From contig NZ_QLTA01000010.1 in NCBI RefSeq assembly GCF_003269065.1, positions 1 to 64,000 of the forward strand: a stretch of 64,000 nucleotides of DNA. Reading direction: 5' to 3'. A model generated the notes under the pieces. That model made no database searches, had not been told where the DNA came from, and was given only the letters and a program-made list of their open reading frames with translations. The DNA comes from Paracidovorax anthurii (GTDB lineage: Bacteria > Pseudomonadota > Gammaproteobacteria > Burkholderiales > Burkholderiaceae_C). Shown here piece by piece: positions 1 to 64,000 of the stretch; the first letter of the stretch is position 1, and every line of letters begins with the position of its first letter. Made by a program: the position numbers and the translations under genes.

Positions 1-279
1 GTTCGCCTCTTTCAGTTGCACCTGCAGCACCTTGATCTGCTGCTCGGGCGTCAACACGCTGGGGGTCTTGTCCAATGGCATAGCTGCACATGATGCACCA
101 CGCCCCCACCCCTGGCGTCCGTGCTTGCGCAGCCACACCAGCACCGTCGAGCGGCCCTGAATTCCGTAGCGCTCTTGTGCCTGCTTGTACGTCAGCTCGC
201 CTTTTTCCACCTGCTCGACAACGCCCAACTTAAAAGCCAGCGTGTAGTCTCGCTGGCTGCGCCGAACTCTCGATTCCAT
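1..279 (-). CDS. IS3-family transposase OrfA, N-terminal part (runs off the window)
   Basis: The frame is open from an ATG at 279 to the first base of the window (93 codons, no stop), so only the N-terminus is present. The protein starts MESRVRRSQRDYTLAFKLGV and continues with a basic helix-turn-helix (residues about 10-50, including YKQAQERYGIQGRSTVLVW), the form of the HTH_Tnp_1 DNA-binding OrfA of IS3-group elements. OrfB, with the DDE catalytic domain, would lie outside the window. The helix turns into a Leu/Gln heptad pattern (TPEQQIKVLQVQLKEAN), as in OrfA leucine zippers. Base composition is less GC-rich than in the next gene. Family assignment is from sequence pattern only. Confidence 0.75.
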   Translation of the reverse strand, partial: MESRVRRSQRDYTLAFKLGVVEQVEKGELTYKQAQERYGIQGRSTVLVWLRKHGRQGWGRGASCAAMPLDKTPSVLTPEQQIKVLQVQLKEAN

Positions 280-327
280 CACTGTTGCCCTTTCCTTCAC
301 GAAAAGGTGTCAACACCTGGCAGGACG
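1..327 (-). mobile_element. Edge of an IS3-like insertion sequence
   Basis: This is the OrfA-proximal end of an IS3-type element that continues beyond the window. The boundary is estimated: the leader between the OrfA start and the rhlE terminator holds a small palindrome, AGGTGT-TG-ACACCT on the minus strand (about 306-319), and IS3 ends usually begin with TG, so the terminal repeat probably lies within about 302-327. The other end and the target duplication cannot be seen. The insertion lies just outside the rhlE terminator and leaves it intact. Confidence 0.5.
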
Positions 328-340
328 GGTCATGCCCATG

Positions 341-366
341 AAAAAAGCCGACCCGCGGGTCGGCTT
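341..366 (-). terminator. Rho-independent terminator of rhlE
   Basis: On the minus strand this reads GAAGCCGACCC, then GCGGGTCGGC, then a run of six T. It is a GC-rich stem with a minimal loop and lies 22 bases after the rhlE stop codon. The IS3-like edge starts only about 15 bases further on. Confidence 0.85.
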
Positions 367-387
367 CTGGATGGCCTGGATTCTCGC

Positions 388-2157
388 TCAGCGCGGTGAA
401 CGGGCCGGGCGCTTTCTGGCGTCGTGGGGAGCGAACGGCTTTCCACCGAAGCCACCCGCACTGCCTCGGCGATCACCGAAGCCTCCGCGAGGCGCGGCCG
501 CACCCGCAGCGCCTCGTGGTGCGCTGCCACCGGGTCCCCGGCCTGCATCGCCGAAGCCCTGCTTGCGCCCATAGCCGTCGGTATCCCGTTGCCCACCGAA
601 AGAGCCACGCTCCGGCCGCGGTCCACCATGGGAGCCGCCCCGCGCTCCACGATCGCCGAAACCACCACCGCCCTTGCGATCCCGCGAGAACCCATCGCTG
701 CGATGGCCCCGACCGGGCGCGAAGTCCGCGCGGGCCTGCGGGAAGCGCTGCTGCGGCTCCAGTCCCGGAATCACTTCAGCCTTGAACGGCTGCTTGCTGT
801 ATCCCTCGATGTCAAAGATCTTGCGCCGATCGCGGAATTCGGCAAACGTCACCGCCAGGCCATCACGGCCTGCGCGGCCCGTGCGACCAATGCGGTGCGT
901 GTAATCTTCCGCCTTCATCGGCAGGCCGAAATTGAAGACGTGCGTGATCGTGGGAACGTCGATGCCGCGGGCCGCCACGTCCGTGGCCACCAGAATCTGC
1001 ACCTGCCCATTGCGCAGCGCCATCAACCGGCGATTGCGCAGGCCCTGGCTCAGGGCGCCATGCAAGGCCACTGCGGAGAAGCCATCTTGCTGAAGGTCGT
1101 TGGCCAGTCCATCGCACTCCACCTGCGTGCTCGCGAAGACCACGGCCTGGTTGATGGACGTGTCGCGCAGCCAGTGATCCAGCATCTTGCGCTTGTGCTG
1201 CGCGTTGTCGGCCCAGAAAAGCATCTGCTTGATGTTGGCGTGCTTCTCCTGAGGGGAATCGATCTGCACTTTCTTGACCGATGCACCGCCGTCGTGCATG
1301 ACACGCATGGCCAACTGCTGGATGCGCGGCGCGAACGTGGCGCTGAACATCATCGTCTGCTTGCGCTGGTTGGTGAGTTCGTTGATCTCGGCCAGATCAT
1401 CGGAGAAGCCGAGGTCCAGCATGCGGTCCGCCTCGTCCACCACGAGAAACTGCACCTGATCGAGCTTGATCTGCATCGAGCGCTGCAAATCCAGCAGCCG
1501 GCCCGGCGTGGCGACGACGAGGTTGGCATTTTGCAGTTTGGCGATCTGCAACTGGTAAGGCATGCCGCCAACGACGTTCGCCACGCGCAGGCCACGGCAG
1601 TGGCGCACCAGCTCGATCGCATCGTGCGCCACCTGCTGCGCCAGTTCACGGGTGGGGCACAGCACCAGCGCGCCCGGCGTGGCGGCCTTGAAGTGGCGAG
1701 GATTGGTCGGATCCTTGCGCTTGGAGCGCTTCGGAGACGGCTCGCCGCGCGCCGCCGCTTCGGCAGCTGCGGCCTCTTGCTCGGCACGGGCAGCGGCCTG
1801 GGCTTGTGCCTGCTGGTGGATCAGGGTGTGGAGCACCGGCAGCAGGAAGGCCGCGGTCTTTCCGCTGCCCGTCTGGCTCGACACCATCAGGTCGATGAAA
1901 CGCCCCTCCGCGCTGCCAGCGCCCATGGCGAGGGGAATGGCCCGCTCCTGGACACCCGTGGGCTGGGTGTAGCCCAGATCGGCGACGGCCTGCACGAGTT
2001 CGGGGGCCAGCCCCAGCTGCACGAAACCATTGGGCGCTTCAGGCGCTTGCGCAGCGACCTCCGCGGAAGTCGTCACCACATCGCAGGCATCGGAAGCAGC
2101 CACGAAAGAAGAATCTGCAGGCGCGGAGTCGCCCTGCACTGGCAAAGTGTCGGTCAT
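388..2157 (-). CDS. rhlE: DEAD-box ATP-dependent RNA helicase, RhlE type
   Basis: Unwinds structured RNA using ATP; the RhlE group works in ribosome maturation, RNA decay and cold adaptation. All core motifs are present: Q motif region (about 45-72), Walker A SQTGSGKT (94-101), PTRELAQQ (168-175), TPGRLLD, the DEAD box VDEADRMLDLGF (Asp241), SATF, ARGIDVP and HRIGRTGRAGRDG. An Ala/Gln/Glu-rich then Lys-rich insert (about 116-150) sits between motifs I and Ia, and the tail is rich in Arg, Gly and Phe (RGG-like), typical of RNA-binding extensions. A GTG at 2172 is in frame, but the ATG at 2157 (MTDTLPVQ, GAGAAA upstream) is the better start; length 589 aa. Confidence 0.93.
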   Translation of the reverse strand: MTDTLPVQGDSAPADSSFVAASDACDVVTTSAEVAAQAPEAPNGFVQLGLAPELVQAVADLGYTQPTGVQERAIPLAMGAGSAEGRFIDLMVSSQTGSGKTAAFLLPVLHTLIHQQAQAQAAARAEQEAAAAEAAARGEPSPKRSKRKDPTNPRHFKAATPGALVLCPTRELAQQVAHDAIELVRHCRGLRVANVVGGMPYQLQIAKLQNANLVVATPGRLLDLQRSMQIKLDQVQFLVVDEADRMLDLGFSDDLAEINELTNQRKQTMMFSATFAPRIQQLAMRVMHDGGASVKKVQIDSPQEKHANIKQMLFWADNAQHKRKMLDHWLRDTSINQAVVFASTQVECDGLANDLQQDGFSAVALHGALSQGLRNRRLMALRNGQVQILVATDVAARGIDVPTITHVFNFGLPMKAEDYTHRIGRTGRAGRDGLAVTFAEFRDRRKIFDIEGYSKQPFKAEVIPGLEPQQRFPQARADFAPGRGHRSDGFSRDRKGGGGFGDRGARGGSHGGPRPERGSFGGQRDTDGYGRKQGFGDAGRGPGGSAPRGAAGAAAPRGGFGDRRGSAGGFGGKPFAPHDARKRPARSPR

Positions 2158-2212
2158 GAATATGTTTCTCACACGAAGACGGACGCAGGCGCATGCCTGC
2201 GGAGGCTTCGTT

Positions 2213-2236
2213 AATGGTTAAAAAACATCAACCATT
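2213..2236. promoter_or_regulatory. Inverted repeat upstream of rhlE
   Basis: AATGGTT (2213-2219) and AACCATT (2230-2236) are perfect 7-bp arms around a 10-base A-rich spacer, about 55 bases upstream of the rhlE start, in the only AT-rich patch of the rhlE-orn gap. It could be an operator or the base of a 5'-leader stem. The rest of the gap (2158-2435) shows nothing I recognise. Confidence 0.3.
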
Positions 2237-2435
2237 CAACGAAACCAGCGCCCGCGTGGCGGGGCAGGTGGGCATTGGTGTGGCAATTCCAGACCGCATT
2301 GCTGCGGCAGGCCACGGCCCGGTGTGAAGGGGAGATGCACAGATTGCACGAAAATTCGGCTCACCAAGAGGAGCATTTCCGCGCAAGCCCTTGATTCTCG
2401 CACGGTTCGGGTTTTCCCGCAATCCAGCGACTGGA

Positions 2436-3017
2436 TCAAAGCGCGAGCAAATGCCGGCGATAGTGCGCCAGTTCGTCGATCGATTCGTGCACGTCCGCCA
2501 GCGCCGTATGCCGCTGGGCTTTCTTGAACGTGGAGTAGGCCTCGGGCTTCCATCGCTTGGAAAGCTCCTTGAGCGTGCTCACGTCCACATTGCGGTAGTG
2601 AAAGAACGCTTCCAGCCTGGGCATGTATTTCACGAGAAACCGGCGATCCTGGCCGATGCTGTTGCCGCACATGGGGGCCACGCCCTTCGGGACATAGCGG
2701 GCCAGGAACTCCAGGATCGCCTGCTCCGCCTGCGCCTCGGTCACGGTGGAGGCCCGCACTTTCTCAATCAATCCGCTGCGGCCGTGCGTCCCCTTGTTCC
2801 AGGCATCCATTCCATTCAGCAGCGCATCGGACTGGTGGATGGCGAATACGGGCCCCTCCACGCGCGGCTCGAGATCCGGCCCCGTCACCACGACGGCGAT
2901 TTCGAGCAGACGATCGGTTTCAGGGTTCAGGCCGGTCATCTCGCAGTCGAGCCAGACGAAGTTCTGGTCGGTTTTGGCAAGGACAGGCGGCGGGGGAGCA
3001 AAGTCGGTATCGGACAT
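2436..3017 (-). CDS. orn: Oligoribonuclease
   Basis: 3'-to-5' exoribonuclease of the DEDDh family that clears 2-5 nt RNA fragments and linear pGpG, the last step of RNA decay and c-di-GMP turnover. The DEDDh residues are visible: [10 protein letters not shown] (Asp24, Glu26), SIGQDRRFL (Asp124), [12 protein letters not shown] (His170, Asp175). Length is 193 aa, slightly longer than the usual ~180 because of a Pro-rich N-terminal extension ([15 protein letters not shown]). The frame stays open upstream to 3359, but that part has no family similarity, so the ATG at 3017 is chosen. It is divergent from the M48 protease gene, with 89 bases between the starts. Confidence 0.95.
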
Positions 3018-3106
3018 GGCGGAATTGTCGCCCAAGGCCTGGCACGTTCGGTCTTGGCGACCCACGCCTCGGGCCACCCCGTGGCATTGCCCTAAACTTC
3101 CGGCAC

Positions 3107-4435
3107 ATGCTCGCGCCCCCCTCCTCCTCGTTGTCCTATTTCGCCACACCCGCCGGACTGTTGACAGCCATCTTCGCCCTGTTGCTGCTCGCAGGCCTGG
3201 TGGCGCGCTTCTGGCTGGCATCCCGGCAGATGCGCCACGTGGCACGCCATCGGCATGCAGTGCCCGAGGCCTTCGCGGCCCGCATTCCGCTCCCGGCCCA
3301 TCAGAAGGCCGCGGACTACACCATCGCCAAGGCCCGGCTGGACCTGCTGGACACCGCACTGGGCGCGGCGATACTGCTTGGCTGGACGCTGCTGGGCGGG
3401 CTGGATACCCTCAACCAGGCACTGCTCTCCGTCCTCGGCGGGGGCATGGTCCAGCAGTTGGCCCTGCTGGGGGCCTTCGCCGTGATCAATGGCCTTATCG
3501 ACCTGCCCATGGCGATCTACCGGACATTCGTCCTCGAAGAACGTTTCGGGTTCAACAAGACGAACGCACGCCTCTGGCTTTGGGACCTTGCCAAATCCAC
3601 ACTGATGGGGACGCTGATCGGCCTGCCCATCGCGGCCCTCATCCTCTGGCTGATGGGCGCGGCCGGTTCGCTCTGGTGGCTGTGGGCCTGGGGGGCCTGG
3701 ACAGCGTTCAGCCTCCTCCTGATGGTGATCTACCCGCTTTTCATCGCGCCGGTCTTCAACCGCTTCCAGCCGCTGGAGGACGAGTCCCTGAAGACCCGTG
3801 TCACGGCCCTCATGCAACGCTGCGGTTTTATGGCGAAGGGATTTTTCGTGATGGATGGCAGCCGCCGCAGTGCGCATTCGAATGCCTATTTCACGGGCTT
3901 CGGCGCAGCCAAGCGGGTCGTGTTCTACGACACCCTGCTCAAGCAGCTCCACCCTGGCGAGGTCGAGGCCGTGCTCGCCCACGAACTCGGCCATTTCAAG
4001 CATCGCCACATTACCCGCCGCATGGTCGGAATGTTCGCGATGACCTTGCTCGGGTTCGCCCTGCTGGGCTGGCTGTCGGGCCAGCCATGGTTCTATTTCG
4101 GCCTGGGCGTGCAGCCCAATCTGTCTTTGCCGGGCATGCCATCCCCTGCGCCCAACGACGCGCTGGCACTGCTGCTCTTCCTGCTGGCAACGCCCGTGCT
4201 GACCTTCTTCATTTCCCCCGTCTTCGCACAACTCTCCCGCCGCGACGAATTCGAGGCCGACGCCTATGCCATGGCACAGGCCCAGGGCGGCGATCTCGCC
4301 TCGGCACTGCTCAAGCTCTACGAAGACAACGCCTCCACGCTGACACCCGACCCGGTGTATGCACGGTTCTACTACTCCCACCCGCCCGCCAGCGAGCGGC
4401 TGGCGCGCATGCCCTTGCCCACACCCTCCCCATGA
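3107..4435 (+). CDS. M48-family zinc metallopeptidase, Ste24/CAAX-prenyl-protease-like
   Basis: Integral membrane metalloprotease, probably for membrane-protein quality control or processing. The zinc motif HELGH is at residues 292-296 ([13 protein letters not shown]), with the third-ligand region [11 protein letters not shown] further on. Hydrophobic segments lie at about 12-35, 82-100, 112-135, 165-215, 305-325 and 345-370, matching the multi-span Ste24 layout rather than the shorter HtpX. Length 442 aa is normal for bacterial Ste24-like proteins. Its TGA overlaps the next ATG (ATGA), so it is translationally coupled to the pterin dehydratase gene. The physiological substrate cannot be told from sequence. 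Confidence 0.88.
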
Positions 4436-4779
4436 CCCACTCCATGCTCACCAAGAAAGACTGGTCCGCGCTCACCCGGCGCGCGCTCAACCCCACGGAA
4501 ATCGTGTCCCGCCTGGCCGAGCTGCAAGGCTGGGCCCTGAGCGGTGACGGCACCGCCGTCGCGATCGAGAAGACCTACCGCTTCGCCGATTACCACGAAA
4601 CCATTTCTTTCGTGAATGCGGTCGCATTCATCGCCAATGCGCAGGACCACCACCCGGACCTCTCGGTGCACTACAACCGTTGCGTGGTCCGGCTCAATAC
4701 CCACGATGTCCAGGGCATTTCCGCCACGGACTTCGAGTGCGCCGCCCGATTCGATGCGCTTCTGACGGCATCCGCATGA
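4432..4779 (+). CDS. 4a-hydroxytetrahydrobiopterin (pterin-4a-carbinolamine) dehydratase
   Basis: Dehydrates 4a-hydroxytetrahydropterin, recycling the cofactor of aromatic amino-acid hydroxylases (PhhB/PCD family). The family core is clear: EKTYRFADYHETISFVNAVA, then AQDHHPDLSVHYNRCVVRL with the adjacent active-site histidines, then NTHDVQGIS. Length 115 aa fits the family. The start ATG overlaps the upstream TGA in ATGA; an alternative ATG lies four codons in (MLTKK). No phenylalanine hydroxylase is nearby, so the partner enzyme must be elsewhere or the protein has a moonlighting role. Confidence 0.9.
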   Translation: MTHSMLTKKDWSALTRRALNPTEIVSRLAELQGWALSGDGTAVAIEKTYRFADYHETISFVNAVAFIANAQDHHPDLSVHYNRCVVRLNTHDVQGISATDFECAARFDALLTASA

Positions 4780-4800
4780 AGCGCCGCAGGGGTCCGCGAC

Positions 4801-5778
4801 ATGGCTGAGCGCAGTACACCCCGCGAAGGCCTGGTGGTCGCCAGCCACGGACGGCATTGCCTGGTTGAGAGCCCCGACGGCACGCGGCGTATCTGCCACC
4901 CGCGCGGCAAGAAGAGCCATTCCGTCGTGGGCGACCGGGTCCTCTGGCAAGCGCCTCCGCCCGGACAGGGCGAGGAAGGCACGATCGAAAAGGTGCAGGA
5001 GCGCCGCAACCTGTTTTACCGGCAGGACGAGATCCGCACGAAGTCGTTCGCGGCCAACCTGGATCAGGTCCTGATTCTCATCGCCGCCGAGCCCGTGTTC
5101 TCGGAAAGCCAGCTGGCCCGGGCGCTCATCGCCGCCGAGGCCGAAGGCATCACGCCGCTCATCGCGCTCAACAAGAGCGATCTGGTCGAGCCGTTCGAGC
5201 GGGCGTGGGAACGCCTCTGGCCCTACCGCCACATGGGCGGCGAGGGCCCCGGGCAGCACCACTACCGCGTCCTGCCCCTGTCGCTCACCCAATCCGGGGA
5301 GGTGGACAAGACCGCGCTTTGGGAACAGCTGAGCGGCAAGACCACCCTGGTCCTCGGGCCATCGGGCTCCGGCAAGAGCACGCTCATCAACCTGCTGGTG
5401 CCCCACGCGCGCGCGCAGACGGGCGAAATCTCCCAGGCACTGAACTCAGGGAAACACACCACGACGACAACGACGTGGTACTGGGTGGATGAAGCGGAGC
5501 GCACCACAGCGCTCATCGACTCCCCCGGGTTCCAGGAATTCGGCCTGCACCATATTGCCGCGGCCGATCTGGCAAGGCTCATGCCAGACATCGGCCAGCA
5601 TGCGGCGCACTGCAAGTTCTACAACTGCACCCATTTGCACGAGCCGGGCTGCGCCGTCATGGCCCGCGTGGATGAGCTTCAAGGAAAACCTGCGCCATGT
5701 CGGCATGGAATCAGCGCCAGCCGCTATCAGATATATAGCAACCTATATGCCGAGCTGAGCGAGCACCGGCATTGGTAA
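4801..5778 (+). CDS. rsgA: Ribosome small-subunit-dependent GTPase A
   Basis: Circularly permuted GTPase for late maturation of the 30S subunit. The permuted order is visible: N-terminal OB-like domain (to about 85), then G4 NKSD (124-127), G1 GPSGSGKST (186-194), the Thr-rich G2 region (220-225), G3 DSPG (240-243), and the C-terminal zinc knuckle Cys271, Cys276, His278, Cys284. Length 325 aa is normal. It sits 21 bases after the pterin dehydratase, in the same direction. The last 20 residues (SRYQIYSNLYAELSEHRHW) are encoded by an AT-rich patch containing a copy of the dispersed GCTAT-N7-ATAGC palindrome. Confidence 0.95.
   Translation: MAERSTPREGLVVASHGRHCLVESPDGTRRICHPRGKKSHSVVGDRVLWQAPPPGQGEEGTIEKVQERRNLFYRQDEIRTKSFAANLDQVLILIAAEPVFSESQLARALIAAEAEGITPLIALNKSDLVEPFERAWERLWPYRHMGGEGPGQHHYRVLPLSLTQSGEVDKTALWEQLSGKTTLVLGPSGSGKSTLINLLVPHARAQTGEISQALNSGKHTTTTTTWYWVDEAERTTALIDSPGFQEFGLHHIAAADLARLMPDIGQHAAHCKFYNCTHLHEPGCAVMARVDELQGKPAPCRHGISASRYQIYSNLYAELSEHRHW
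5723..5739. repeat. 17-bp palindrome GCTAT-N7-ATAGC, copy 1 (inside rsgA)
   Basis: The sequence is GCTATCAGATATATAGC. It lies in the C-terminal coding part of rsgA and encodes part of RYQIYSN. It is one of eight copies in the window with identical length and spacing. Confidence 0.65.
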
Positions 5779-5822
5779 CTTTCCCGAGAGCCGCCAGCAC
5801 CCCACAGGCACCGGCAGATCAC

Positions 5823-6815
5823 TCACCCCAGCAGCCGCGCCAGCGAAAGCAGCGCCAGCAGCAGCATCCACACCACGACGGACCGCCAGACCAGGCCCAC
5901 CACGCTGCGCAGATGCCCCACCTCCGGCTCGCGGCCGGGCGTGCTGTCGCTGCCGGCTTCTCCCGCATCGGGGTTCAGCACGCCGTCGGACAACAGGTCT
6001 GAACGCGCCGGCAGGGCTTCGCCTCCCAGGCGCACGTTGATGGCCCCCGCAGTGGCCGCCAGGATCACGCCATCGTTGTCATTGGGAAAATGCTGCGCAT
6101 GGAAACGCCAGCCATCGATCGCCTCTTCGAAGCTGCCCACCACCGCAAAACTGAGGGCTGTGAAACGCGCGGGCAGCCAATCCACCACGGTCCAGGCCTG
6201 GGCCGAGGCGCGCTGCAAGGACACGCTGGCAGGATTCGCCACGCTGGCGCGGCGGCTGTCAGCCCCCCAGTGCCGCGACACGAACTCGGAGAGCCGGTAG
6301 AAGACCGCACCCGTCGGCCCCAGCCCCAGCGCGGCAAAGATGGAGAACCACGCCAGCACGCCAAACACATGGCGGTGCGCAGCGATGACCGAATACTCGA
6401 TCACATGCCGCACGATCTCGCTGCGCGGCAGCAACCCGACATCCACCTGCTGCCAGGCGGCGAGGCGGGCGCGGGCCGCATCCTCGTCACGCTCTTCGAG
6501 CGCATCGCGGATGTCCGTGAAATGGTGGCTGAACTGCCGGAAGCCCAGGGTCACGTACAGCACGATGACGCTCCACACCATCGCGGCAGGCCACCCGACC
6601 ACCGACCACAACAGCCAGTGCACGCCCAGCACGATCAGCGAAGGCACGCACACGGCCAGGGTCCAGGCCACCCAGCCATGGTGGGACTTGCCCGCATCGA
6701 AGTTGCGGCTCACGGACAGCGCCCATGCGCGCACTCCGGCATGGATCGGGTTGCTGCGCGCCAGCGGGCGGGCCTGCTCAATCAGCAGCGCCATGAGGAT
6801 GGCAAAGAAACTCAT
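5823..6815 (-). CDS. CobD/CbiB-family integral membrane protein
   Basis: Resembles the CobD/CbiB (adenosylcobinamide-phosphate synthase) and AmpE-like membrane family, with N-terminal MSFFAILMALLIEQARPL and the conserved-type region around DIRDALEERDEDAARARLAAW. Predicted spans lie at about 45-80, 150-175 and 305-330. No other cobalamin gene is nearby, so a role in B12 synthesis is not supported; it is probably a paralogue of unknown function. ATG at 6815 gives 330 aa; MIAG-MSFF from 6827 is possible. It lies 41 bases downstream of the Nudix gene, so the two are probably co-transcribed. Confidence 0.75.
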   Translation of the reverse strand: MSFFAILMALLIEQARPLARSNPIHAGVRAWALSVSRNFDAGKSHHGWVAWTLAVCVPSLIVLGVHWLLWSVVGWPAAMVWSVIVLYVTLGFRQFSHHFTDIRDALEERDEDAARARLAAWQQVDVGLLPRSEIVRHVIEYSVIAAHRHVFGVLAWFSIFAALGLGPTGAVFYRLSEFVSRHWGADSRRASVANPASVSLQRASAQAWTVVDWLPARFTALSFAVVGSFEEAIDGWRFHAQHFPNDNDGVILAATAGAINVRLGGEALPARSDLLSDGVLNPDAGEAGSDSTPGREPEVGHLRSVVGLVWRSVVVWMLLLALLSLARLLG

Positions 6816-6856
6816 GCCGGCAATCATACTGGGCGGACCCCACCGCGCCAGCCGCG

Positions 6857-7585
6857 CTACGCCCGCATGAAGCGATAGAAGTTTCTCAGCATGCCCGCCG
6901 TCGCACCCCAGATGAAACGCAGTGCGCCGGTTGCCGGATCCGTATAGGGCATGGAGAACCACTCACGGCGAATGCCATCGACCTCCATGGCATGCCTGTG
7001 GTGATTTGCAGGGTCGAGCAGGAACGCCAGGGGGACCTCGAACACGTCGGCGACCTCATAGGGATTGGAGTTCAGCTCGCACTCCGGCCGCACGAGCGCA
7101 ACCACGGGCGTGATGGCGAAAGCCGTTCCGGTCACGTACAGCGGCAAGGTGCCCAGCACCTCCACATGCCGCTCATCCAGTCCGACCTCCTCGCGGGCCT
7201 CACGCAGCGCCGCGGCGGCGGCATCCGCATCTTCCGGATCGACCCGCCCACCGGGAAAGGCGACCTGTCCGGAGTGCGTGGACAGATGCGCCGTCCGCTC
7301 CGTCAGCAGCACCGTGGGCGATTCCCGCAGCACGATGGGCACCAGCACGGCGGCATCCCTTGGAGGGCGATCCGTCATCGCCCGCTCCCGCAAGACGTCG
7401 GGCGTCCAGGCCGGAGGTGCCGCGAAACGCCGCCGCAGCGCATCCGGCGTCTGCGCCGCCAGCGGCACCGCAGGCAAGCGTTCATCCTCACGCAGCACCG
7501 GCACGCGCCGGGGATCGAAGCCCGGCAGCGCAGTCAGCGCAACGGCAGGCCCGGGGACAGGAGCATGAGAAGGGGAAGAAGACAT
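6857..7585 (-). CDS. Nudix hydrolase, CoA pyrophosphatase-like (NudL/YeaB group)
   Basis: Likely cleaves CoA or related dinucleoside pyrophosphates. The NudL-type signature is present: VLLTERTAHLSTHSGQVAFP directly before the Nudix box, which reads GGRVDPED, a short Ala stretch, then REAREEVGL with the metal-binding glutamates. The C-terminal half (NPYEVADVFEVPLAFLLD) is also typical. I chose the ATG at 7585 (MSSSPSHAP), giving 242 aa; the frame extends upstream into low-similarity sequence. It follows the rplS terminator in the same direction, with no promoter I can identify. Confidence 0.88.
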   Translation of the reverse strand: MSSSPSHAPVPGPAVALTALPGFDPRRVPVLREDERLPAVPLAAQTPDALRRRFAAPPAWTPDVLRERAMTDRPPRDAAVLVPIVLRESPTVLLTERTAHLSTHSGQVAFPGGRVDPEDADAAAAALREAREEVGLDERHVEVLGTLPLYVTGTAFAITPVVALVRPECELNSNPYEVADVFEVPLAFLLDPANHHRHAMEVDGIRREWFSMPYTDPATGALRFIWGATAGMLRNFYRFMRA

Positions 7586-7672
7586 GAAAGCCCGACGCGG
7601 CTTGGTGGCGAGGAAGTGGGCGGCTTGGCGGCCTCCACCGGCAACGGCACCAGCCACGGAGCCAAGCGCCAT

Positions 7673-7706
7673 GAAAAAAGCCGCTACAGGTGACTGTAGC
7701 GGCTTC
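7673..7706 (-). terminator. Rho-independent terminator of the rpsP-rimM-trmD-rplS operon
   Basis: On the minus strand the stem GAAGCCGCTACAG pairs around a small loop with CTGTAGCGGC and is followed by six T, 22 bases after the rplS stop. It is one of the strongest terminators in the window. Confidence 0.88.
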
Positions 7707-7728
7707 GTGCCAGAGAAAGCGGAGAACC

Positions 7729-8118
7729 TCAGGCAGCAGCGGCAGGCGTGGCAACCTTGACGCGCGAGGGCAGCTTTTCCTTGATGCGGGCCGACTTGCC
7801 CGAACGGTCGCGCAGGTAGTACAGCTTGGCGCGGCGGACATCGCCACGGCGCTTGACTTCGATGTTGGCGATCAGCGGGCTGTAGGTCTGGAACGTGCGT
7901 TCCACGCCTTCGCCGCTGGAGATCTTGCGCACGGTGAAGCCGCTGTTGAGGCCGCGATTGCGCTTGGCGATCACCACGCCTTCATAGGCCTGCACGCGCT
8001 TGCGGTTGCCTTCCACCACGTTCACGCTCACGATGACCGTGTCGCCAGGCGCGAACTCGGGAATGGTCTTGTTCAAGCGGGCGATTTCTTCCTGCTCGAG
8101 GGTCTGGATCAGATTCAT
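7729..8118 (-). CDS. rplS: 50S ribosomal protein L19
   Basis: Structural protein of the large subunit at the 30S/50S interface. The family start [17 protein letters not shown] and core motifs ([64 protein letters not shown]) are all present. The ATG at 8118 (129 aa) matches the usual L19 start; an in-frame ATG three codons upstream (MPQ-, 8127) is equally readable. It is the last gene of the rpsP operon, but a 136-base gap before it contains a promoter of its own. The Ala-rich tail VATPAAAA is a lineage extension. Confidence 0.97.
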
Positions 8119-8232
8119 TTGAGGCATCCAACGATCATGACCGCGCCAGAATTGGCAGGCGTCGGGATTGACGCAAGGTGCTGGGGCGATTCGCCAGATG
8201 TTGTTGGCGTATGTGGCCCGTCAGCGGCCGGA

Positions 8233-8281
8233 CAGAGGATCGAAAAGCCTCTGATTATAGCAAGCCGGCCGTTTTCGCCAA
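8233..8281 (-). promoter_or_regulatory. Probable rplS promoter with a palindrome at the start site
   Basis: On the minus strand TTGGCG (8281-8276), a 16-base spacer, then a perfect TATAAT (8259-8254). The -10 overlaps the trmD stop codon. Just downstream lies CAGAGG-N9-CCTCTG (8253-8233), a perfect 6-bp inverted repeat spanning the expected start site near 8247. This would give rplS a ~130-nt leader and expression independent of the upstream operon. Confidence 0.55.
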
Positions 8282-9025
8282 GATGGCCTCATCGGCGCGG
8301 CTCAGGCGGCCTGCGGCTCGCGCCACGTCGATCAAGTCCGGGCGATGCCGCGCCGTGACGATCAGCCGCTGATCGCGGCGCCAGCGCTCGATCTGCGCGT
8401 GGTGCCCGGTCAGCAAGGGGGGCGGCACCGCGTGGCCCTGCCACTCTTCGGGGCGGGTGTAGTGGGGGCAATCCAGCAATCCGTCGAGTGCGGAATTGAA
8501 GCTGTCCGATTGGTGGCTGCCCTCGTCGTTCAGGACGCCCGGCTGCAACCGCGCCACCGCATCCAGCAACGCCATGGCGGGTATCTCGCCGCCCGAGAGC
8601 ACGAAGTCGCCCAGGCTCCACTGGCAATCGACATGCGCGTCGATGAAGCGCTGATCGACCCCTTCATAGCGGCCGCAGAGCAGCACCGCCCCGTCGCCAC
8701 GGCTTGACCACTCCACGACCCCCGCATGGTCCAGCCTCCGGCCGATCGGGGAAAACAGCACGAGGGGAGCCTGCGCATCGCGCGGTTCGGCCCGGTCTGC
8801 CCGGATCGCCTGCAGGCAACGCTCGAGCGGCTCCGCCATCATCACCATGCCCGGCCCGCCGCCAAAGGGACGATCGTCCACCCGGCGGTAGTTGCCCTCG
8901 GCATGGTCGCGCGGATTCCAGAGCCGGACGTCCACCAGGCCGGACGCATAGGCACGCCGCGTGACGCCGCTCGCGAGGAACGGCGCAAAAATTTCGGGAA
9001 AGAGAGTGATGACGTCGAAGCGCAT
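8255..9025 (-). CDS. trmD: tRNA (guanine-N1)-methyltransferase
   Basis: SPOUT-class enzyme that makes m1G37 in tRNAs reading CNN and GGN codons, using S-adenosylmethionine. The start MRFDVITLFPEIF and the motifs DDRPFGGGPGMVM, LLCGRYEGVDQRF, the knot region DFVLSGGEIPAM and the C-terminal VPPPLLTGHHAQIERWRR are all diagnostic. Length 256 aa is normal. It is third in the operon, 18 bases after rimM. Its TAA overlaps the -10 box of the internal rplS promoter. Confidence 0.97.
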   Translation of the reverse strand: MRFDVITLFPEIFAPFLASGVTRRAYASGLVDVRLWNPRDHAEGNYRRVDDRPFGGGPGMVMMAEPLERCLQAIRADRAEPRDAQAPLVLFSPIGRRLDHAGVVEWSSRGDGAVLLCGRYEGVDQRFIDAHVDCQWSLGDFVLSGGEIPAMALLDAVARLQPGVLNDEGSHQSDSFNSALDGLLDCPHYTRPEEWQGHAVPPPLLTGHHAQIERWRRDQRLIVTARHRPDLIDVARAAGRLSRADEAILAKTAGLL

Positions 9026-9043
9026 GGCAGCCGGGCACCACCC

Positions 9044-9619
9044 TCAGTAGTCGGGCTGCCAGTCCACCACGATGCGGCGCCCCGCCAGATCCACCTGGTC
9101 CACGAAGGCCGACACGAACGGGATCATCCGTTCGAGCGCCTTCCCACCTTCCTGCTCCTGGGTCAGCACCAGCGTGGTCTGGGGCCCTGTCGCCAGCAAT
9201 TCACGCACCTTGCCCAGCGCAAGGCCCTCGCGATTGACGACATCGAGACCGATGAGATCCACCCAGTAATACTCATCCTCCGCGGCCGTGGGGAAGCTCG
9301 AACGGGGAATGAAAATGCGCGCGCCGCGCAAGGCATCCGCGGCATCGCGGTCATCCACGCCCTGCGCCTGCGCCACGATGGAGCCGGAATGCTCCCGCGC
9401 CTGCCGGATGGCGAGCAGCACCGTGCCGGTGAAGAAGCTTTTTGCGCCTTTCTCGCTGGGCAGCAGATACCAGCGCTTGGACGAGAAAAGCGCCTCGGGA
9501 TCGGCGCTGTGGGGCAGCACTTTGAACCATCCCTTGATCCCCCATGCATCCGCGATGCGCCCGACCTCCACCGCATCAGGGGGCAGATCGGCGGGATCCA
9601 GGACGGGAAGATTCGGCAT
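9044..9619 (-). CDS. rimM: Ribosome maturation factor RimM
   Basis: Assembly factor that binds S19 and helps fold the 30S head. The N-terminal RimM beta-barrel includes VEVGRIADAWGIKGWFKVLP (about 16-35); the PRC-barrel half includes DEYYWVDLIGLDVVNREG and the end IPFVSAFVDQVDLAGRRIVVDW, as in other RimM proteins. Length 191 aa is slightly above the usual ~175. It lies between rpsP and trmD, and a terminator-like hairpin separates it from rpsP. Confidence 0.95.
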   Translation of the reverse strand: MPNLPVLDPADLPPDAVEVGRIADAWGIKGWFKVLPHSADPEALFSSKRWYLLPSEKGAKSFFTGTVLLAIRQAREHSGSIVAQAQGVDDRDAADALRGARIFIPRSSFPTAAEDEYYWVDLIGLDVVNREGLALGKVRELLATGPQTTLVLTQEQEGGKALERMIPFVSAFVDQVDLAGRRIVVDWQPDY

Positions 9620-9641
9620 GGTCGAGAGGAATGAATCAATG

Positions 9642-9682
9642 AAAAAGGCGGGCTCCGCACGCTACAGCGACGGAACCCGCCT
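9642..9682 (-). terminator. Terminator-like hairpin between rpsP and rimM
   Basis: On the minus strand GGCGGGTTCCG and CGGAGCCCGCC form an 11-bp stem (one G-T pair) with a 13-base loop, followed by five T. It lies 45 bases after the rpsP stop and 22 bases before the rimM start. In form it is an intrinsic terminator inside the operon, so it probably works as a partial attenuator that keeps rimM-trmD below the ribosomal-protein gene. Confidence 0.75.
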
Positions 9683-9726
9683 CATCCGGGCAGTCGATCA
9701 CCCGGAAAACGCGCTGGGCGCTGTGA

Positions 9727-9978
9727 TCAGGCAGCCGCCTTGGCGGCTTGCTTGATCAGACGCTCCACGGTCGGAGACGTCTGGGCGCCAACGCCCGTCC
9801 AATACGTCAGGCGATCCTGGGCGATGCGCAGGCCTTCTTCGCCGCCCTTGGCCGTGGGGTTGTAGAAGCCCAGGCGCTCGATGAAGCGGCCATCGCGGCG
9901 CACGCGCTTGTCGGCCACGACGATGTTGAAGAACGGACGGCCCTTGGAGCCGCCGCGGGAGAGTCGAATCACGACCAT
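9727..9978 (-). CDS. rpsP: 30S ribosomal protein S16
   Basis: Small-subunit assembly protein. The sequence [40 protein letters not shown] and [16 protein letters not shown] is canonical S16. The ATG at 9978 gives 83 aa, the normal size; the frame continues upstream without family similarity. It is the first gene of the ribosomal-protein/tRNA-modification operon, about 105 bases downstream of a perfect -10 box. Confidence 0.97.
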
Positions 9979-10082
9979 AATGAATCCTTCGGGTGGGTAC
10001 AGCAAATGCTGCTGAGGTTTTTTTGCGGCGTTTGAGACACGCGACATGGCCACCCGGCCAGCGACACGCTGCAAAGCCAGTG

Positions 10083-10112
10083 ATTATAGCCCCGACTCAC
10101 GCATGCCCACCA
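10083..10112 (-). promoter_or_regulatory. Probable rpsP operon promoter
   Basis: The minus strand has a perfect TATAAT at 10088-10083 within GGGGCTATAATCAC. A -35 is weak: TGGGCA at 10109-10104 gives a short 15-base spacer. The promoter overlaps the start of the divergent GNAT gene (ATG 10103). The flank around the -10 resembles that of the rplS promoter. Confidence 0.5.
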
Positions 10113-10624
10113 TCCGCCCCAGCCGCGACGAAGACGTCGCGGCCATCACCGCCATCTACGCGCACCATGTGCTCCACGGCACCGGCACCTTCGAGATAGA
10201 GCCGCCGGGCGCCGCCGAAATGGCGACCCGGCGCGCCGATGTGCTGGCACGCAGCCTGCCCTACCTGGTGGCCGAGGACAACGGCGAAATCCTCGGGTTC
10301 GCTTATGCGAACTGGTTCAAGCCCCGGCCCGCGTACCGTTTTTCCGCGGAAGACTCGATCTATGTCGCGGAGACGGCGCGCGGCCAGGGCATCGGCCGCC
10401 AGCTGCTGGAGGCCCTGTGCGTTGCCGCCGAGGCTGCGGGCGTGCGCAAACTGCTGGCGGTGATCGGCGATTCGGCCAACACGGGCTCCGTGGGCGTGCA
10501 CCGCACAGCGGGGTTTTCGCAGATCGGCGTGATGCGCTCCATGGGCTGGAAGTTCGGGGCCTGGCGCGACATCGTGCTCATGGAAAAGTCGCTGGGCGCA
10601 GGCGACACCACGGCCCCTGAATGA
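10103..10624 (+). CDS. GNAT N-acetyltransferase, phosphinothricin/methionine-sulfoximine acetyltransferase type
   Basis: Transfers acetyl from acetyl-CoA to a small amine; the closest pattern is the PAT/MnaT group acting on phosphinothricin or methionine sulfoximine. Visible features are the N-terminal IRPSRDEDVAAITAIYAHHV, the substrate-side PRPAYRFSAEDSIYV, the acetyl-CoA loop ARGQGIGRQLLEAL (motif A) and the late GVHRTAGFSQIGVMRSMGWK. Length 173 aa is normal. The ATG at 10103 is chosen by family start. It is followed after 31 bases by the TM2 gene in the same direction. Confidence 0.88.
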   Translation: MPTIRPSRDEDVAAITAIYAHHVLHGTGTFEIEPPGAAEMATRRADVLARSLPYLVAEDNGEILGFAYANWFKPRPAYRFSAEDSIYVAETARGQGIGRQLLEALCVAAEAAGVRKLLAVIGDSANTGSVGVHRTAGFSQIGVMRSMGWKFGAWRDIVLMEKSLGAGDTTAPE

Positions 10625-10655
10625 TCCCGGAAACCCACTGAGGCAGCGCAACGCC

Positions 10656-11111
10656 ATGACCCGGACCCGCAACAAGACCATCGCCGCCTGGCTCGCCTTC
10701 CTGGGCGGTCCGCTGGGCCTGCACCGCTTCTATCTTTACGGGGCCGCTGACCTGATCGGCTGGATGCTGCCGATTCCCACGGCGCTGGGCATCCACGGCA
10801 TCCAGCGCGTGCAGCAGTGGGGGCAGGATGACCACCTCAGCTGGGTACTGATTCCCCTGCTGGGCTTCACGATCGCCGGATGCGCCCTGCGCGCGATCCT
10901 CTATGGCCTCATGACGCCGGAGCGGTGGAACGCCCGCTTCAATCCCCAGGCGCCCCTGGATGCACCGGCAGGCCGAACCCACTGGTTCACGATTTTCGCG
11001 ATCGCACTGTCGCTGCTGGTGGGCACGGCCGTGCTGATGGCAAGCCTCGCATTCAGCTTCCAGCGCTATTTCGAGTACCAGATCGAGGAAGCGCGGAAGA
11101 TTTCACAGTAA
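10656..11111 (+). CDS. TM2-domain membrane protein
   Basis: Small inner-membrane protein of unknown function. The N-terminal TM2 motif is visible: AAWLAFLGGPLGLHRFYLYG, then the short turn and LIGWMLPIPTALGIHGIQR. Further hydrophobic segments lie at about 66-88 and 108-128, giving four spans in 151 aa. It follows the GNAT gene closely, so the two may be co-transcribed, but nothing shows a shared function. Confidence 0.7.
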   Translation: MTRTRNKTIAAWLAFLGGPLGLHRFYLYGAADLIGWMLPIPTALGIHGIQRVQQWGQDDHLSWVLIPLLGFTIAGCALRAILYGLMTPERWNARFNPQAPLDAPAGRTHWFTIFAIALSLLVGTAVLMASLAFSFQRYFEYQIEEARKISQ

Positions 11112-11192
11112 TCGGCTCCATGTCGCCGTGAAATCTGGAAAGATTGCTCCCAAAAAAGGAGCAAACCACCCTCCGCGCCCCGCCACCGTGGA

Positions 11193-12203
11193 TCAGTACA
11201 GCTGCAGGCTGACCCAATAGGCGATGGCCGCCACGAAAGCGCTGGCCGGGATGGTCAGGATCCAGGCCCAGACGATGTTGCCCGCCACGCCCCAGCGCAC
11301 GGCGCTGGCACGCTGCGTGGACCCGACGCCGACGATGGCGCCGGTGATCGTGTGCGTGGTGGACACCGGAATGCCCAGAGCGGTCGCCAGGAACAGCGTC
11401 ATCGCGCCGCCCGTCTCGGCGCAGAAGCCGCCGACGGGCTTGAGCTTCGTGATCTTCTGGCCCATGGTCTTGACGATGCGCCAGCCGCCGAACATCGTGC
11501 CCAGGCCGATCGCGAGATAGCACGCCACGATGGTCCAGGTGGGAGGGGCCGTGTCCGAGGCCGACGCATAGCCCGTCGCGATGAGCAGCAGCCAGATGAT
11601 CCCGATGGTCTTCTGTGCATCGTTGCCGCCGTGCCCCAGACTGTAGGCACCGGCCGACAGCAGTTGCAGCCTGCGGAACCACTTGTCCACCTTGCTCGGA
11701 CGGGTGCGCCGGAAGATCCACGCCACAGCCACCATCATGAGGGAGCCCAGCAGGAACCCCAGCAGCGGCGACACGAAGATGAAGGCCACGGTCTTGAGGA
11801 TGCCCGCCGAAATCAGCGCCCCGGCTCCCGCCTTGGCGATGACCGCGCCGACGATGCCGCCGATCAGCGCATGCGACGAGCTGCTCGGAATGCCGTAGTA
11901 CCAGGTGATGACATTCCAGGTGATGGCCCCCACCAGCGCGCCGAAGATCACGTGGGTATCGACCACCCCGGGCTGCACGATCCCCTTGCCGATCGTGGCG
12001 GCCACGCTCAGATGGAAGACGAAGATGGCGATGAAATTGAAGAACGCGGCAAAGACCACGGCCTGCGTGGGCTTGAGCACCCCGGTCGAAACGACCGTCG
12101 CGATCGAATTGGCAGCATCGTGGAATCCGTTCATGAAATCGAACAGGATGGCCAGCGCGACCAGGAGGACCACGACCCACAGGGCGGTTTGTACGGTTTC
12201 CAT
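11193..12203 (-). CDS. pit: Low-affinity inorganic phosphate transporter, Pit family
   Basis: Secondary transporter that moves metal-phosphate with protons. The duplicated PiT signature is clear: DFMNGFHDAANSIATVVSTG near the N-terminus and GAIVGVGSTQRASAVRWGVA near the C-terminus, with SLGHGGNDAQKTIGI in the centre. About ten hydrophobic segments span the 336 aa; this is the short bacterial form. It lies 25 bases downstream of the DUF47 gene in the same direction, the standard pairing for Pit systems. Confidence 0.93.
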   Translation of the reverse strand: METVQTALWVVVLLVALAILFDFMNGFHDAANSIATVVSTGVLKPTQAVVFAAFFNFIAIFVFHLSVAATIGKGIVQPGVVDTHVIFGALVGAITWNVITWYYGIPSSSSHALIGGIVGAVIAKAGAGALISAGILKTVAFIFVSPLLGFLLGSLMMVAVAWIFRRTRPSKVDKWFRRLQLLSAGAYSLGHGGNDAQKTIGIIWLLLIATGYASASDTAPPTWTIVACYLAIGLGTMFGGWRIVKTMGQKITKLKPVGGFCAETGGAMTLFLATALGIPVSTTHTITGAIVGVGSTQRASAVRWGVAGNIVWAWILTIPASAFVAAIAYWVSLQLY

Positions 12204-12228
12204 GCTTTAAACCTGCGACCGCCGGAGA

Positions 12229-12876
12229 TCAGGAGTTCTCGAGGATGATGCCCTCGATGTGGTTGGCCACGTCCTCGCACTTGTCGGTGATGGTCTCCAG
12301 CAACTCGTAGATGGCCTTGAGCTTGAGCACTTCGCGCACATCGGGCTCCTCGCGGAAGAGCTTGCTCATCGCGCTGCGCATTACGCGGTCGGCATCGCCC
12401 TCCAGGCGGTCGATTTCCTCGCAGGTCTTGATGGCCGCCTCCGCCACGGCCGGGTCGGCGATCTTGTCGAGCAGCCTGACGGCATCGCGCAGGCGTTCGC
12501 AGCACTTGAGGCTCAGATCCGTCAGGCGGGAAATCTCCTCGGTCATGTGGCGCACGTCATAGAGCGCCATGGTCTCGGCCGAATCCTGGATCAGGTCCGC
12601 CACGTCGTCCATCGTGTTGATGAGCGAATGGATCTGCTCGCGGTCGATGGGCGTGATGAACGTCTTGTGCAGCGCGCGATTGACCTCGTGCGTGACGCGG
12701 TCCGCGGCCCGCTCGGCGTTGTCGACGTCCTGGTTGTACTTGTCCCGCAGATGCGGATCGTTGTAATTGGCCACCAGCTGCGCAAACGCGCGGGCTGCTT
12801 CCACGATGCGATCCGCATGCTGGTTGAACATCTCGAAAAAATTGCCCTCGCGGGGCAACAGCTTTCCAAACAACAT
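12229..12876 (-). CDS. DUF47/PhoU-like Pit accessory protein
   Basis: Helical PhoU-like protein, usually encoded next to pit and thought to regulate phosphate uptake. The start MLFGKLLPREGNFFEMFNQH and the repeating helices (ADLIQDSAETMALYDV, DRLEGDADRVMRSAMSKLF, ETITDKCEDVANHIEGIILE) match the DUF47 family. Length 215 aa is normal. The ATG at 12876 has AGGAG seven bases upstream. It forms a two-gene operon with pit. Confidence 0.92.
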   Translation of the reverse strand: MLFGKLLPREGNFFEMFNQHADRIVEAARAFAQLVANYNDPHLRDKYNQDVDNAERAADRVTHEVNRALHKTFITPIDREQIHSLINTMDDVADLIQDSAETMALYDVRHMTEEISRLTDLSLKCCERLRDAVRLLDKIADPAVAEAAIKTCEEIDRLEGDADRVMRSAMSKLFREEPDVREVLKLKAIYELLETITDKCEDVANHIEGIILENS

Positions 12877-13208
12877 GCGGACTCCTGGGATTGCTTTCAG
12901 GCATGCGCCACGGGCGGCTTTGCCGCGAATGTGACGAAAAGATGACGGTTTCAAGAAAGGCGCGAGTTTAAGCGCGCCTTTCACTGCAACCCCGCGATGC
13001 GGCGATATGCCCACAGATGGGCGATCTTGAACCCGGCCGGGAGAAAGAACGTCGGAAGATTCCTACGAGCACGGCACGTGAGCGCCCACAAACCTTTGCG
13101 CATCCCGGGCTTCCAATGGACGTTCGATCCCGTTCAAGGGCGATGGCCCGCGCACCTTGATGCTCGCTCGCCCTCGTCGATTGGCCCAACCCTCCAAGGA
13201 CTCTCTCC
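12877..13208. other. Intergenic region between divergent pit operon and barrel-protein gene
   Basis: A 332-base gap holding the promoters of two divergent units. The one clear element is a perfect inverted repeat, AAAGGCGCG (12956-12964) and CGCGCCTTT (12973-12981), with an 8-base AT-rich loop. It is symmetric with no long T-run, so it looks more like an operator or leader stem than a terminator. No ORF with a convincing product was seen. Confidence 0.5.
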
Positions 13209-13805
13209 ATGCAGAAACAGAAACACCCGGTCCGGCTTCTTTCCTGCGCCATTGCACTCGCCTGCGGCGCGGTGGCGGTCCACGCCCAGACCTCCTCCCG
13301 CAATTCCGTCATACCCAGTACCGAGCAAGGCTATCTGGGACTGAGCGGAGGCAAGTCCAAATACGACCTCCGCAGCGGGACGGGCAACTTCAACTTCGAT
13401 GACAGCGACACCGCCTGGAAGCTCTACACGGGCGGCTACTTCAACCCCAACTTCGGCGTCGAATTCGGCTACCTGAATTTCGGCAGCGCCCACCGCATCG
13501 GGGGAGAAACCAAGGCCCAGGGCCTGAACCTCAGCCTGGTGGGCCGCGCCCCGATCGGCACCCAGTTCGATGTCTTCGGGAAGGTCGGCACCACCTACGG
13601 CCGCACCAAGACCTCGGGCAACCCCGGCTTTGGCGTGACCACGGGCAACGACAACGGCTTCGGCCTCTCCTTCGGCGGCGGCCTGCGCTGGGCCTTCAAT
13701 CCCCAATGGGCCGCCGTGGTCGAGTGGGAACGCCATCGCCTGCACTTTGCCGACGGCAAATCGGACGTGGACATGACCACGCTGGGCGTGCAGTACCGCT
13801 ACTGA
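13209..13805 (+). CDS. Small outer-membrane beta-barrel protein
   Basis: Signal peptide of about 27 residues (MQKQKHPVRLLSCAIALACG, cleavage near VHA-QTS), then a 170-residue domain of alternating hydrophobic/polar strands with many Gly and aromatic residues (TGGYFNPNFGVEFGYLNFG, GLSFGGGLRWAFN) and a terminal aromatic signature (LGVQYRY, last residue Tyr) needed for BAM insertion. This is the OmpA-N/OmpW-like 8-strand layout. No periplasmic OmpA C-domain follows. Length 198 aa. It is monocistronic, with a strong terminator behind it. Ligand or role is unknown. Confidence 0.8.
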   Translation: MQKQKHPVRLLSCAIALACGAVAVHAQTSSRNSVIPSTEQGYLGLSGGKSKYDLRSGTGNFNFDDSDTAWKLYTGGYFNPNFGVEFGYLNFGSAHRIGGETKAQGLNLSLVGRAPIGTQFDVFGKVGTTYGRTKTSGNPGFGVTTGNDNGFGLSFGGGLRWAFNPQWAAVVEWERHRLHFADGKSDVDMTTLGVQYRY

Positions 13806-13850
13806 GCGCCAAGGCCCCAGTCGGCCACCACACACAGGCTCCGAGAAAGG

Positions 13851-13874
13851 GAAAAGCCCCTCTCGGGGCTTTTC
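13851..13874. terminator. Bidirectional rho-independent terminator
   Basis: AAAAGCCCC-TCTC-GGGGCTTTT gives a perfect 9-bp stem with a 4-base loop and A/T tracts on both sides. It lies between the convergent barrel-protein gene and livF and can serve both. Confidence 0.88.
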
Positions 13875-13920
13875 TCATGCACTCCCCGCCGCCACTGCGG
13901 CCCGGGGTCCGGACGGGTGG

Positions 13921-14649
13921 TCACTCGCCCAGGTACGCGGCGCGCACGCGCGGATCGTTCAGCAGCTGCAGGCCGGGGCCGGTCATGGTGATGAGGCCCG
14001 ACTCCATGACGTAGCCGCGGTCGGCCAGCGCCAGCGCACGGCTGGCGTTCTGCTCCACCAGCACGATGGTCACGCCGAGCGCGTAGACGTCGCGCACCAC
14101 CTCGAAGATCTTGTCCACCATGATCGGCGACAGGCCCATGGAGGGCTCGTCGAGCAGCAGCACCTTCGGCTGGCTCATGAGCGCGCGGCCCATCGCAAGC
14201 ATCTGCTGCTCCCCGCCCGACATGGTCCCCGCCAGCTGGTCCTTGCGCTCGCGCAGGCGCGGGAAGATGGTGAACATCTTCTCGATGTCGGCAGCGATGC
14301 CGGCCTTGTCGTTGCGCGTGTAGGCGCCCATCTGCAGGTTCTCGGTGATGGTCATGCGCGCGAACACGCCACGCCCCTCGGGCACCATCACGAGCCCCTT
14401 CTTCACGAGATCCCAGGCGCCCCGGCCCTTGATGCTTTCCCCCAGATACTCGATGTCGCCATCGTTCATCGCCAGGGTGCCGGTGATGGCCTTCATCGTG
14501 GTGGTCTTGCCCGCGCCGTTGGAGCCGATGAGCGATACGAGCTCGCCCTCGCGGACCTCGAAATCCACGCCTTTCACGGCCTGGATGCCCCCGTAGGCCA
14601 CTTTCAGGCCCTTCACGGAAAGCAGTACTTTGCTGGATGTCTCGGCCAT
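13921..14649 (-). CDS. livF: Branched-chain amino-acid ABC transporter ATPase LivF
   Basis: ATPase of the HAAT (Leu/Ile/Val or amide/urea) importer. Walker A GSNGAGKTT (about 38-46), Q-loop region, signature SGGEQQMLAMGRALM and Walker B VLLLDEPSMGLSP are all present, and the end (LITMTGPGLQLLNDPRVRAAYLGE) is typical of LivF. The ATG at 14649 has GGAGG about ten bases upstream; a TTG at 14655 is in frame. 242 aa. It starts two bases after the livG stop; last gene of livHMGF. Confidence 0.93.
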   Translation of the reverse strand: MAETSSKVLLSVKGLKVAYGGIQAVKGVDFEVREGELVSLIGSNGAGKTTTMKAITGTLAMNDGDIEYLGESIKGRGAWDLVKKGLVMVPEGRGVFARMTITENLQMGAYTRNDKAGIAADIEKMFTIFPRLRERKDQLAGTMSGGEQQMLAMGRALMSQPKVLLLDEPSMGLSPIMVDKIFEVVRDVYALGVTIVLVEQNASRALALADRGYVMESGLITMTGPGLQLLNDPRVRAAYLGE

Positions 14650-14651
14650 GC

Positions 14652-15434
<783 letters not shown>

Positions 15435-15460
15435 GTTCGTTGCTCTCGAAGGGGTGGTTC

Positions 15461-16537
15461 TCAGGACTTCCGCACCAGGCTCTTGCCATGCTCGGGCGCT
15501 GGCCACAGGCCGCGCGGACGCAGCAGCATGATGATGATCATGGCCAGTGCGATGAGCAGTTGGCGCAGGATGGCGGAGTCGAGCCGGCCGTCCGTCATGG
15601 ATTGCAGCGGGCCGGCCACATAGCGCAGCACTTCCGGCAGGGCCGACAGCAGCACGGCGCCCAGGATCACGCCCGGCAGATGGCCGATGCCGCCCAGCAC
15701 CACCATGGCGACGATCATCACCGACTCCATCAGGCTGAAGGATTCGGGGGAGACGAAGCCCTGGAAGGCACCGAACATGGCGCCCGACACGCCGCCGAAC
15801 GAAGCACCCATGCCGAAGGCCAGCAGCTTCATGTTGCGGGTGTTGATGCCCATGGCCTTGGCGGCGATCTCGTCCTCGCGGATGGCCATCCAGGCGCGGC
15901 CGACACGCGAATCCTGCAGGCGGTAGCAGATGATGACGCTGAACACCACCAGCACCAGGAACAGGTAGTAATAGAGCGTGACGGAGCTGATGTCGAACCC
16001 GAACAACTCCAGGCGCCGCCCCAGATCCAGACCGAAGACCTTCACGGAATCGATCTGGCCGATACCCTTGGGGCCGTTGGTCAGATTGACGGGATGGTCG
16101 AGGTTGTTCAGGAAGATGCGGATGATTTCCCCGAAGCCCAGCGTAACAATGGCGAGGTAGTCGCCACGCAGCTTGAGCGTGGGGGCCCCGAGCAACGCAC
16201 CCACGCACGCCGCCACCAATGCCGCGAGCGGGATCACGATCCACAGCGACGTGTGCAGGCCGTTGGGGAACATCGCCGCAAAACCCGCGAAGGTGTCGGA
16301 GAGATGGGGCGAGGCCATGAGGCCGAAGAGGTACGCGCCCACGGCATAGAAGGCCACGTAGCCGAGGTCCAGCAGGCCGGCATAGCCGACCACGATGTTC
16401 AGGCCCAGGGCCAGCATCACGTAGAGCAGGGCCAGATCGGCGATCCGCACCCAGGCGTTGCCGAAATACTGCAGCAGCAGGGGCAGCACGAGCAATGCGA
16501 TGCCGCCGAAGATCCATTGGAGCTTGGTGTTTTTCAC
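15461..16537 (-). CDS. livM: Branched-chain amino-acid ABC transporter permease LivM
   Basis: Membrane component with eight to ten hydrophobic segments. The LivM pattern AYLFGLMASPHLSDTF, LRGDYLAIVTLGFGEIIRI and the coupling-helix region VGRAWMAIREDEIAAKAMGI are present, as is GGIGHLPGVILGAVLL. I chose the GTG at 16537 (VKNTKLQWIFGG), because AAGGAG lies nine bases upstream; this gives 358 aa. An upstream in-frame GTG (16564) would overlap livH. Confidence 0.92.
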   Translation of the reverse strand: MKNTKLQWIFGGIALLVLPLLLQYFGNAWVRIADLALLYVMLALGLNIVVGYAGLLDLGYVAFYAVGAYLFGLMASPHLSDTFAGFAAMFPNGLHTSLWIVIPLAALVAACVGALLGAPTLKLRGDYLAIVTLGFGEIIRIFLNNLDHPVNLTNGPKGIGQIDSVKVFGLDLGRRLELFGFDISSVTLYYYLFLVLVVFSVIICYRLQDSRVGRAWMAIREDEIAAKAMGINTRNMKLLAFGMGASFGGVSGAMFGAFQGFVSPESFSLMESVMIVAMVVLGGIGHLPGVILGAVLLSALPEVLRYVAGPLQSMTDGRLDSAILRQLLIALAMIIIMLLRPRGLWPAPEHGKSLVRKS

Positions 16538-16556
16538 GGAAGGGGCTCCTTGTGTG

Positions 16557-17486
16557 TCAGGCACGGTCGGCCACGCGCTCGCCCAGCAGGCCCGAGGGGC
16601 GCAGCGTCAGGACGATGATGAGCACGATGAAGGCGAAGATGTCGGTGTAGTGGCTTCCCAGCAGGCCGCCCGTGAGCGTGCCGATGTAGCCGGAGCCGAT
16701 GGCCTCGATGAGCCCCAGCAGGATGCCGCCGACCACCGCGCCGGCCAGGTTGCCGATGCCGCCGAACACGGCCGCGGTGAAGGCCTTGAGGCCGGGCAGG
16801 AAGCCCATGGTGTGCTGGGCCGTGCCGTAGTTGGACGCATACATGATGCCCGCGATCGCCGCGAGCACCGCGCCGATGATGAAGGTGGCGGAGATCACCA
16901 TGTCGGGCTTGACGCCCATCAGCGCCGCGACGCGCGGATTCTCCGCCGTGGCGCGCATCGCGCGGCCCAGCTTGGTGTAGTTGACGAGATAGACCAACGA
17001 GGCCAGCGCCACCGCGGTGACGGCCAGGATCAGCACCTGCGTGGAGGTGATCACCGCCCCGCCCAGCTGGAACGGGGTGGTGGGCAGCAGCGTGGGATAG
17101 GGTTTGTAATTGGGCTTCCAGATGATCATGGCCAGCGTCTGCAGCAGGATGGACATGCCGATGGCGGTGATCAGGGGCGCCAGGCGGGGGCTGGTGCGCA
17201 GCGGCTTGTAGGCGACCTTCTCGATGACGAAATTGAGGGTGGCGGCGACCACGCAGGCGATGATGGTGGCCAGGAGGAGGATGAGCCAGCCCGGCGCACC
17301 GGGCATGGCCTCTTGCATCAGGCCGATGCAGCTCCAACTGGTGAGAGCGCCGATCATCAGCACTTCCCCGTGGGCGAAATTGATCAATTGAATAATGCCG
17401 TACACCATGGTGTAGCCCAGGGCTATCAAGGCGTACATGCTGCCGAGGACCAGACCGTTGATGATCTGCTGCAGCAAAATGTCCAT
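16557..17486 (-). CDS. livH: Branched-chain amino-acid ABC transporter permease LivH
   Basis: First permease of the importer: MDILLQQIINGLVLGSMYAL, GYTMVYGIIQLINFAHGEVL and the coupling region GRAMRATAENPRVAALMGVK are diagnostic of LivH, as is FGGIGNLAGAVVGGILLGL. The ATG at 17486 gives 309 aa, the family length. It is the first gene of livHMGF. The periplasmic binding protein gene (livJ/livK), often next door, is absent here, so this importer depends on one encoded elsewhere. Confidence 0.93.
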   Translation of the reverse strand: MDILLQQIINGLVLGSMYALIALGYTMVYGIIQLINFAHGEVLMIGALTSWSCIGLMQEAMPGAPGWLILLLATIIACVVAATLNFVIEKVAYKPLRTSPRLAPLITAIGMSILLQTLAMIIWKPNYKPYPTLLPTTPFQLGGAVITSTQVLILAVTAVALASLVYLVNYTKLGRAMRATAENPRVAALMGVKPDMVISATFIIGAVLAAIAGIMYASNYGTAQHTMGFLPGLKAFTAAVFGGIGNLAGAVVGGILLGLIEAIGSGYIGTLTGGLLGSHYTDIFAFIVLIIVLTLRPSGLLGERVADRA

Positions 17487-17568
17487 AGAAAAAGTCCTTC
17501 GTTTGTGACGTCCCTGCCGTGATGGCCCGGGAATCGGTTCAGCCTTTTGGGCCCGATTGCCATGTAGC

Positions 17569-17602
17569 AAAAAACCCGCCAGGACAGGTGCCACGCGGGT
17601 TT
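17569..17602 (-). terminator. Terminator-like hairpin upstream of livH
   Basis: On the minus strand ACCCGC, a 15-base loop, GCGGGT and six T lie about 83 bases upstream of the livH start. No gene ends here on this strand apart from rarA, whose stop is 190 bases earlier, so it is either the rarA terminator at a distance or a leader attenuator for livHMGF. Confidence 0.55.
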
Positions 17603-17792
17603 GGTGCGGGATTGTAGCCAGATGCATCGCGCCGCCTTACCACGGCCGGGCGGGGTTTTCCCGAGGATTTTTAGTCCATCAGCACGGCATCTACGCCATT
17701 AGGAACACTGATCCGCGGCGCTGTGATGACTGTCGGAACCTCGGCCTCCGGCATGCCCGGTCGAGCCGCCGGCATGCAAGGCCGAAGCGGGG

Positions 17793-19133
17793 TCACTCCG
17801 CCGTGGAGGACGGCGCCGCGCCAGGTCCGGATGCCTGCCGCGCGGCATCGTCGAGCTGCCGCAGATGCGCGAGCTTTTCCGCGATCTTGGCTTCGAGCCC
17901 GCGCGACACGGGTCGGTACCATCCCGGCTCGTCCATCGCGTCGGGAAGGTAGGTTTCTCCCGCCGCATAGGCCTGCGGCTCGTCGTGGGCATACCGGTAG
18001 GCCTTTCCGTGGCCCAACTCCTTCATGAGCCGGGTCGGCGCATTGCGCAGGTGCACGGGCACCTCGCGGGACTTGTCCTTCTGGACGAAGGCCCGGGCCT
18101 GGTTGTAGGCCATGTAGCCGGCATTGCTCTTGGGCGCGATCGCAAGATACAGGACGGCCTGCGCCAGGGCCAGTTCCCCCTCCGGCGAGCCGAGGCGCTC
18201 GTAGGTGGCGGCGGCATCGTTCGCGATCTGCAGCGCGCGCGGGTCCGCAAGCCCCACGTCTTCCCACGCCATGCGCACGATGCGGCGCGAGAGGTACTTG
18301 GCGTCGGCGCCACCATCCAGCATGCGGCACAGCCAGTAGAGCGCCGCATCGGGATGCGACCCGCGCACGGACTTGTGCAGGGCGGAGATCTGGTCGTAGA
18401 AGTGGTCCCCGCCCTTGTCGAAGCGCCGCGCGTTGAGCGTGAGCGCACTCTGCAGGAACGCGGCATCGACCTGCGCGGCACCCGCGGCCCGCGCGGCCGT
18501 GTCGGTCTGCTCCAGCAGATTGAGCAGGCGGCGCGCATCGCCGTCGGCGTACCCCACGAGGGTGCTCACGGCGGCATCGTCCAACGCCAGATGCTCCAGC
18601 ACCTTCTCCTGCGCGCGGCGCACGAGCTGCCGGAGCTCGTCGTCCGTCAGTGCCTGCAGCACGTAGACCTGCGCCCGGGACAACAGCGCGGAATTGACCT
18701 CGAAAGACGGGTTCTCGGTCGTGGCGCCCACGAAGGTCACGAGACCCGACTCCACGAACGGCAGCAGGCCATCCTGCTGGCTCTTGTTGAAGCGGTGGAT
18801 CTCGTCCACGAAAAGAATGGTCTTCCGGCCCCGCGCCAGATGGTGCTCGGCCTGCTCCATCGAGGCCCGGATCTCCTTCACCCCGGAGAACACCGCCGAC
18901 AGGGCGATGAATTCGTAGCCGAAAGCGCTGGCGGTCAGCCTCGCGAGCGTGGTCTTGCCCACGCCGGGCGGCCCCCACAGGATCATCGAATGCGGCTTGC
19001 CGGATTCGAAGGCGAGCCGCAGCGGCTTGCCCGGCCCGATGAGGTGCGACTGGCCGATCACCTCGTCCAGGCTGGCGGGGCGCAGCGCTTCGGCCAGCGG
19101 CGCGGAAGGAGGAGCGGAAAACAGATCGGCCAT
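17793..19133 (-). CDS. rarA: Replication-associated recombination protein A (MgsA/RarA AAA+ ATPase)
   Basis: AAA+ ATPase related to clamp loaders and RuvB that acts at stalled replication forks. Walker [10 protein letters not shown] (54-62), Walker [21 protein letters not shown], sensor region [20 protein letters not shown] and the C-terminal tetramerisation part ([44 protein letters not shown]) are all typical. Length 446 aa is normal. It is monocistronic. The tail after the last helix is Ala/Pro-rich. Confidence 0.95.
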
Positions 19134-19442
19134 GGAGCTATGCGGGATGCGGCGGAAAGAAAGAAGTCGTACGTGGATGGACGGATGGAATGACCGGAGC
19201 CAGAACCGGCGCGAGGGGGAAGCAGGACACCCCCCGCCTGCCCGCCGGATTATTCATGCCCCCGAGACCCTGCACCAAGGCGGGGCATCGCCCGGCCGGG
19301 CCATGGCACGCCGGCGGAGAACAGGCCTGTCCGGCATGCGTCCGCGCACCACGGCATGCTCGCGCACAATGCGCGCCACTGGCGGCCGCACACACGGCCC
19401 GCCGGCCCCATTCCAACCCATTTCGTCCGGAGGAGTCCATCC
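19134..19442. other. Intergenic region between rarA and DUF1304 gene
   Basis: A 309-base GC-rich gap between divergent genes. Besides the GGAGGAG ribosome-binding site just before 19443, I see no promoter, hairpin or ORF that I can support. Confidence 0.4.
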
Positions 19443-19802
19443 ATGTCATTCGCCGCCCATACCGTCGCCGCCCTGATCGGCGTGCTGCACGTCTACATCC
19501 TCGTGCTGGAAATGTTCCTCTGGGAGCGGCCGGCCGGGCTGCGCGCCTTCGGCCAGACGCCCGAGCGCGCGGCGGCGACGCGGGTGCTGGCGGCGAACCA
19601 GGGGCTGTACAACGGCTTCCTGGCCGCGGGGCTGTTCTGGGGGCTCTGGCTCGGTGGCCCCCAGGGGCACTCGGTCATCGCGTTCTTCCTGCTGTGCGTC
19701 CTGGTGGCCGGTCTCTACGGCGCGGCCACCGCATCCCGCAAGATCCTTTTCATCCAGGCGGTGCCCGCCGCGATCGGCCTCGCGCTGCTCTGGCTCGCCT
19801 GA
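19443..19802 (+). CDS. DUF1304 family small membrane protein
   Basis: Four hydrophobic helices in 119 aa: about 3-23 (AAHTVAALIGVLHVYILVLE), 55-72, 78-95 and 102-118. The motif EMFLWERPAGLRAFG followed by AANQGLYNGFLAAGLFWG is characteristic of DUF1304, a family of unknown function. The start is set by GGAGGAG nine bases upstream of the ATG. It converges on lolA, with nine bases between the stops. Confidence 0.85.
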   Translation: MSFAAHTVAALIGVLHVYILVLEMFLWERPAGLRAFGQTPERAAATRVLAANQGLYNGFLAAGLFWGLWLGGPQGHSVIAFFLLCVLVAGLYGAATASRKILFIQAVPAAIGLALLWLA

Positions 19803-19811
19803 GCCGGGCCG

Positions 19812-20444
19812 TCACTGGCGCACCACGTCCGCGCCGGGCGGCGCCTTGAATTCGAAGGTGGATGCCGGCAGCGAAGCGCTCGACTGCAGATTGCTGAACC
19901 GGATCACCGAGCGCTGGCCAAAGCTGTCGAGGATGTCCAGCGCCGCCAGCTGCTCGCCCTGGAAGCCCACGCGCACGCTCTTGAGCTGGCCTTCCTTGGC
20001 CTTCGGCGTGGCCTGCACCCACTGCAGTCCGTCCTGGTCGGGCGCCGACTCCAGCGCGAAATCCTTGCGCAGCGCCTGCAGATCCGGCGCCGAGGCCAGC
20101 AGGGCGGCGGGCGTCGTGCCCAGGGCCTGGGCCTGTGCGCGCTGGGTGACCTGGTTCAGGTCAGCGTCATAGAGCCACAGGGTCTTGCCGTCGGCCACGA
20201 TGGTCTGCTCGAAAGGCTTGGCGTACACGAACTTGAAGCGCCCGGGCCGCTGGAATTCGAAGGTGCCGCTGGAGGTCTTGGTGCGGGCGGCCTGCCCGTC
20301 CTTGGGCGGGGCCGTCACGGTCTGCGTGAAGTCCGCGCGCCCGGCCTGGGAGCCCTTCATGAAGGATTCCAGGCTCTTCAGTCCATCTGCCGCTGCATTC
20401 TGGACACATGCAGCTATGAAAACCATAGCAAACCACTGTTTCAT
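19812..20444 (-). CDS. lolA: Outer-membrane lipoprotein carrier protein LolA
   Basis: Periplasmic chaperone that carries lipoproteins from LolCDE to LolB. Signal peptide MKQWFAMVFIAACVQNAAA-DG, then the family pattern ADFTQTV, SGTFEFQRPGRFKFVYAKPF, IVADGKTLWLYDADLNQVTQ and the C-terminal IRFSNLQSSASLPASTFEFK. Length 210 aa is normal. It lies 41 bases after ftsK, the usual arrangement in this order (lolA next to ftsK and often rarA). A copy of the 17-bp palindrome lies inside the signal-peptide codons, so part of the leader sequence is made by the repeat. Confidence 0.95.
   Translation of the reverse strand: MKQWFAMVFIAACVQNAAADGLKSLESFMKGSQAGRADFTQTVTAPPKDGQAARTKTSSGTFEFQRPGRFKFVYAKPFEQTIVADGKTLWLYDADLNQVTQRAQAQALGTTPAALLASAPDLQALRKDFALESAPDQDGLQWVQATPKAKEGQLKSVRVGFQGEQLAALDILDSFGQRSVIRFSNLQSSASLPASTFEFKAPPGADVVRQ
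20413..20429. repeat. 17-bp palindrome GCTAT-N7-ATAGC, copy 2 (inside lolA signal sequence)
   Basis: GCTATGAAAACCATAGC, with 6-bp perfect arms. Read on the minus strand it encodes part of the hydrophobic core of the LolA signal peptide (MVFIA). Confidence 0.65.
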
Positions 20445-20485
20445 CGTCGTTCCATCCTTGTCACGGGGCCGCGGCGGGCCGGCAA

Positions 20486-22825
20486 TCACTCGCCGCGGTG
20501 GGGCACCAGCACTTCGCGCTGGCCGCTGGCGGTGAGGGCGCTCACGAGACCGGCCTTCTCCATGTCCTCCAGGAGGCGTGCGGAGCGGTTGTAGCCGATG
20601 CGCAGCTTGCGCTGGACGTAGGAGATGCTGGCCTTGCGGTCCTTGAGCACCACTTCCACCGCCTGGTCGTACATGGGGTCTTTTTCGCCGCTTTCACCCC
20701 CTCCCCCTTCGCCGAAGGCTCCATCGTCGCCATCGACCGTGCCGCCTTCGAGCACGCCCTCGATGTAGTCGGGCTCGCCCTGGGACTTGAGATAGTTCAC
20801 CACGCGGTGCACCTCCTCGTCGGAGACGAACGCGCCGTGCACGCGGATCGGCAGGCCCGTGCCGCTGGCCATATAGAGCATGTCGCCCATGCCCAGCAGC
20901 GCCTCGGCGCCCATCTGGTCGAGGATGGTGCGGCTGTCGATCTTGCTGCTGACCTGGAACGCGATACGGGTGGGAATATTGGCCTTGATGAGGCCGGTGA
21001 TCACATCCACGCTGGGGCGCTGGGTGGCCAGGATCAGGTGGATGCCGGCCGCACGCGCCTTCTGCGCCAGGCGGGCGATCAGCTCCTCGATCTTCTTGCC
21101 CACCACCATCATCAGGTCGGCCAACTCGTCGATGACGACCACGATGTGCGGCAGGCGCTCCAGCGGCTCGGGCTCCTCTGGCGTGAGGCTGAAGGGGTTG
21201 TAGATGAATTCCTCGCGCGCCTTGGCCTCGTCGATCTTCACGTTGTAGCCCGCGAGGTTGCGCACGCCCAGCTTGGACATGAGCTTGTAGCGCCGCTCCA
21301 TCTCGGCCACGCACCAGTTCAGGCCGTGGGCGGCCTGCTTCATGTCGGTGACCACGGGGGCCAGCAGGTGCGGGATGCCTTCGTACACCGACATCTCCAG
21401 CATCTTCGGGTCGATCATCAGCAGGCGCACGTCGCGCGCCTCGGCCTTGTAGAGCAGCGAAAGGATCATCGCGTTGATCCCCACCGACTTGCCCGAGCCC
21501 GTGGTGCCCGCCACCAGCACGTGCGGCATCTTGGCGAGGTCGGCCACTACCGGGTTGCCCACGATGTCCTTGCCCAGGCCCATGGTGAGCAGGCTCTTGG
21601 CCTCGTGATAGACCTGCGAGCCGAGGATCTCCGAAAGCCGGATGGACTGGCGTTTGGCGTTGGGCAGCTCCAGCGCCATGTAGTTCTTGCCCGGAATGGT
21701 CTCGATCACCCGGATGGAGACGAGCGAGAGCGAGCGCGCGAGGTCCTTGGCGAGATTGACCACCTGCGAGCCCTTGACGCCCGTGGCGGGCTCGATCTCG
21801 TAGCGCGTGATGACGGGGCCCGGCATGGCGGCCACCACGCGCACGTCCACGCCGAAGTCCTTGAGCTTTTTCTCGATGAGGCGGCTGGTCATCTCCAGCG
21901 TCTCGGGCGCCACGGTTTCCTGCCGCGCCTGGGCGCCGTCGAGCAGGTCCACCTGCGGCAGGCGGCTGTCGGGCATCTCGGTGAACAGGGGTTTCTGCCG
22001 CTCCTTCACCACGCGCGTGCTCTGCGGCACGTCGGTGAGCACGGGCTCGATGATCTGCACGGGCTGCGGGTGGTGCTCCTGGATTTCGTGGCGCTCTTCC
22101 TGCACCACTTCCTCGCGCTCGCGCGCCGCCCGCTTGCCGGCGGCGAGGTCCCGCGCCTTTTCGCGGCGCGCGCGGCCCAGTTGGACCAGCGCGTCGATAC
22201 GGCCACCCAGGCGCTCGGCCAGTTGCCCCCACGAGAAGCGGAACACCAGGGCGGCACCCGCGATGACGGCGATCACGCCCACCAGCCCGGAGCCCGTGAA
22301 GCCCAGCCACTTCACGCCCGCCGGCCCGGTCAGGTATCCGAGCACGCCGCCCGCGTGGCCGGGCAGCAGGGGCTCCAGCCGGTAGAGGCGCGACCATTCC
22401 AGGGCGGTGCTTGCGCACAGCAGCAGCGCCAGGCCGCACCAGAACATCAGGCGGCGCGCGAGCGGGCTCTGCCCGCCCGCCGTGGCCGCATCGCCGCCAC
22501 GCATCCAGCGGGCGAGCGACGCGATCCAGGCACGCGCCCCGGCGGCCACGCACCACCAGACCGAAAAACCGAGGGCGAAGTAGCTGCTGTCGGCCAGCCA
22601 GGCGCCCAGGCGGCCGGCCCAGTTGGCCATCAGCTTCCCATCTTGGGCACCGGACGTGGACCAGGCGGCGTCCTGCGCCGAATAGCTTGCCAGCGCGAGC
22701 AGCCAGAAGACCAGGGCCAGCAGGCCGACCACCAGGCCGATCTCGTGGCCGAAGCGCGCGGCCATGCTGCGCGGCGCGGATTTGCCCCCGGAAGAAGCAT
22801 TGAGGGTATTGAGGGAGTACGTCAT
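20486..22825 (-). CDS. ftsK: DNA translocase FtsK
   Basis: Septal motor that pumps DNA during chromosome segregation and activates XerCD at dif. The N-terminus (about 25-195) holds four membrane spans; a charged Gln/Glu/Arg linker (about 210-290) follows; the motor has the alpha-domain [20 protein letters not shown], Walker [16 protein letters not shown] (about 438-452), and Walker [13 protein letters not shown]. The C-terminal gamma winged helix ([40 protein letters not shown]) reads KOPS. Length 779 aa is on the short side because of the compact linker. First gene of the ftsK-lolA pair. Confidence 0.96.
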
Positions 22826-22979
22826 AAGTCGAAGAGCGCGGCAAGCTTACCCCAAGCCCCCGGCCCGGCGGATGCCCTCCCGGCACCGCTTGCGCCCCTG
22901 GCGGGCCACGGCTTTCCATGGCTTCTTACAATCGACCCGATTGAAAACCCCGCCCGCGCACGGCGCGCGGCCGGGTTGA

Positions 22980-24011
<1,032 letters not shown>

Positions 24012-24022
24012 ACCGCTGCGGC

Positions 24023-24052
24023 TGGACAGCCTGCAAAGCCGCACTATATAAT
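24023..24052 (+). promoter_or_regulatory. Promoter of rpmB-rpmG
   Basis: TGGACA (24023-24028), an 18-base spacer and a perfect TATAAT (24047-24052), about 170 bases before rpmB. The leader contains several short palindromic stretches (for example GCAATGCAGTGCATCGC region, 24080-24100) that could fold, as is common for ribosomal-protein leaders. Confidence 0.7.
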
Positions 24053-24225
24053 CGGCGGCTTTGCTGAACCATTGCACCCGCAATGCAGTGCATCGCACTG
24101 GCTGATCGGCAAAAACATCGGGTTACCGCCACCCTATCTGGCGAGGTGAGGCCACAGGGACAGGCTCCGCAATCACGCGGAGCGTGCATGTCCTGCGGCT
24201 GTGTTTGAAAAATCGGAGTGTCCTC

Positions 24226-24459
24226 ATGGCACGCGTCTGCGACGTAACGGGCAAGAAGCCCATGGTCGGGAACAACGTTTCCCACGCCAACAACAAAACC
24301 AAGCGCCGGTTCCTGCCGAACCTGCAATACCGCCGTTTCTGGGTCGAGAGCGAAAACCGCTGGGTGCGTCTGCGCGTTTCCAGCGCCGCCCTGCGCCTGA
24401 TCGACAAGAATGGCATCGACTCCGTGCTCGCCGACCTGCGTGCACGCGGCCAAGCTTAA
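24226..24459 (+). CDS. rpmB: 50S ribosomal protein L28
   Basis: Large-subunit protein. [51 protein letters not shown] and the end [14 protein letters not shown] are canonical for proteobacterial L28. Length 77 aa. It is followed after 11 bases by rpmG, the usual pair. Confidence 0.97.
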
Positions 24460-24470
24460 GGAGTAGCACC

Positions 24471-24641
24471 ATGGCAACCAAAGGCGGACGCGACAAGATC
24501 AAGCTGGAATCCACCGCGGGTACCGGCCACTTCTACACCACCACCAAGAACAAGAAGACGATGCCTGAGAAGATGTCGATCATCAAGTTCGATCCCAAGG
24601 CTCGCAAGCACGTCGAGTACAAGGAAATGAAGCTGAAGTAA
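24471..24641 (+). CDS. rpmG: 50S ribosomal protein L33
   Basis: Large-subunit protein, 56 aa: [40 protein letters not shown] and [16 protein letters not shown]. It is the zinc-free form, with no CxxC pairs. GGAG lies ten bases upstream of the ATG. Second gene of rpmB-rpmG, ended by a strong terminator. Confidence 0.97.
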
Positions 24642-24660
24642 GGCCTCTGGCCGCTTCAAG

Positions 24661-24690
24661 AAAAACCGCCCCACCGAGGGCGGTTTTTTT
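24661..24690 (+). terminator. Rho-independent terminator of rpmB-rpmG
   Basis: AAAAACCGCCC-CACCGA-GGGCGGTTTTTTT: a GC-rich stem extended by A/T pairs, then seven T, 20 bases after the rpmG stop. Confidence 0.9.
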
Positions 24691-24769
24691 ATGCCCACCC
24701 ATCCCCGCCGGCCTGCGCGGAGGATTCCTCACACAGGCACCCCACCCCGGAAACACCGGGGCAGCCCGA

Positions 24770-26320
24770 TCATGCGACGGCACGCAGGCACCCCGCGCCG
24801 GCCGGGTAGCCGCCGGCCTGCTGGCGCTCCAGCAGTTCGCCCAGCACGCGGTAGCCCTCTTCCACCTGCGGCGTGAAAGGCATGCCGCAGCTCAACCGCA
24901 GGAAGTGGTCGTAGCGGCCGGTGTTGGAGAACATGGGCCCCGGCGCCACCCGGATGCCCCGGGCCAGGGCCTCGTCGTACAGCCGGGTGGAGGACAGGCC
25001 CGCCGGCAACTCCAGCCAGAGGCTGATGCCACCGGGCGGCAGACTCAGGCGCGTTCCCACGGGAAAGTATTGCGCCACGGCCCGCGCCGACGCTTCGCGC
25101 TGCTCGCGCAGCTGGGTGCGCATGCGGCGCAGATGGCGCTCGTAGGCTGGCGAATCCACGGTGCGCGCGGCCAGGAGCTGCGACCAGGTCTGCATGTTCC
25201 GGGTGCGGGCGAACTTCAGCATCTGCACGCGGGCATGCCAGCGGCCGGCGCTCATCCAACCCTGCCGCAGCCCCGGCGCGAAGCTCTTGCTGAGGGAGGC
25301 GCAGTAGATCACCTGCCCCGCATCCCCGGGCCGGTCCCAGGCCTTGGCGGGGCGCAGGGGCTGGGGGGACTCGACGAATTCCCGGTAGATGTCGTCCTCG
25401 ATGAGCGCAAGGCCGTATTCCACGCACAGGGCCACGAGCCGCTCCTTGTGGGCATCGGGCATCACGCTGCCCTGGGGCATCTGCAGATGCGGCACCACCA
25501 CCACGGCCTTGAGGCGGGGTTCGTTGCGTGCCGCCAGCTCCAGCGCCTCCAGCGACAGCCCGGTATGGGGGCTGCAGGGGATTTCGAGAGCACGCAGCCC
25601 GCGCACCTCGATGGCCTGCAGGATGCCGAAAAAGGTGGGCGACTCCACCGCGATCACGTCGCCGGGCGCGGCCACGGCGTCCAGCGCGAGGTTCACGGCT
25701 TCCGAGTTGCCATGCGTGGCGCCGATGTCCCCCGGCGCGAGGCTGAGCCCGAAGCCCAGCGCGTTGTGCGCCATGGCCCGCTGGAACTCGGGATGCGTCG
25801 TGGGCGCGGACGGGCCGTACACCAGGATGTCCGGCTGTTCCCGCAGCAGGCGCATGGCCAGCCGGTTGAGGGCCTGGGCATCGAAGAGCGCGGGCGCGGG
25901 CATGGCGCTGCCGAGATCGAGCACACCGGGCCCCGCGAGGCGGGCCTTCTCCAGGAACACGGAAATGCGCTCGTTGATGCCGGCGAAGACGTGCGGATCC
26001 GGTGACAGGGGCTCATGCACCTCGGGTTCGCGGGCGGCCGGCAGCAGCGTCACGCGGCCGGGCACGCGCACGAAATACCCCACGCGCTCGCGCACCTCGG
26101 CGCAGCCCTGGTCCTCCAGGTGCCGCAGCACCTGGAGCGCGGTGGTGAGGCTCACGCCGTGGCGCTGGCACAGCTCGCGCACCGACGGCAGGCGCATGCC
26201 GGGCTGGAGGCTGCCCGTGGCGACGGCCTGCTCGTACAGCGCTGCCAGCTGGCGGTATCGGGGCTGCGGGGCCGCGGCGGAACCGGGCGCTTCGGGACGT
26301 TCGGCGGCGGGAGCGGACAT
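24770..26320 (-). CDS. MocR/PdxR-type regulator (GntR helix-turn-helix fused to aminotransferase domain)
   Basis: A GntR winged helix (about 20-90: YRQLAALYEQAVATGSLQPG, LPSVRELCQRHGVSLTTALQ) is fused to a fold-type I PLP aminotransferase domain (about 110-510). The PLP lysine is in SLSKSFAPGLRQGW, and the cofactor region DIGATHGNSEAVNLAL and VVVPHLQMPQGSVM are recognisable. Such proteins are usually PLP- or amino-acid-sensing regulators rather than enzymes. Length 516 aa is normal. It is divergent from a DUF2917-like gene across a 229-base gap with an AT-rich patch (about 26485-26540), which is a likely target. Confidence 0.9.
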   Translation of the reverse strand: MSAPAAERPEAPGSAAAPQPRYRQLAALYEQAVATGSLQPGMRLPSVRELCQRHGVSLTTALQVLRHLEDQGCAEVRERVGYFVRVPGRVTLLPAAREPEVHEPLSPDPHVFAGINERISVFLEKARLAGPGVLDLGSAMPAPALFDAQALNRLAMRLLREQPDILVYGPSAPTTHPEFQRAMAHNALGFGLSLAPGDIGATHGNSEAVNLALDAVAAPGDVIAVESPTFFGILQAIEVRGLRALEIPCSPHTGLSLEALELAARNEPRLKAVVVVPHLQMPQGSVMPDAHKERLVALCVEYGLALIEDDIYREFVESPQPLRPAKAWDRPGDAGQVIYCASLSKSFAPGLRQGWMSAGRWHARVQMLKFARTRNMQTWSQLLAARTVDSPAYERHLRRMRTQLREQREASARAVAQYFPVGTRLSLPPGGISLWLELPAGLSSTRLYDEALARGIRVAPGPMFSNTGRYDHFLRLSCGMPFTPQVEEGYRVLGELLERQQAGGYPAGAGCLRAVA

Positions 26321-26549
26321 AGGCGAACAGAGGAGTGGCAGGGAAGGCGCAGGTGCGCAGATTCATGATGCCCCGGCATACAGGGCCTGGACAGATACAG
26401 GAAACCTCCCGGCGAACCATAACAGAGACACGGCAACACGCACTGTTCCACCCCAACGCCACGGCGCCTGTGCATTTTCGGAATCCAGGGTTATCCCTAG
26501 GATTAGGGCTATTCCAAACTTATTCGATTTCGCGTTCGAGGAGAAAACC

Positions 26550-27011
26550 ATGCCTTCCACCGATCGATCCACGCAAGCCGCCCGTCCCGAGGACACCTCT
26601 GCCGGCGCCACCGTGCGGCTCTCGCTGCGCCCCGGCGAGAAGACGCTGATCTGCCTGCCGCCCGGCGGCATGCTGCGGGCCGAGCGCGGCCGCCTGGCCC
26701 TGAATGCGGGGCCGATGGTCTGGGGCCAGGTGATGGCCCCCCAGGCCCCCCTGGGCGGGCTGGAGGAAGGGCAATGCCGCGTGGCCGATGCGAACGCGCC
26801 GGCGGTATGGATGGAGGTGTCGAACGCGGGCGCGGAGACGGCGCAGGCCATGCTCGTGGAGCCCGCGCCGGTGCCCGCCTTCCACCTCGCTCCGTTCGCG
26901 GATGCAGCGCGCATCCTCGGGGATGTGTGGCGGGCCATCGCCGCAGCCCTGCGCGGAACGGAAGGCCGCCTGCGCGCACCGCACGGCCCGGAAACCACGA
27001 CGGCGCGCTGA
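26550..27011 (+). CDS. DUF2917-like protein
   Basis: 153 aa, no signal peptide or membrane span. The central part reads like the small beta-rich DUF2917 family (VRLSLRPGEKTLICLPPGG, LRAERGRLALNAGPMVWG, GGLEEGQCRVADANAPAVWM), whose function is unknown. The start ATG is supported by GAGGAG eight bases upstream. It is transcribed away from the MocR regulator. The family assignment is a pattern judgement; an unrelated beta-sandwich protein is possible. Confidence 0.6.
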   Translation: MPSTDRSTQAARPEDTSAGATVRLSLRPGEKTLICLPPGGMLRAERGRLALNAGPMVWGQVMAPQAPLGGLEEGQCRVADANAPAVWMEVSNAGAETAQAMLVEPAPVPAFHLAPFADAARILGDVWRAIAAALRGTEGRLRAPHGPETTTAR

Positions 27012-27377
27012 CGCGCCCCGGCCCTGTCAGGCCCCTCCGGCCCGCACCCCGCCATGGGGTCGCGGGCTTTTGCGCGAACAGGTGCCAAAGAGAGCGCAAG
27101 GCACGACGCTGCAAACCGTGCTGTGGCACAGCCAAGCGACGCAACACCGTGGTTTCTTTGATGGAAAAACCGTATCAGTGGTTCATGGTGCGCCGCCCCA
27201 GCCGCGATGCATGCCGGCGGCATCCCGTGCCGCCGATCCGAGGACCGCGCGGCAGGCCATGCCGGCGACGCCGTGGCGTCGGCCTGGCCAGGCTGCGGGA
27301 ACCCCTCCCCTGCCCTCCCGCTCAGCAGGAAAAGCGGGAAAGCGCAAAGCACCCACCGCAGGGGGGAACGTGTTGGT
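27012..27377. other. Intergenic region carrying a MITE-like repeat copy
   Basis: A 366-base gap between convergent genes. It holds the diverged copy of the ~109-bp MITE-like element (27076-27178). The remaining sequence (27180-27377) is low in recognisable signals. No ORF has a convincing product. Confidence 0.5.
27076..27178 (+). repeat. MITE-like ~109-bp element, copy A (diverged)
   Basis: It aligns along its length with copies at 48014-48122 and 49901-50010: a shared AAGAGAG block, a GCAGACGGTG-like middle, GCGAAGCAACGC-like block, TTTTGATT-like stretch and the common end CCGTATCAG. It is the most diverged of the three and, unlike the others, does not reach into a gene. Confidence 0.6.
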
Positions 27378-28592
27378 TCAGGCCTGGGCGGCCCGCAGCC
27401 GCAGGGAGAATTCGCGCAATGCGGCCACGCCGCTTTCCTCGGCGCGGCGGCACCAGGCCTGCAGGTCGGCGGTGAGCTGTTCGCGCGAGTGGGAGGTGTT
27501 CATCCAGAGCTGGCGCAGCTCCTCGCGCATGGTGACCATCTTGTCGAGCACGGGATGGGCCTCGCGCGCGCGGGCCAGCTGTGCCAGCACGCGGGCGGGG
27601 ACCTTCTCGGCATCGCGGTGCAGCCAGCGGCGCGCGGCCTGGAGCACGGAAGCGTCCGCCTTGCGGGCCTTGAGCGAGGCGATCTCCTCGCGGCAGGCGC
27701 GGCGCACGCCGCGCGCGTAGCCGGCCATGACCTCGTAGCGGTTGGCGATCAGCGCCTCCAGCGTCTTTTCGTCCGCCACGGGCTTGACGGCCCCCAGGCG
27801 CAGCTTGGGCGGCACCTTCTTGACGGTGGCCCAGCCCAGCCGGCGCAGCAGGCTGATGTAGACCCAGCCGATGTCGAATTCATACGGCTTGACCGAGAAC
27901 TTGGCCGAGGTGGGGTAGGTGTGGTGGTTGTTGTGCAGCTCCTCGCCGCCGATCACGATCCCCCACGGCACGAGGTTGGTGCTGGCGTCCTGCGCCTCGA
28001 AGTTGCGGTAGCCCCAGAAATGGCCGATGCCGTTGACGACGCCCGCCGCCCAGAACGGGATCCAGAGCATCTGCACGGCCCAGACGGTGGCGCCGATGGC
28101 GCCGAAAAGCAGCAGGTCGATGATGAGCATGAGGCCCACGCCCTGCCATGCGAAGCGGCTGTACACGTTGCGCTCCACCCAGTCGTCCGGCGTACCGTGG
28201 CCGAACTTTTTCAGGGTCTCGGGGTTGGCGGCCTCGGCGCGGTACAGCTCGGCGCCGCGCCACATCACGGTGTCCAGCCCGCGCGTCTGGGGGCTGTGGG
28301 GATCGTCCTCGGTCTCGCACTTGGCGTGGTGCTTGCGGTGGATGGCCACCCACTCCTTGGTGACCATGCCGGTGCCCATCCAGAGCCAGAGGCGGAAGAA
28401 GTGCGAGGGCACGGCCCCGAGATCCACCGACCGGTGCGCCTGCGAGCGGTGCAGGAAGATGGTGACCCCCGCGATCGTGATGTGGGTGGTCACCAGCGTA
28501 TAGAGGACGATCTCCCACCAGGACAGACCCAGCAGGCCGCTCGACATCCAGTCGATCATGGCATTCAGAACGGCCCAGTCGGGAAAGTGCAT
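27378..28592 (-). CDS. Acyl-CoA/fatty-acid desaturase (delta-9 type)
   Basis: Membrane di-iron desaturase that makes unsaturated fatty acids for the membrane. Three histidine boxes are present: HRSQAH (48-53), HRKHH (85-89) and HNNHH (220-224), with hydrophobic pairs at about 20-45, 60-78, 150-170 and 175-192. The first 260 residues match the bacterial acyl-CoA desaturase fold. The tail of about 140 residues after KVPPKLRLGAV is basic, helical and not part of the core; similar tails occur in some proteobacterial homologues. Length 404 aa. Monocistronic. Confidence 0.9.
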   Translation of the reverse strand: MHFPDWAVLNAMIDWMSSGLLGLSWWEIVLYTLVTTHITIAGVTIFLHRSQAHRSVDLGAVPSHFFRLWLWMGTGMVTKEWVAIHRKHHAKCETEDDPHSPQTRGLDTVMWRGAELYRAEAANPETLKKFGHGTPDDWVERNVYSRFAWQGVGLMLIIDLLLFGAIGATVWAVQMLWIPFWAAGVVNGIGHFWGYRNFEAQDASTNLVPWGIVIGGEELHNNHHTYPTSAKFSVKPYEFDIGWVYISLLRRLGWATVKKVPPKLRLGAVKPVADEKTLEALIANRYEVMAGYARGVRRACREEIASLKARKADASVLQAARRWLHRDAEKVPARVLAQLARAREAHPVLDKMVTMREELRQLWMNTSHSREQLTADLQAWCRRAEESGVAALREFSLRLRAAQA

Positions 28593-28757
28593 ACGTGTGA
28601 CGCCTTGGCGTAAAAGGGTGGAATATCGTCGGCAGCCACGGGGCCGCGGGCCGTGGCGGAATTTTAGGAGGCGCCCCCGCCCGGAGGGCCCATACCCACC
28701 CGGAATGGGGTGTATTGCCCCTCCGGACTTACCCGCAGGTCACCGCGGGGGAGCGCA

Positions 28758-30032
28758 TCAGCCCTTGCGGGTCCAGACGGCCGCGAAAAAGCCGTCCGTC
28801 TGGTGCAGGTGGGGCCACAGGCGCAGATATCCAGTGCCGCTGGCACCGCCGCTGCACAGCCCCTCGGCCCCTTCCACCTTGAGCTGGGCCAGCAGCGCGC
28901 CCACGTCCTCCGCCGCGAAGTCCGGATGGGCCGCGCCGAAGGCCTCGGCGATGGCCTCGTTTTCCTCGGGCAGGATGCTGCAGGTGGCATACACCAGCCG
29001 GCCGCCCGGCTTGAGCAGGCGCGCGGCGCTCTCCAGGATGGCGGTCTGCTTGGCCACCAGTTCCTGCACGGCCTGGGGCGACTGGCGCCATTTCAGGTCG
29101 GGGTTGCGGCGCAGCGTGCCCAGGCCCGAGCACGGCGCATCGACCAGCACGCGGTCGATCTTGCCCGCCAGGCGCTTGATGCGGTCGTCGCGCTCGTGCG
29201 CGATGGCGGCCGGGTGCACGTTGGAGAGGCCGCTGCGCGCGAGCCGGGGCTTGAGGGCGTCCAGCCGGTGGGCCGAGACGTCGAAGGCATAGAGCCGGCC
29301 GGTGCTGCGCATGGCCGCGCCGATGGCGAGCGTCTTGCCGCCCGCGCCCGCGCAGAAATCCACCACCATCTCGCCGCGCCGGGACTGCAGCAGCAGCGCG
29401 AGGAGCTGCGAGCCCTCGTCCTGCACTTCGATGGCGCCGCGCGTGAAGGCATCGAGCTTGGTGAGCGCGGGCTTGCCGTCCACGCGCAGCCCCCAGGGGG
29501 AGTACGGCGTGGGCACGGCGGGGATGCCGGCCTTGGCCAACTCTTTGCGCACGTCGGCGCGCTTGTCCTTCAGGTCGTTGACGCGCAGGTCGAGCGGCGC
29601 CGGCTGCGAGAGGCTCTCGGCCAGCGCCCAGAAGCCCTCCCCGACCTGGCGCTTGAGCGGCTGCACGAGCCATTCGGGCAGGTTGTGGCGGTGCGGCTCC
29701 AGCAGGTCGGCCGGCGCGACCGCATCGCACTGGTCGAGCCAGTTCTTCTCGGTGTCGTTGAGTGCGCTCTTGAGGAAATCGCGCGGGCCGTGGAAGCCCA
29801 GGATGGCCAGGCGCCGCTCGCGCGGGCCGGAGCCCGAGCGCGCAAGCTGCTCGAACAGCAGCTTCTTGCGCAGCACGGTGTAGGCCGTCTCGGCCAGGGT
29901 GGCCCGCTCGCGCGGGCCGAGGGAGCGGTGGTCCCGGAAATAGCGGGACACGACGGCATCGGCGGGGTGTTCGAAGGTGAGGGTGAGCCTGACCAGTTCG
30001 GCGCAGGCATCCAGGAGGGCTTTCGGGTGCAT
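28758..30032 (-). CDS. RsmB/NOP-family RNA (cytosine-5) methyltransferase
   Basis: AdoMet-dependent m5C RNA methyltransferase. The N-terminal half (about 1-150) has a NusB-like helical part; the methyltransferase has motif I VVDFCAGAGGKTLAIG, the motif IV DAPCSGLGTLRRNPDLKW and motif VI ATCSILPEENE with the catalytic Cys. The ATG at 30032 (MHPKALLDACAELVRL) gives 424 aa. Whether it is the 16S C967 enzyme RsmB or a paralogue cannot be settled here; the usual fmt neighbour is absent. It is divergent from the DUF1653 gene. Confidence 0.87.
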   Translation of the reverse strand: MHPKALLDACAELVRLTLTFEHPADAVVSRYFRDHRSLGPRERATLAETAYTVLRKKLLFEQLARSGSGPRERRLAILGFHGPRDFLKSALNDTEKNWLDQCDAVAPADLLEPHRHNLPEWLVQPLKRQVGEGFWALAESLSQPAPLDLRVNDLKDKRADVRKELAKAGIPAVPTPYSPWGLRVDGKPALTKLDAFTRGAIEVQDEGSQLLALLLQSRRGEMVVDFCAGAGGKTLAIGAAMRSTGRLYAFDVSAHRLDALKPRLARSGLSNVHPAAIAHERDDRIKRLAGKIDRVLVDAPCSGLGTLRRNPDLKWRQSPQAVQELVAKQTAILESAARLLKPGGRLVYATCSILPEENEAIAEAFGAAHPDFAAEDVGALLAQLKVEGAEGLCSGGASGTGYLRLWPHLHQTDGFFAAVWTRKG

Positions 30033-30099
30033 GGGCGGGATTGTCCCATCCCCCCGCCTCCCGCTCCCCCACCACGCCGAGCGCCGCACAATGCGCCCC

Positions 30100-30369
30100 A
30101 TGCACAGCCCCTCCCACCCCGACGGCGATCTGCCGCCCCTGCCCGAAACGCCACCGGGCCTCTACCGCCACTACAAGGGCATGCTCTACGAGGTGATCGG
30201 CACCGCGCGCCACAGCGAGAGCCTGGAGCCGATGACGGTGTACCGCGCGCTCTACGGCGAGCGCGGGCTGTGGGTGCGGCCGGCGGCGATGTTCGCCGAG
30301 ACGGTGGACGTCGGCGGACAAACCCGGCCGCGCTTCGAGCGCGTGGACCCGGGGGCGGATACGGACTGA
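30100..30369 (+). CDS. DUF1653 family protein
   Basis: 89 aa, matching the small DUF1653 family: PGLYRHYKGMLYEVIGTARH, SESLEPMTVYRALYGERGLW, VRPAAMFAETVDVGG. The function is unknown; it is a soluble beta-rich domain. An alternative ATG lies three codons upstream (MRP-, 30091). It is divergent from the RNA methyltransferase. Just after its stop lie two copies of the 17-bp palindrome. Confidence 0.85.
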   Translation: MHSPSHPDGDLPPLPETPPGLYRHYKGMLYEVIGTARHSESLEPMTVYRALYGERGLWVRPAAMFAETVDVGGQTRPRFERVDPGADTD

Positions 30370-30404
30370 AACCGCGCCATGTCGCCGTATTTGCTATCGG
30401 AGTA

Positions 30405-30421
30405 GCTATTCTTTCGATAGC
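30405..30421. repeat. 17-bp palindrome GCTAT-N7-ATAGC, copy 3
   Basis: GCTATTCTTTCGATAGC, intergenic, after the DUF1653 gene. It is preceded by CATGTCGCCGTA (30379-30390) and a partial extra arm GCTATCGGAGTAGC (30393-30406). Confidence 0.65.
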
Positions 30422-30507
30422 AAACGGGCGTGGCGCGCCAGGTCGGCCCGTTCACCTGCCATTCCAAGCCCCACGGACGCCATGTCGCTGTCGGCGCTGC
30501 ATACTTT

Positions 30508-30524
30508 GCTACATATTCGATAGC
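30508..30524. repeat. 17-bp palindrome GCTAT-N7-ATAGC, copy 4
   Basis: GCTACATATTCGATAGC, with one arm mismatch. It is preceded by CATGTCGCTGT (30481-30491), a near copy of the CATGTCGCCGT block upstream of copy 3. The two copies lie about 100 bases apart at the end of the histidine-kinase gene. Confidence 0.6.
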
Positions 30525-30538
30525 AATCACCAGTCCGC

Positions 30539-31726
30539 TCAGCCCCCGCCCTCCCAGGCCCGGGGCAGCACCACCGTGGCCACCAGCCCGCCGCCCGGCG
30601 CGTTGGCCAGCGTGAGCGTGCCCCCGTGGCGCTGCACGATGTCGCGGGCGATCGACAGGCCCAGGCCCACGCCGCCGGAGTGGCGGTTGCGCGAGGCCTC
30701 GACGCGGTAGAAGGGCTCCATCACGCGGGCCAGGTGTTCCTCGGACAGCCCGGGCCCGTGGTCGCGCACGCGGATGTGCACGGCGCCGGGCCCGTCCTCC
30801 AGGGCGATCTCGGCGCCGCCGCCGTAGCGCACGGCATTGCCCACGAGGTTGTCCAGGCAGCGGCGCAGCGCGCCGGCGCGGGCGGGCAGCGGGCGGGCAT
30901 CGCCCTCGAAGCGGACGTCGTGGCCGCAGGCCTGCTCGTCGTCCACCAGGCTTTCGATGAGGGCGCGCACGTCCAGCGGCGCCAGCGGCTCGGCGCCAGC
31001 CACGCCGCGCAGGTGGTCGAGGGTGGCGGTGATCATGGCGTCCATCTCGGCGATGTCGCGCGTGAAGGCGGTGCGCTCGACCTCGCCGGCCAGGGATTCG
31101 GCACGCAGCCGCAGCCGCGTGAGGGGCGTGCGCAGGTCGTGCGAGACGGCGGCCACGAAGCGGTCGCGCTCGGAGAGCTGGCGCCGGATGCGGGCCTGCA
31201 TCTGGTTGAAGACGCGGCTGGCCTCGCGGCATTCGGCGGTGCCGTCCTCGGGCAGCGGCGGGCGGTGGATGTCGGCGCCGAGCTGGCGCGCGGCGGCGGC
31301 GAGCCGGTGCAGGGGCTGGGCCAGCCAGCGCGCGCCCCACCAGGCCGCGAGCATGAGCGCCGCGAGGCGCACGCCGATGTCCAGCAGCAGCCCGGGGTGC
31401 CACCAGCCGCCGTGCCTGGGCGGCGGCGGGTGCCGTGGGGGCGGCGGCGCGCCGTCGCCCTCCGGCGGCGCCCAGGCGGGGGGCGGCGCGGCGCCCGGGG
31501 CCTGGGAGGCACCGGGGCCGTTGCCGGGATCGGGACGGGGGCCCGGCCCGGGGTGCAGCTCGAACATCAGCGTGAGGGCCAGCACGTGGCTGGCGAGCAC
31601 GGCCACGAAGAGCAGCAGCGCGAGCCGGCCGAACAGCGAATCGGGCAGGCGGCGGGCGATGGCGGCGCGCCAGCCCGTGGGCGCGGACGGCGGCTCGGCG
31701 GGCTCCGCCTGCGGCGTGGCGCGCAT
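30539..31726 (-). CDS. Membrane sensor histidine kinase (HAMP, HisKA, HATPase)
   Basis: Sensor of the two-component pair with the next gene. Span 1 about 33-55, a periplasmic loop 56-110, span 2 about 111-130, HAMP (about 131-185), H-box SHDLRTPLTRL (His196), N-box RCLDNLVGNAVRYGG, G-boxes RDHGPGLSEEH and GVGLGLSIARDIV. Length 395 aa. The periplasmic loop is strikingly rich in Pro, Gly and His (for example APPPPRHPPPPRHGGWWHPG), too short and disordered for a PAS or Cache sensor. It starts six bases after the response-regulator stop. Confidence 0.93.
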   Translation of the reverse strand: MRATPQAEPAEPPSAPTGWRAAIARRLPDSLFGRLALLLFVAVLASHVLALTLMFELHPGPGPRPDPGNGPGASQAPGAAPPPAWAPPEGDGAPPPPRHPPPPRHGGWWHPGLLLDIGVRLAALMLAAWWGARWLAQPLHRLAAAARQLGADIHRPPLPEDGTAECREASRVFNQMQARIRRQLSERDRFVAAVSHDLRTPLTRLRLRAESLAGEVERTAFTRDIAEMDAMITATLDHLRGVAGAEPLAPLDVRALIESLVDDEQACGHDVRFEGDARPLPARAGALRRCLDNLVGNAVRYGGGAEIALEDGPGAVHIRVRDHGPGLSEEHLARVMEPFYRVEASRNRHSGGVGLGLSIARDIVQRHGGTLTLANAPGGGLVATVVLPRAWEGGG

Positions 31727-31732
31727 GGCCGC

Positions 31733-32467
31733 TCAGGCGCGGGCCGCGAGGCCCTGCACGGTCTGGATGTTGAAGAGGTAGCCCGAGCCGCGCACGGTCT
31801 TGATGAGCGAGGGCGCGCGCGGGTCGTCGGAGAGCTTGTGGCGCAGCCGCGACACGAGCAGGTCGATGCTGCGCTCGAACGATTCCATGGCGCGGCCCCG
31901 CGCGTGCTCCATGAGCTGGTCGCGGCTGCACACGCGCCGGGGCATGCGCAGGAAGGTGCACAGCAGGCGGAATTCGGCGTTGGACAGCGGCACGGTGACG
32001 CCCCCGGGCGAGACCAGGTGGCGCTCGACGCTGTGCAGCGCCCAGCCGTCGAAGCGCACCACGTCGGCTGGCGCGGCGGGCGCGGGCGCCGCCGGGCGGC
32101 CCTGCGCGGCGGCGCGGCGCAGCACGCTGTGGATGCGCGCCACCAGTTCGCGCGGCTCGAAGGGCTTGGTCATGTAGTCGTCGGCGCCCAGCTCCAGCCC
32201 CAGCACGCGGTCGTAGGCGTCGGCGCGGGCGGTGAGCATGATGAGGGGCACGGAGGAGGTGGCGCGCAGCTCGCGCGCCAGGGTCATGCCGTCGGTGCCG
32301 GGCAGCATGAGGTCGAGCACCACGAGGTCCATGGGCTGCTCCGCCATGCGGGCGCGCATGGCCGCGCCGTCGTGCGCGGCGTGGGCCGCGTAGCCGAAGC
32401 GGCCGAGGTAGCCGGTCAGCAGCGCGGTGATGTCGTCGTCGTCATCGACCACGAGGATGTGTTGCAT
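31733..32467 (-). CDS. OmpR-family response regulator
   Basis: Receiver domain (1-120) with acidic pocket DDDDD (8-12), phospho-acceptor Asp52 (VVLDLMLPGTDG) and Lys101 (DDYMTKPFEP); the winged helix (about 145-235) has the OmpR pattern LSNAEFRLLCTFLRMPRRVC, LMEHARGRAMESFERSIDLL and LIKTVRGSGYLF. Length 244 aa. It lies upstream of the kinase and divergent from the EF-hand gene. A TTGTACC-N6-GGTACAA palindrome lies in the shared upstream region. The frame stays open far upstream, but the ATG at 32467 is the only sensible start. Confidence 0.94.
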   Translation of the reverse strand: MQHILVVDDDDDITALLTGYLGRFGYAAHAAHDGAAMRARMAEQPMDLVVLDLMLPGTDGMTLARELRATSSVPLIMLTARADAYDRVLGLELGADDYMTKPFEPRELVARIHSVLRRAAAQGRPAAPAPAAPADVVRFDGWALHSVERHLVSPGGVTVPLSNAEFRLLCTFLRMPRRVCSRDQLMEHARGRAMESFERSIDLLVSRLRHKLSDDPRAPSLIKTVRGSGYLFNIQTVQGLAARA

Positions 32468-32585
32468 GGCGCGGGCGCAGGAGGGTGAAGAAAAGGCGTT
32501 CGCCGCAGTGTATGCAGCGGCGCGCGGCGCGGTCGCGCCGAACAGGGCGGCTTTTGCCCCGCTGTTCCGACCTTGGAAACGCCTC

Positions 32586-32605
32586 TTGTACCAGCGCCGG
32601 TACAA
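32586..32605. promoter_or_regulatory. Palindromic operator candidate between response regulator and EF-hand gene
   Basis: TTGTACC-AGCGCC-GGTACAA, a perfect 7-bp inverted repeat, 119 bases upstream of the response-regulator start and 131 bases upstream of the EF-hand gene. Its central position fits a site for control of either gene. Such dyads suit a dimeric regulator; OmpR-type proteins usually prefer direct repeats, so another regulator is possible. Confidence 0.45.
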
Positions 32606-32735
32606 ACGCGACAAAACGCCGTTACCCGCGCCGCCAAGAATGCCCCACAGGCCCAGGCATCCCGCCGTGGTCTCCCAGGCTCCAGGGCCCGCGCGGGCGG
32701 CGGGGCCGCCAACCCCATCATTGAAAGGAACGACG

Positions 32736-33851
32736 ATGACGACCATCAGTAGTGTCGGCAGCAGCAGCGCGTGGTCCTCCGCCGCCAGCCTGCAGCGCAC
32801 GCAGCGGCGCGGGCCGCCTTCGCCCGAGGAGCTGCTGTCGAAGCTGGACGCCGACGGCAGCGGCGGCGTGAGCGGCACCGAGCTGCAGGGCCTGCTCGAC
32901 AAGGTGGCGAAGAAGGGCGGCGCGGACAGCGCCACCACCAGCGCCACCGACCTCGTGACCCAGTACGACAGCGACGGCGACGGCAGCCTGAACGCGCAGG
33001 AGCTGGGCAAGACGCTGGAGAGCCTGATGCCCCAGCGCTCCACCATGGACTTCGCCCAGGCGCGCAGCACCAGCGGCACCAGCAGCAGCGGCGCCACCGG
33101 CCAGGCCGGCGACGACCTGTTCGGCAAGGTGGACCAGGACGGCGACGGCAGCGTGAGCAAGGAAGAGCTGCAGGCGCTGCTGGAGAAGATGTCCGGCGGC
33201 ACGGCCAGCGCCACGGGCACCAGCAGCGACGAGGCGTTCAGCCAGCTCGACAGCGACGGCGACGGCAAGCTCTCGCAGGCCGAGTTCGACGCGGGCCGCC
33301 CCTCCGGCGGCGCACAGGGCGAGGCCGGCGGCGCGCAGGGCATGGCCGGCGGCATGCCGCCGCCCCCGCCCGGCGGACCGGGTGGCCCGGGCGGACCGGG
33401 CGGCGCCCAAGGATCAAGCGCCTCGTCGTCGTCCGGCAGCAGCACCAGCTACGACCCGCTGGACACCAACGAGGACGGCGTGGTGTCGGCCGCCGAGCGC
33501 GCGGCGGGCGCGGTGGCCTCCAGCGATGCCAGCAGCGAGACGGATGCGATCACCGCCCTCTTCAATGCCATCGACACCGACGGCGACAAGAAGGTGAGCG
33601 ACTCCGAGGCGCAGAGCTTCATCGCGCAGCTGACGAGCCAGTACGCGGCGGCGACCGCCAGCGGCACGTCGTCGTCCACTGCCTCGTCGTCATCCTCGTC
33701 ATCCTCGTCGTCGTCGGACACCAGCAGCAGCAACAGCAGCGGCCGCATCGACCTGGCCCAGCTCGCCGCGCTGGCCCGCCGCCAGTACGAGGCCACGGCC
33801 AGCGGCTGGGCGGAGAGCAGCCGCTCCAGCACGGTCAGCGCCCTGGCCTGA
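32736..33851 (+). CDS. Protein with six EF-hand calcium-binding loops
   Basis: 371 aa. Six canonical 12-residue loops are readable: DADGSGGVSGTE (38-49), DSDGDGSLNAQE (78-89), DQDGDGSVSKEE (133-144), DSDGDGKLSQAE (172-183), DTNEDGVVSAAE (243-254) and DTDGDKKVSDSE (280-291), with Asp at 1 and 3 and Glu at 12. They form three pairs joined by Ser/Gly/Pro linkers, including a Pro/Gly stretch (206-224) and a poly-Ser stretch (317-333). No Sec signal is visible; the N-terminus is Ser-rich (MTTISSVGSSSAWSSAASLQ), as in some type III or type I secreted proteins. Divergent from the two-component system. Confidence 0.85.
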   Translation: MTTISSVGSSSAWSSAASLQRTQRRGPPSPEELLSKLDADGSGGVSGTELQGLLDKVAKKGGADSATTSATDLVTQYDSDGDGSLNAQELGKTLESLMPQRSTMDFAQARSTSGTSSSGATGQAGDDLFGKVDQDGDGSVSKEELQALLEKMSGGTASATGTSSDEAFSQLDSDGDGKLSQAEFDAGRPSGGAQGEAGGAQGMAGGMPPPPPGGPGGPGGPGGAQGSSASSSSGSSTSYDPLDTNEDGVVSAAERAAGAVASSDASSETDAITALFNAIDTDGDKKVSDSEAQSFIAQLTSQYAAATASGTSSSTASSSSSSSSSSSDTSSSNSSGRIDLAQLAALARRQYEATASGWAESSRSSTVSALA

Positions 33852-34080
33852 TCGGCCTGCGCGCCCCGGCCCCGCGCCCTCCCCTGCCGGCACCCATGCT
33901 CCGCCGGCCGGGGCAGGGCCGGCGCACCGGTTGCCTGTTCCCCGCAGTGCTGCGAAGCCCGTCAGTGGACGAACTGCGGGGGCCGGCGCCTCGCGGCCCC
34001 CGCACGGGGCGCCGCCGGGGTCGCCCGGGAGGTTTCCGGGGTCAAATTGCCTTCACGTCGCCGTAAACACGATCTCTTCA

Positions 34081-34097
34081 GCTATTTTTTCGATAGC
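34081..34097. repeat. 17-bp palindrome GCTAT-N7-ATAGC, copy 5 (overlaps purN stop)
   Basis: GCTATTTTTTCGATAGC. On the minus strand it supplies the last codons and TAG stop of purN. CACGTCGCCGTA lies 20-30 bases before it (34054-34065), as with copies 3 and 4. Confidence 0.65.
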
Positions 34098-34666
34098 AAA
34101 AGACCGATCACCGCGCGCGGATAGATGGCATGCTCCTGCACCAGCACGCGGGCGGCCAGGTCGGCGGCCGTGTCGCCCGGCAGCACGGGCACCACGCCCT
34201 GCGCGAGGATGGGCCCGGCGTCCAGCTCCGGCGTGACGAGGTGCACCGTGGCGCCCGCCACCTGGCAGCCCGCGTCGATCGCGCGCTGGTGCGTGTCCAG
34301 CCCCGGGAAGGCCGGCAGCAGCGAGGGGTGGATGTTGACCAGCCGGCCCGCGTAGTGCGCGACGAAGCCGGGGGTGAGGATGCGCATGAAGCCCGCGAGC
34401 ACCACCAGGGCCGGCTCGTGCGCGTCGATGCGCTGCATGAGCGCGGCGTCGAAGTCCTCGCGCGACCCGTAGGCCTTGTGGTCGAGCGCCTCGGTGGCGA
34501 TGCCCTCCTGCCGCGCCCAGGCCAGGCCCGGCGCCCCGGCCTTGTTGCTCAGCACCGCCGCCACCCGCGCGCCGTGGCGGCCGGCCCAGTCCTGCTCCCG
34601 CGCGGCGCGCACGATGGCCGCCATGTTGGAGCCGCCGCCCGAGATCAAAATCACGATGTTCTTCAT
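34082..34666 (-). CDS. purN: Phosphoribosylglycinamide formyltransferase
   Basis: Third step of purine synthesis: transfers formyl from 10-formyl-THF to [23 protein letters not shown] (phosphate loop), [20 protein letters not shown], then [20 protein letters not shown] with the catalytic Asn/His pair, and [17 protein letters not shown] with the catalytic Asp are complete. Length 194 aa is normal. The final residues LLLSKK and the stop codon come from the 17-bp palindrome, so the natural C-terminus was probably altered by that repeat. Divergent from yceH; monocistronic. Confidence 0.95.
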
Positions 34667-34728
34667 GGGGCGCGGATTATCGCCGCGTCCTTCCCCATCG
34701 TTTTTCCCCGCACCTTCCAGGCCGCTCC

Positions 34729-35424
34729 ATGCCCTTCGATCCCCGCCTCCAGCCCCTCTCCGCCGCCGAAGCCCGCGTGCTCGGCACCCTCATGGAAAAG
34801 GCCCGCACCGTGCCGGACAGCTACCCGCTCACGCTCAACGCGGTGGTCACCGGCTGCAACCAGAAATCGAGCCGCGAGCCGGTGATGGCGCTCACCGACT
34901 CCGAGGCCCGCGAGGCGCTCGACAGCCTGCGCCAGCGCGCGCTGGCCATGGAGATCGGCGGCCAGCGCGCCACGCGCTGGGAGCACAACTTCACGCGCGC
35001 CGTGGGCGTGCCCGACCAGTCGGCCGCGCTGCTGGGCCTGCTGATGCTGCGCGGCCCGCAGACGGCCGGCGAGCTGCGCATCAACACCGAGCGCTGGCAC
35101 CGCTTCGCGGACATCTCCTCGGTGGAGGCCTTCCTCGACGAGCTGCAGTCGCGCAGCGACGAGAAGGGCGGCCCGCTGGTCGTGCTGCTGCCGCGCGCGC
35201 CGGGCGCCCGGGAGCCGCGCTGGGCGCACCTGCTGTGCGGGCCCGTGAGCGCCGAGGCGCTCACGGCCGCCTATCCCGCATCCGCCGCCCCCGCGCCTGC
35301 CCACGAGGCCGACCCGGCCCTGGCCGGGCGCGTGGCCGCGCTGGAAGCCGAGGTGGCGGCGCTGCGCCAGTCGCTCGCCGCGCTGTGCGGCCAGCTCGGG
35401 GTGCCGCTCCCCGGGCAGGAATGA
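34729..35424 (+). CDS. yceH: YceH-family (DUF480) protein
   Basis: 231 aa. The DUF480 pattern is clear: [60 protein letters not shown] and [20 protein letters not shown]. It is a pair of winged-helix domains without an assigned function. The last 40 residues form a heptad-rich helix ([20 protein letters not shown]), likely a coiled coil for dimer formation. Divergent from purN. Confidence 0.9.
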
Positions 35425-35542
35425 CGCCAACATCCGCATCAATTCATACATCCCATAAAACATATTCATGAAACTTCCTGCCCGGCCCGCAGGAAGCCTC
35501 GGATAGAAAGGCAGGTTCCATTCGACGGAACAAGGACACGAG

Positions 35543-38500
35543 ATGAGGACGAGGGATGCGGTTTTCTCCGCGCTGTGGGCTGTGCCGCTCGCGATCGCGG
35601 CCCAGGAGGTGATACCCGATTTTTACAAGGACCCGGGCATCTACCCCAACAGGGACTACGTCAACCAGGGCTTCGGCGAGCACGTCGATCCGTTCACCGG
35701 GTCCCTGCAGCTCCACTACGTGGACATGCACCTGCCGGGCAACGGCAAGTTCGACCTCAAGATCATCCGCTCCTACAACAGCGCATCGGTCGAGCCCACC
35801 AACCCCGCCACGCATGAGTCGCTGGCCGGCGTGGGCTGGAACATCCACTTCGGCAGGGTGCTGAAAAGCCGGGAAACCACCCTCTGCGGGAACAAGAACG
35901 CGCAAAGCGTCGCCGACAACCCCGTGCTGGAGCTGCCCGACGGCAGCCGGCAGCTGCTGGCCTTCACCGGCAGCACGTCGCCCCTGATGCTGACGACCCA
36001 GCGGTGGCGCGCGGACTGCATCACCTCGGGCGCCGGCGGCCTGCTGGTCACCTCGCCCGGCGGCACCCAGTACCAGATGACCCAGCTGGTGAACGTGGGC
36101 TCCGGCGTCAACCCCGTCTATGCCTGGTTCACCACCCGCATCACGGACCGCAACGGCAACTCCGCCACCATCGCCTATGCCGCGGAGGCCTCCCCGCAGA
36201 TCTCCGGCGTCACCACCAGCGACGGGCGCTCCGTGGGCTTCTCGTACGCGGACAGCGGCCTGGCCAGCCGCCGCATCACCGCCATCTCCAGCGCCGGGCA
36301 GACGTTCAGCTACGGCTACCAGGCCATCAGCGGATACACCGGCAAGTACCACCTCACCGCCGTCACCCGGCCCGGGGGCACCGCCTGGAACTACGAGTAC
36401 AACGGCAACCTGAACAGCGCCCCGGGCAGCCACGTGGTCCGCCGCGTCATGCATCCGGAGGGTGGAAGCATCGCCTACACCTACGGCTTCGTCTATTTCG
36501 ACAACCAGGCCAACCCCGCCAGCCGCTCCACCGTGGTGACCGGCAAGACGCGCAGCACCGGCGGCACGTGGTCGTTCAGCTACGCGCCGGGCGCGCCCGG
36601 CAGCTACGACACCACCACGGTCAACGCACCCGACGGCACCACGGTCTATCGCCACATCGGCCCCAACTATTCCAGCTCGGGCACGGTGTGGATGGTGGGG
36701 CTGCTGGCCTCCAAGGCGATCGGCGGCCTGCAGACGGAGACCTACACCTGGGGCAAACAGAAGATCTCCAGCGAGAACAACTTCCGCCCCGGGGCCTTCG
36801 TGCTCAAGGTGGATGCGGGCGAGGTCAACGCCCCGCTGCTCACCCAGAAGACCATCGTGCGCGACGGCGCCTCGCACACCACCAGCTACTCGGGCTTCGA
36901 CGGCTACGGCAACCCCGGCACGGTGACCGAATCGGGGCCGCAATCGGGCAACCGCACGTCGCAGCTCACGTATTACGTCAATCCATCCAAGTGGATCCTC
37001 CACCAGCTGCAGAACGACAACCGCTCGGGCGCCCAGGTCTCCCGGACCTTCGATGCCAACGGCAACATGACGTCGATCACCCGGGACGGCGTCACCACCC
37101 GCCATGCCTACGACAGCCAGGGCAACATCGCCTCCACCACCTTCCCCCGCGGCGTCACGCACACCTACGGCTCCTACAAGCGCGGCATCGCCCAGGCGGA
37201 GCAGCAGCCCGAGGGGATCTCGATCTCCCGCACGGTCAGCGACGCGGGCAACGTGACCTCCGAGACGAATGGCGGCGGCCAGACCTTCGGCTACGCCTAC
37301 GACGGCCTCAACCGGCTCATCTCCGTGGCCTACCCGACGGGCAACCCCGTCACCCTCTCGTACGGCGCCGCGTCCCGGATCGTGGGCCGCGGCATGCTGT
37401 CCGAGACCACCCAGTACGACGGCTTCGGCAACGCGATCTCCATCAACACCGGCGGCATCGTCCGGTCCTTCGCGGTGGACGCGCTGGGCCGCAAGGTCTT
37501 CGAATCCAACCCCGGCACCAGCGCGGGCACGGCCTACCAGTACGACGTGCTCGGCCGCCCGGTGCGCATCGCGAACGCCGACGGCACGGCGCGCATGATC
37601 AGCTACGGCGCGGGCACGCAGACGGTGACGGACGAGCGCGGCAAGGCCACCACGCACGTCTACCGCGCCTACGGAGACCCCGACAGGCGGTTCCTGATGG
37701 CGGTTTCCACCGCGGAGCCCGCCACCAACCTCACCATCGCCCGCAACAGCCGCGACCTCGTCACGGACATCGTCCAGGCGGGGGTGATGCGCAGCTACGG
37801 CTACAACGGCAACTACTACCTCTCGTCCGCCACCCACCCCGAAAGCGGAACCACCAGCTACGGAAGGGATGCCGCGGGCAACATGACCTCGCGCAGCGCC
37901 GGCACGCTGGGCACCATTGCCTACACCTACGACGGCCAGAACCGCCTGCGGTCCATCACCTATCCGGGATCGACCGGCAACGTGGCGCATGCCTACGACG
38001 GCGCCCACCGGCTGATGAACACCTCGTCCCCCGACGCCAGCCGCAGCTTCGCCTACGACGGCAATGGCAACATCGTGCAGGAAAACCTGAACACCGCGGG
38101 CATCTCGTGGAGCGCCCGGTACGGCTACGACGGCAACGACCGCCTGACGTCCATCACCTACCCCCGCTCCGGGAGCACGGTGACCTACGGGCTCGACGGC
38201 CTGGGCCGGCCCACCTCGGTGTCCGGCTACGTCAACAGCGTGGCGTACTGGCCCTCGGGGCAGATCCAGCGCATCGCCTATGCCAATGGCGTCCAGTCGG
38301 ACTACGGGCAGCACCCGCGGCTCTGGGCCAGCTCCTTCGCCACCTCCCGGTCCGGGAGCTACTTCCACCAGTCGGCCTACACCTACGATGGCGCCGGCAA
38401 CCTCATGGGCATCAGCGACTCCGTCGATCCCCAGTACACCCGGATGCTGGGGTACGACGGCGTGAACCGCCTGACCACCCTGTCCACCCCGAACGGCAGC

Positions 38501-38926
38501 GGCACCATCGCCTACAGCGGCTCCGGCAACATCACCAGCCAGCGCGTCGGCAGCGAGCAGCTCAACTACCAGTACGACGGCAGCAACCGCCTCACCGCGC
38601 TGAACGCCGTGCCCGGCGAACTCTCCACCACCTACGCCTACGACGCCACCGGCAACCTCGTCGCCGGCGCGGGCCGGACCTTCCAGTACGACGCCGTTCC
38701 CAACCTGCGGTGCATCGACTGCGGCAATCCCGACGCGCGCGTGCAGTTCGAGTACGACGGCGACCAGAAGCGCACCACGATCCTCCGGGGCACCACCAGG
38801 ACCCATGAATTCCACGGTGTCCACGGCAACCTGCTGGCCGACTACACCCCCGGCACTCCCGGAAAGCTGACGGAATACATCTACCTCCACGGCAAGCGCA
38901 TCGCGCAGAAGGAGAGCACGCAATGA
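35543..38926 (+). CDS. Secreted RHS/YD-repeat protein, core ORF of a split toxin
   Basis: 1127 aa. A short signal peptide (MRTRDAVFSALWAVPLAIAA) is followed by an RHS N-terminal part (GEHVDPFTGSLQLHYVDMHL, KIIRSYNSASVEPTNP) and about 800 residues of YD-type repeats (for example GYAYDGLNRLISVAYPTGN, YGYDGNDRLTSITYPRSG, AYDATGNLVAGAGRTFQYD), which in known RHS proteins form a beta-cocoon around a toxin. It has no PAAR or VgrG domain, so export is probably by Sec and not by a type VI spike. It ends at EYIYLHGKRIAQKE, just before where the conserved RHS core normally continues, and its TGA overlaps the next ATG (ATGA). Confidence 0.9.
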   Translation: MRTRDAVFSALWAVPLAIAAQEVIPDFYKDPGIYPNRDYVNQGFGEHVDPFTGSLQLHYVDMHLPGNGKFDLKIIRSYNSASVEPTNPATHESLAGVGWNIHFGRVLKSRETTLCGNKNAQSVADNPVLELPDGSRQLLAFTGSTSPLMLTTQRWRADCITSGAGGLLVTSPGGTQYQMTQLVNVGSGVNPVYAWFTTRITDRNGNSATIAYAAEASPQISGVTTSDGRSVGFSYADSGLASRRITAISSAGQTFSYGYQAISGYTGKYHLTAVTRPGGTAWNYEYNGNLNSAPGSHVVRRVMHPEGGSIAYTYGFVYFDNQANPASRSTVVTGKTRSTGGTWSFSYAPGAPGSYDTTTVNAPDGTTVYRHIGPNYSSSGTVWMVGLLASKAIGGLQTETYTWGKQKISSENNFRPGAFVLKVDAGEVNAPLLTQKTIVRDGASHTTSYSGFDGYGNPGTVTESGPQSGNRTSQLTYYVNPSKWILHQLQNDNRSGAQVSRTFDANGNMTSITRDGVTTRHAYDSQGNIASTTFPRGVTHTYGSYKRGIAQAEQQPEGISISRTVSDAGNVTSETNGGGQTFGYAYDGLNRLISVAYPTGNPVTLSYGAASRIVGRGMLSETTQYDGFGNAISINTGGIVRSFAVDALGRKVFESNPGTSAGTAYQYDVLGRPVRIANADGTARMISYGAGTQTVTDERGKATTHVYRAYGDPDRRFLMAVSTAEPATNLTIARNSRDLVTDIVQAGVMRSYGYNGNYYLSSATHPESGTTSYGRDAAGNMTSRSAGTLGTIAYTYDGQNRLRSITYPGSTGNVAHAYDGAHRLMNTSSPDASRSFAYDGNGNIVQENLNTAGISWSARYGYDGNDRLTSITYPRSGSTVTYGLDGLGRPTSVSGYVNSVAYWPSGQIQRIAYANGVQSDYGQHPRLWASSFATSRSGSYFHQSAYTYDGAGNLMGISDSVDPQYTRMLGYDGVNRLTTLSTPNGSGTIAYSGSGNITSQRVGSEQLNYQYDGSNRLTALNAVPGELSTTYAYDATGNLVAGAGRTFQYDAVPNLRCIDCGNPDARVQFEYDGDQKRTTILRGTTRTHEFHGVHGNLLADYTPGTPGKLTEYIYLHGKRIAQKESTQ

Positions 38927-39885
38927 ACCCCGCATCCTTCGTCGGCCCCTGGGGCCGCCTGCTGCGCCGCCTGGCGCTCCTCGCCACGCTGCTCGTCGGC
39001 GCGGGCGGCGCCTGGGCGCAGGCCGTCACGGTCACCTTCTTCCACAACGACATGGCCGGCACGCCCCTGCTGGCCACCGACGCCGGCGGCGCCGTCGTCT
39101 GGAAGGAAAACTACCTGCCCTACGGCTACCGCCAGCAGGCGGACGCCGCCAGCGCCGGCAACCGGCTCTGGTTCATGGGCAAGCCCCATGACCCCTCCAC
39201 CGGCCTGACCTACATGGGCGCGCGCTACTACATGCCCCTGCTGGGCCGGTTCACGGGCATGGACCCCAAGGAGGTCGTGCCCGAGCAGCCGCACAGCTTC
39301 AACCGCTATGCCTACGGCAACAACAACCCCTACCGCTACGTGGACCCCGACGGCAAGATCGCGGAAACGGTATGGGACGCCTTCAACCTCTCGCTGGGCT
39401 TCCAGAGCCTGGTGGGCAACGTCCGCGCGGGCAACTGGAGCGGCGCCGCGATAGACGGCGTGGGCATCGCGGTGGACGCCGCCGCCACGGCCCTGCCCGG
39501 GATTCCGGGGGGCATGGGGGCGGGGATCGCGGCGTATCGGGGGAGTGCGTTGGCGGCGAAGGGGGCTGCCGGTGAGGCGCGGTTCATCAATGGCGTGAAA
39601 GTGACGGACCGCGCGACAGGCAATGTGCTGCAAGGCACCGTCGATCTGAAGCCAACGCTTGAGCGCATTGCTGCCGGCAAGAGTTTCCCTCATCGGAACG
39701 ATGGCTCGGTGTTCGGGAACAAGGAAGGGCTGCTACCGCAACAACCGCGTGGGTATTACACGGAGTACGTGCATCCGACGCCAGGCGTTAATGGTCCTGG
39801 TCCCCAGCGCATCGTGACCGGGCAGGGTGGAGAAGTTTTCTATAGTCCGGATCACTACGGTACGTTTATCCGGATGAATCCGTAA
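38923..39885 (+). CDS. RHS core end with C-terminal guanyl-specific ribonuclease (barnase/RNase T1-like) toxin
   Basis: 320 aa. A second signal peptide (about 1-33, LLRRLALLATLLVGAGGAWA) precedes the missing RHS core end: VTFFHNDMAGTPLLATDAGG, YMGARYYMPLLGRFTGMDP, NRYAYGNNNPYRYVDPDG with the DPDG cleavage-type motif (141-144). After a Gly/Ala linker, residues 222-320 match the microbial RNase fold: SFPHRNDGSVFGNKEGLLP, GYYTEYVHPTPG (Glu281), PQRIVTG (Arg296), SPDHYGTF (His311), the Glu-Arg-His set of barnase and RNase Sa. GC content drops in the toxin part. A barstar-like gene follows after 11 bases. Confidence 0.88.
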   Translation: MNPASFVGPWGRLLRRLALLATLLVGAGGAWAQAVTVTFFHNDMAGTPLLATDAGGAVVWKENYLPYGYRQQADAASAGNRLWFMGKPHDPSTGLTYMGARYYMPLLGRFTGMDPKEVVPEQPHSFNRYAYGNNNPYRYVDPDGKIAETVWDAFNLSLGFQSLVGNVRAGNWSGAAIDGVGIAVDAAATALPGIPGGMGAGIAAYRGSALAAKGAAGEARFINGVKVTDRATGNVLQGTVDLKPTLERIAAGKSFPHRNDGSVFGNKEGLLPQQPRGYYTEYVHPTPGVNGPGPQRIVTGQGGEVFYSPDHYGTFIRMNP

Positions 39886-39896
39886 TCGAGGCAGAA

Positions 39897-40325
39897 ATGG
39901 TTACACAGAGAGCATTCGAGTATGTGGAGTCGCAGAACTCCATCTTCAATGAAGACCATTTCATACTGAAAGTCCCTGCGGGGATTGGCTCCAAGACCGA
40001 ATTGCTGGCAGTTCTGGCAAGTGCAGGCCACTTCCCTGAATACTTTGGCGGAAACTGGGATGCCTTGGAAGACTGCCTGCGTGATCTCAGTTGGATCAGC
40101 CAAAAGGAGGTTGTGATTCTGCATAACGACCTCCCGTTGCAGGGTACTCCTGCGGATTGCCGTATTTACTTGGAAGTACTTCAGACGGTGCTTGCCGATT
40201 GGGCGGAAATCGCACGACCGAATGCTGCCGAGCCACCTTCCGAGTGGGCATACGTCGATCACGACCTTCGCATCGTTTTCCCACTGGAGGCAGAGAAAAC
40301 TGTGGCGAAATTGCGGGGAACGTGA
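39897..40325 (+). CDS. Barstar-family immunity protein
   Basis: 142 aa, predicted cytoplasmic inhibitor of the RNase encoded just upstream. The barstar core is clear: LKVPAGIGSKTELLAVLASA, GHFPEYFGGNWDALEDCLRD, LSWISQKEVVILHNDLPL. In barstar this FGxNWDALxDxL helix supplies the Asp that fills the RNase active site. It starts 11 bases after the toxin stop, same strand, with base composition lower in GC than its surroundings, a usual sign of toxin-immunity cassettes exchanged between strains. ATG at 39897 (MVTQRAFEYVE). Confidence 0.9.
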   Translation: MVTQRAFEYVESQNSIFNEDHFILKVPAGIGSKTELLAVLASAGHFPEYFGGNWDALEDCLRDLSWISQKEVVILHNDLPLQGTPADCRIYLEVLQTVLADWAEIARPNAAEPPSEWAYVDHDLRIVFPLEAEKTVAKLRGT

Positions 40326-40430
40326 GATAGGGCTTTGTGCAACAAAGCCATTGGATGGGACCTGAAGAAGGTCTGCATACATCCCCAATGCCGCTGCTTG
40401 GCGCACGCGTGAAGTGAAGAAATTCCAACC

Positions 40431-40874
40431 ATGAAACTCCCCCTCGCGATTCTCGCCACCACCCTCCTGGCCTGCCATCCCGCCGGGGCCCAATCCACGG
40501 CGCCCGCCGAGGCAATCTTCTCCCAGTACCAGTCCCGCGAGCGCTCGTTCGACCCCGGCATCGCGGACCTCTACTGCGACACCGCGCGCATCCGCAATGT
40601 CCGGATCTATCCGAACGGGCAGCAGCGCGCCGTTGAAGTGCCCGCCGCGCGCTACCAGCAGATGATCCGCGATGCCATGCCCCTGGCCCGGGAGAAGGGC
40701 GACTACAGCACCTATTCCGCCGTGGCGTTCACCCCCGAGGGAGCCGGTGTGCGGGTGACCGCCAGCCGCTACTCGGTGCTTCGGCAGTACACCAGCCCCA
40801 TCTCCCTGCTGATCGGCGCCTGCCAGGGCGGCCGCTGGGCCATTCTGGAAGAGTTGAGCCAATCCAGGCCCTGA
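40431..40874 (+). CDS. Small exported protein of unknown function
   Basis: 147 aa. The N-terminus MKLPLAILATTLLACHPAGA is a signal sequence; LLAC fits a lipobox (Cys15), but a type I cleavage after AGA is equally possible. The mature part (FDPGIADLYCDTARIRNVRI, VEVPAARYQQMIRDAMPLAR, EGAGVRVTASRYSVLRQYTS) has two Cys that could form a disulfide. I recognise no family. High-GC codon use matches the chromosome, so it probably marks the edge of the RHS island. Confidence 0.7.
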   Translation: MKLPLAILATTLLACHPAGAQSTAPAEAIFSQYQSRERSFDPGIADLYCDTARIRNVRIYPNGQQRAVEVPAARYQQMIRDAMPLAREKGDYSTYSAVAFTPEGAGVRVTASRYSVLRQYTSPISLLIGACQGGRWAILEELSQSRP

Positions 40875-41089
40875 TGGCCGGTGGCCGGCCCGTCCATCCC
40901 TGCGGATTCGCCCTCGTTCAACGCCACGCCCGCCCAGGGGTGTCGCTCCCCGGACACGAGCAAAAAGCACGACCGTGCTACAACCACCGGCATCGCATCG
41001 GCAGGCCCGTCCCGCCGCATCCGGCGCCCTCCTCCAGGGACGTTGATCGCGGCGCGGAGGGCCTGCCGGTCATCACACGGAGACACCGC

Positions 41090-42295
41090 ATGGATCTTGC
41101 ATTCACCCCCGAAGAGCAGGCCTTCCGCGAAACCATTCGCGCCTGGGTCCGAAGCCACCTGCCCCCCGAGACCGCGCACAAGGTGCACCACGCGCTGCGC
41201 CTCACGCGGGACGACCTGCAGGGCTGGGCGAAGATCCTCGGCAAGCAGGGCTGGCTGGGTTTCGGCTGGCCCCGGGAATTCGGCGGGCCGGGCTGGACCG
41301 CCGTGCAAAAGCACCTCTTCGAGGAAGAATGCGCCCTGGCCGGCGCGCCGCGCATCGTGCCCTTCGGGCCGGTGATGGTGGCGCCCGTCATCATGGCCTT
41401 CGGCTCGCCCGAGCAGCAACAGCGCTTCCTGCCCGGCATCGCGAGCGGCGAGGTCTGGTGGAGCCAGGGCTACAGCGAGCCGGGCTCGGGCTCGGACCTG
41501 GCCAGCCTCAAGACCCGCGCCGAGCGCCGCGGCGACAAATACATCGTCAACGGCCAGAAGACCTGGACCACGCTCGGCCAGTACGGCGACTGGATGTTCA
41601 ACCTCGTGCGCACCAGCAGCGAGGGCAAGCCGCAGACGGGCATCTCCTTCCTGCTGCTGGACATGAAGTCGCCCGGCGTCACCGTGCGGCCGATCAAGCT
41701 GCTGGACGGCGAATGCGAGGTCAACGAAGTCTTCTTCGACAACGTGGAGGTGCCCGCCGAGAACCTCATCGGCGAGGAGAACAAGGGCTGGACCTACGCC
41801 AAGCACCTGCTCAGCCACGAGCGCACCAACATCGCCGACGTGAACCGCAGCAAGCGCGAGCTGGAGCGCCTGAAGCGCATCGCGAAGGCCGAGGGCGTGT
41901 GGGACGACCCGCGCTTTCGCGACCAGATCGCGCTGCTGGAGGTGGACATCGTCGCGCTGGAGATGCTGGTGCTGCGCGTGCTCTCGGCCGAGAAATCGGG
42001 CAAGAACTCCCTGGACATCGCGGGCCTGCTCAAGATCCGCGGCAGCGAGATCCAGCAGCGCTACGCCGAACTCATGATGCTCGCGGCCGGCCCCTATGCC
42101 CTGCCCTTCATCGAGGAGGCCATGGAAGCCGGCTGGCAGGGCGATGCCGCGGCCGGCGCGCTCGGCGGCTTCCCGGGCGGCGCGGTGGCCGATGCGCCGC
42201 TGGCCTCCACCTACTTCAACCTGCGCAAGACCACCATCTATGGGGGCAGCAACGAGGTGCAACGAAACATCGTCGCGCAGACCGTGCTGGGCTGA
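41090..42295 (+). CDS. Acyl-CoA dehydrogenase, subunit 1 of a pair
   Basis: 401 aa FAD flavoprotein oxidising an acyl-CoA to the enoyl-CoA. N-domain MDLAFTPEEQAFRETIRAWV, substrate/FAD loop WWSQGYSEPGSGSDLASLKT, middle beta-domain FNLVRTSSEGKPQTGISFLL, C-domain with LSHERTNIADVNRSKRELER and the end TTIYGGSNEVQRNIVAQTVL. The Glu of the MCAD-type YEGT motif is replaced (YGGS). ATG at 41090 with GGAG upstream. It precedes a second, diverged dehydrogenase by about 140 bases, a layout seen in heteromeric FadE pairs for steroid or branched substrates (inference). Confidence 0.9.
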   Translation: MDLAFTPEEQAFRETIRAWVRSHLPPETAHKVHHALRLTRDDLQGWAKILGKQGWLGFGWPREFGGPGWTAVQKHLFEEECALAGAPRIVPFGPVMVAPVIMAFGSPEQQQRFLPGIASGEVWWSQGYSEPGSGSDLASLKTRAERRGDKYIVNGQKTWTTLGQYGDWMFNLVRTSSEGKPQTGISFLLLDMKSPGVTVRPIKLLDGECEVNEVFFDNVEVPAENLIGEENKGWTYAKHLLSHERTNIADVNRSKRELERLKRIAKAEGVWDDPRFRDQIALLEVDIVALEMLVLRVLSAEKSGKNSLDIAGLLKIRGSEIQQRYAELMMLAAGPYALPFIEEAMEAGWQGDAAAGALGGFPGGAVADAPLASTYFNLRKTTIYGGSNEVQRNIVAQTVLG

Positions 42296-42341
42296 CGCCC
42301 TGCACGGTCCGCGCGGTGCGCGACAGGACGGCTCCCCCTTG

Positions 42342-42358
42342 CCCCCTCCGCGAGGGGG
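42342..42358 (+). other. Intercistronic hairpin between the two acyl-CoA dehydrogenase genes
   Basis: CCCCCTC-CGC-GAGGGGG, a perfect 7-bp stem with a 3-base loop, only two T behind it. It could limit readthrough or stabilise the upstream message. It is not a full rho-independent terminator. Confidence 0.4.
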
Positions 42359-42433
42359 TTCTCGCATGAGCTTCGCTGGTCTTTGAAGGGGGTGCGCGAG
42401 CGCCCTGCACTGGCCGGCTTTTGGAGACACACC

Positions 42434-43549
42434 ATGGATTTCGATTTTTCCGAGGACCAGCAATCTTTGCGCGATGCGGTGCGGCGCTGGGTGGACAAGG
42501 GCTATGCCTTCGAGCGGCGGCGCGGCATCGTGGCGGCGGGGGGCTTCGACCGCGCGGCGTATGGTGAGCTGGCCGAGCTGGGACTGACGGCGCTGACCGT
42601 GCCCGAGGCGCATGGCGGCCTGGGGCTGGGCGCGGTCGATGCGATGGTGGCCATGGAGGAGCTGGGCCGGGGCATCGTGCTGGAGCCGCTCGCGCAGGCC
42701 TTCGTCGCCTCCGGCGTGCTCGCGCACTGCGCGCCCGGGGCCGTGCAGGCCGACTGGCTGCCGCGCATCGCGAGCGGCGAGGCGCTGGTGGTGCTGGCCC
42801 ACCAGGAGCGCAAGGCGCGCCACCGGCTTGATGTTTGCGAGGCAAAAGCCTCGGGAGTCGCCGAAAAATATACGGTTTCTGCTATCAAAAGCATAGTACC
42901 CGCGGGCGACCAGGCCGATGCCTTCCTGGTGCCGGCGCAGTGGCAGGGGCGCATCGCCCTCTTCCTCGTCCCGCGCACCGCGCCGGGTGTCTCCACGCGC
43001 GGCTACCTCACGCAGGACGGCAGCCGCGCGGCGGAAGTGCAGTGCACCGACGCACCCGCCACGCTGGTCGCCGGGGACGGCCTCGCTGCGCTGGAGCTGG
43101 CGGTGGACATCGGCATCGCCACGGCCTGCGCCGAGGCCGTGGGCGTGATGGACCAGACCATCGCGCTCACCGTCGATTACATGAACCAGCGCAAGCAGTT
43201 CGGCGTGCCCATCGCGAGCTTCCAGGCGCTGCGCCACCGCGTGGCCGACATGAAGATGCAGCTGGAGCTGGCGCGATCGATGAGCTATTACGCGAGCCTC
43301 AAGCTCGGTGCCCCGCCGGAGGAGCGCCGCCGCGCCCTCGCACGCGCCAAGGTGCAGCTCGGGCAGTCGATGCGCTTCGTGGGCCAGCAGTCGGTGCAGC
43401 TGCACGGCGGCATCGGCGTGACCGACGAATACATCGGCAGCCACTACTTCAAGAAGCTCACGCAGCTGGAGATCGCCTGGGGCGACACGCTGCACCACCT
43501 GGGCGAGGTCTCCGCGCGCATGCAGGACACGGCGGGCGTGTTCGCATGA
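42434..43549 (+). CDS. Acyl-CoA dehydrogenase, subunit 2 of a pair
   Basis: 371 aa. N-domain MDFDFSEDQQSLRDAVRRWV, VPEAHGGLGLGAVDAMVAME; C-domain TVDYMNQRKQFGVPIASFQA, GQQSVQLHGGIGVTDEYIGS and HYFKKLTQLEIAWGDTLHHL. The middle beta-domain is shortened and lacks the usual W-x-S FAD loop, so it may be a partner subunit that needs the upstream gene. Residues around EKYTVSAIKSIVPAGD are encoded by an AT-rich patch carrying a degenerate copy of the 17-bp palindrome. ATG at 42434 with GGAG upstream. Confidence 0.88.
   Translation: MDFDFSEDQQSLRDAVRRWVDKGYAFERRRGIVAAGGFDRAAYGELAELGLTALTVPEAHGGLGLGAVDAMVAMEELGRGIVLEPLAQAFVASGVLAHCAPGAVQADWLPRIASGEALVVLAHQERKARHRLDVCEAKASGVAEKYTVSAIKSIVPAGDQADAFLVPAQWQGRIALFLVPRTAPGVSTRGYLTQDGSRAAEVQCTDAPATLVAGDGLAALELAVDIGIATACAEAVGVMDQTIALTVDYMNQRKQFGVPIASFQALRHRVADMKMQLELARSMSYYASLKLGAPPEERRRALARAKVQLGQSMRFVGQQSVQLHGGIGVTDEYIGSHYFKKLTQLEIAWGDTLHHLGEVSARMQDTAGVFA
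42881..42897. repeat. 17-bp palindrome GCTAT-N7-ATAGC, copy 6 (inside acyl-CoA dehydrogenase 2)
   Basis: GCTATCAAAAGCATAGT, last base of the arm changed. It encodes part of SAIKSIV in the middle domain. The surrounding 40 bases are the most AT-rich of the gene. Confidence 0.55.
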
Positions 43550-43560
43550 TGCGACAACAA

Positions 43561-43708
43561 CCCCCTGTGGCGCTGCGCGCCTTCCCCCTTCTCTCACAGC
43601 GCTGCGCGCTGTGGGAAGGGGGACAACGCCGGTGGCCGGGCAAAGCCCGCTCCACGGCGTTCGCTGGCATGGCCTGCTCCGCGGCCATCGGACGAATGAG
43701 GCAGCGCC
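43561..43708 (+). repeat. 148-bp tandem intergenic repeat, unit 1
   Basis: It begins CCCCCTGTGGCGC and runs through CACAGCGCTGCGCGCTGTG (a hairpin), GGACAACGCCGGTGGCCGGG, GGCATGGCCTGCTCCGCGG and CCATCGGACG. It matches unit 2 at 43757 in order and length with scattered changes. Confidence 0.8.
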
Positions 43709-43756
43709 AGTAACGTGCGCCGCGGTGAACGCGCGGCACTGTGAATCACTGAAGTT

Positions 43757-43904
43757 CCCCCTGTGGCGCTTCGCGCCTTCTCACGTCTCCCACAGCGCTG
43801 CGCGCTGTGAGAAGGGGGACAACGCCGGTGGCCGGGCCAGACCCGCTCCATGGCGTCCGCTGGCATGGCCTGCTCCGCGGCCATCGGACGGGAAGCTCAG
43901 CGCC
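43757..43904 (+). repeat. 148-bp tandem intergenic repeat, unit 2
   Basis: Direct repeat of unit 1, offset by 196 bases, with a unique 48-base spacer between them. Blocks such as ACAGCGCTGCGCGCTGTG and GGCATGGCCTGCTCCGCGG are identical in both. Paired substitutions in the outer stem (GGGAAGGGG vs GAGAAGGGG) suggest that secondary structure is kept. Confidence 0.8.
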
Positions 43905-43979
43905 GGTTTCATGCATCGCGGGCGATGCCGTTGCACCATAAAAAACTGAAGTGCCCTCTCCCGTGCGGTTGCTTCGCGC

Positions 43980-45107
43980 CTATTCCGCCACCACCTCGAA
44001 CGCCAGGAACTGGGTGACCTGCGCGTCGCTGAAGTTGTTGTCGGACACCAGCACCAGGCTGCGGTGGCCGTTGGCGAGGCGGGGGCCCCAGGCCATGCCC
44101 TCGATGTTGTCCACGGTGGACAGGCCCAGGCTGTTGAGGTGGACCACGAGGCGCTTGCGCACGGGCGTGAACGTGCCCGACGCCAGCGACGCGATGCCGG
44201 CCACGTCGCTCGCGCCGCGCGTGTCCACCTCGTAGAGGCGGATGTCCATGCGGTAGCGGTCGTCGCTGCCCTGCACACCCGATCGCTCCAGCACGAGAAA
44301 GCGGTTGCCATCCACGGCCAGCATCTCCGAGAGGCCGTTGTCGGCGTTCTTGCCCGCGCCCGGAACGCCCTGGATGGGATCGAGCGGGTAGGCCAGCTGC
44401 CGCAGCACGCTCCCGGAGCGGCTGTACTGCAGCAGGCGCGCGGTGGCCCCGGCCGTGGGGGTGGGCAGCGGGCCGTCCTGGTAGAGCGGCGCCTCCATGC
44501 CGGCCCAGAGGGTTTCGCCGTCGGCCGACAGCGTGAGCCCCTCGAAGGCCGCGTTGTTGCGCGTGCCGGCCTGCGCCGTGGGCGACACCTTGAAGGCCGG
44601 TGGCAGGGGCAGCGCCGCGATGGCGCGGCCGCCCGCGTCCGCGTGCATCACGAACGGGTCCAGGCCCAGGCTGCGGTCGCCCTCGCTGGTCCACCACAGG
44701 CTGCCGTCGCGCGGATCGACGCGCAGGGCCTCGGGGTCCGGCACCGTCTGGCCGGCGGCGGCCGTGGCGCGGCCGGGATAGGTGCTGCCGTCGGCCTGCC
44801 GCAGCGCCGTGCCGCGCACGAACTGCACCGGCGCGAAGGACGACAGGTCGTATTGCAGGCGGGCGGTGTAGAAGCGCGCCGGATTCTTGTCGGAGCGGTC
44901 GTCGCTCAGCAGCACCCAGGTGTTGGTGCGGGGATCGAAGTCGATGCCCGATAGGCCGCCCACCAGGGTGCCGTCCACCTGCAGGGTGTTGGCCACCCGC
45001 TGCTCCCCGATGAGCCGCACCTGGATGTCGTGGGTGCCGCCGTCGCTGCCACCGCAGGCGGACAGCAGCAGGGCGAGGGCGCCGGCGGAGGCAAGGTTTC
45101 CGAGCAT
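43980..45107 (-). CDS. Esterase-like/phytase-type beta-propeller lipoprotein
   Basis: 375 aa. Lipoprotein signal MLGNLASAGALALLLSACGG with Cys18. The mature protein matches the 'esterase-like activity of phytase' family: LVGGLSGIDFDPRTNTWVLL, SDDRSDKNPARFYTARLQYD, DPEALRVDPRDGSLWWTSEG, NNAAFEGLTLSADGETLWAG and NIEGMAWGPRLANGHRSLVL, spaced blades of a propeller. It is probably an extracytoplasmic phosphoesterase anchored in the outer membrane, but the substrate is not shown. Divergent from the chitinase gene. Confidence 0.85.
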   Translation of the reverse strand: MLGNLASAGALALLLSACGGSDGGTHDIQVRLIGEQRVANTLQVDGTLVGGLSGIDFDPRTNTWVLLSDDRSDKNPARFYTARLQYDLSSFAPVQFVRGTALRQADGSTYPGRATAAAGQTVPDPEALRVDPRDGSLWWTSEGDRSLGLDPFVMHADAGGRAIAALPLPPAFKVSPTAQAGTRNNAAFEGLTLSADGETLWAGMEAPLYQDGPLPTPTAGATARLLQYSRSGSVLRQLAYPLDPIQGVPGAGKNADNGLSEMLAVDGNRFLVLERSGVQGSDDRYRMDIRLYEVDTRGASDVAGIASLASGTFTPVRKRLVVHLNSLGLSTVDNIEGMAWGPRLANGHRSLVLVSDNNFSDAQVTQFLAFEVVAE

Positions 45108-45281
45108 GGAGGGGGTCTGGAAATGTGCGGGAAGGCCGACCTTAAACCCGTTGCGTGACACATCCGTTGCGGCCAACCCCGGTGTCAAGCGCAGCAATGC
45201 ATGCACGCCACCGCATTGACGCCACGCCGTGCCCTGTCCAGAGTGCAGGCCCCTGTCACGTCTACACGAGGAGCACCGCAC

Positions 45282-46604
45282 ATGACATCCTGGATCCGCA
45301 CGCTGGGCATCGCCTGTCTGGCATGGACCGCCACGCAGGCCTGGAGCCAGCCGCCCCGGCCCGAGAGCCTGGCGGCCTCCACCGCCGAGTCCGCCACCAC
45401 CACCCGCGAGGTGGTGGGCTATTTCACGTCCTGGGGCATCTATGCCCGCGGCTACACGGCCAAAAGCCTGGCCACCCAGGGCGCACTGCCCCGCATCACC
45501 ACGCTGAACTACGCCTTCGGCAACGTGCAGCCCGCGCAGGCGGACGGCACCGGCCCCATCGGCTGCCAGCTCGGCGATGCCTGGGCGGACGTGCAGCGGC
45601 CCTGGACGGCCGATGAAAGCGCGGACGGCGTGGCGGTGGATGAGAGCCAGCCGCTGCGCGGCAACTTCCAGCAGCTGCGCGCGCTCAAGCACCAATATCC
45701 CCAGCTCAAGGTGCTGATCTCGCTGGGCGGCTGGAACGGCTCGAAGTGGTTCTCCGACGCGGCGCTCACGGCCACGTCGCGCAGCGCGCTCGCGAAGTCG
45801 TGCATCGACCTCTTCATCCACGGCCGGATCGGTGGCGAGACGGAGGGCGACGGCGCGGGTGCCGGCGTGTTCGACGGCATCGACATCGACTGGGAATACC
45901 CCGCCGCCGAGGGCGCGCCCGGCAACACCGTGCGCCCCGAGGACACCGCCAACTTCACCCTGCTGCTGCAGGAGTTCCGCCGCCAGCTCGACGCGATCGA
46001 CCCGGCGCTGCGCCTGACCATCGCCGCGCCCGCGGGGCCGCAGAACAGCGCGAAGATCGAGCTGGCCTCCGTGGCCCGGACGGTGGACTTCATCAACCTC
46101 ATGACCTACGACCTGCACGGCTCGTGGGAGAGCCGCACCAACCACCAGGCCGCGCTCGCGCCCAGCCCGCGCGACCCGGACCGGGCGCAGGAGCTGTCGG
46201 TGGTGGAAACCGTCGGCCGCTACCTGCGGGCCGGCGTGCCGCCGCGCAAGATCGTGGTGGGCGCGCCGCTCTACTCGCGCGGCTGGAGCGGCGTGACGCC
46301 CACGGGCAACGGCCTCTACCAGGCGGCAACCGGCCTGCCCGCCGGCACCTACGAGACCGGCATCGACGACGTCAAGACCGTGCGCGCCAAGCCCGGCTTC
46401 ACGCGCCACTGGGATGCCTGGTCGCGCGCGGCCTGGCTCTTCGACGGCACCACGTTCTGGACCCTCGACGACGAGCAGGTCCTGCGCGAGAAGGCGCGCT
46501 TCGTGAAGCTCACGGGCCTGCGCGGCATGATGTTCTGGGAGCTGTCGGGCGACGGCGGCGAACTCGTGCAGGCCGTGGGTGACGAACTGTCACGCTCGCG
46601 CTGA
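45282..46604 (+). CDS. Secreted GH18 chitinase
   Basis: 440 aa. Signal peptide MTSWIRTLGIACLAWTATQA-WSQ, then a GH18 TIM barrel: VVGYFTSWGIYARGY (strand 1), LKVLISLGGWNGSKWF (the SxGG motif), and DGIDIDWEYP (198-207) with Asp198, Asp201, Asp203 and the acid Glu205; MTYDLHGSWE and the final Trp (GMMFWELSGDGGE) are also present. All catalytic residues are kept. There is no chitin-binding module. Start chosen by GAGGAG nine bases upstream. Likely degrades fungal or insect chitin. A terminator follows. Confidence 0.93.
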   Translation: MTSWIRTLGIACLAWTATQAWSQPPRPESLAASTAESATTTREVVGYFTSWGIYARGYTAKSLATQGALPRITTLNYAFGNVQPAQADGTGPIGCQLGDAWADVQRPWTADESADGVAVDESQPLRGNFQQLRALKHQYPQLKVLISLGGWNGSKWFSDAALTATSRSALAKSCIDLFIHGRIGGETEGDGAGAGVFDGIDIDWEYPAAEGAPGNTVRPEDTANFTLLLQEFRRQLDAIDPALRLTIAAPAGPQNSAKIELASVARTVDFINLMTYDLHGSWESRTNHQAALAPSPRDPDRAQELSVVETVGRYLRAGVPPRKIVVGAPLYSRGWSGVTPTGNGLYQAATGLPAGTYETGIDDVKTVRAKPGFTRHWDAWSRAAWLFDGTTFWTLDDEQVLREKARFVKLTGLRGMMFWELSGDGGELVQAVGDELSRSR

Positions 46605-46660
46605 CAGTGCGGGCGGGCGGGCCGGAGCGAATCCGGGATAATCCCGCCACACCCCTTGCA

Positions 46661-46685
46661 GCCGGGCCCCGCGCCCGGCTTTTTG
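46661..46685 (+). terminator. Rho-independent terminator of the chitinase gene
   Basis: GCCGGGC-CCCGC-GCCCGGC followed by five T: a 7-bp GC stem with a 5-base loop, 57 bases after the chitinase stop and only 16 bases before the next start codon. Confidence 0.85.
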
Positions 46686-46700
46686 ACTTCTGCACGAGAC

Positions 46701-48017
46701 ATGAGCGCCACCGCCACCTCCACCGACCCCAATCGCCAACACCTCGAAACCGCGCGCGACCAGATCGAGCGCGGCGAACTGCAGCAGGCCGCGCTCACGC
46801 TGAACAAGGCCCAGAAGAACATCCCCAACGACCCGCGCGTGTTCCTGCTGGCCAGCGCCATGGCCGAGAAGTCCGGCAACGTCACCAAGGCCTTCGAGGC
46901 CCTGCGCCGCGCCGTCGCCATCTCCCCCGACTGGGGCCCGGGCCTGCTGGAGCTGGCCCTGCTGCTCGCGCGCCAGAACCAGTTCACCGAGGCCGTGGAA
47001 CTGGCCGAGAAGGTCGCCGCGCTGGAGCCCGGCAACCCCATCGTGCTGGCCGGCGTGGTGGACATCGCGCACCGCGCGGGCCACCTCGAGATGGCCATCC
47101 GCCACCTGCGCCGGGGCCTGGAACTGGTGCCGGGCGACGTGCAGCTGCGCCGCCTGCTGGCGCGCGACCTGGGCGACCTGGGCCGCCACGCCGAGGCCCT
47201 GGAAGCCTGGGGCGCGCTCATCGACGAGCACCCGCAGAACGCCGAGGCCCGCCTGGGCCGCGTGAAGACCTACATCGCCGCCGGCACCCCGGCGCGCGCC
47301 GTGGCCGACACCACCGCGCTGCTGGAGATCGCGCCCGGCGATTCCGTCGTGGCCTACTACACCGCCATCGCGCACGGCGTGACGCCGCCCCACCAGCCGC
47401 CGGAGCTGCACCGCGGCCTGTTCGACGGCCTCGCAGGCCTGTACGACCAGCACATGGTCGCGGGGCTCAAGTACAGGCTTCCCAAGATCGCGGGCGACAA
47501 GATCCTCGCGCGCTTCCCCGACAAGCGGCTCAACGTCCTCGACCTGGGCTGCGGCACCGGCCTGCTGGGCGTGTGCCTGGGCCGCATCGACGGCTTCCTC
47601 ATCGGCGTGGACATCTCCATGAAGATGATCGAGCAGGCCGCGCGCCACAACGTGTACGACCGCTTCCACCACGTGAACCTGCTGGACGCGCTGCGCGACA
47701 CGCCCGACGGGATCTACGACCTGGTGGCCGCGCTGGACGTGTTCATCTACGCGGGCGACCTTACCGACACCGTGCCCGACGCGCACCGCCTGCTCGTGGC
47801 CCAGGGCGACTTCATGTTCTCGTGCGAAACCGCGCCCGAGGACGGCCCCGACATGGTGCTGCAGCCCAGCGGCCGCTACGCCCACAAGCGCAGCCACGCC
47901 CAGGCCGTGTGCCGGGCGGCCGGCTTCCAGACCGTGGAGATCGAGGACCTCGTGCTGCGCCACGAGAACAACGAGCCCGTGCAGGGCTTCCTCGTGACGG
48001 CACGCCGGGGCGTCTGA
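46701..48017 (+). CDS. TPR-repeat protein fused to an S-adenosylmethionine methyltransferase
   Basis: 438 aa. Residues about 10-225 are TPR helices (LETARDQIERGELQQAALTL, AFEALRRAVAISPDWGPGLL, AIRHLRRGLELVPGDVQLRR); residues about 235-430 are a class I methyltransferase with motif I VLDLGCGTGLLG (279-290), acidic loop FLIGVDISMKMIEQA and YDLVAALDVFIYAGDL. This arrangement resembles predicted 'TPR-methyltransferase' proteins of unknown substrate. The TGA stop is the first three bases of a MITE-like element (TGATAC). ATG at 46701. Confidence 0.87.
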   Translation: MSATATSTDPNRQHLETARDQIERGELQQAALTLNKAQKNIPNDPRVFLLASAMAEKSGNVTKAFEALRRAVAISPDWGPGLLELALLLARQNQFTEAVELAEKVAALEPGNPIVLAGVVDIAHRAGHLEMAIRHLRRGLELVPGDVQLRRLLARDLGDLGRHAEALEAWGALIDEHPQNAEARLGRVKTYIAAGTPARAVADTTALLEIAPGDSVVAYYTAIAHGVTPPHQPPELHRGLFDGLAGLYDQHMVAGLKYRLPKIAGDKILARFPDKRLNVLDLGCGTGLLGVCLGRIDGFLIGVDISMKMIEQAARHNVYDRFHHVNLLDALRDTPDGIYDLVAALDVFIYAGDLTDTVPDAHRLLVAQGDFMFSCETAPEDGPDMVLQPSGRYAHKRSHAQAVCRAAGFQTVEIEDLVLRHENNEPVQGFLVTARRGV

Positions 48018-48122
48018 TACGGCTTCGCAATCAAAAAGATAACCGCGTTGCTTCGCTTTGCCGTGCGACTGCACTGTCTGCAGCTTCGCGCCTTGTTCTC
48101 TCTTTGATTGCAAACCCGTATG
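48014..48122 (-). repeat. MITE-like ~109-bp element, copy B
   Basis: A 109-bp element whose ends form imperfect terminal inverted repeats of about 24 bp (20 of 24 match; both start near ATACGG and share GCAATCAAA). It lies in the opposite orientation to copy C. Its end overlaps the TGA stop of the TPR-methyltransferase gene. Confidence 0.75.
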
Positions 48123-48182
48123 AGCCCGCGTTGCCCGCGCTGGCGGGCACGGGGGTGGTGGGGCCTCGTACCCCACCGGCGC

Positions 48183-49736
48183 TCAGGTGCGGAACACGTC
48201 CACGGCCCGCACGAGCTGCGCCGCCTGCTGCCGCATCGACTGGGCCGCCGCGGCGCTCTCCTCCACCAGCGCGGCATTCTGCTGCGTGCTCCGGTCCATC
48301 ACCGCCACCGCCTCGCCGACCTGGGCCACGCCGTCGCTCTGCACGCTGCTGGCGGCGCTGATCTCGCCCACCAGATCGGTCACCCGCTGGATGGCGGACA
48401 CCACCTCCGCCATGGTCGCCCCCGCCTTGTCCACCAGTTGCGAGCCCTGCTCCACCCTCTCCACGCTGGCCCCGATCAGGTCCTTGATCTCCTTGGCGGC
48501 CTGGGCGCTGCGCTGGGCCAACGAGCGCACCTCGCTGGCCACGACGGCGAACCCCCGGCCCTGTTCGCCGGCACGGGCGGCCTCCACCGCCGCGTTGAGC
48601 GCCAGGATATTGGTCTGGAACGCGATGGAATCGATCACGCCGATGATGTCCGCGATCCTGCGGCTGGACTCGTTGATGCCCCGCATGGTCTGCACCACCT
48701 CGGCCACCACGTCCCCGCCCTGCACGGCCACGGTGCTCGCGCTCACCGCCAGCTGATTGGCCTGCCGGGCGCCATCGGCGTTCTGGCGCGAAGTGGCCCC
48801 CAGGTTGTCCATCGATGCGGCCGTCTGTTCCAGGGCCGCGGCCTGCTGCTCGGTGCGGGCCGACAGATCGTTCGTGCCGGCGGAGATTTCCGCAGAAGCC
48901 TGGGACACGGCCTCCGCCGACTGCCGGACCTGCCCGATCACCTGCGCGAGCTGGCGGCGCATGGCCGACAGGTGGTGGATCAGGCTGGAGCTATCCCCCG
49001 CCTGCGCCACGAAGGTCTCGCGCAGATCGCCCTCGGCGATCTGCCGGGAAAGGGCCGCGGCCTGCGCGGGATCGCCGCCGAGCTGGCGCAGGACCGAGCG
49101 GATCAGCCACCAGCCCAGCACGGCCCCCAGCAGCGCGCCCAGCCCGATCAACAGCGAGACGATCCAGAACGTGCGGTCCACGGAGGCCGCCACGCGCTCG
49201 GTGTCGTCGCGGGCCAATTGCTCCTGCTGCTTGCCGGCCTCCAGCAGCAGATTGCGCACATCGACATGCAGGCGGTCGGTGGAAGCATTCAGCTCGCCCA
49301 TGGCCGCCTCGGGGTTGCCGGCCTCCACGGCCGCCTGGATCTTCGCCGTGGAAGCCTTGTAGCCGGCCCAGGTGTCCGCCAGCTTCTGCCCCGTCTCGCG
49401 CAGCCCCGGGCTGGCGCCTTCCTGGCGCAGGAACACGATGGCGTCCAGCACGGCCTGCTCCGACTGCTGGTTCAGCGTCAGCGATTCGGCACGGGACTTG
49501 GCATCCGTCTTGAGGATGTAGGGGTACATGCGCCGGAAATGCACCGCCGCCTGCCGCCCGCCATCGACCACCTTGCGCAGCGGCACGACGGTGCCCGTGT
49601 ACATCTCGCGCTGCGCGGTGCTCATCGAGCGCAACTGCGAAAGGCCCGTGAGCCCGACGAGCAGCAGAATGATCAGGAAGAAGACCACGAGCGTGACCAG
49701 CTTCTGTGCCAATGTCATATTTTTGAATAGCGGCAT
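48183..49736 (-). CDS. Methyl-accepting chemotaxis protein
   Basis: 517 aa. Span 1 about 11-30 ([20 protein letters not shown]), a helical periplasmic ligand domain of four-helix-bundle type (about 31-185), span 2 about 186-208, a HAMP-like linker, then the signalling coiled coil ([28 protein letters not shown]-type helix) with the conserved tip [20 protein letters not shown] and [14 protein letters not shown]. No C-terminal CheR-binding pentapeptide is present. It is flanked by inverted copies of the MITE-like element. Ligand unknown. Confidence 0.93.
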
Positions 49737-49900
49737 GGTGTGAAAAAAGAAAGGGGCCGGGTCCGGCGGGAAACGCCTGCGAGGCGCAGCGCAGTGCCAT
49801 CACCCGGCTCGCGCCATGCGATGGAACGCCCTTCGCAATGTATCCAAACCCGCCGGCGTCTCCCGGCCCGCGGCACCGGCAGCGCCTGCACCGCGGGCGC

Positions 49901-50010
49901 TCATGCGGGTTTGCCATCCAAGAGAGAACAGGGCGCGAAGCCGCAGACGGTGCCGCAGCACGGCCAGGCGAAGCAACGCTGCTCTCTTTTTGATTGCGAA
50001 GCCGTATCAG
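49901..50010 (+). repeat. MITE-like ~109-bp element, copy C
   Basis: A 110-bp element, inverted with respect to copy B and clearly related along its whole length. The end GCCGTATCAG contains the stop codon (TCA on the plus strand) of the TRAP permease gene. Inner block CGAAGCAACG and the AGAGAGAACA block near the other end are common to B and C. Confidence 0.75.
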
Positions 50011-51290
50011 AACCCCAGCGCGTGCGGCAGCCAGGTGGAGATCGCCGGCACGAAGGTGAGCAGCGCCAGCACGATCAGGTGCGCCACCAGGAACGGCGGC
50101 AGCTCGCGCGTGAGCGCGGCCAGCGGCACCTTGGTGGCCACCGAGGTCACGAACAGCAGCCCGCCCACGGGCGGCGTGATCATGCCGAGCGTGAGGTTCA
50201 CGATCACCACCATCGCGAAGTGGATCGGGTCGATGCCCAGGGCGCTGGCGATGGGCGCGAGGATGGGCACGAGGATCATCACCCCCGGCAGCGGCTCCAT
50301 GAAGATGCCGAAGAGCAGCAGCAGGATGTTCACCGCGACGAGGAAGGTGACGGGCGACAGGTCCCAGCCCACGATGGTCTGCGCGAGCTGCTGCGGGATG
50401 CCCTCGATGGTGAGCACCCAGGCGAACGCGGCCGAGGCCGCCACCACCAGCAGCACCGAGGCCGTGAGCAGCGCCGAGCGCGCGGCGATGTGCGGCAGCG
50501 CCTTCCACTCCAGCGTGCGGTAGATCCACTTGCCGCACACCAGCGCATAGAACACGGCCACCACCGAGGCCTCGGTGGGCGTGAAGATGCCGAAGCGGAT
50601 ACCCACCAGGATCAGCACCACCAGCATGAGCGCGGGAATGGCGCGCACGCTGTTGGCGAGCATCTCGCGCCCCGTGGGGCGCGGCTCGCGCGAACGGTAG
50701 TCGCGCCGCACGCACACGCGCCAGTTCACCACCGCCATGGCCAGCGCGATCAGGATGCCCGGTGCGAAGCCCGCGATGAAGAGCGCGCCCACCGAGACCT
50801 GCTCGTCCTGCAGCGCGTAGATGATCATGATGATCGAGGGCGGAATGATCGGCCCCACGATGGCGGTGCTGGCCGTGAGCGCGGCCGCGTAGGCGCGCGA
50901 GTAGCCGGCCTTGTCCATCATCTTCACCATCATCGAGCCCGGGCCGGCCGCGTCGGCCAGGGCCGATCCCGAGATGCCCGAAAAGAGCGTGAGCGAGAGG
51001 ATGTTGGCGTGCCCGAGGCCGCCGCGCAGGTGCCCGACGAACTGCGCCGCGAAGCGCAGCAGCACCACCGTGAGCGCGCCGCCCGACATGATCTCGGCCG
51101 CGAGGATGAAGAACGGCACGGCCATCAGCGGAAAGCTGTCGATGCCCGTGAACATCTCCTTGAAGACGATGAGCTGCGGATAGCGCCCGCCCACGAAGAC
51201 GGCGATGGAGGCCGACATCGCAAGCGCGAAGGCGACCGGAAAGCCCAGCGCCATCAGCACGATGGCGGCAACGAAGAGGGTGATGGCCAT
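50007..51290 (-). CDS. dctM: TRAP transporter large permease (DctM)
   Basis: 427 aa, 11-12 hydrophobic segments. The DctM pattern is clear: LFVAAIVLMALGFPVAFALA, FPLMAVPFFILAAEIMSGGA, SLTLFSGISGSALADAAGPG, IPPSIIMIIYALQDEQVSVG and LTLGMITPPVGGLLFVTSVA. It moves a C4-dicarboxylate or similar acid with sodium or protons together with dctQ and dctP. The stop codon lies inside the MITE-like element. Starts 24 bases after dctQ. Confidence 0.92.
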   Translation of the reverse strand: MAITLFVAAIVLMALGFPVAFALAMSASIAVFVGGRYPQLIVFKEMFTGIDSFPLMAVPFFILAAEIMSGGALTVVLLRFAAQFVGHLRGGLGHANILSLTLFSGISGSALADAAGPGSMMVKMMDKAGYSRAYAAALTASTAIVGPIIPPSIIMIIYALQDEQVSVGALFIAGFAPGILIALAMAVVNWRVCVRRDYRSREPRPTGREMLANSVRAIPALMLVVLILVGIRFGIFTPTEASVVAVFYALVCGKWIYRTLEWKALPHIAARSALLTASVLLVVAASAAFAWVLTIEGIPQQLAQTIVGWDLSPVTFLVAVNILLLLFGIFMEPLPGVMILVPILAPIASALGIDPIHFAMVVIVNLTLGMITPPVGGLLFVTSVATKVPLAALTRELPPFLVAHLIVLALLTFVPAISTWLPHALGF

Positions 51291-51314
51291 GGCGTCAGGT
51301 CCTTGCGTCGGCCA

Positions 51315-51830
51315 TCACAGCGAGGCCGCCGATTCGGCGTCCATCTCGTCGGACTCCACGTAGCGCCCGTCCCGCACGTAGCCGCGGGCCATGAACAGCA
51401 GGTGCACGAAGAGCAGCAGGAAGCCCGCGGGCATGGCCGCGTAGATCCAGGCGAACGGGATGTCGGTGGCCGGCGTGGTCTGGAAGCGCGTGGCCCAGAC
51501 GTACTGCACCGAGAACCACGCCATCGCGAGGAAGAACACGCCCAGCGCCGCCACGATGCCGCCGCGCAGCACCCGCGCGCCGAGCTCGCCCAACATGGGG
51601 TGCAGGTTGTCGATGGCCACGTGGCCGCCGAAGCGCAGCACCAGCCCCGCGCCCAGGAACGTGCCCCAGATCATCAGGTGGCGCGCCACCTCCTCGGCCC
51701 AGACGATGGAGTCTCCCGTGGTGTAGCGCAGCACCACGTTGGCGAAGACGATGCAGGCCATGGCCAGCAGCAGGAGGATGAGCAGCCAGCGGTTGCAGGC
51801 CACGAGAGCGCGCTCGAAACGTCGGAGCAT
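51315..51830 (-). CDS. dctQ: TRAP transporter small permease (DctQ)
   Basis: 171 aa, four spans. NRWLLILLLLAMACIVFANV, RYTTGDSIVWAEEVARHLMI, WGTFLGAGLVLRFGGHVAID and IYAAMPAGFLLLFVHLLFMA match DctQ. The ATG at 51830 is chosen by the family start MLRRFERALVA. Middle gene of dctPQM. Confidence 0.9.
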   Translation of the reverse strand: MLRRFERALVACNRWLLILLLLAMACIVFANVVLRYTTGDSIVWAEEVARHLMIWGTFLGAGLVLRFGGHVAIDNLHPMLGELGARVLRGGIVAALGVFFLAMAWFSVQYVWATRFQTTPATDIPFAWIYAAMPAGFLLLFVHLLFMARGYVRDGRYVESDEMDAESAASL

Positions 51831-51942
51831 GGGAGGGGAATCAGAAGGAACAGGACGGGCGGAGGGCGGAAGCGGCAGCGCCCGGGCGGGCCGGGCATCG
51901 CTCGCGAGAGGCCCTGCGCAGCCGCAGGGCCCGGGGCCGGAT

Positions 51943-52989
51943 TTACTTGGCGCTGGTGATCTGGTCCAGCGTCTTCTGGCCGAACTTGGCGGCGTACTGC
52001 TTGTAGGCGGGCTCCAGCGCCTTCTGGAAGGCGGCCTTGTCCACCACCTCCACCACCTGCATGCCGGCGGCCTTGACCTCGGCGAGGCCCTTCTGCTCCA
52101 CGTCGTCCACGAACTTTCTCGATGCCTGCGCGCCCGCCTTGGCGCCCTGCGTGAAGGCGGCCTTCTGCGCATCGTTCAGGCCCGACCAGAAGTTGGGCGA
52201 GACGATGAGCGCCATCGGCGCGTACACGTGGCCCGTGAGCGAGAGGTACTTCTGCACCTGCGGCAGCTTGGCGGAGTCGATTACCGACATCGGGTTCTCC
52301 TGCCCGTCGATCGTGCCCTGCTGCAGCGCGCCGATCACCTCGGGCCACGACATCGGCGTGGGCGAGGCGCCCAGCGTGCGGAAGGCGGTGATGTGCACCG
52401 GGTTCTCGGTCACGCGGATCTTCAGGCCCCTCAGATCGGCGGGCGTCTTCACCGGGTGCTTGTTGTTGGTGAGGTGGCGAAAGCCCTGCTCGCCCCAGGC
52501 CAGCGCGACCAGCCCGCGCGCCTTGAACTTGCCCAGCAGCTCCTGGCCGAAGGCGCCGTCCAGCACGCTGCGCGCATGCGCAGTGTCGCGGAACAGGAAG
52601 GGGATGTCCACCACGCCCACGTCGGGCACGAAGTTGCTCAGGGCGCCCGTGGAGACGATCACCGCCTCCACCGTGCCGAGCTGCAGGCCCTCGATCAGCT
52701 CGCGCTCGCCGCCGAGCGCGCTGGAGGGGAACTGCTTGAACTTGAAGGCGCCGTTCGTGCCCTTCTCCACCGTGTCGGCCCAGGCCTGGGCGGCCGCGCC
52801 GTAGTGCGAGTTCACGGCCAGGGCATAGCCCAGCTTCACCTCCCGGGCCTGCTGCGCGAGCGCGTCGGATGCACCGAAGCCGGCAACGGCGGCCAGTGCG
52901 GCGGCGGCGAGCCAGCGGCGGCGGCCGGCAGCGGGTGGTGGAAAGGAAGAAACGGAAACGAAGGAAGCGGAGTCTGCAGCGTTGCGCAT
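51943..52989 (-). CDS. dctP: TRAP transporter substrate-binding protein (DctP)
   Basis: 348 aa. A signal peptide with Arg-Arg (GRRRWLAAAALAAVAGFGAS, cleavage near ALA-QQ) is followed by the DctP fold: REVKLGYALAVNSHYGAAAQ, LQLGTVEAVIVSTGALSNFV, the family motif LGASPTPMSWPEVIGALQQG, TIDGQENPMSVIDSAKLPQV. A conserved Arg in the LRGLKIRVTENPVH loop binds the substrate carboxylate in homologues. First gene of dctPQM. Ligand inferred as an organic acid, possibly a hydroxy acid given the neighbours. Confidence 0.92.
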   Translation of the reverse strand: MRNAADSASFVSVSSFPPPAAGRRRWLAAAALAAVAGFGASDALAQQAREVKLGYALAVNSHYGAAAQAWADTVEKGTNGAFKFKQFPSSALGGERELIEGLQLGTVEAVIVSTGALSNFVPDVGVVDIPFLFRDTAHARSVLDGAFGQELLGKFKARGLVALAWGEQGFRHLTNNKHPVKTPADLRGLKIRVTENPVHITAFRTLGASPTPMSWPEVIGALQQGTIDGQENPMSVIDSAKLPQVQKYLSLTGHVYAPMALIVSPNFWSGLNDAQKAAFTQGAKAGAQASRKFVDDVEQKGLAEVKAAGMQVVEVVDKAAFQKALEPAYKQYAAKFGQKTLDQITSAK

Positions 52990-53175
52990 GGGTGCGGTCC
53001 GATGAGGGAAGAGGACCCGGGGGCCGGGACAAGGACGATGGGACGGTGCGCCGCGAGGCGGCCGGCGATTATGTCCATCGCCCGCACCGCCGCGAAAGCG
53101 GGAATGCCCTGAATGCGCGGCCCCCGCTCCGCCCGGACCGCATCGTGGGACGCGCCGCCCTCTCCGGCCCTCCGG

Positions 53176-54183
53176 TCAATCCATGCTGACCTTCGCCTCC
53201 TTTACCAGCGCGGCGAAGCGTGCCGTCTCGGCGCGGATCTTCTGCGCGAGCTGCTCGCCGCTGCCCGCCGTGGGCTCGGCGCCGATGTCCTCCATGCGCT
53301 TGCGGAAATCCGGCGACTGGATGATCTTCGCCATCTCCGCACCGAGCCGGGTCACCACCTCCCGGGGCGTGCCGGCAGGCGCCAGCAGGCCGAACCAGGT
53401 GCCGATGTCGAACCCCTTCAGGCCCGCCTCGTCCAGCGTGGGCACGTCGGGCAGCGCCGAGGAGCGCTGCGCCGTGGTGACCGCCAGCGCCCGCAGCTTG
53501 CCGGCGCGGATGTGCTGCAGCACGGGCGTGACCGTGTCGAAGGACATGGTGATCTGCCCGCTCAGCAGATCGACGGCCAGCGGCCCGCTGCCCTTGTAGG
53601 GCACGTGCGTCATCACCGTGCCCGTGAGGTTGCCGAACTGCGTGCCGATGAGGTGCTGGGCCGTGCCGTTGCCGTTCGAGCCATAGGTGAGCTTGCCGGG
53701 CTGCGCCTTGAGCAGCGCCACCAGCTCGGCCACGCTTGTGGCCGGCACGGCGGCGTTGACCACGAGCACGTTGGGCACCATGGCGATGGGCCCCACCGCG
53801 ACGAGGTCGCGCTGAAAATCGTAGGGCAGCTTGCGGTACACGCTGCTCGCGATGGTGTGGTGCACCGCGCCCACCAGCAGGGTGTGGCCGTCGGGCCGGG
53901 CCTTGGCCACGTAGTCGGCCCCCAGCGTGGCGCCCGCGCCGGGCTTGTTTTCCACGATGACCGGCTGCCCCAGCGCCTGCGACAGCCGGTCGCCCAGCGC
54001 GCGGGCCAGCACGTCCGTCGTGCCGCCGGCGGGAAACGGCACGATCAGGCTGATGGGCCGCGAAGGCCAGGCCTGGGCCTGGGCCCGAGCGGGGGCCGCG
54101 CCCATGCCCGCCAGGGCCAGGGCGCAGGCCGCGGCCGCGAGGACCGGGCGACGGCGGATGCGGAAGTCATGGGGGTGTGGCAT
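53176..54183 (-). CDS. Bug/TctC-family periplasmic binding protein
   Basis: 335 aa. The signal peptide has RRRP (RIRRRPVLAAAACALALAGM, cleavage near ARAQA). The Bug fold is typical: WPSRPISLIVPFPAGGTTDV, GQPVIVENKPGAGATLGADY, VAKARPDGHTLLVGA, YKGSGPLAVDLLSGQITMSF and AGKLRALAVTTAQRS. No TctA/TctB permease is present here. These proteins are very numerous in Burkholderiales, and many act as orphan receptors. It is between dctPQM and the glycerate kinase gene. Confidence 0.92.
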   Translation of the reverse strand: MPHPHDFRIRRRPVLAAAACALALAGMGAAPARAQAQAWPSRPISLIVPFPAGGTTDVLARALGDRLSQALGQPVIVENKPGAGATLGADYVAKARPDGHTLLVGAVHHTIASSVYRKLPYDFQRDLVAVGPIAMVPNVLVVNAAVPATSVAELVALLKAQPGKLTYGSNGNGTAQHLIGTQFGNLTGTVMTHVPYKGSGPLAVDLLSGQITMSFDTVTPVLQHIRAGKLRALAVTTAQRSSALPDVPTLDEAGLKGFDIGTWFGLLAPAGTPREVVTRLGAEMAKIIQSPDFRKRMEDIGAEPTAGSGEQLAQKIRAETARFAALVKEAKVSMD

Positions 54184-54245
54184 GCGTGTCTCCTTGGTGG
54201 TTGTGGTGATCCGTCCTGGCCGTCCGGCGCGCGGGCCGGCGCCCT

Positions 54246-55535
54246 TCAGCCGCCCGGGCCGGGGGCCTGCGCGATGAGCACCGCGCGGAAGTCGTTCACG
54301 TTGGTCCGCGTGGGCCCGGTGACGACCGCATCGCCCAGCGCCCCGAAGAAGCCGTGGCCGTCGTTGGCCTCCAGGTGCGCGCGCGGGTTCAGCCCCAGCG
54401 CCCGGGCGCGCGCCATCGAGTCGGGCGCGAGCCAGGCCCCCGCGATCTCCTCGCGCCCGTCCACGCCGTCGGTATCGGCCGCCAGGGCGTGGATGCCCGG
54501 CTCGCCGCGCAGCGCGATGGCCAGCGACAGCAGAAACTCCACGTTGCGTCCGCCGCGCCCGGCGCCCCGCACGGTGACGGTGGTCTCGCCACCCGACAGC
54601 AGCACGCAGGGCCCGGCAAACGGCTGGCCACGCCGCGCCACCTGCAGTGCGATGCCGGCCATGGCCCGGCCCACCGCGCGCGCCTCGCCCTCGATGGCAT
54701 CGCCCAGGATGTGCACCGGCCAGCCCGCCTCGCGCCCCGCGTGCGCGGCGGCCTCCAGCGCGGCCTGCGGCGTGGCGACCAGCCGCGTCTCGACCCGCGC
54801 GAGGCGGGCATCGCCCGGCTTCGGGGTCTCGGCCTCGCCGCTCTCCAGCGCGGCCCGCGCGGGCGGCGGCAGCGCGATCCGGTAGCGGTCCGCGATCTCC
54901 AGGGCATCGCGGCAGGTCGTGGGATCGGCGACCGTGGGGCCGGAGGCGATGTCCACCGGATCGTCGCCCGGCACGTCCGACAGCAGCAGGTTCACCACCC
55001 GCGCCGGGTGGCAGGCCACCGCGAGGCGCCCGCCCTTGATGGCCGAAAGATGGCGGCGCACGCAGTTCATCTCCGCGATGTCCGCGCCGCTGGCCAGCAG
55101 CGCGCGGCCGATCGCCTGCTTGTCGTGCAGCGCGAGGCCCGGCCACGGCAGGGGCAGCAGCGCGGAGCCGCCGCCCGAGACGAGGCATAGCACCAGATCG
55201 TCCGCACCCAGGCCCTGCACGAGCGCGAGCATGCGCCGCGCGGCCGCCTCGCCCGCCGCGTCCGGCACCGGGTGCGCGGCCTCCACCACCCCGATGCGCT
55301 CGCACGGCACGGCGTGGCCGTAGCGCGTCACGACCAGGCCCGAGAGCGGTCCAGGCCAGTGCGCCTCCACCGCGCGCGCCATGGCGGCCGCGGCCTTGCC
55401 CGCGCCGATCACCACGGTGCGGCCCCGGGGCGGCGGCGGCAGGTGCGGCGGCACGCACACCTCAGGCCGGGCCGCCGCGACCGCCGCATCGAACATGCGG
55501 CGCAGCAGCGCGCGGGGGTCCGTGGGGCCGCTCAT
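54246..55535 (-). CDS. Glycerate 2-kinase (MOFRL family; TtuD/GckA type)
   Basis: 429 aa. Phosphorylates D-glycerate, the product of tartrate or hydroxypyruvate metabolism. VVIGAGKAAAAMARAVE, LCLVSGGGSALLPLP, the central NCVRRHLSAIKGGRLAV and the MOFRL domain (CVLLSGGETTVTVRGAGRGG, RNVEFLLSLAIAL, ALAADTDGVDG) are diagnostic. Some family members were formerly called hydroxypyruvate reductase. Between the Bug gene and the tartrate dehydrogenase gene, same direction. GC content is very high. Confidence 0.88.
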   Translation of the reverse strand: MSGPTDPRALLRRMFDAAVAAARPEVCVPPHLPPPPRGRTVVIGAGKAAAAMARAVEAHWPGPLSGLVVTRYGHAVPCERIGVVEAAHPVPDAAGEAAARRMLALVQGLGADDLVLCLVSGGGSALLPLPWPGLALHDKQAIGRALLASGADIAEMNCVRRHLSAIKGGRLAVACHPARVVNLLLSDVPGDDPVDIASGPTVADPTTCRDALEIADRYRIALPPPARAALESGEAETPKPGDARLARVETRLVATPQAALEAAAHAGREAGWPVHILGDAIEGEARAVGRAMAGIALQVARRGQPFAGPCVLLSGGETTVTVRGAGRGGRNVEFLLSLAIALRGEPGIHALAADTDGVDGREEIAGAWLAPDSMARARALGLNPRAHLEANDGHGFFGALGDAVVTGPTRTNVNDFRAVLIAQAPGPGG

Positions 55536-55578
55536 GGCGCTTCGCCGGGCACGGTGCGCGCGAGGGAAACGGCCCGGC

Positions 55579-56667
55579 TCAGGCGGCGCGGCGAACGCCG
55601 CCCGCCTGCAGCCGGCCGCACACGGCGGCAGTCACCTGCGCGGTGGTGGCGCGCCCGCCCAGGTCGCCCGTGTGCAGCGCCGGGTCGGCCGTGACCTGCT
55701 CCACGGCCGCCATGAGCCGCGCGGCCGCCGCCGCCTCGCCCAGGTGCTCCAGCAGCATCACGCACGACCAGAAGGTGCCGACCGGATTGGCGAGCCCCTG
55801 ACCCATGATGTCGAAGGCGGAGCCATGGATGGGCTCGAACATGGACGGATAGCGGCGCTCGGGGTCGATGTTGCCCGTGGGCGCGATGCCCAGGCTGCCC
55901 GCCAGCGCGGCGGCCAGGTCGCTCAGGATGTCGGCATGCAAGTTGGTGGCGACGATGGTGTCGAGCGTGCGCGGGCGGTTCACCATGCGCGCCGTGGCGG
56001 CATCCACCAGCTCCTTGTCCCAGGCGACCTCGGGGAACTCGCGCGAGACCTGCAGCGCGATCTCGTCCCACATCACCATCGCGTGGCGCTGCGCGTTGCT
56101 CTTGGTGACCACGGTGAGCTGCCTGCGCGGCCGCGAGCGGGCCAATTGGAAGGCGAAGCGCATGATGCGCTCCACGCCCGCGCGGGTCATCATCGACACG
56201 TCGGTGGCCGCCTCCAGCGGGTGGCCCTGGTGCACGCGCCCGCCCACGCCGGCGTACTCGCCCTCGGAGTTCTCGCGCACGATCACCCAGTCCAGATCGC
56301 CCGGGCCGCAGCGCTTGAGCGGCGCGTCGATGCCCGGCAGGATGCGCGTGGGCCGCACGTTGGCGTACTGGTCGAACCCCTGGCAGATCTTCAGGCGCAG
56401 GCCCCAGAGCGTGATGTGGTCCGGGATGTGCGGGTCGCCCGCGGACCCGAAAAGGATCGCATCCTTGCCGCGCAGCGCGTCCAGGCCGTCGGCCGGCATC
56501 ATCTCGCCATGGGCGCGGTACCAGTCACCGCCCCAGCCAAAGTCTTCGAACTCGAACCGGAAGCCCTCGCCCGACGCGGCCAGGGCCTCCAGCACCTGCC
56601 GCCCGGCGGGAATCACTTCCTTGCCGATGCCGTCTCCGGGAATGGTGGCGATCCTGTAGGTCTTCAT
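55579..56667 (-). CDS. ttuC: Tartrate dehydrogenase/decarboxylase (isopropylmalate dehydrogenase family)
   Basis: 362 aa. NAD-dependent oxidation of tartrate to oxaloglycolate and then glycerate or hydroxypyruvate. The family motifs TYRIATIPGDGIGKEVIPAG, LWGLRLKICQGFDQYANVRP, VIVRENSEGEYAGVGGRVHQ, HADILSDLAAALAGSLGIAP and PSMFEPIHGSAFDIMGQGLA are complete, in the tartrate-DH rather than the leuB branch (ICQGFDQYANVRP). ATG at 56667. Divergent from the LysR gene and followed by the glycerate kinase: a short tartrate-to-glycerate pathway. Confidence 0.87.
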   Translation of the reverse strand: MKTYRIATIPGDGIGKEVIPAGRQVLEALAASGEGFRFEFEDFGWGGDWYRAHGEMMPADGLDALRGKDAILFGSAGDPHIPDHITLWGLRLKICQGFDQYANVRPTRILPGIDAPLKRCGPGDLDWVIVRENSEGEYAGVGGRVHQGHPLEAATDVSMMTRAGVERIMRFAFQLARSRPRRQLTVVTKSNAQRHAMVMWDEIALQVSREFPEVAWDKELVDAATARMVNRPRTLDTIVATNLHADILSDLAAALAGSLGIAPTGNIDPERRYPSMFEPIHGSAFDIMGQGLANPVGTFWSCVMLLEHLGEAAAAARLMAAVEQVTADPALHTGDLGGRATTAQVTAAVCGRLQAGGVRRAA

Positions 56668-56756
56668 GCGCGGCTCCTGCTCCAGTGCAATGCAAATGCG
56701 GTGGTATGACGCTGCGGACTCTAGGGCGCGCAGGCCGCCCCGGATCGGTGCGAAAC

Positions 56757-56771
56757 TCAACCCATTGTTGA
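56757..56771. promoter_or_regulatory. LysR-type operator candidate
   Basis: TCAAC-CCATT-GTTGA, a perfect 5-bp inverted repeat within the 117-base gap between ttuC and the divergent LysR gene. It contains the T-N-A dyad form that LysR regulators bind. It lies 13 bases before the LysR start, so it probably mediates autoregulation. Confidence 0.55.
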
Positions 56772-56784
56772 ATCCAGGTTAACG

Positions 56785-57741
56785 ATGAAAAACACCGCAT
56801 CCGCCGGCATCCAGCCCGCCGAACTGGGCTTTTTCTCCACCCTCGCGGGCAGCGCATCGCTGAGCGCGGCCGCGCGCGAGCTGGGCATCTCCACCGCCGC
56901 CGTGAGCAAGCGGCTGTCGCAGATGGAGACGCGCACCGGCGTCGCGCTGGTCACCCGCAGCACGCGGCGCATGGGCCTCACGCCCGAGGGCGAGGTGTTC
57001 CTGGAGCACGCGCGCCGCATCCTCGCGGACATCGACGGGCTCAACGAACTGCTGGGCCAGTCGCGCGGGGCGCCGCGCGGTCTGCTGCGCATGAACGCGA
57101 CGCTGGGCTTCGGGCGCATGCACGTCGCGCCGCTGATCTCGCGCTTCGCGCGGCGGCACCCGGACGTGGAGATCCAGCTGCAGCTGTCGGTGCACCCGCC
57201 CGCGCTCACCGAGGACGCCTACGACGTCTGCATCCGCTTCGGCGAGCCGCCCGAGGCGCGCGTGATCGCGCAGCGCCTCGCACCCAACCGCCGCATCCTC
57301 TGCGCCGCGCCGTCCTACCTGCGCCAGCACGGCACGCCCCGCACCCCGCGCGAGCTGGAGCGGCACCAGTGCATCGGCATCCGCCAGGGCGACGAGGCCT
57401 ACGGCCTGTGGCGCCTCGGCGCGGGGCGGGGCGCGCGCCAGCGCGCGGAATCCGTGAAGACCCATGGCCACCTCAGCACCAACGACGGCGAAATCGCCGT
57501 GCGCTGGGCGCTGGACGGGCACGGCATCCTGCTGCGCGCCGAGTGGGACGTGAACCGCTACCTGCGCAGCGGCCGGCTCGTGCAGGTGCTGCCGCAGTAC
57601 GACACGCCCGCCGCCGACATCCATGCGGTGTATCCGCAGCGGCACCGGCTCTCCAGCCGCGTGCGGGTGTTCGTGGACTATCTGGCCGAGGCCTTCGCGC
57701 AGGCGGGAGAAACGCTGCGCGCGCCCGCCGCGGCGGGATGA
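56785..57741 (+). CDS. LysR-family transcriptional regulator of the tartrate locus
   Basis: 318 aa. Winged helix at the N-terminus (LGFFSTLAGSASLSAAAREL, GISTAAVSKRLSQMETRTGV, RSTRRMGLTPEGEVFL), then the LysR effector-binding domain (about 95-300). Divergent from ttuC, the usual arrangement for a LysR activator of the neighbouring catabolic genes; the inducer would be tartrate or a related hydroxy acid (inference). Confidence 0.9.
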   Translation: MKNTASAGIQPAELGFFSTLAGSASLSAAARELGISTAAVSKRLSQMETRTGVALVTRSTRRMGLTPEGEVFLEHARRILADIDGLNELLGQSRGAPRGLLRMNATLGFGRMHVAPLISRFARRHPDVEIQLQLSVHPPALTEDAYDVCIRFGEPPEARVIAQRLAPNRRILCAAPSYLRQHGTPRTPRELERHQCIGIRQGDEAYGLWRLGAGRGARQRAESVKTHGHLSTNDGEIAVRWALDGHGILLRAEWDVNRYLRSGRLVQVLPQYDTPAADIHAVYPQRHRLSSRVRVFVDYLAEAFAQAGETLRAPAAAG

Positions 57742-57760
57742 GGAGGAGCGCCGCGCGGGC

Positions 57761-57869
57761 CGCACGCCCGGCATCGCGGCATTCGTGGAAGAGGCCAGGG
57801 CCTGCGGCTTCGTGGCCGATGCCCTCGCGCGGCATGGCATCCAGGGCGCCACGGTGGCGCCGCCCTCTG
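57761..57869 (+). pseudogene. Decayed C-terminal fragment of a periplasmic amino-acid-binding protein
   Basis: A single frame reads RTPGIAAFVEEARACGFVAD, then ALARHGIQGATVAPP, a pattern typical of the C-terminus of Burkholderiales ABC-type polar amino-acid binding proteins. No start codon, signal peptide or upstream domain exists, because the LysR gene ends 20 bases before it. It looks like the remnant of a gene lost when this junction was formed. This is a pattern judgement. Confidence 0.45.
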
Positions 57870-57922
57870 CCGCGCGCCGCCAGCGGCCGCGCACGCGGCG
57901 CGGGGCCCCATGGCGGGGCGGA

Positions 57923-58480
57923 TCAACTCAGCAGCCGCGACGACTTGGGCACGTGCGCCATCAGGAACTCCATCTGGTCGGCCAGGATGCGCCGGTTGCG
58001 CAGGATGAAGTCCTCCCACAGGCTGGGCACGTAGGGGGCATAGAGCAGCGGCATGTGCGCCTGCTCTGGCGTGCGCGGGCCCTTGCGGTGGTTGCAGGGG
58101 CGGCAGGCGGTGACCACGTTCATCCAGTGGTCCACGCCGTTGCGGGCATACGGCACGATGTGCTCGCGCGTGAGGTCTTCCTCGTGGAAATGCCCGCCGC
58201 AGTAGGCGCAGACGTTGCGGTCGCGCGCGAAGAGCTTGCTGTTGGTGAGGGCGGGCCGCAGGTCGAACGGATTGATGTTGGGCACGCCCTTGGTGCCAAC
58301 GATGCTGTTGACCTCGATGACCGACTGCTCGCCCGTGAGCGCGTTGTGCCCGCCGCGAAAGACCGCGATGGGCCCGCCGGACTCCCAGCGCACCTCGCCC
58401 GCGGCATAGTGCGTGACCGCCTGTTCGAGCGAAATCCACGATTGCGGCAGCCCCTGGGCCGACAGCTTCAAGACCTTCAC
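57923..58480 (-). CDS. HNH endonuclease-domain protein
   Basis: 185 aa. The C-terminal HNH finger has Cys91-x2-Cys94, REHIVP (His107), ACRPCNHRKG (Cys126, Cys129, His131). The N-terminal half (VKVLKLSAQGLPQSWISLEQ, IEVNSIVGTKGVPNINPFDL) resembles the conserved small HNH proteins found beside ribF in many betaproteobacteria. The start is the GTG at 58480, because AGGAGG lies about seven bases upstream; no ATG fits as well. Function unknown (repair or defence). Confidence 0.85.
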   Translation of the reverse strand: MKVLKLSAQGLPQSWISLEQAVTHYAAGEVRWESGGPIAVFRGGHNALTGEQSVIEVNSIVGTKGVPNINPFDLRPALTNSKLFARDRNVCAYCGGHFHEEDLTREHIVPYARNGVDHWMNVVTACRPCNHRKGPRTPEQAHMPLLYAPYVPSLWEDFILRNRRILADQMEFLMAHVPKSSRLLS

Positions 58481-58612
58481 AACATCCTCCTGCAACACGA
58501 CAAGATTCGGAACGCTGATGTCTCGCGAGCAGCGCGCGGCCGCCCGTGCCGCACAATATACTCCTATTTCATGACAGATTAGCGTCCAGCGCTTGGTACA
58601 CCTGCGCATTGC

Positions 58613-58629
58613 GCTATCAAAAAACTAGC
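58613..58629. repeat. 17-bp palindrome GCTAT-N7-ATAGC, copy 7 (just upstream of ribF)
   Basis: GCTATCAAAAAACTAGC, with one arm mismatch (the second arm is CTAGC). It sits seven bases before the ribF start codon and so overlaps its ribosome-binding region. Confidence 0.6.
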
Positions 58630-58635
58630 AATCCG

Positions 58636-59685
58636 ATGAAGATCTTCCGAGGCTTCCATCACCCCGGCATCGCCCCCGCCTGCGCGGTCACCATCGGCAA
58701 CTTCGACGGCGTGCACCGTGGCCACCAGGCCATGCTGGCGCTGCTGAGCAGCGAGGCCGCGCACCGCGGTGTGGACAGCTGCGTGCTCACCTTCGAGCCC
58801 CATCCGCGCGACTATTTCGCCGGGGCGCTGCAGCGCCCCGGACTCGCGCCCGCGCGCATCGGCACGCTGCGCGACAAGCTGGAGGAGCTGGCGCGCTGCG
58901 GCGTGCAGCAGACGGTGGTGCTGCCCTTCAACGAGCGGCTCGCGCGGCAGTCTCCGCAGGCCTTCATCGACGACGTGCTGGTGCGCGGCCTGGGTGCGCG
59001 CTACGTGCTGGTGGGTGACGACTTCCGCTTCGGCGCCCAGCGCGCGGGCGACTACGCCATGCTCGACGCGGCCGGGCGCGGCCAGGGCTTCGAGGTGGCG
59101 CGCATGAACAGCTACGAGGTGCACGGCCTGCGCGTTTCCAGCTCGGCCGTGCGCGATGCGCTGGCGCGCGGCGACATGGACGCGGCGGCGGCGCTGCTGG
59201 GCCGCCCCTATGCCATCAGCGGCCACGTGGTGCACGGGCGCAAGCTGGGCCGCGCGCTGGGCGCGAGCGCGGACGGCGCGGGCGACGGCTTTCGCACGCT
59301 GAACCTGCGCTTCGCCCACTGGAAGCCGGCCGCCAGCGGCATCTTCGCCGTGCGCGTGCACGGCCTCGGCGACGAGCCCCTGCCCGGCGTGGCCAACCTG
59401 GGGGTGCGCCCCTCGCTCGACCCCGATGACGTCAATGGCGGCCGCGTGCTGCTGGAGACGCATTGCCTGCAATGGCCGCCCGGCCTGGGGCCCGAGGGGG
59501 CCTACGGTAAAATCATCCGCGTGGAACTCCTGCGCAAATTGCACGACGAGCTGAAATACGACAGCTTCGACGCCCTCACCGCCGGCATCGCCAAGGATTG
59601 CGATGACGCCCGGGCGTACTTCGCCTCCACGCCCGCCGCCAGCTACACGGAAACCCGTCGCCAGACCACGCGCGACCGAATTTGA
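58636..59685 (+). CDS. ribF: Bifunctional riboflavin kinase/FAD synthetase
   Basis: 349 aa. Makes FMN and FAD from riboflavin. N-terminal nucleotidyltransferase: [46 protein letters not shown] and [18 protein letters not shown]-terminal flavokinase: [34 protein letters not shown] and [20 protein letters not shown]. Length is above the usual ~310 because of a loop around 220-235. Start at 58636, immediately after a copy of the 17-bp palindrome. First gene of ribF-ileS-lspA. Confidence 0.95.
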
Positions 59686-59801
59686 CGCCGGCGCGGCCCG
59701 TCCGCCCGCATCGAACCCGCTCCGGCGCAGTCCCGGCTCCCCACCCTTCCCGTCCTGGCGGCCCGCCCATCGCCGGCAGCCATGCCCCCTCCAGCCCAGC
59801 C

Positions 59802-62660
59802 ATGTCCGACACCACGAACTCCGCCACCGAAGCCAGCCCCGGCACCGACTACCGCGCCACGCTGAACCTGCCCGACACACCCTTCCCCATGCGCGGCGAC
59901 CTGCCCAAGCGCGAACCCGGCTGGGTGAAGGAATGGGACGAGAAGGGCATCTACAAGAAGCTGCGCGACGCGCGCTGCGGCGCCCCGAAATTCATCCTGC
60001 ACGACGGCCCGCCCTACGCCAACGGCCAGATCCACATGGGCCACGCGGTGAACAAGATCCTCAAGGACATGATCACCAAGGCGCGCCAGCTGGAGGGCTT
60101 CGACGCGCTCTACGTGCCGGGCTGGGACTGCCACGGCCTGCCGATCGAGAACGCCATCGAGAAGAAGCACGGCCGCAACCTCTCGCGCGACGACATGCAG
60201 GCCAAGAGCCGCGCCTACGCCACCGAGCAGATCGCGCAGCAGATGGCCGACTTCCAGCGCCTGGGCGTGCTCGGCGAATGGGACAACCCCTACAAGACGA
60301 TGAACTTCGCCAACGAGGCGGGCGAGATCCGCGCCTTCAAGCGCGTGATCGAGCGCGGCTTCGTCTACCGCGGCCTCAAGCCCGTGTACTGGTGCTTCGA
60401 CTGCGGCTCCTCGCTCGCCGAGTTCGAGATCGAGTACGCGGACAAGAAGAGCACCACGCTGGACGTGGCCTTCAAGGCCCATGACCCCGCGGCGCTGGCC
60501 GCCGCCTTCGGCCTGCCGGCGCTGGCGCGCGATGCCTTCATCGTGATCTGGACCACGACGGCCTGGACCATTCCCGCCAACCAGGCGCTGAACCTCAACC
60601 CGGAGATCCGCTTCGCCCTGGTGGAGACCGACCGCGGCCTGTTCGTGCTGGCCGAGCCCCTCGTGGAATCGTGCCTGCAGCGCTGGGGCCTGGAAGGCCG
60701 CGTGCTGGCCACCACGCCGGGCGAGAAGCTCGGCGGGCTGGAGTTCGAGCACCCGCTGCACGACGTGCACGAGGGCTTCCGCCGCACCGCGCCCGTGTTC
60801 CTGGCCGACTACGCCACCGCCGACGACGGCACCGGCATCGTGCACTCCTCGCCCGCCTATGGCCTGGAGGATTTCAACTCCTGCCGCGCCAACGGCATGG
60901 CCCTGGAGGACATCCTCAACCCCGTGCAGGGCAACGGCACCTACGCGGCCGATTTCCCGCTGTTCGGCGGCCAGCACATCTGGAAGGCCGTGCCGGTCAT
61001 CATCGAGGCGCTGCGCGATGCCGGCCGCCTGATGGCCACCAAGGACATCGTCCACAGCTACCCGCACTGCTGGCGCCACAAGACCCCCGTGATCTACCGC
61101 GCGGCCGCGCAGTGGTTCGTCCGCATGGACGAGGGCGAAGGCGTGTTCACGAAGGACAAGGCCCCGAAGACGCTGCGCCAGCTTGCGCTGGAGGCCATCG
61201 AGCACACCGGCTTCTACCCCGAGAACGGCAAGGCCCGCCTGCACGACATGATCGCCAACCGGCCCGACTGGTGCATCTCGCGCCAGCGCAGCTGGGGCGT
61301 GCCGATCCCGTTCTTCCTGCACAAGGATTCGGGCGAGCTGCATCCGCGCACGATGGAGATCCTCGACCAGGCGGCCGATATCGTCGAGCAGGGCGGCATC
61401 GAGGCCTGGAGCCGCGTGGCGGTCGAAGACATCCTCGGCGCCGAGGACGCGCCCCACTACACCAAGAGCACCGACATCCTGGAGGTGTGGTTCGACTCGG
61501 GCTCCACCTTCAGCCACGTGCTGCGCGGCACGCACCCGGGCGTGCACCACGACAGCGGCCCCGAGGCCGACCTGTACCTGGAGGGCCACGACCAGCACCG
61601 CGGCTGGTTCCACTCCTCGCTGCTGCTGGCCTGCGCGCTCTACGGCCGCGCGCCGTACAAGGGCCTGCTCACGCACGGCTTCACGGTGGACAGCCAGGGC
61701 CGCAAGATGAGCAAGTCGCTCGGCAACGGCATCGACCCGCAGGAGATCAACAAGAAGCTCGGCGCCGAGATCATCCGCCTCTGGGTGGCCGCCAGCGACT
61801 ACTCGGGCGACATCGCGGGCGACGACAAGATCCTGGCGCGCGTGGTCGATGCCTACCGCCGCATTCGCAACACGCTGCGCTTCCTGCTGGCCAACGTGAG
61901 CGACTTCGATCCGCAGGCCGATGCCGTGCCGTTCGAGCAGATGCTGGAGATCGACCGCTACGCGCTCACCCGCGCGGCCGCCTTCCAGGCCGAGGTGCTG
62001 GCGCACTACAAGGTGTACGAGTTCCACCCGGTGGTCGCCAAGCTGCAGCTCTACTGCTCGGAAGACCTGGGCGGCTTCTACCTCGACGTGCTCAAGGACC
62101 GCCTCTACACCACCGCGCCCAAGAGCCTCGCGCGCCGCAGCGCCCAGACCGCGCTGCACCAGATCACGCACGCGATGCTGCGCTGGATGGCGCCGTTCCT
62201 GTCGTTCACGGCCGAGGAGGCCTGGAAGGTGTTCGGCGGCTCCGAGTCCATCTTCCTGGAAACCTATGCCACGCTGCCCGGCGCCGACCAGGGCCTGGCC
62301 GCCAAGTGGGCGCGCATCCGCGAGCTGCGCGACGCGGTGAACAAGGAGATCGAGACCCTGCGCGCAGCCGGCCAGGTGGGCGCCTCGCTGCAGGCCGTCG
62401 TCACGCTCACGGTGCCGCCCGAGGACCATGCGCTGCTCGCCAGCCTGGGCGACGATCTGAAGTTCGTCTTCATCACATCCGCTATCGAATTAGTAGCAGG
62501 AAACGCAATGGATATCGCGACCCGACCCAGCTCAGACCCCAAATGCGAGCGCTGCTGGCACTACCGCGCCGACGTGAGCCACGACGCCGCCCACCCCACG
62601 CTGTGCGGCCGCTGCACCAGCAACCTGTTCGGCACCGGCGAGCGCCGGGAGCACGCCTGA
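59802..62660 (+). CDS. ileS: Isoleucyl-tRNA synthetase
   Basis: 952 aa class I synthetase. HIGH motif as HMGH (78-81, in [13 protein letters not shown]), KMSKS (635-639), editing domain with the TTxTxP-type loop ([19 protein letters not shown]), and a C-terminal zinc finger CERC (from about 916) with CGRC. A copy of the 17-bp palindrome lies in the codons just before the finger ([12 protein letters not shown]). Start at 59802 chosen by [20 protein letters not shown]. The stop overlaps lspA by one base (TGATG). Confidence 0.97.
62481..62497. repeat. 17-bp palindrome GCTAT-N7-ATAGC, copy 8 (inside ileS)
   Basis: GCTATCGAATTAGTAGC. It encodes part of SAIELVA in a non-catalytic linker before the zinc finger of IleRS. 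As in copy 6, the repeat is read as SAI in frame. Confidence 0.6.
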
Positions 62661-63160
62661 TGGCCGCCCGCGGCAATGCGGCGGGGCGCGGCGCCCTGTG
62701 GCCCTGGCTGGTCTGGGCACTGTTCATCCTGGTGGCCGACCAGTTCACCAAGACGCTGATCCTGGGCTATTACCGGCTGGGCGACGCCACCACCATCACC
62801 AGCTTCTTCAACATCGTGCGCGCCCACAACACCGGTGCCGCGTTCTCGTTCCTGGCGGATGCGGGCGGCTGGCAGCGCTGGGTGTTCACGGGCATCGGCG
62901 TGGCCGCCGCGCTCTTCATCGTGTGGCAGCTGCGCGCGCACCCGGGGCAGCGGCTCTTCTGCTTCGCGCTCTCCAGCATCCTGGGCGGCGCGATCGGCAA
63001 CGTGGTGGACCGCATGATGCACGGCTACGTGGTGGACTTCCTCGACTTCCACGCGCGCGGCTGGCATTTTCCGGCTTTCAACCTCGCGGATTCGGCGATC
63101 ACCGTCGGGGCGGCGTGCCTGATCCTGGACGAGCTGCTGCGGGTGCGCAAATCCTCCTGA
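62660..63160 (+). CDS. lspA: Lipoprotein signal peptidase (signal peptidase II)
   Basis: 166 aa with four membrane spans. Cleaves prolipoproteins before the lipidated Cys. Signatures [54 protein letters not shown] and [15 protein letters not shown] hold the two catalytic aspartates (about Asp126 and Asp144). ATG overlaps the ileS stop. Last gene of ribF-ileS-lspA; the expected coaBC is replaced by a gene on the other strand. Confidence 0.95.
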
Positions 63161-63166
63161 GGCCTG

Positions 63167-63207
63167 GACCGGCCCCGGCGAAGCACTCCTGACCGGGAGG
63201 GCCGGTC
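63167..63207. other. Hairpin between lspA and the right-edge gene
   Basis: GACCGGCCC (63167-63175) and GGGCCGGTC (63199-63207) form a perfect 9-bp stem with a 23-base loop between convergent genes. There is no T-run, so it is not a standard terminator, but it may block readthrough on either strand. Confidence 0.4.
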
Positions 63208-64000
63208 AGCGGCCCTTGTCGCGAAGCCGATGGCCTGCGGCGTGGAGCAGTTCCGGGGCCTCGCCCTGGGCCGCCTTGATTCCCAGGCCCGGGGTCATCG
63301 TGCGCGCCACGCCCACGGCCAGCACATCGTTGAGTACCGCGCGCCGAGCTGTCTTCATGCTGCGCGGAACAGCCAGCGCGTCGATGGGGACACCCCACCT
63401 GGCCGCCCGGGCCTCATTCAACGGTTGCGACATCTTTGCCTGCACCCGCCGCTCGAATCCACGCCCCACCACCGACATGGGCGGATAGACCGTCTTGGGG
63501 TCGTAGCGCAGCGTGGGGCCGACTTCCTGCAGGCCCCGCCGAAAGCGCGCCTGCAGCGCCGGAGTCGACGTTGCGAGGGTTTTGTCCAAAGTCTCCCGGT
63601 CCTTCAATCCCGCTGCGCGGTCGTACCCGGAAACCAACCTGAAATCGTCGGGGTGCCCGCCCCACTGGCTGTCGCGGGAGAAAACCGCCGGCCCCCGCAG
63701 CCAGGGGTCCAGCACCACGTGGTACTGCGGTCCCCGTTCATCCCGCAGCTCCACCCAGTCGTGCTCGATCCGCTGGGATTTCACGAGGTAGATCGACTCC
63801 GCCTCCTGGCTCTGCGGCACCTTCGCCTTCAGCAAAGGCACATGCAGCAGGATGCCCACGGCCGCGAACTCCCCGCAATTGCCGGCCCGGGCGATCAGGC
63901 CTCCGGCGGCATAGGCCGGAATATTCGGCATGCCTCGGCGCACGAGCGCATCCTTCACGGTGCGGCCGGCCTCCACATTGCGCGAACTCTGGTGGTCGGA
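63206..64000 (-). CDS. Unrecognised protein with Cys/His/Asp triad spacing (partial, open at the window end)
   Basis: 264 codons visible, with no start inside the window; the frame runs past base 64000. An N-terminal region has RAGNCGEFAAVGILLHVPLL (Cys), EHDWVELRDERGPQYHVVLD (His, then Asp in VVLDPWLRGPAVF): the Cys-His-Asp order of transglutaminase/papain-like proteins. The C-terminal 130 residues are helical and basic (RAVLNDVLAVGVARTM). It resembles host-targeted deamidase or protease effectors in pattern but I recognise no named family. It stands where coaBC usually follows lspA, so it was probably inserted. Confidence 0.6.
   Translation of the reverse strand, partial: SDHQSSRNVEAGRTVKDALVRRGMPNIPAYAAGGLIARAGNCGEFAAVGILLHVPLLKAKVPQSQEAESIYLVKSQRIEHDWVELRDERGPQYHVVLDPWLRGPAVFSRDSQWGGHPDDFRLVSGYDRAAGLKDRETLDKTLATSTPALQARFRRGLQEVGPTLRYDPKTVYPPMSVVGRGFERRVQAKMSQPLNEARAARWGVPIDALAVPRSMKTARRAVLNDVLAVGVARTMTPGLGIKAAQGEAPELLHAAGHRLRDKGR

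What the first reader, a model, noticed from the sequence alone, without database searches (positions are those of the whole stretch)
35543..40325. Two-ORF, Sec-exported RHS toxin with an RNase tip and barstar immunity
The RHS core is cut into two genes: the first ends at IYLHGKRIAQKE, the second starts with its own signal peptide and continues with VTFFHNDMAGTPLLATDAGG, the next segment of a normal RHS core. The ORFs overlap as ATGA, so they are coupled. The second carries the DPDG motif and a barnase/RNase T1-type domain with Glu281, Arg296 and His311; a barstar-like gene follows after 11 bases. RHS toxins are normally one polypeptide, with the core closing around the tip; here two exported chains would have to assemble outside the cytoplasm. 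The second signal peptide argues against a simple frameshift.
Basis: partly seen in the sequence, partly recalled or inferred. Interest (0 to 1): 0.85.

Follow-up and report, generated by a model that had tools for sequence, protein, structure and literature searches.

The report
Two-gene exported RHS toxin
A bacterial weapon that is usually one long protein appears here as two separately exported proteins, a shell and a plug carrying an RNA-cutting toxin, and the same two-gene layout recurs in related bacteria, so one shell may be loaded with different toxins.

Summary
ORF1 (35543-38926, 1127 aa) and ORF2 (38923-39885, 320 aa) overlap as ATGA and both begin with a signal-peptide-like sequence. 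ORF2 carries the end of an RHS core and an RNase Sa-type domain; a barstar gene follows after 11 bases.

The split is not a mutation. Of 23 sampled genomes with an ORF1 relative (E <= 1e-80, own included), 14 are split, 6 fused, 3 undetermined. Delftia, Pseudoduganella and, more distantly, an Alteromonas plasmid are split too. One genome has the tip gene before the shell gene; two carry two tip genes with alike signal peptide and plug but different tips.

The cut falls near the barrel/plug boundary of solved RHS structures. ORF1 is modelled as a barrel ending on its last strand; ORF2 supplies the remaining barrel strands, the protease plug and the toxin. Most likely the chains assemble in the periplasm; assembly is not shown.

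Closest known: TcB/TcC, a two-chain RHS shell cut elsewhere, and the Xanthomonas perforans bacteriocin Bcn-A, which needs a large RHS gene, a small signal-peptide gene and type II secretion. Bcn-A may be a tested member; its sequence could not be checked here. New variant of a known kind.

The parts
35543..38926 (+). ORF1: exported RHS/YD barrel ('shell') lacking its last strands and C-terminal plug; 1127 aa
   Evidence: RHS_repeat 7.3e-42, DUF6531, RHS_core; AlphaFold2 model pLDDT 82, pTM 0.76; aligns with RHS, teneurin and Tc shells
35543..35602 (+). Probable signal peptide of ORF1 (residues 1-20)
   Evidence: sequence: MRTRDAVFSALWAVPLAIAA/QEV; judged by eye, no trained predictor run
38909..38914 (+). 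AAGGAG, Shine-Dalgarno-like site for ORF2, inside the end of ORF1
38923..38926 (+). ATGA overlap of ORF1 stop and ORF2 start
   Evidence: a 4-base overlap also in Delftia, Ramlibacter, G395, Alteromonas mediterranea and G1414
38923..39885 (+). ORF2: exported plug-toxin protein, 320 aa
38923..39018 (+). Probable signal peptide of ORF2 (residues 1-32)
   Evidence: hydrophobic 12-mer mean 2.26, three K/R before it, AWA/QA; no trained predictor run
39028..39354 (+). RHS closure: last barrel strands plus C-terminal plug/aspartyl-protease region with D114 and D141 (residues 36-144)
   Evidence: both Asp in 18 of 18 ORF2s examined
39355..39648 (+). Pre-toxin linker (residues 145-242), hydrophobic, alike in relatives with other tips
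   Evidence: PF15520 match 133-210; alignment A1
39649..39882 (+). RNase Sa-type ribonuclease domain (residues 243-320)
   Evidence: PF00545 1.4e-13; 1py3_A 2.1e-17; G+C 58.8% in 39561-39885 against 67.7% in ORF1
39897..40325 (+). Barstar-family immunity gene, no signal peptide seen, G+C 52.9%
   Evidence: PF01337 2.1e-17

Best explanation
A two-component, exported RHS polymorphic toxin. SHOWN: two overlapping genes, each with its own start and signal-peptide-like N-terminus; ORF1 holds nearly all of the YD barrel; ORF2 holds the rest of the barrel strip, the plug with the two conserved Asp motifs, a pre-toxin linker and an RNase Sa-type domain; a barstar gene follows; the layout is conserved in relatives, with different tips. 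INFERRED: both chains cross the inner membrane by Sec and fold together in the periplasm. ORF2's first strands pair with the free edge strand of the ORF1 barrel and its plug closes one end with the RNase inside. The plug's aspartyl protease cuts after the second DPxG motif and frees the RNase within the shell. The complex leaves the cell, most likely by type II secretion, and delivers the RNase to competing bacteria. Barstar protects the producer's cytosol from unexported ORF2 and from kin attack. Because plug and toxin are a separate gene, a new tip can be gained without rebuilding the shell gene, and one shell can serve several tips.
For: Split state: 14 split, 6 fused, 3 undetermined of 23 genomes with ORF1 matches (read). 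Named split cases: Delftia and Pseudoduganella, and a more distant pair on Alteromonas mediterranea plasmid NZ_CP013929 (shell 27% identical over 640 columns, 4e-45, and plug region 34%). The 18 second-gene N-termini tabulated all look like signal peptides by hydrophobicity. G653 has the order ORF2, putative immunity gene, ORF1. G296 has two tandem ORF2s (signal peptide+closure 143/148 identical, remainder 42/151); G979 has one on each side of ORF1 (107/131 and 34/143). Seven ORF1s (G399, G111, G979, G1000, G824, G889, G993) run on into other sequence after the barrel and not into a plug. Structural mapping: the ORF1 model ends at 2037 of 9ifo and ORF2 residue 37 starts at 2041; on 7pq5 ORF1 ends at 1219 and ORF2 residue 42 aligns weakly (E 3e-4) to 1243, where the published barrel is 420-1262 and the C-plug 1263-1357 (PMC8636562, passages and section 8). 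Both Asp are in 18 of 18 ORF2s examined. The genome has two GspD genes over the cut-off. Bcn-A of X. perforans: removing the RHS gene or the small signal-peptide gene abolishes killing, and xpsD is needed (PMC7259588, passages and section 21).
Against: No physical evidence that the chains bind. The ORF2 model failed (pLDDT 42), so its plug fold rests on sequence matches. The ORF1/ORF2 distance correlation (Mantel r 0.82, 15 loci) is expected from shared descent alone. G532 has a signal-peptide-like + closure gene with no ORF1-like gene within about 9 kb upstream and no ORF1 match at E <= 1e-80, so an ORF2-type gene can exist without this shell. For Bcn-A, sequence membership was not tested; its authors' homology model (templates at 10-22% identity) lets the RHS protein's own C-terminus cap the barrel, and two other small genes lie between, one of them also required. 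The one-chain G785 lies inside the main split clade. Secretion route and target are inferred.
Confidence: 0.6

Rival explanations
1. ORF2 is a free-standing exported RNase bacteriocin whose RHS segment is a remnant or a self-folding protease; ORF1 is a separate adhesin or toxin-less shell.
For: ORF2 has its own start, a ribosome-site-like AAGGAG and a signal-peptide-like start; G532 has an ORF2-like gene without a detected ORF1; in G111 and G296 other ORFs lie between ORF1 and ORF2.
Against: ORF2 brings the same barrel-plus-plug segment with both Asp in 18 of 18 cases examined, which in solved structures closes a barrel. No plug was found in cis in the split ORF1s. In the published Bcn-A locus both kinds of gene were needed for killing.
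Confidence: 0.23
2. ORF2 is a displaced spare C-terminal cassette of the classical RHS kind, silent until recombined into a full gene.
For: Displaced cassettes lie beside fused relatives here and downstream of the Alteromonas pair; the low-G+C tip and barstar look like an exchanged cassette.
Against: The 8 displaced closures printed (4 in G441, 2 in G641, 1 each in G413 and G545) show no signal-peptide-like start by eye; 4 of them have no start codon before the closure, 2 of those 4 at a contig edge. Split ORF2s have start and signal-peptide-like N-terminus. The window's ORF1 has no tip of its own to replace.
Confidence: 0.07
3. Frameshift, nonsense mutation or assembly error in an ordinary fused RHS gene.
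For: Six of 23 genomes are fused, one of them (G785) inside the split clade.
Against: A signal peptide in the right place cannot come from a point change; the same layout recurs in 14 of 23 genomes, with the nearest downstream ORF2 at -4 to 743 nt and one reversed order.
Confidence: 0.02
4. Same two-chain assembly, but displayed on the cell surface and delivered by contact, or aimed at eukaryotic grazers rather than bacteria.
For: Ig, NBR1-Ig and beta-propeller modules on three of the ten ORF2s scanned, and long tails on several ORF1s, suggest adhesion; bacterial teneurin-like toxins are thought to be surface-exposed (PMC13018210, passages).
Against: No anchor module was matched in the window's chains and no lipobox is seen by eye; the genome has GspD; Bcn-A activity was in the supernatant and needed type II secretion.
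Confidence: 0.25

Closest known systems
Tc (ABC) toxin TcB/TcC shell, e.g. YenB with YenC1/YenC2/YenC3
   Same: RHS shell built of two polypeptides; the C chain carries the self-cleaving end and a hypervariable toxin; several C genes, even distant, share one B chain (PMC11067744, abstract and passages).
   Different: There the C chain brings about 680 residues ahead of its toxin; here the second chain brings only about 110 of core. Both chains here have signal-peptide-like starts. No TcA-type gene was found, but no control rang, so that is inconclusive.
Bacteriocin Bcn-A locus of Xanthomonas perforans
   Same: Large RHS gene (ORFA, 1398 aa) plus a small gene (ORF4, 290 aa) with a signal peptide, likeness to WapA/RhsA/insecticidal complex and hydrophobic helices at 148-198, then an immunity gene; ORFA and ORF4 both needed for killing; T2SS-dependent, active in supernatant (PMC7259588, passages and section 21).
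   Different: Its authors read ORF4 as a delivery/processing helper and model ORFA's own C-terminus as the barrel cap; two further small genes (ORF2 needed, ORF3 partly) lie between; the immunity protein has no known homologue; no signal peptide of ORFA is mentioned in the passages seen. Sequence comparison was not possible with these tools.
T6SS Rhs effectors (P. laumondii Rhs1, RhsP, Tse5, RhsA)
   Same: Barrel and C-terminal plug ahead of a toxin; for Rhs1 two DPLGL motifs and an encaged toxin.
   Different: One polypeptide with an N-terminus for T6SS loading (PMC8636562, passages); the window proteins have signal-peptide-like starts and no PAAR/VgrG match.
Bacterial teneurin-like proteins
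   Same: YD shell with polymorphic C-terminal domain, with predicted Sec signals in many (PMC13018210, passages); contiguous mapping of ORF1 and ORF2 on 9ifo.
   Different: One chain; lipoprotein or cell-wall anchoring predicted there.
Streptomyces RNase Sa / barstar
   Same: Best sequence matches and aligned Glu/Arg/His; Barstar-family partner.
   Different: RNase Sa is a free secreted enzyme (recalled); here it is the tip of an RHS plug protein.

Membership tests
RHS/YD-repeat polymorphic toxin | YD repeats forming a barrel shell | tested here: met
RHS/YD-repeat polymorphic toxin | Rhs-associated core with two Asp motifs ahead of a variable tip | tested here: met
   TIGR03696 4.2e-20; D114 and D141, equivalents in 18 of 18 ORF2s examined
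RHS/YD-repeat polymorphic toxin | Variable toxin tip with adjacent immunity gene | tested here: met
   RNase + barstar; tips differ among relatives
RHS/YD-repeat polymorphic toxin | Core and tip on one polypeptide (usual, not defining: TcB/TcC break it) | tested here: not met
   separate genes
Tc (ABC) toxin TcB/TcC | Two-chain RHS shell whose C chain carries plug and toxin | tested here: inconclusive
   gene content fits but the cut site differs and assembly is not shown
Tc (ABC) toxin TcB/TcC | TcA pore-forming subunit in the genome | tested here: inconclusive
   no PF18276 match, but no control genome rang either
T6SS Rhs effector | PAAR/VgrG-linked N-terminus | tested here: not met
   no such Pfam match in ORF1; signal-peptide-like start instead
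Bcn-A type bacteriocin | Large RHS gene + small signal-peptide gene with RHS likeness + immunity gene | tested here: met
   against the published description
Bcn-A type bacteriocin | Sequence homology to Bcn-A ORFA and ORF4 | not testable with these tools
Bcn-A type bacteriocin | Type II secretion needed | not testable with these tools
   GspD genes are present; use not shown
RNase Sa (N1/T1 superfamily) | Domain match and catalytic Glu, Arg, His | tested here: met
Barstar | Barstar domain | tested here: met
   PF01337 63.3 bits, cut-off 23.4

The most novel reading that the evidence does not exclude
A widespread 'cartridge' form of RHS toxin: an exported, open-ended barrel is loaded outside the cytoplasm with plug-toxin proteins made from separate genes, so one shell can carry several warheads at once and gain new ones by adding a gene. 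The unexplained ORF4 requirement of the Bcn-A bacteriocin would be its first experimental trace.
Probability: 0.42. Interest if true: 0.85.

Novelty: new variant of a known kind. Interest (0 to 1): 0.72.

Why it matters
RHS shells are described as one chain closing around its toxin, or as the TcB/TcC pair. Here the cut lies near the barrel/plug boundary and both pieces look exported, which makes shell closure and toxin loading separable and testable. It gives a route to toxin diversity without in-frame recombination, would explain two tip genes beside one shell, and offers a reading of why the Bcn-A bacteriocin needs a second small exported RHS-like gene.

Tried and rejected
Frameshift or assembly error: rejected by relatives. 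Classical spare cassette: disfavoured, because the displaced closures show no signal-peptide-like start. AlphaFold2 of ORF2 gave pLDDT 42 and is not used. Plain Foldseek search of the PDB was not available; the VIA-align second look was used. Many of its RHS and teneurin rows have rmsd of 15-26 A over 600-840 residues, perhaps a differently bent barrel, so residue ends are approximate.

The direction of evolution (split first or fused first) is unresolved: the 25-row tree needs 4 changes of the split label and is rooted at midpoint only; an 18-row tree put 11 split and 1 fused in one clade. Plasmid searches: of 45 hit ids 5 were opened: 1 split (H13), 3 with one long RHS gene (H1, H3, H5), 1 beginning inside the core (H32). 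The split Alteromonas shell did not reach 1e-60; it was found through its plug. Searches for a published description of this split gave only Bcn-A and Tc toxins as parallels; only open-licence papers are held, so this is not proof of absence.

In the rows shown for at most two candidates per genome were scored, so further copies may be missed; the draws overlap. Rows left out of counts: Ramlibacter (contig ends before any closure) is not counted as split; the undetermined genomes are G441 (disrupted), G612 and G1000 (contig ends). G815 is counted as split although its ORF1 frame is interrupted, and G993 although its N-terminal 145 residues were not matched. One search covers 18 second genes, Ramlibacter in, Alteromonas and G1414 out; one search covers 18, Alteromonas in, Ramlibacter and G1414 out. 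The Mantel test used 15 loci, leaving out Ramlibacter, Alteromonas, G1414 and the second copies of G296 and G979.
Full report
WHAT IS THERE. ORF1 (35543-38926) and ORF2 (38923-39885) overlap by ATGA, and a 142-aa gene follows 11 bases later. ORF1 matches RHS repeats and part of the RHS core; ORF2 matches the RHS-associated core (residues 64-144) and Pfam Ribonuclease (244-318); the third gene matches Barstar. Both ORFs start with a signal-peptide-like sequence, judged by hydrophobicity and the residues before the presumed cut, not by a trained predictor. AAGGAG stands 8 nt before ORF2's ATG. Tip and barstar DNA is lower in G+C (58.8% and 52.9%) than ORF1 (67.7%) and the signal peptide plus closure (70.8%), as expected of an exchanged cassette.

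THE RNASE. The closest solved structures are RNase Sa-type guanyl RNases (1py3 2.1e-17; RNase Sa entries about 1e-15 to 2e-14), binase-type chains far behind (about 0.02; 60 of 92 hits shown). Glu281, Arg296 and His311 align with positions 54, 69 and 85 of RNase Sa (their catalytic role there is recalled).

IS THE SPLIT REAL. No other genome of the genus matched ORF1 (1 of 17 at E <= 1e-60, the own one). In 9 of 9 congeneric loci examined (ten other genomes matched; one gave no locus) the two flanking genes are adjacent, so the RHS operon is an insertion at a conserved junction. Relatives of ORF1 at E <= 1e-80 were found in 6 of 399 family, 10 of 399 order, 8 of 369 class and 2 of 398 phylum genomes, the own genome counted each time: 23 genomes. 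Reading them gives 14 split (own, G111, G296, G395, G399, G400, G475, G653, G815, G824, G889, G979, G993, G1414), 6 fused (G413, G506, G582, G641, G785, G833) and 3 undetermined (G441, G612, G1000). Among named records Delftia and Pseudoduganella are split; Ramlibacter has the ORF1 end and a second signal-peptide-like ORF, but its contig stops before a closure. The plasmid of Alteromonas mediterranea UM8 has two separately annotated genes with a 4-base overlap and signal-peptide-like starts; its shell is a distant relative (27% over 640 columns) that ends its matched part at the same strand and then carries a tail.

HOW THE SPLIT VARIES. The nearest downstream ORF2 lies -4 to 743 nt from ORF1's stop. 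Between signal peptide and closure, three of ten ORF2s scanned carry Ig, NBR1-Ig or beta-propeller modules; in other genomes ORF1 runs on after the barrel. In G653 the tip gene and a putative immunity gene come before ORF1. G296 has two tandem tip genes and G979 one on either side of ORF1, with alike signal peptide and closure and dissimilar remainders. Displaced cassettes beside fused or broken genes show no signal-peptide-like start (8 closures). The fused G785 falls within the main split clade; the direction of change is not settled.

MECHANISM. Both chains probably cross by Sec and join in the periplasm. Release by type II secretion is plausible: the genome has two GspD genes over the cut-off, and the Bcn-A bacteriocin lost activity in an xpsD mutant. 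Barstar, without a signal peptide, would guard the cytosol. The ORF1-ORF2 distance correlation is strong (Mantel r 0.82, 15 loci, 0 of 5000 permutations), but shared descent alone would give that.

KNOWN RELATIVES. Tc toxins show that a two-chain RHS shell with exchangeable C chains works. Bcn-A shows a locus with a large RHS gene and a small signal-peptide gene with RHS likeness, both required, plus an immunity gene. No description of this split as a system was found in seven searches.

AGAINST. The ORF2 model failed; no binding evidence exists; G532 carries a signal-peptide-like + closure gene without a detected ORF1; secretion route and target are inferred.

Noticed in passing
L066 (reverse complement) 8918-9973: Signal-peptide-like ORF with a divergent RHS closure and tip but no ORF1-like gene within about 9 kb upstream: an orphan tip gene.
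   Followed up: partly
L034 5493-6209 and 7534-7896: Before each of the two tandem tip genes stands an ORF ending in IPTLSQWG...RATSKRG, which looks like an IPTL-CTERM sorting signal (name recalled).
   Followed up: no
window 40431-40874: 147-aa protein with a signal-peptide-like start directly after the immunity gene; no Pfam or NCBIfam match at E <= 1.
   Followed up: no
window 35425-41089: The RHS locus lies between a gene (34729-35424) and an acyl-CoA dehydrogenase-like gene that are adjacent in 9 of 9 congeneric loci examined; the dehydrogenase name is recalled, not from a family search.
   Followed up: yes
L022 14050-14343: A decayed second closure with stops lies about 4 kb after the intact one in Delftia.
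   Followed up: no
window 35444-38935, minus strand: A 1163-aa open frame runs opposite ORF1; probably a shadow of the high G+C content.
   Followed up: no
L089 8384-9064: Downstream of the split pair on the Alteromonas plasmid lies a displaced tip cassette without signal peptide and an annotated Imm27 gene: both cassette types side by side.
   Followed up: partly
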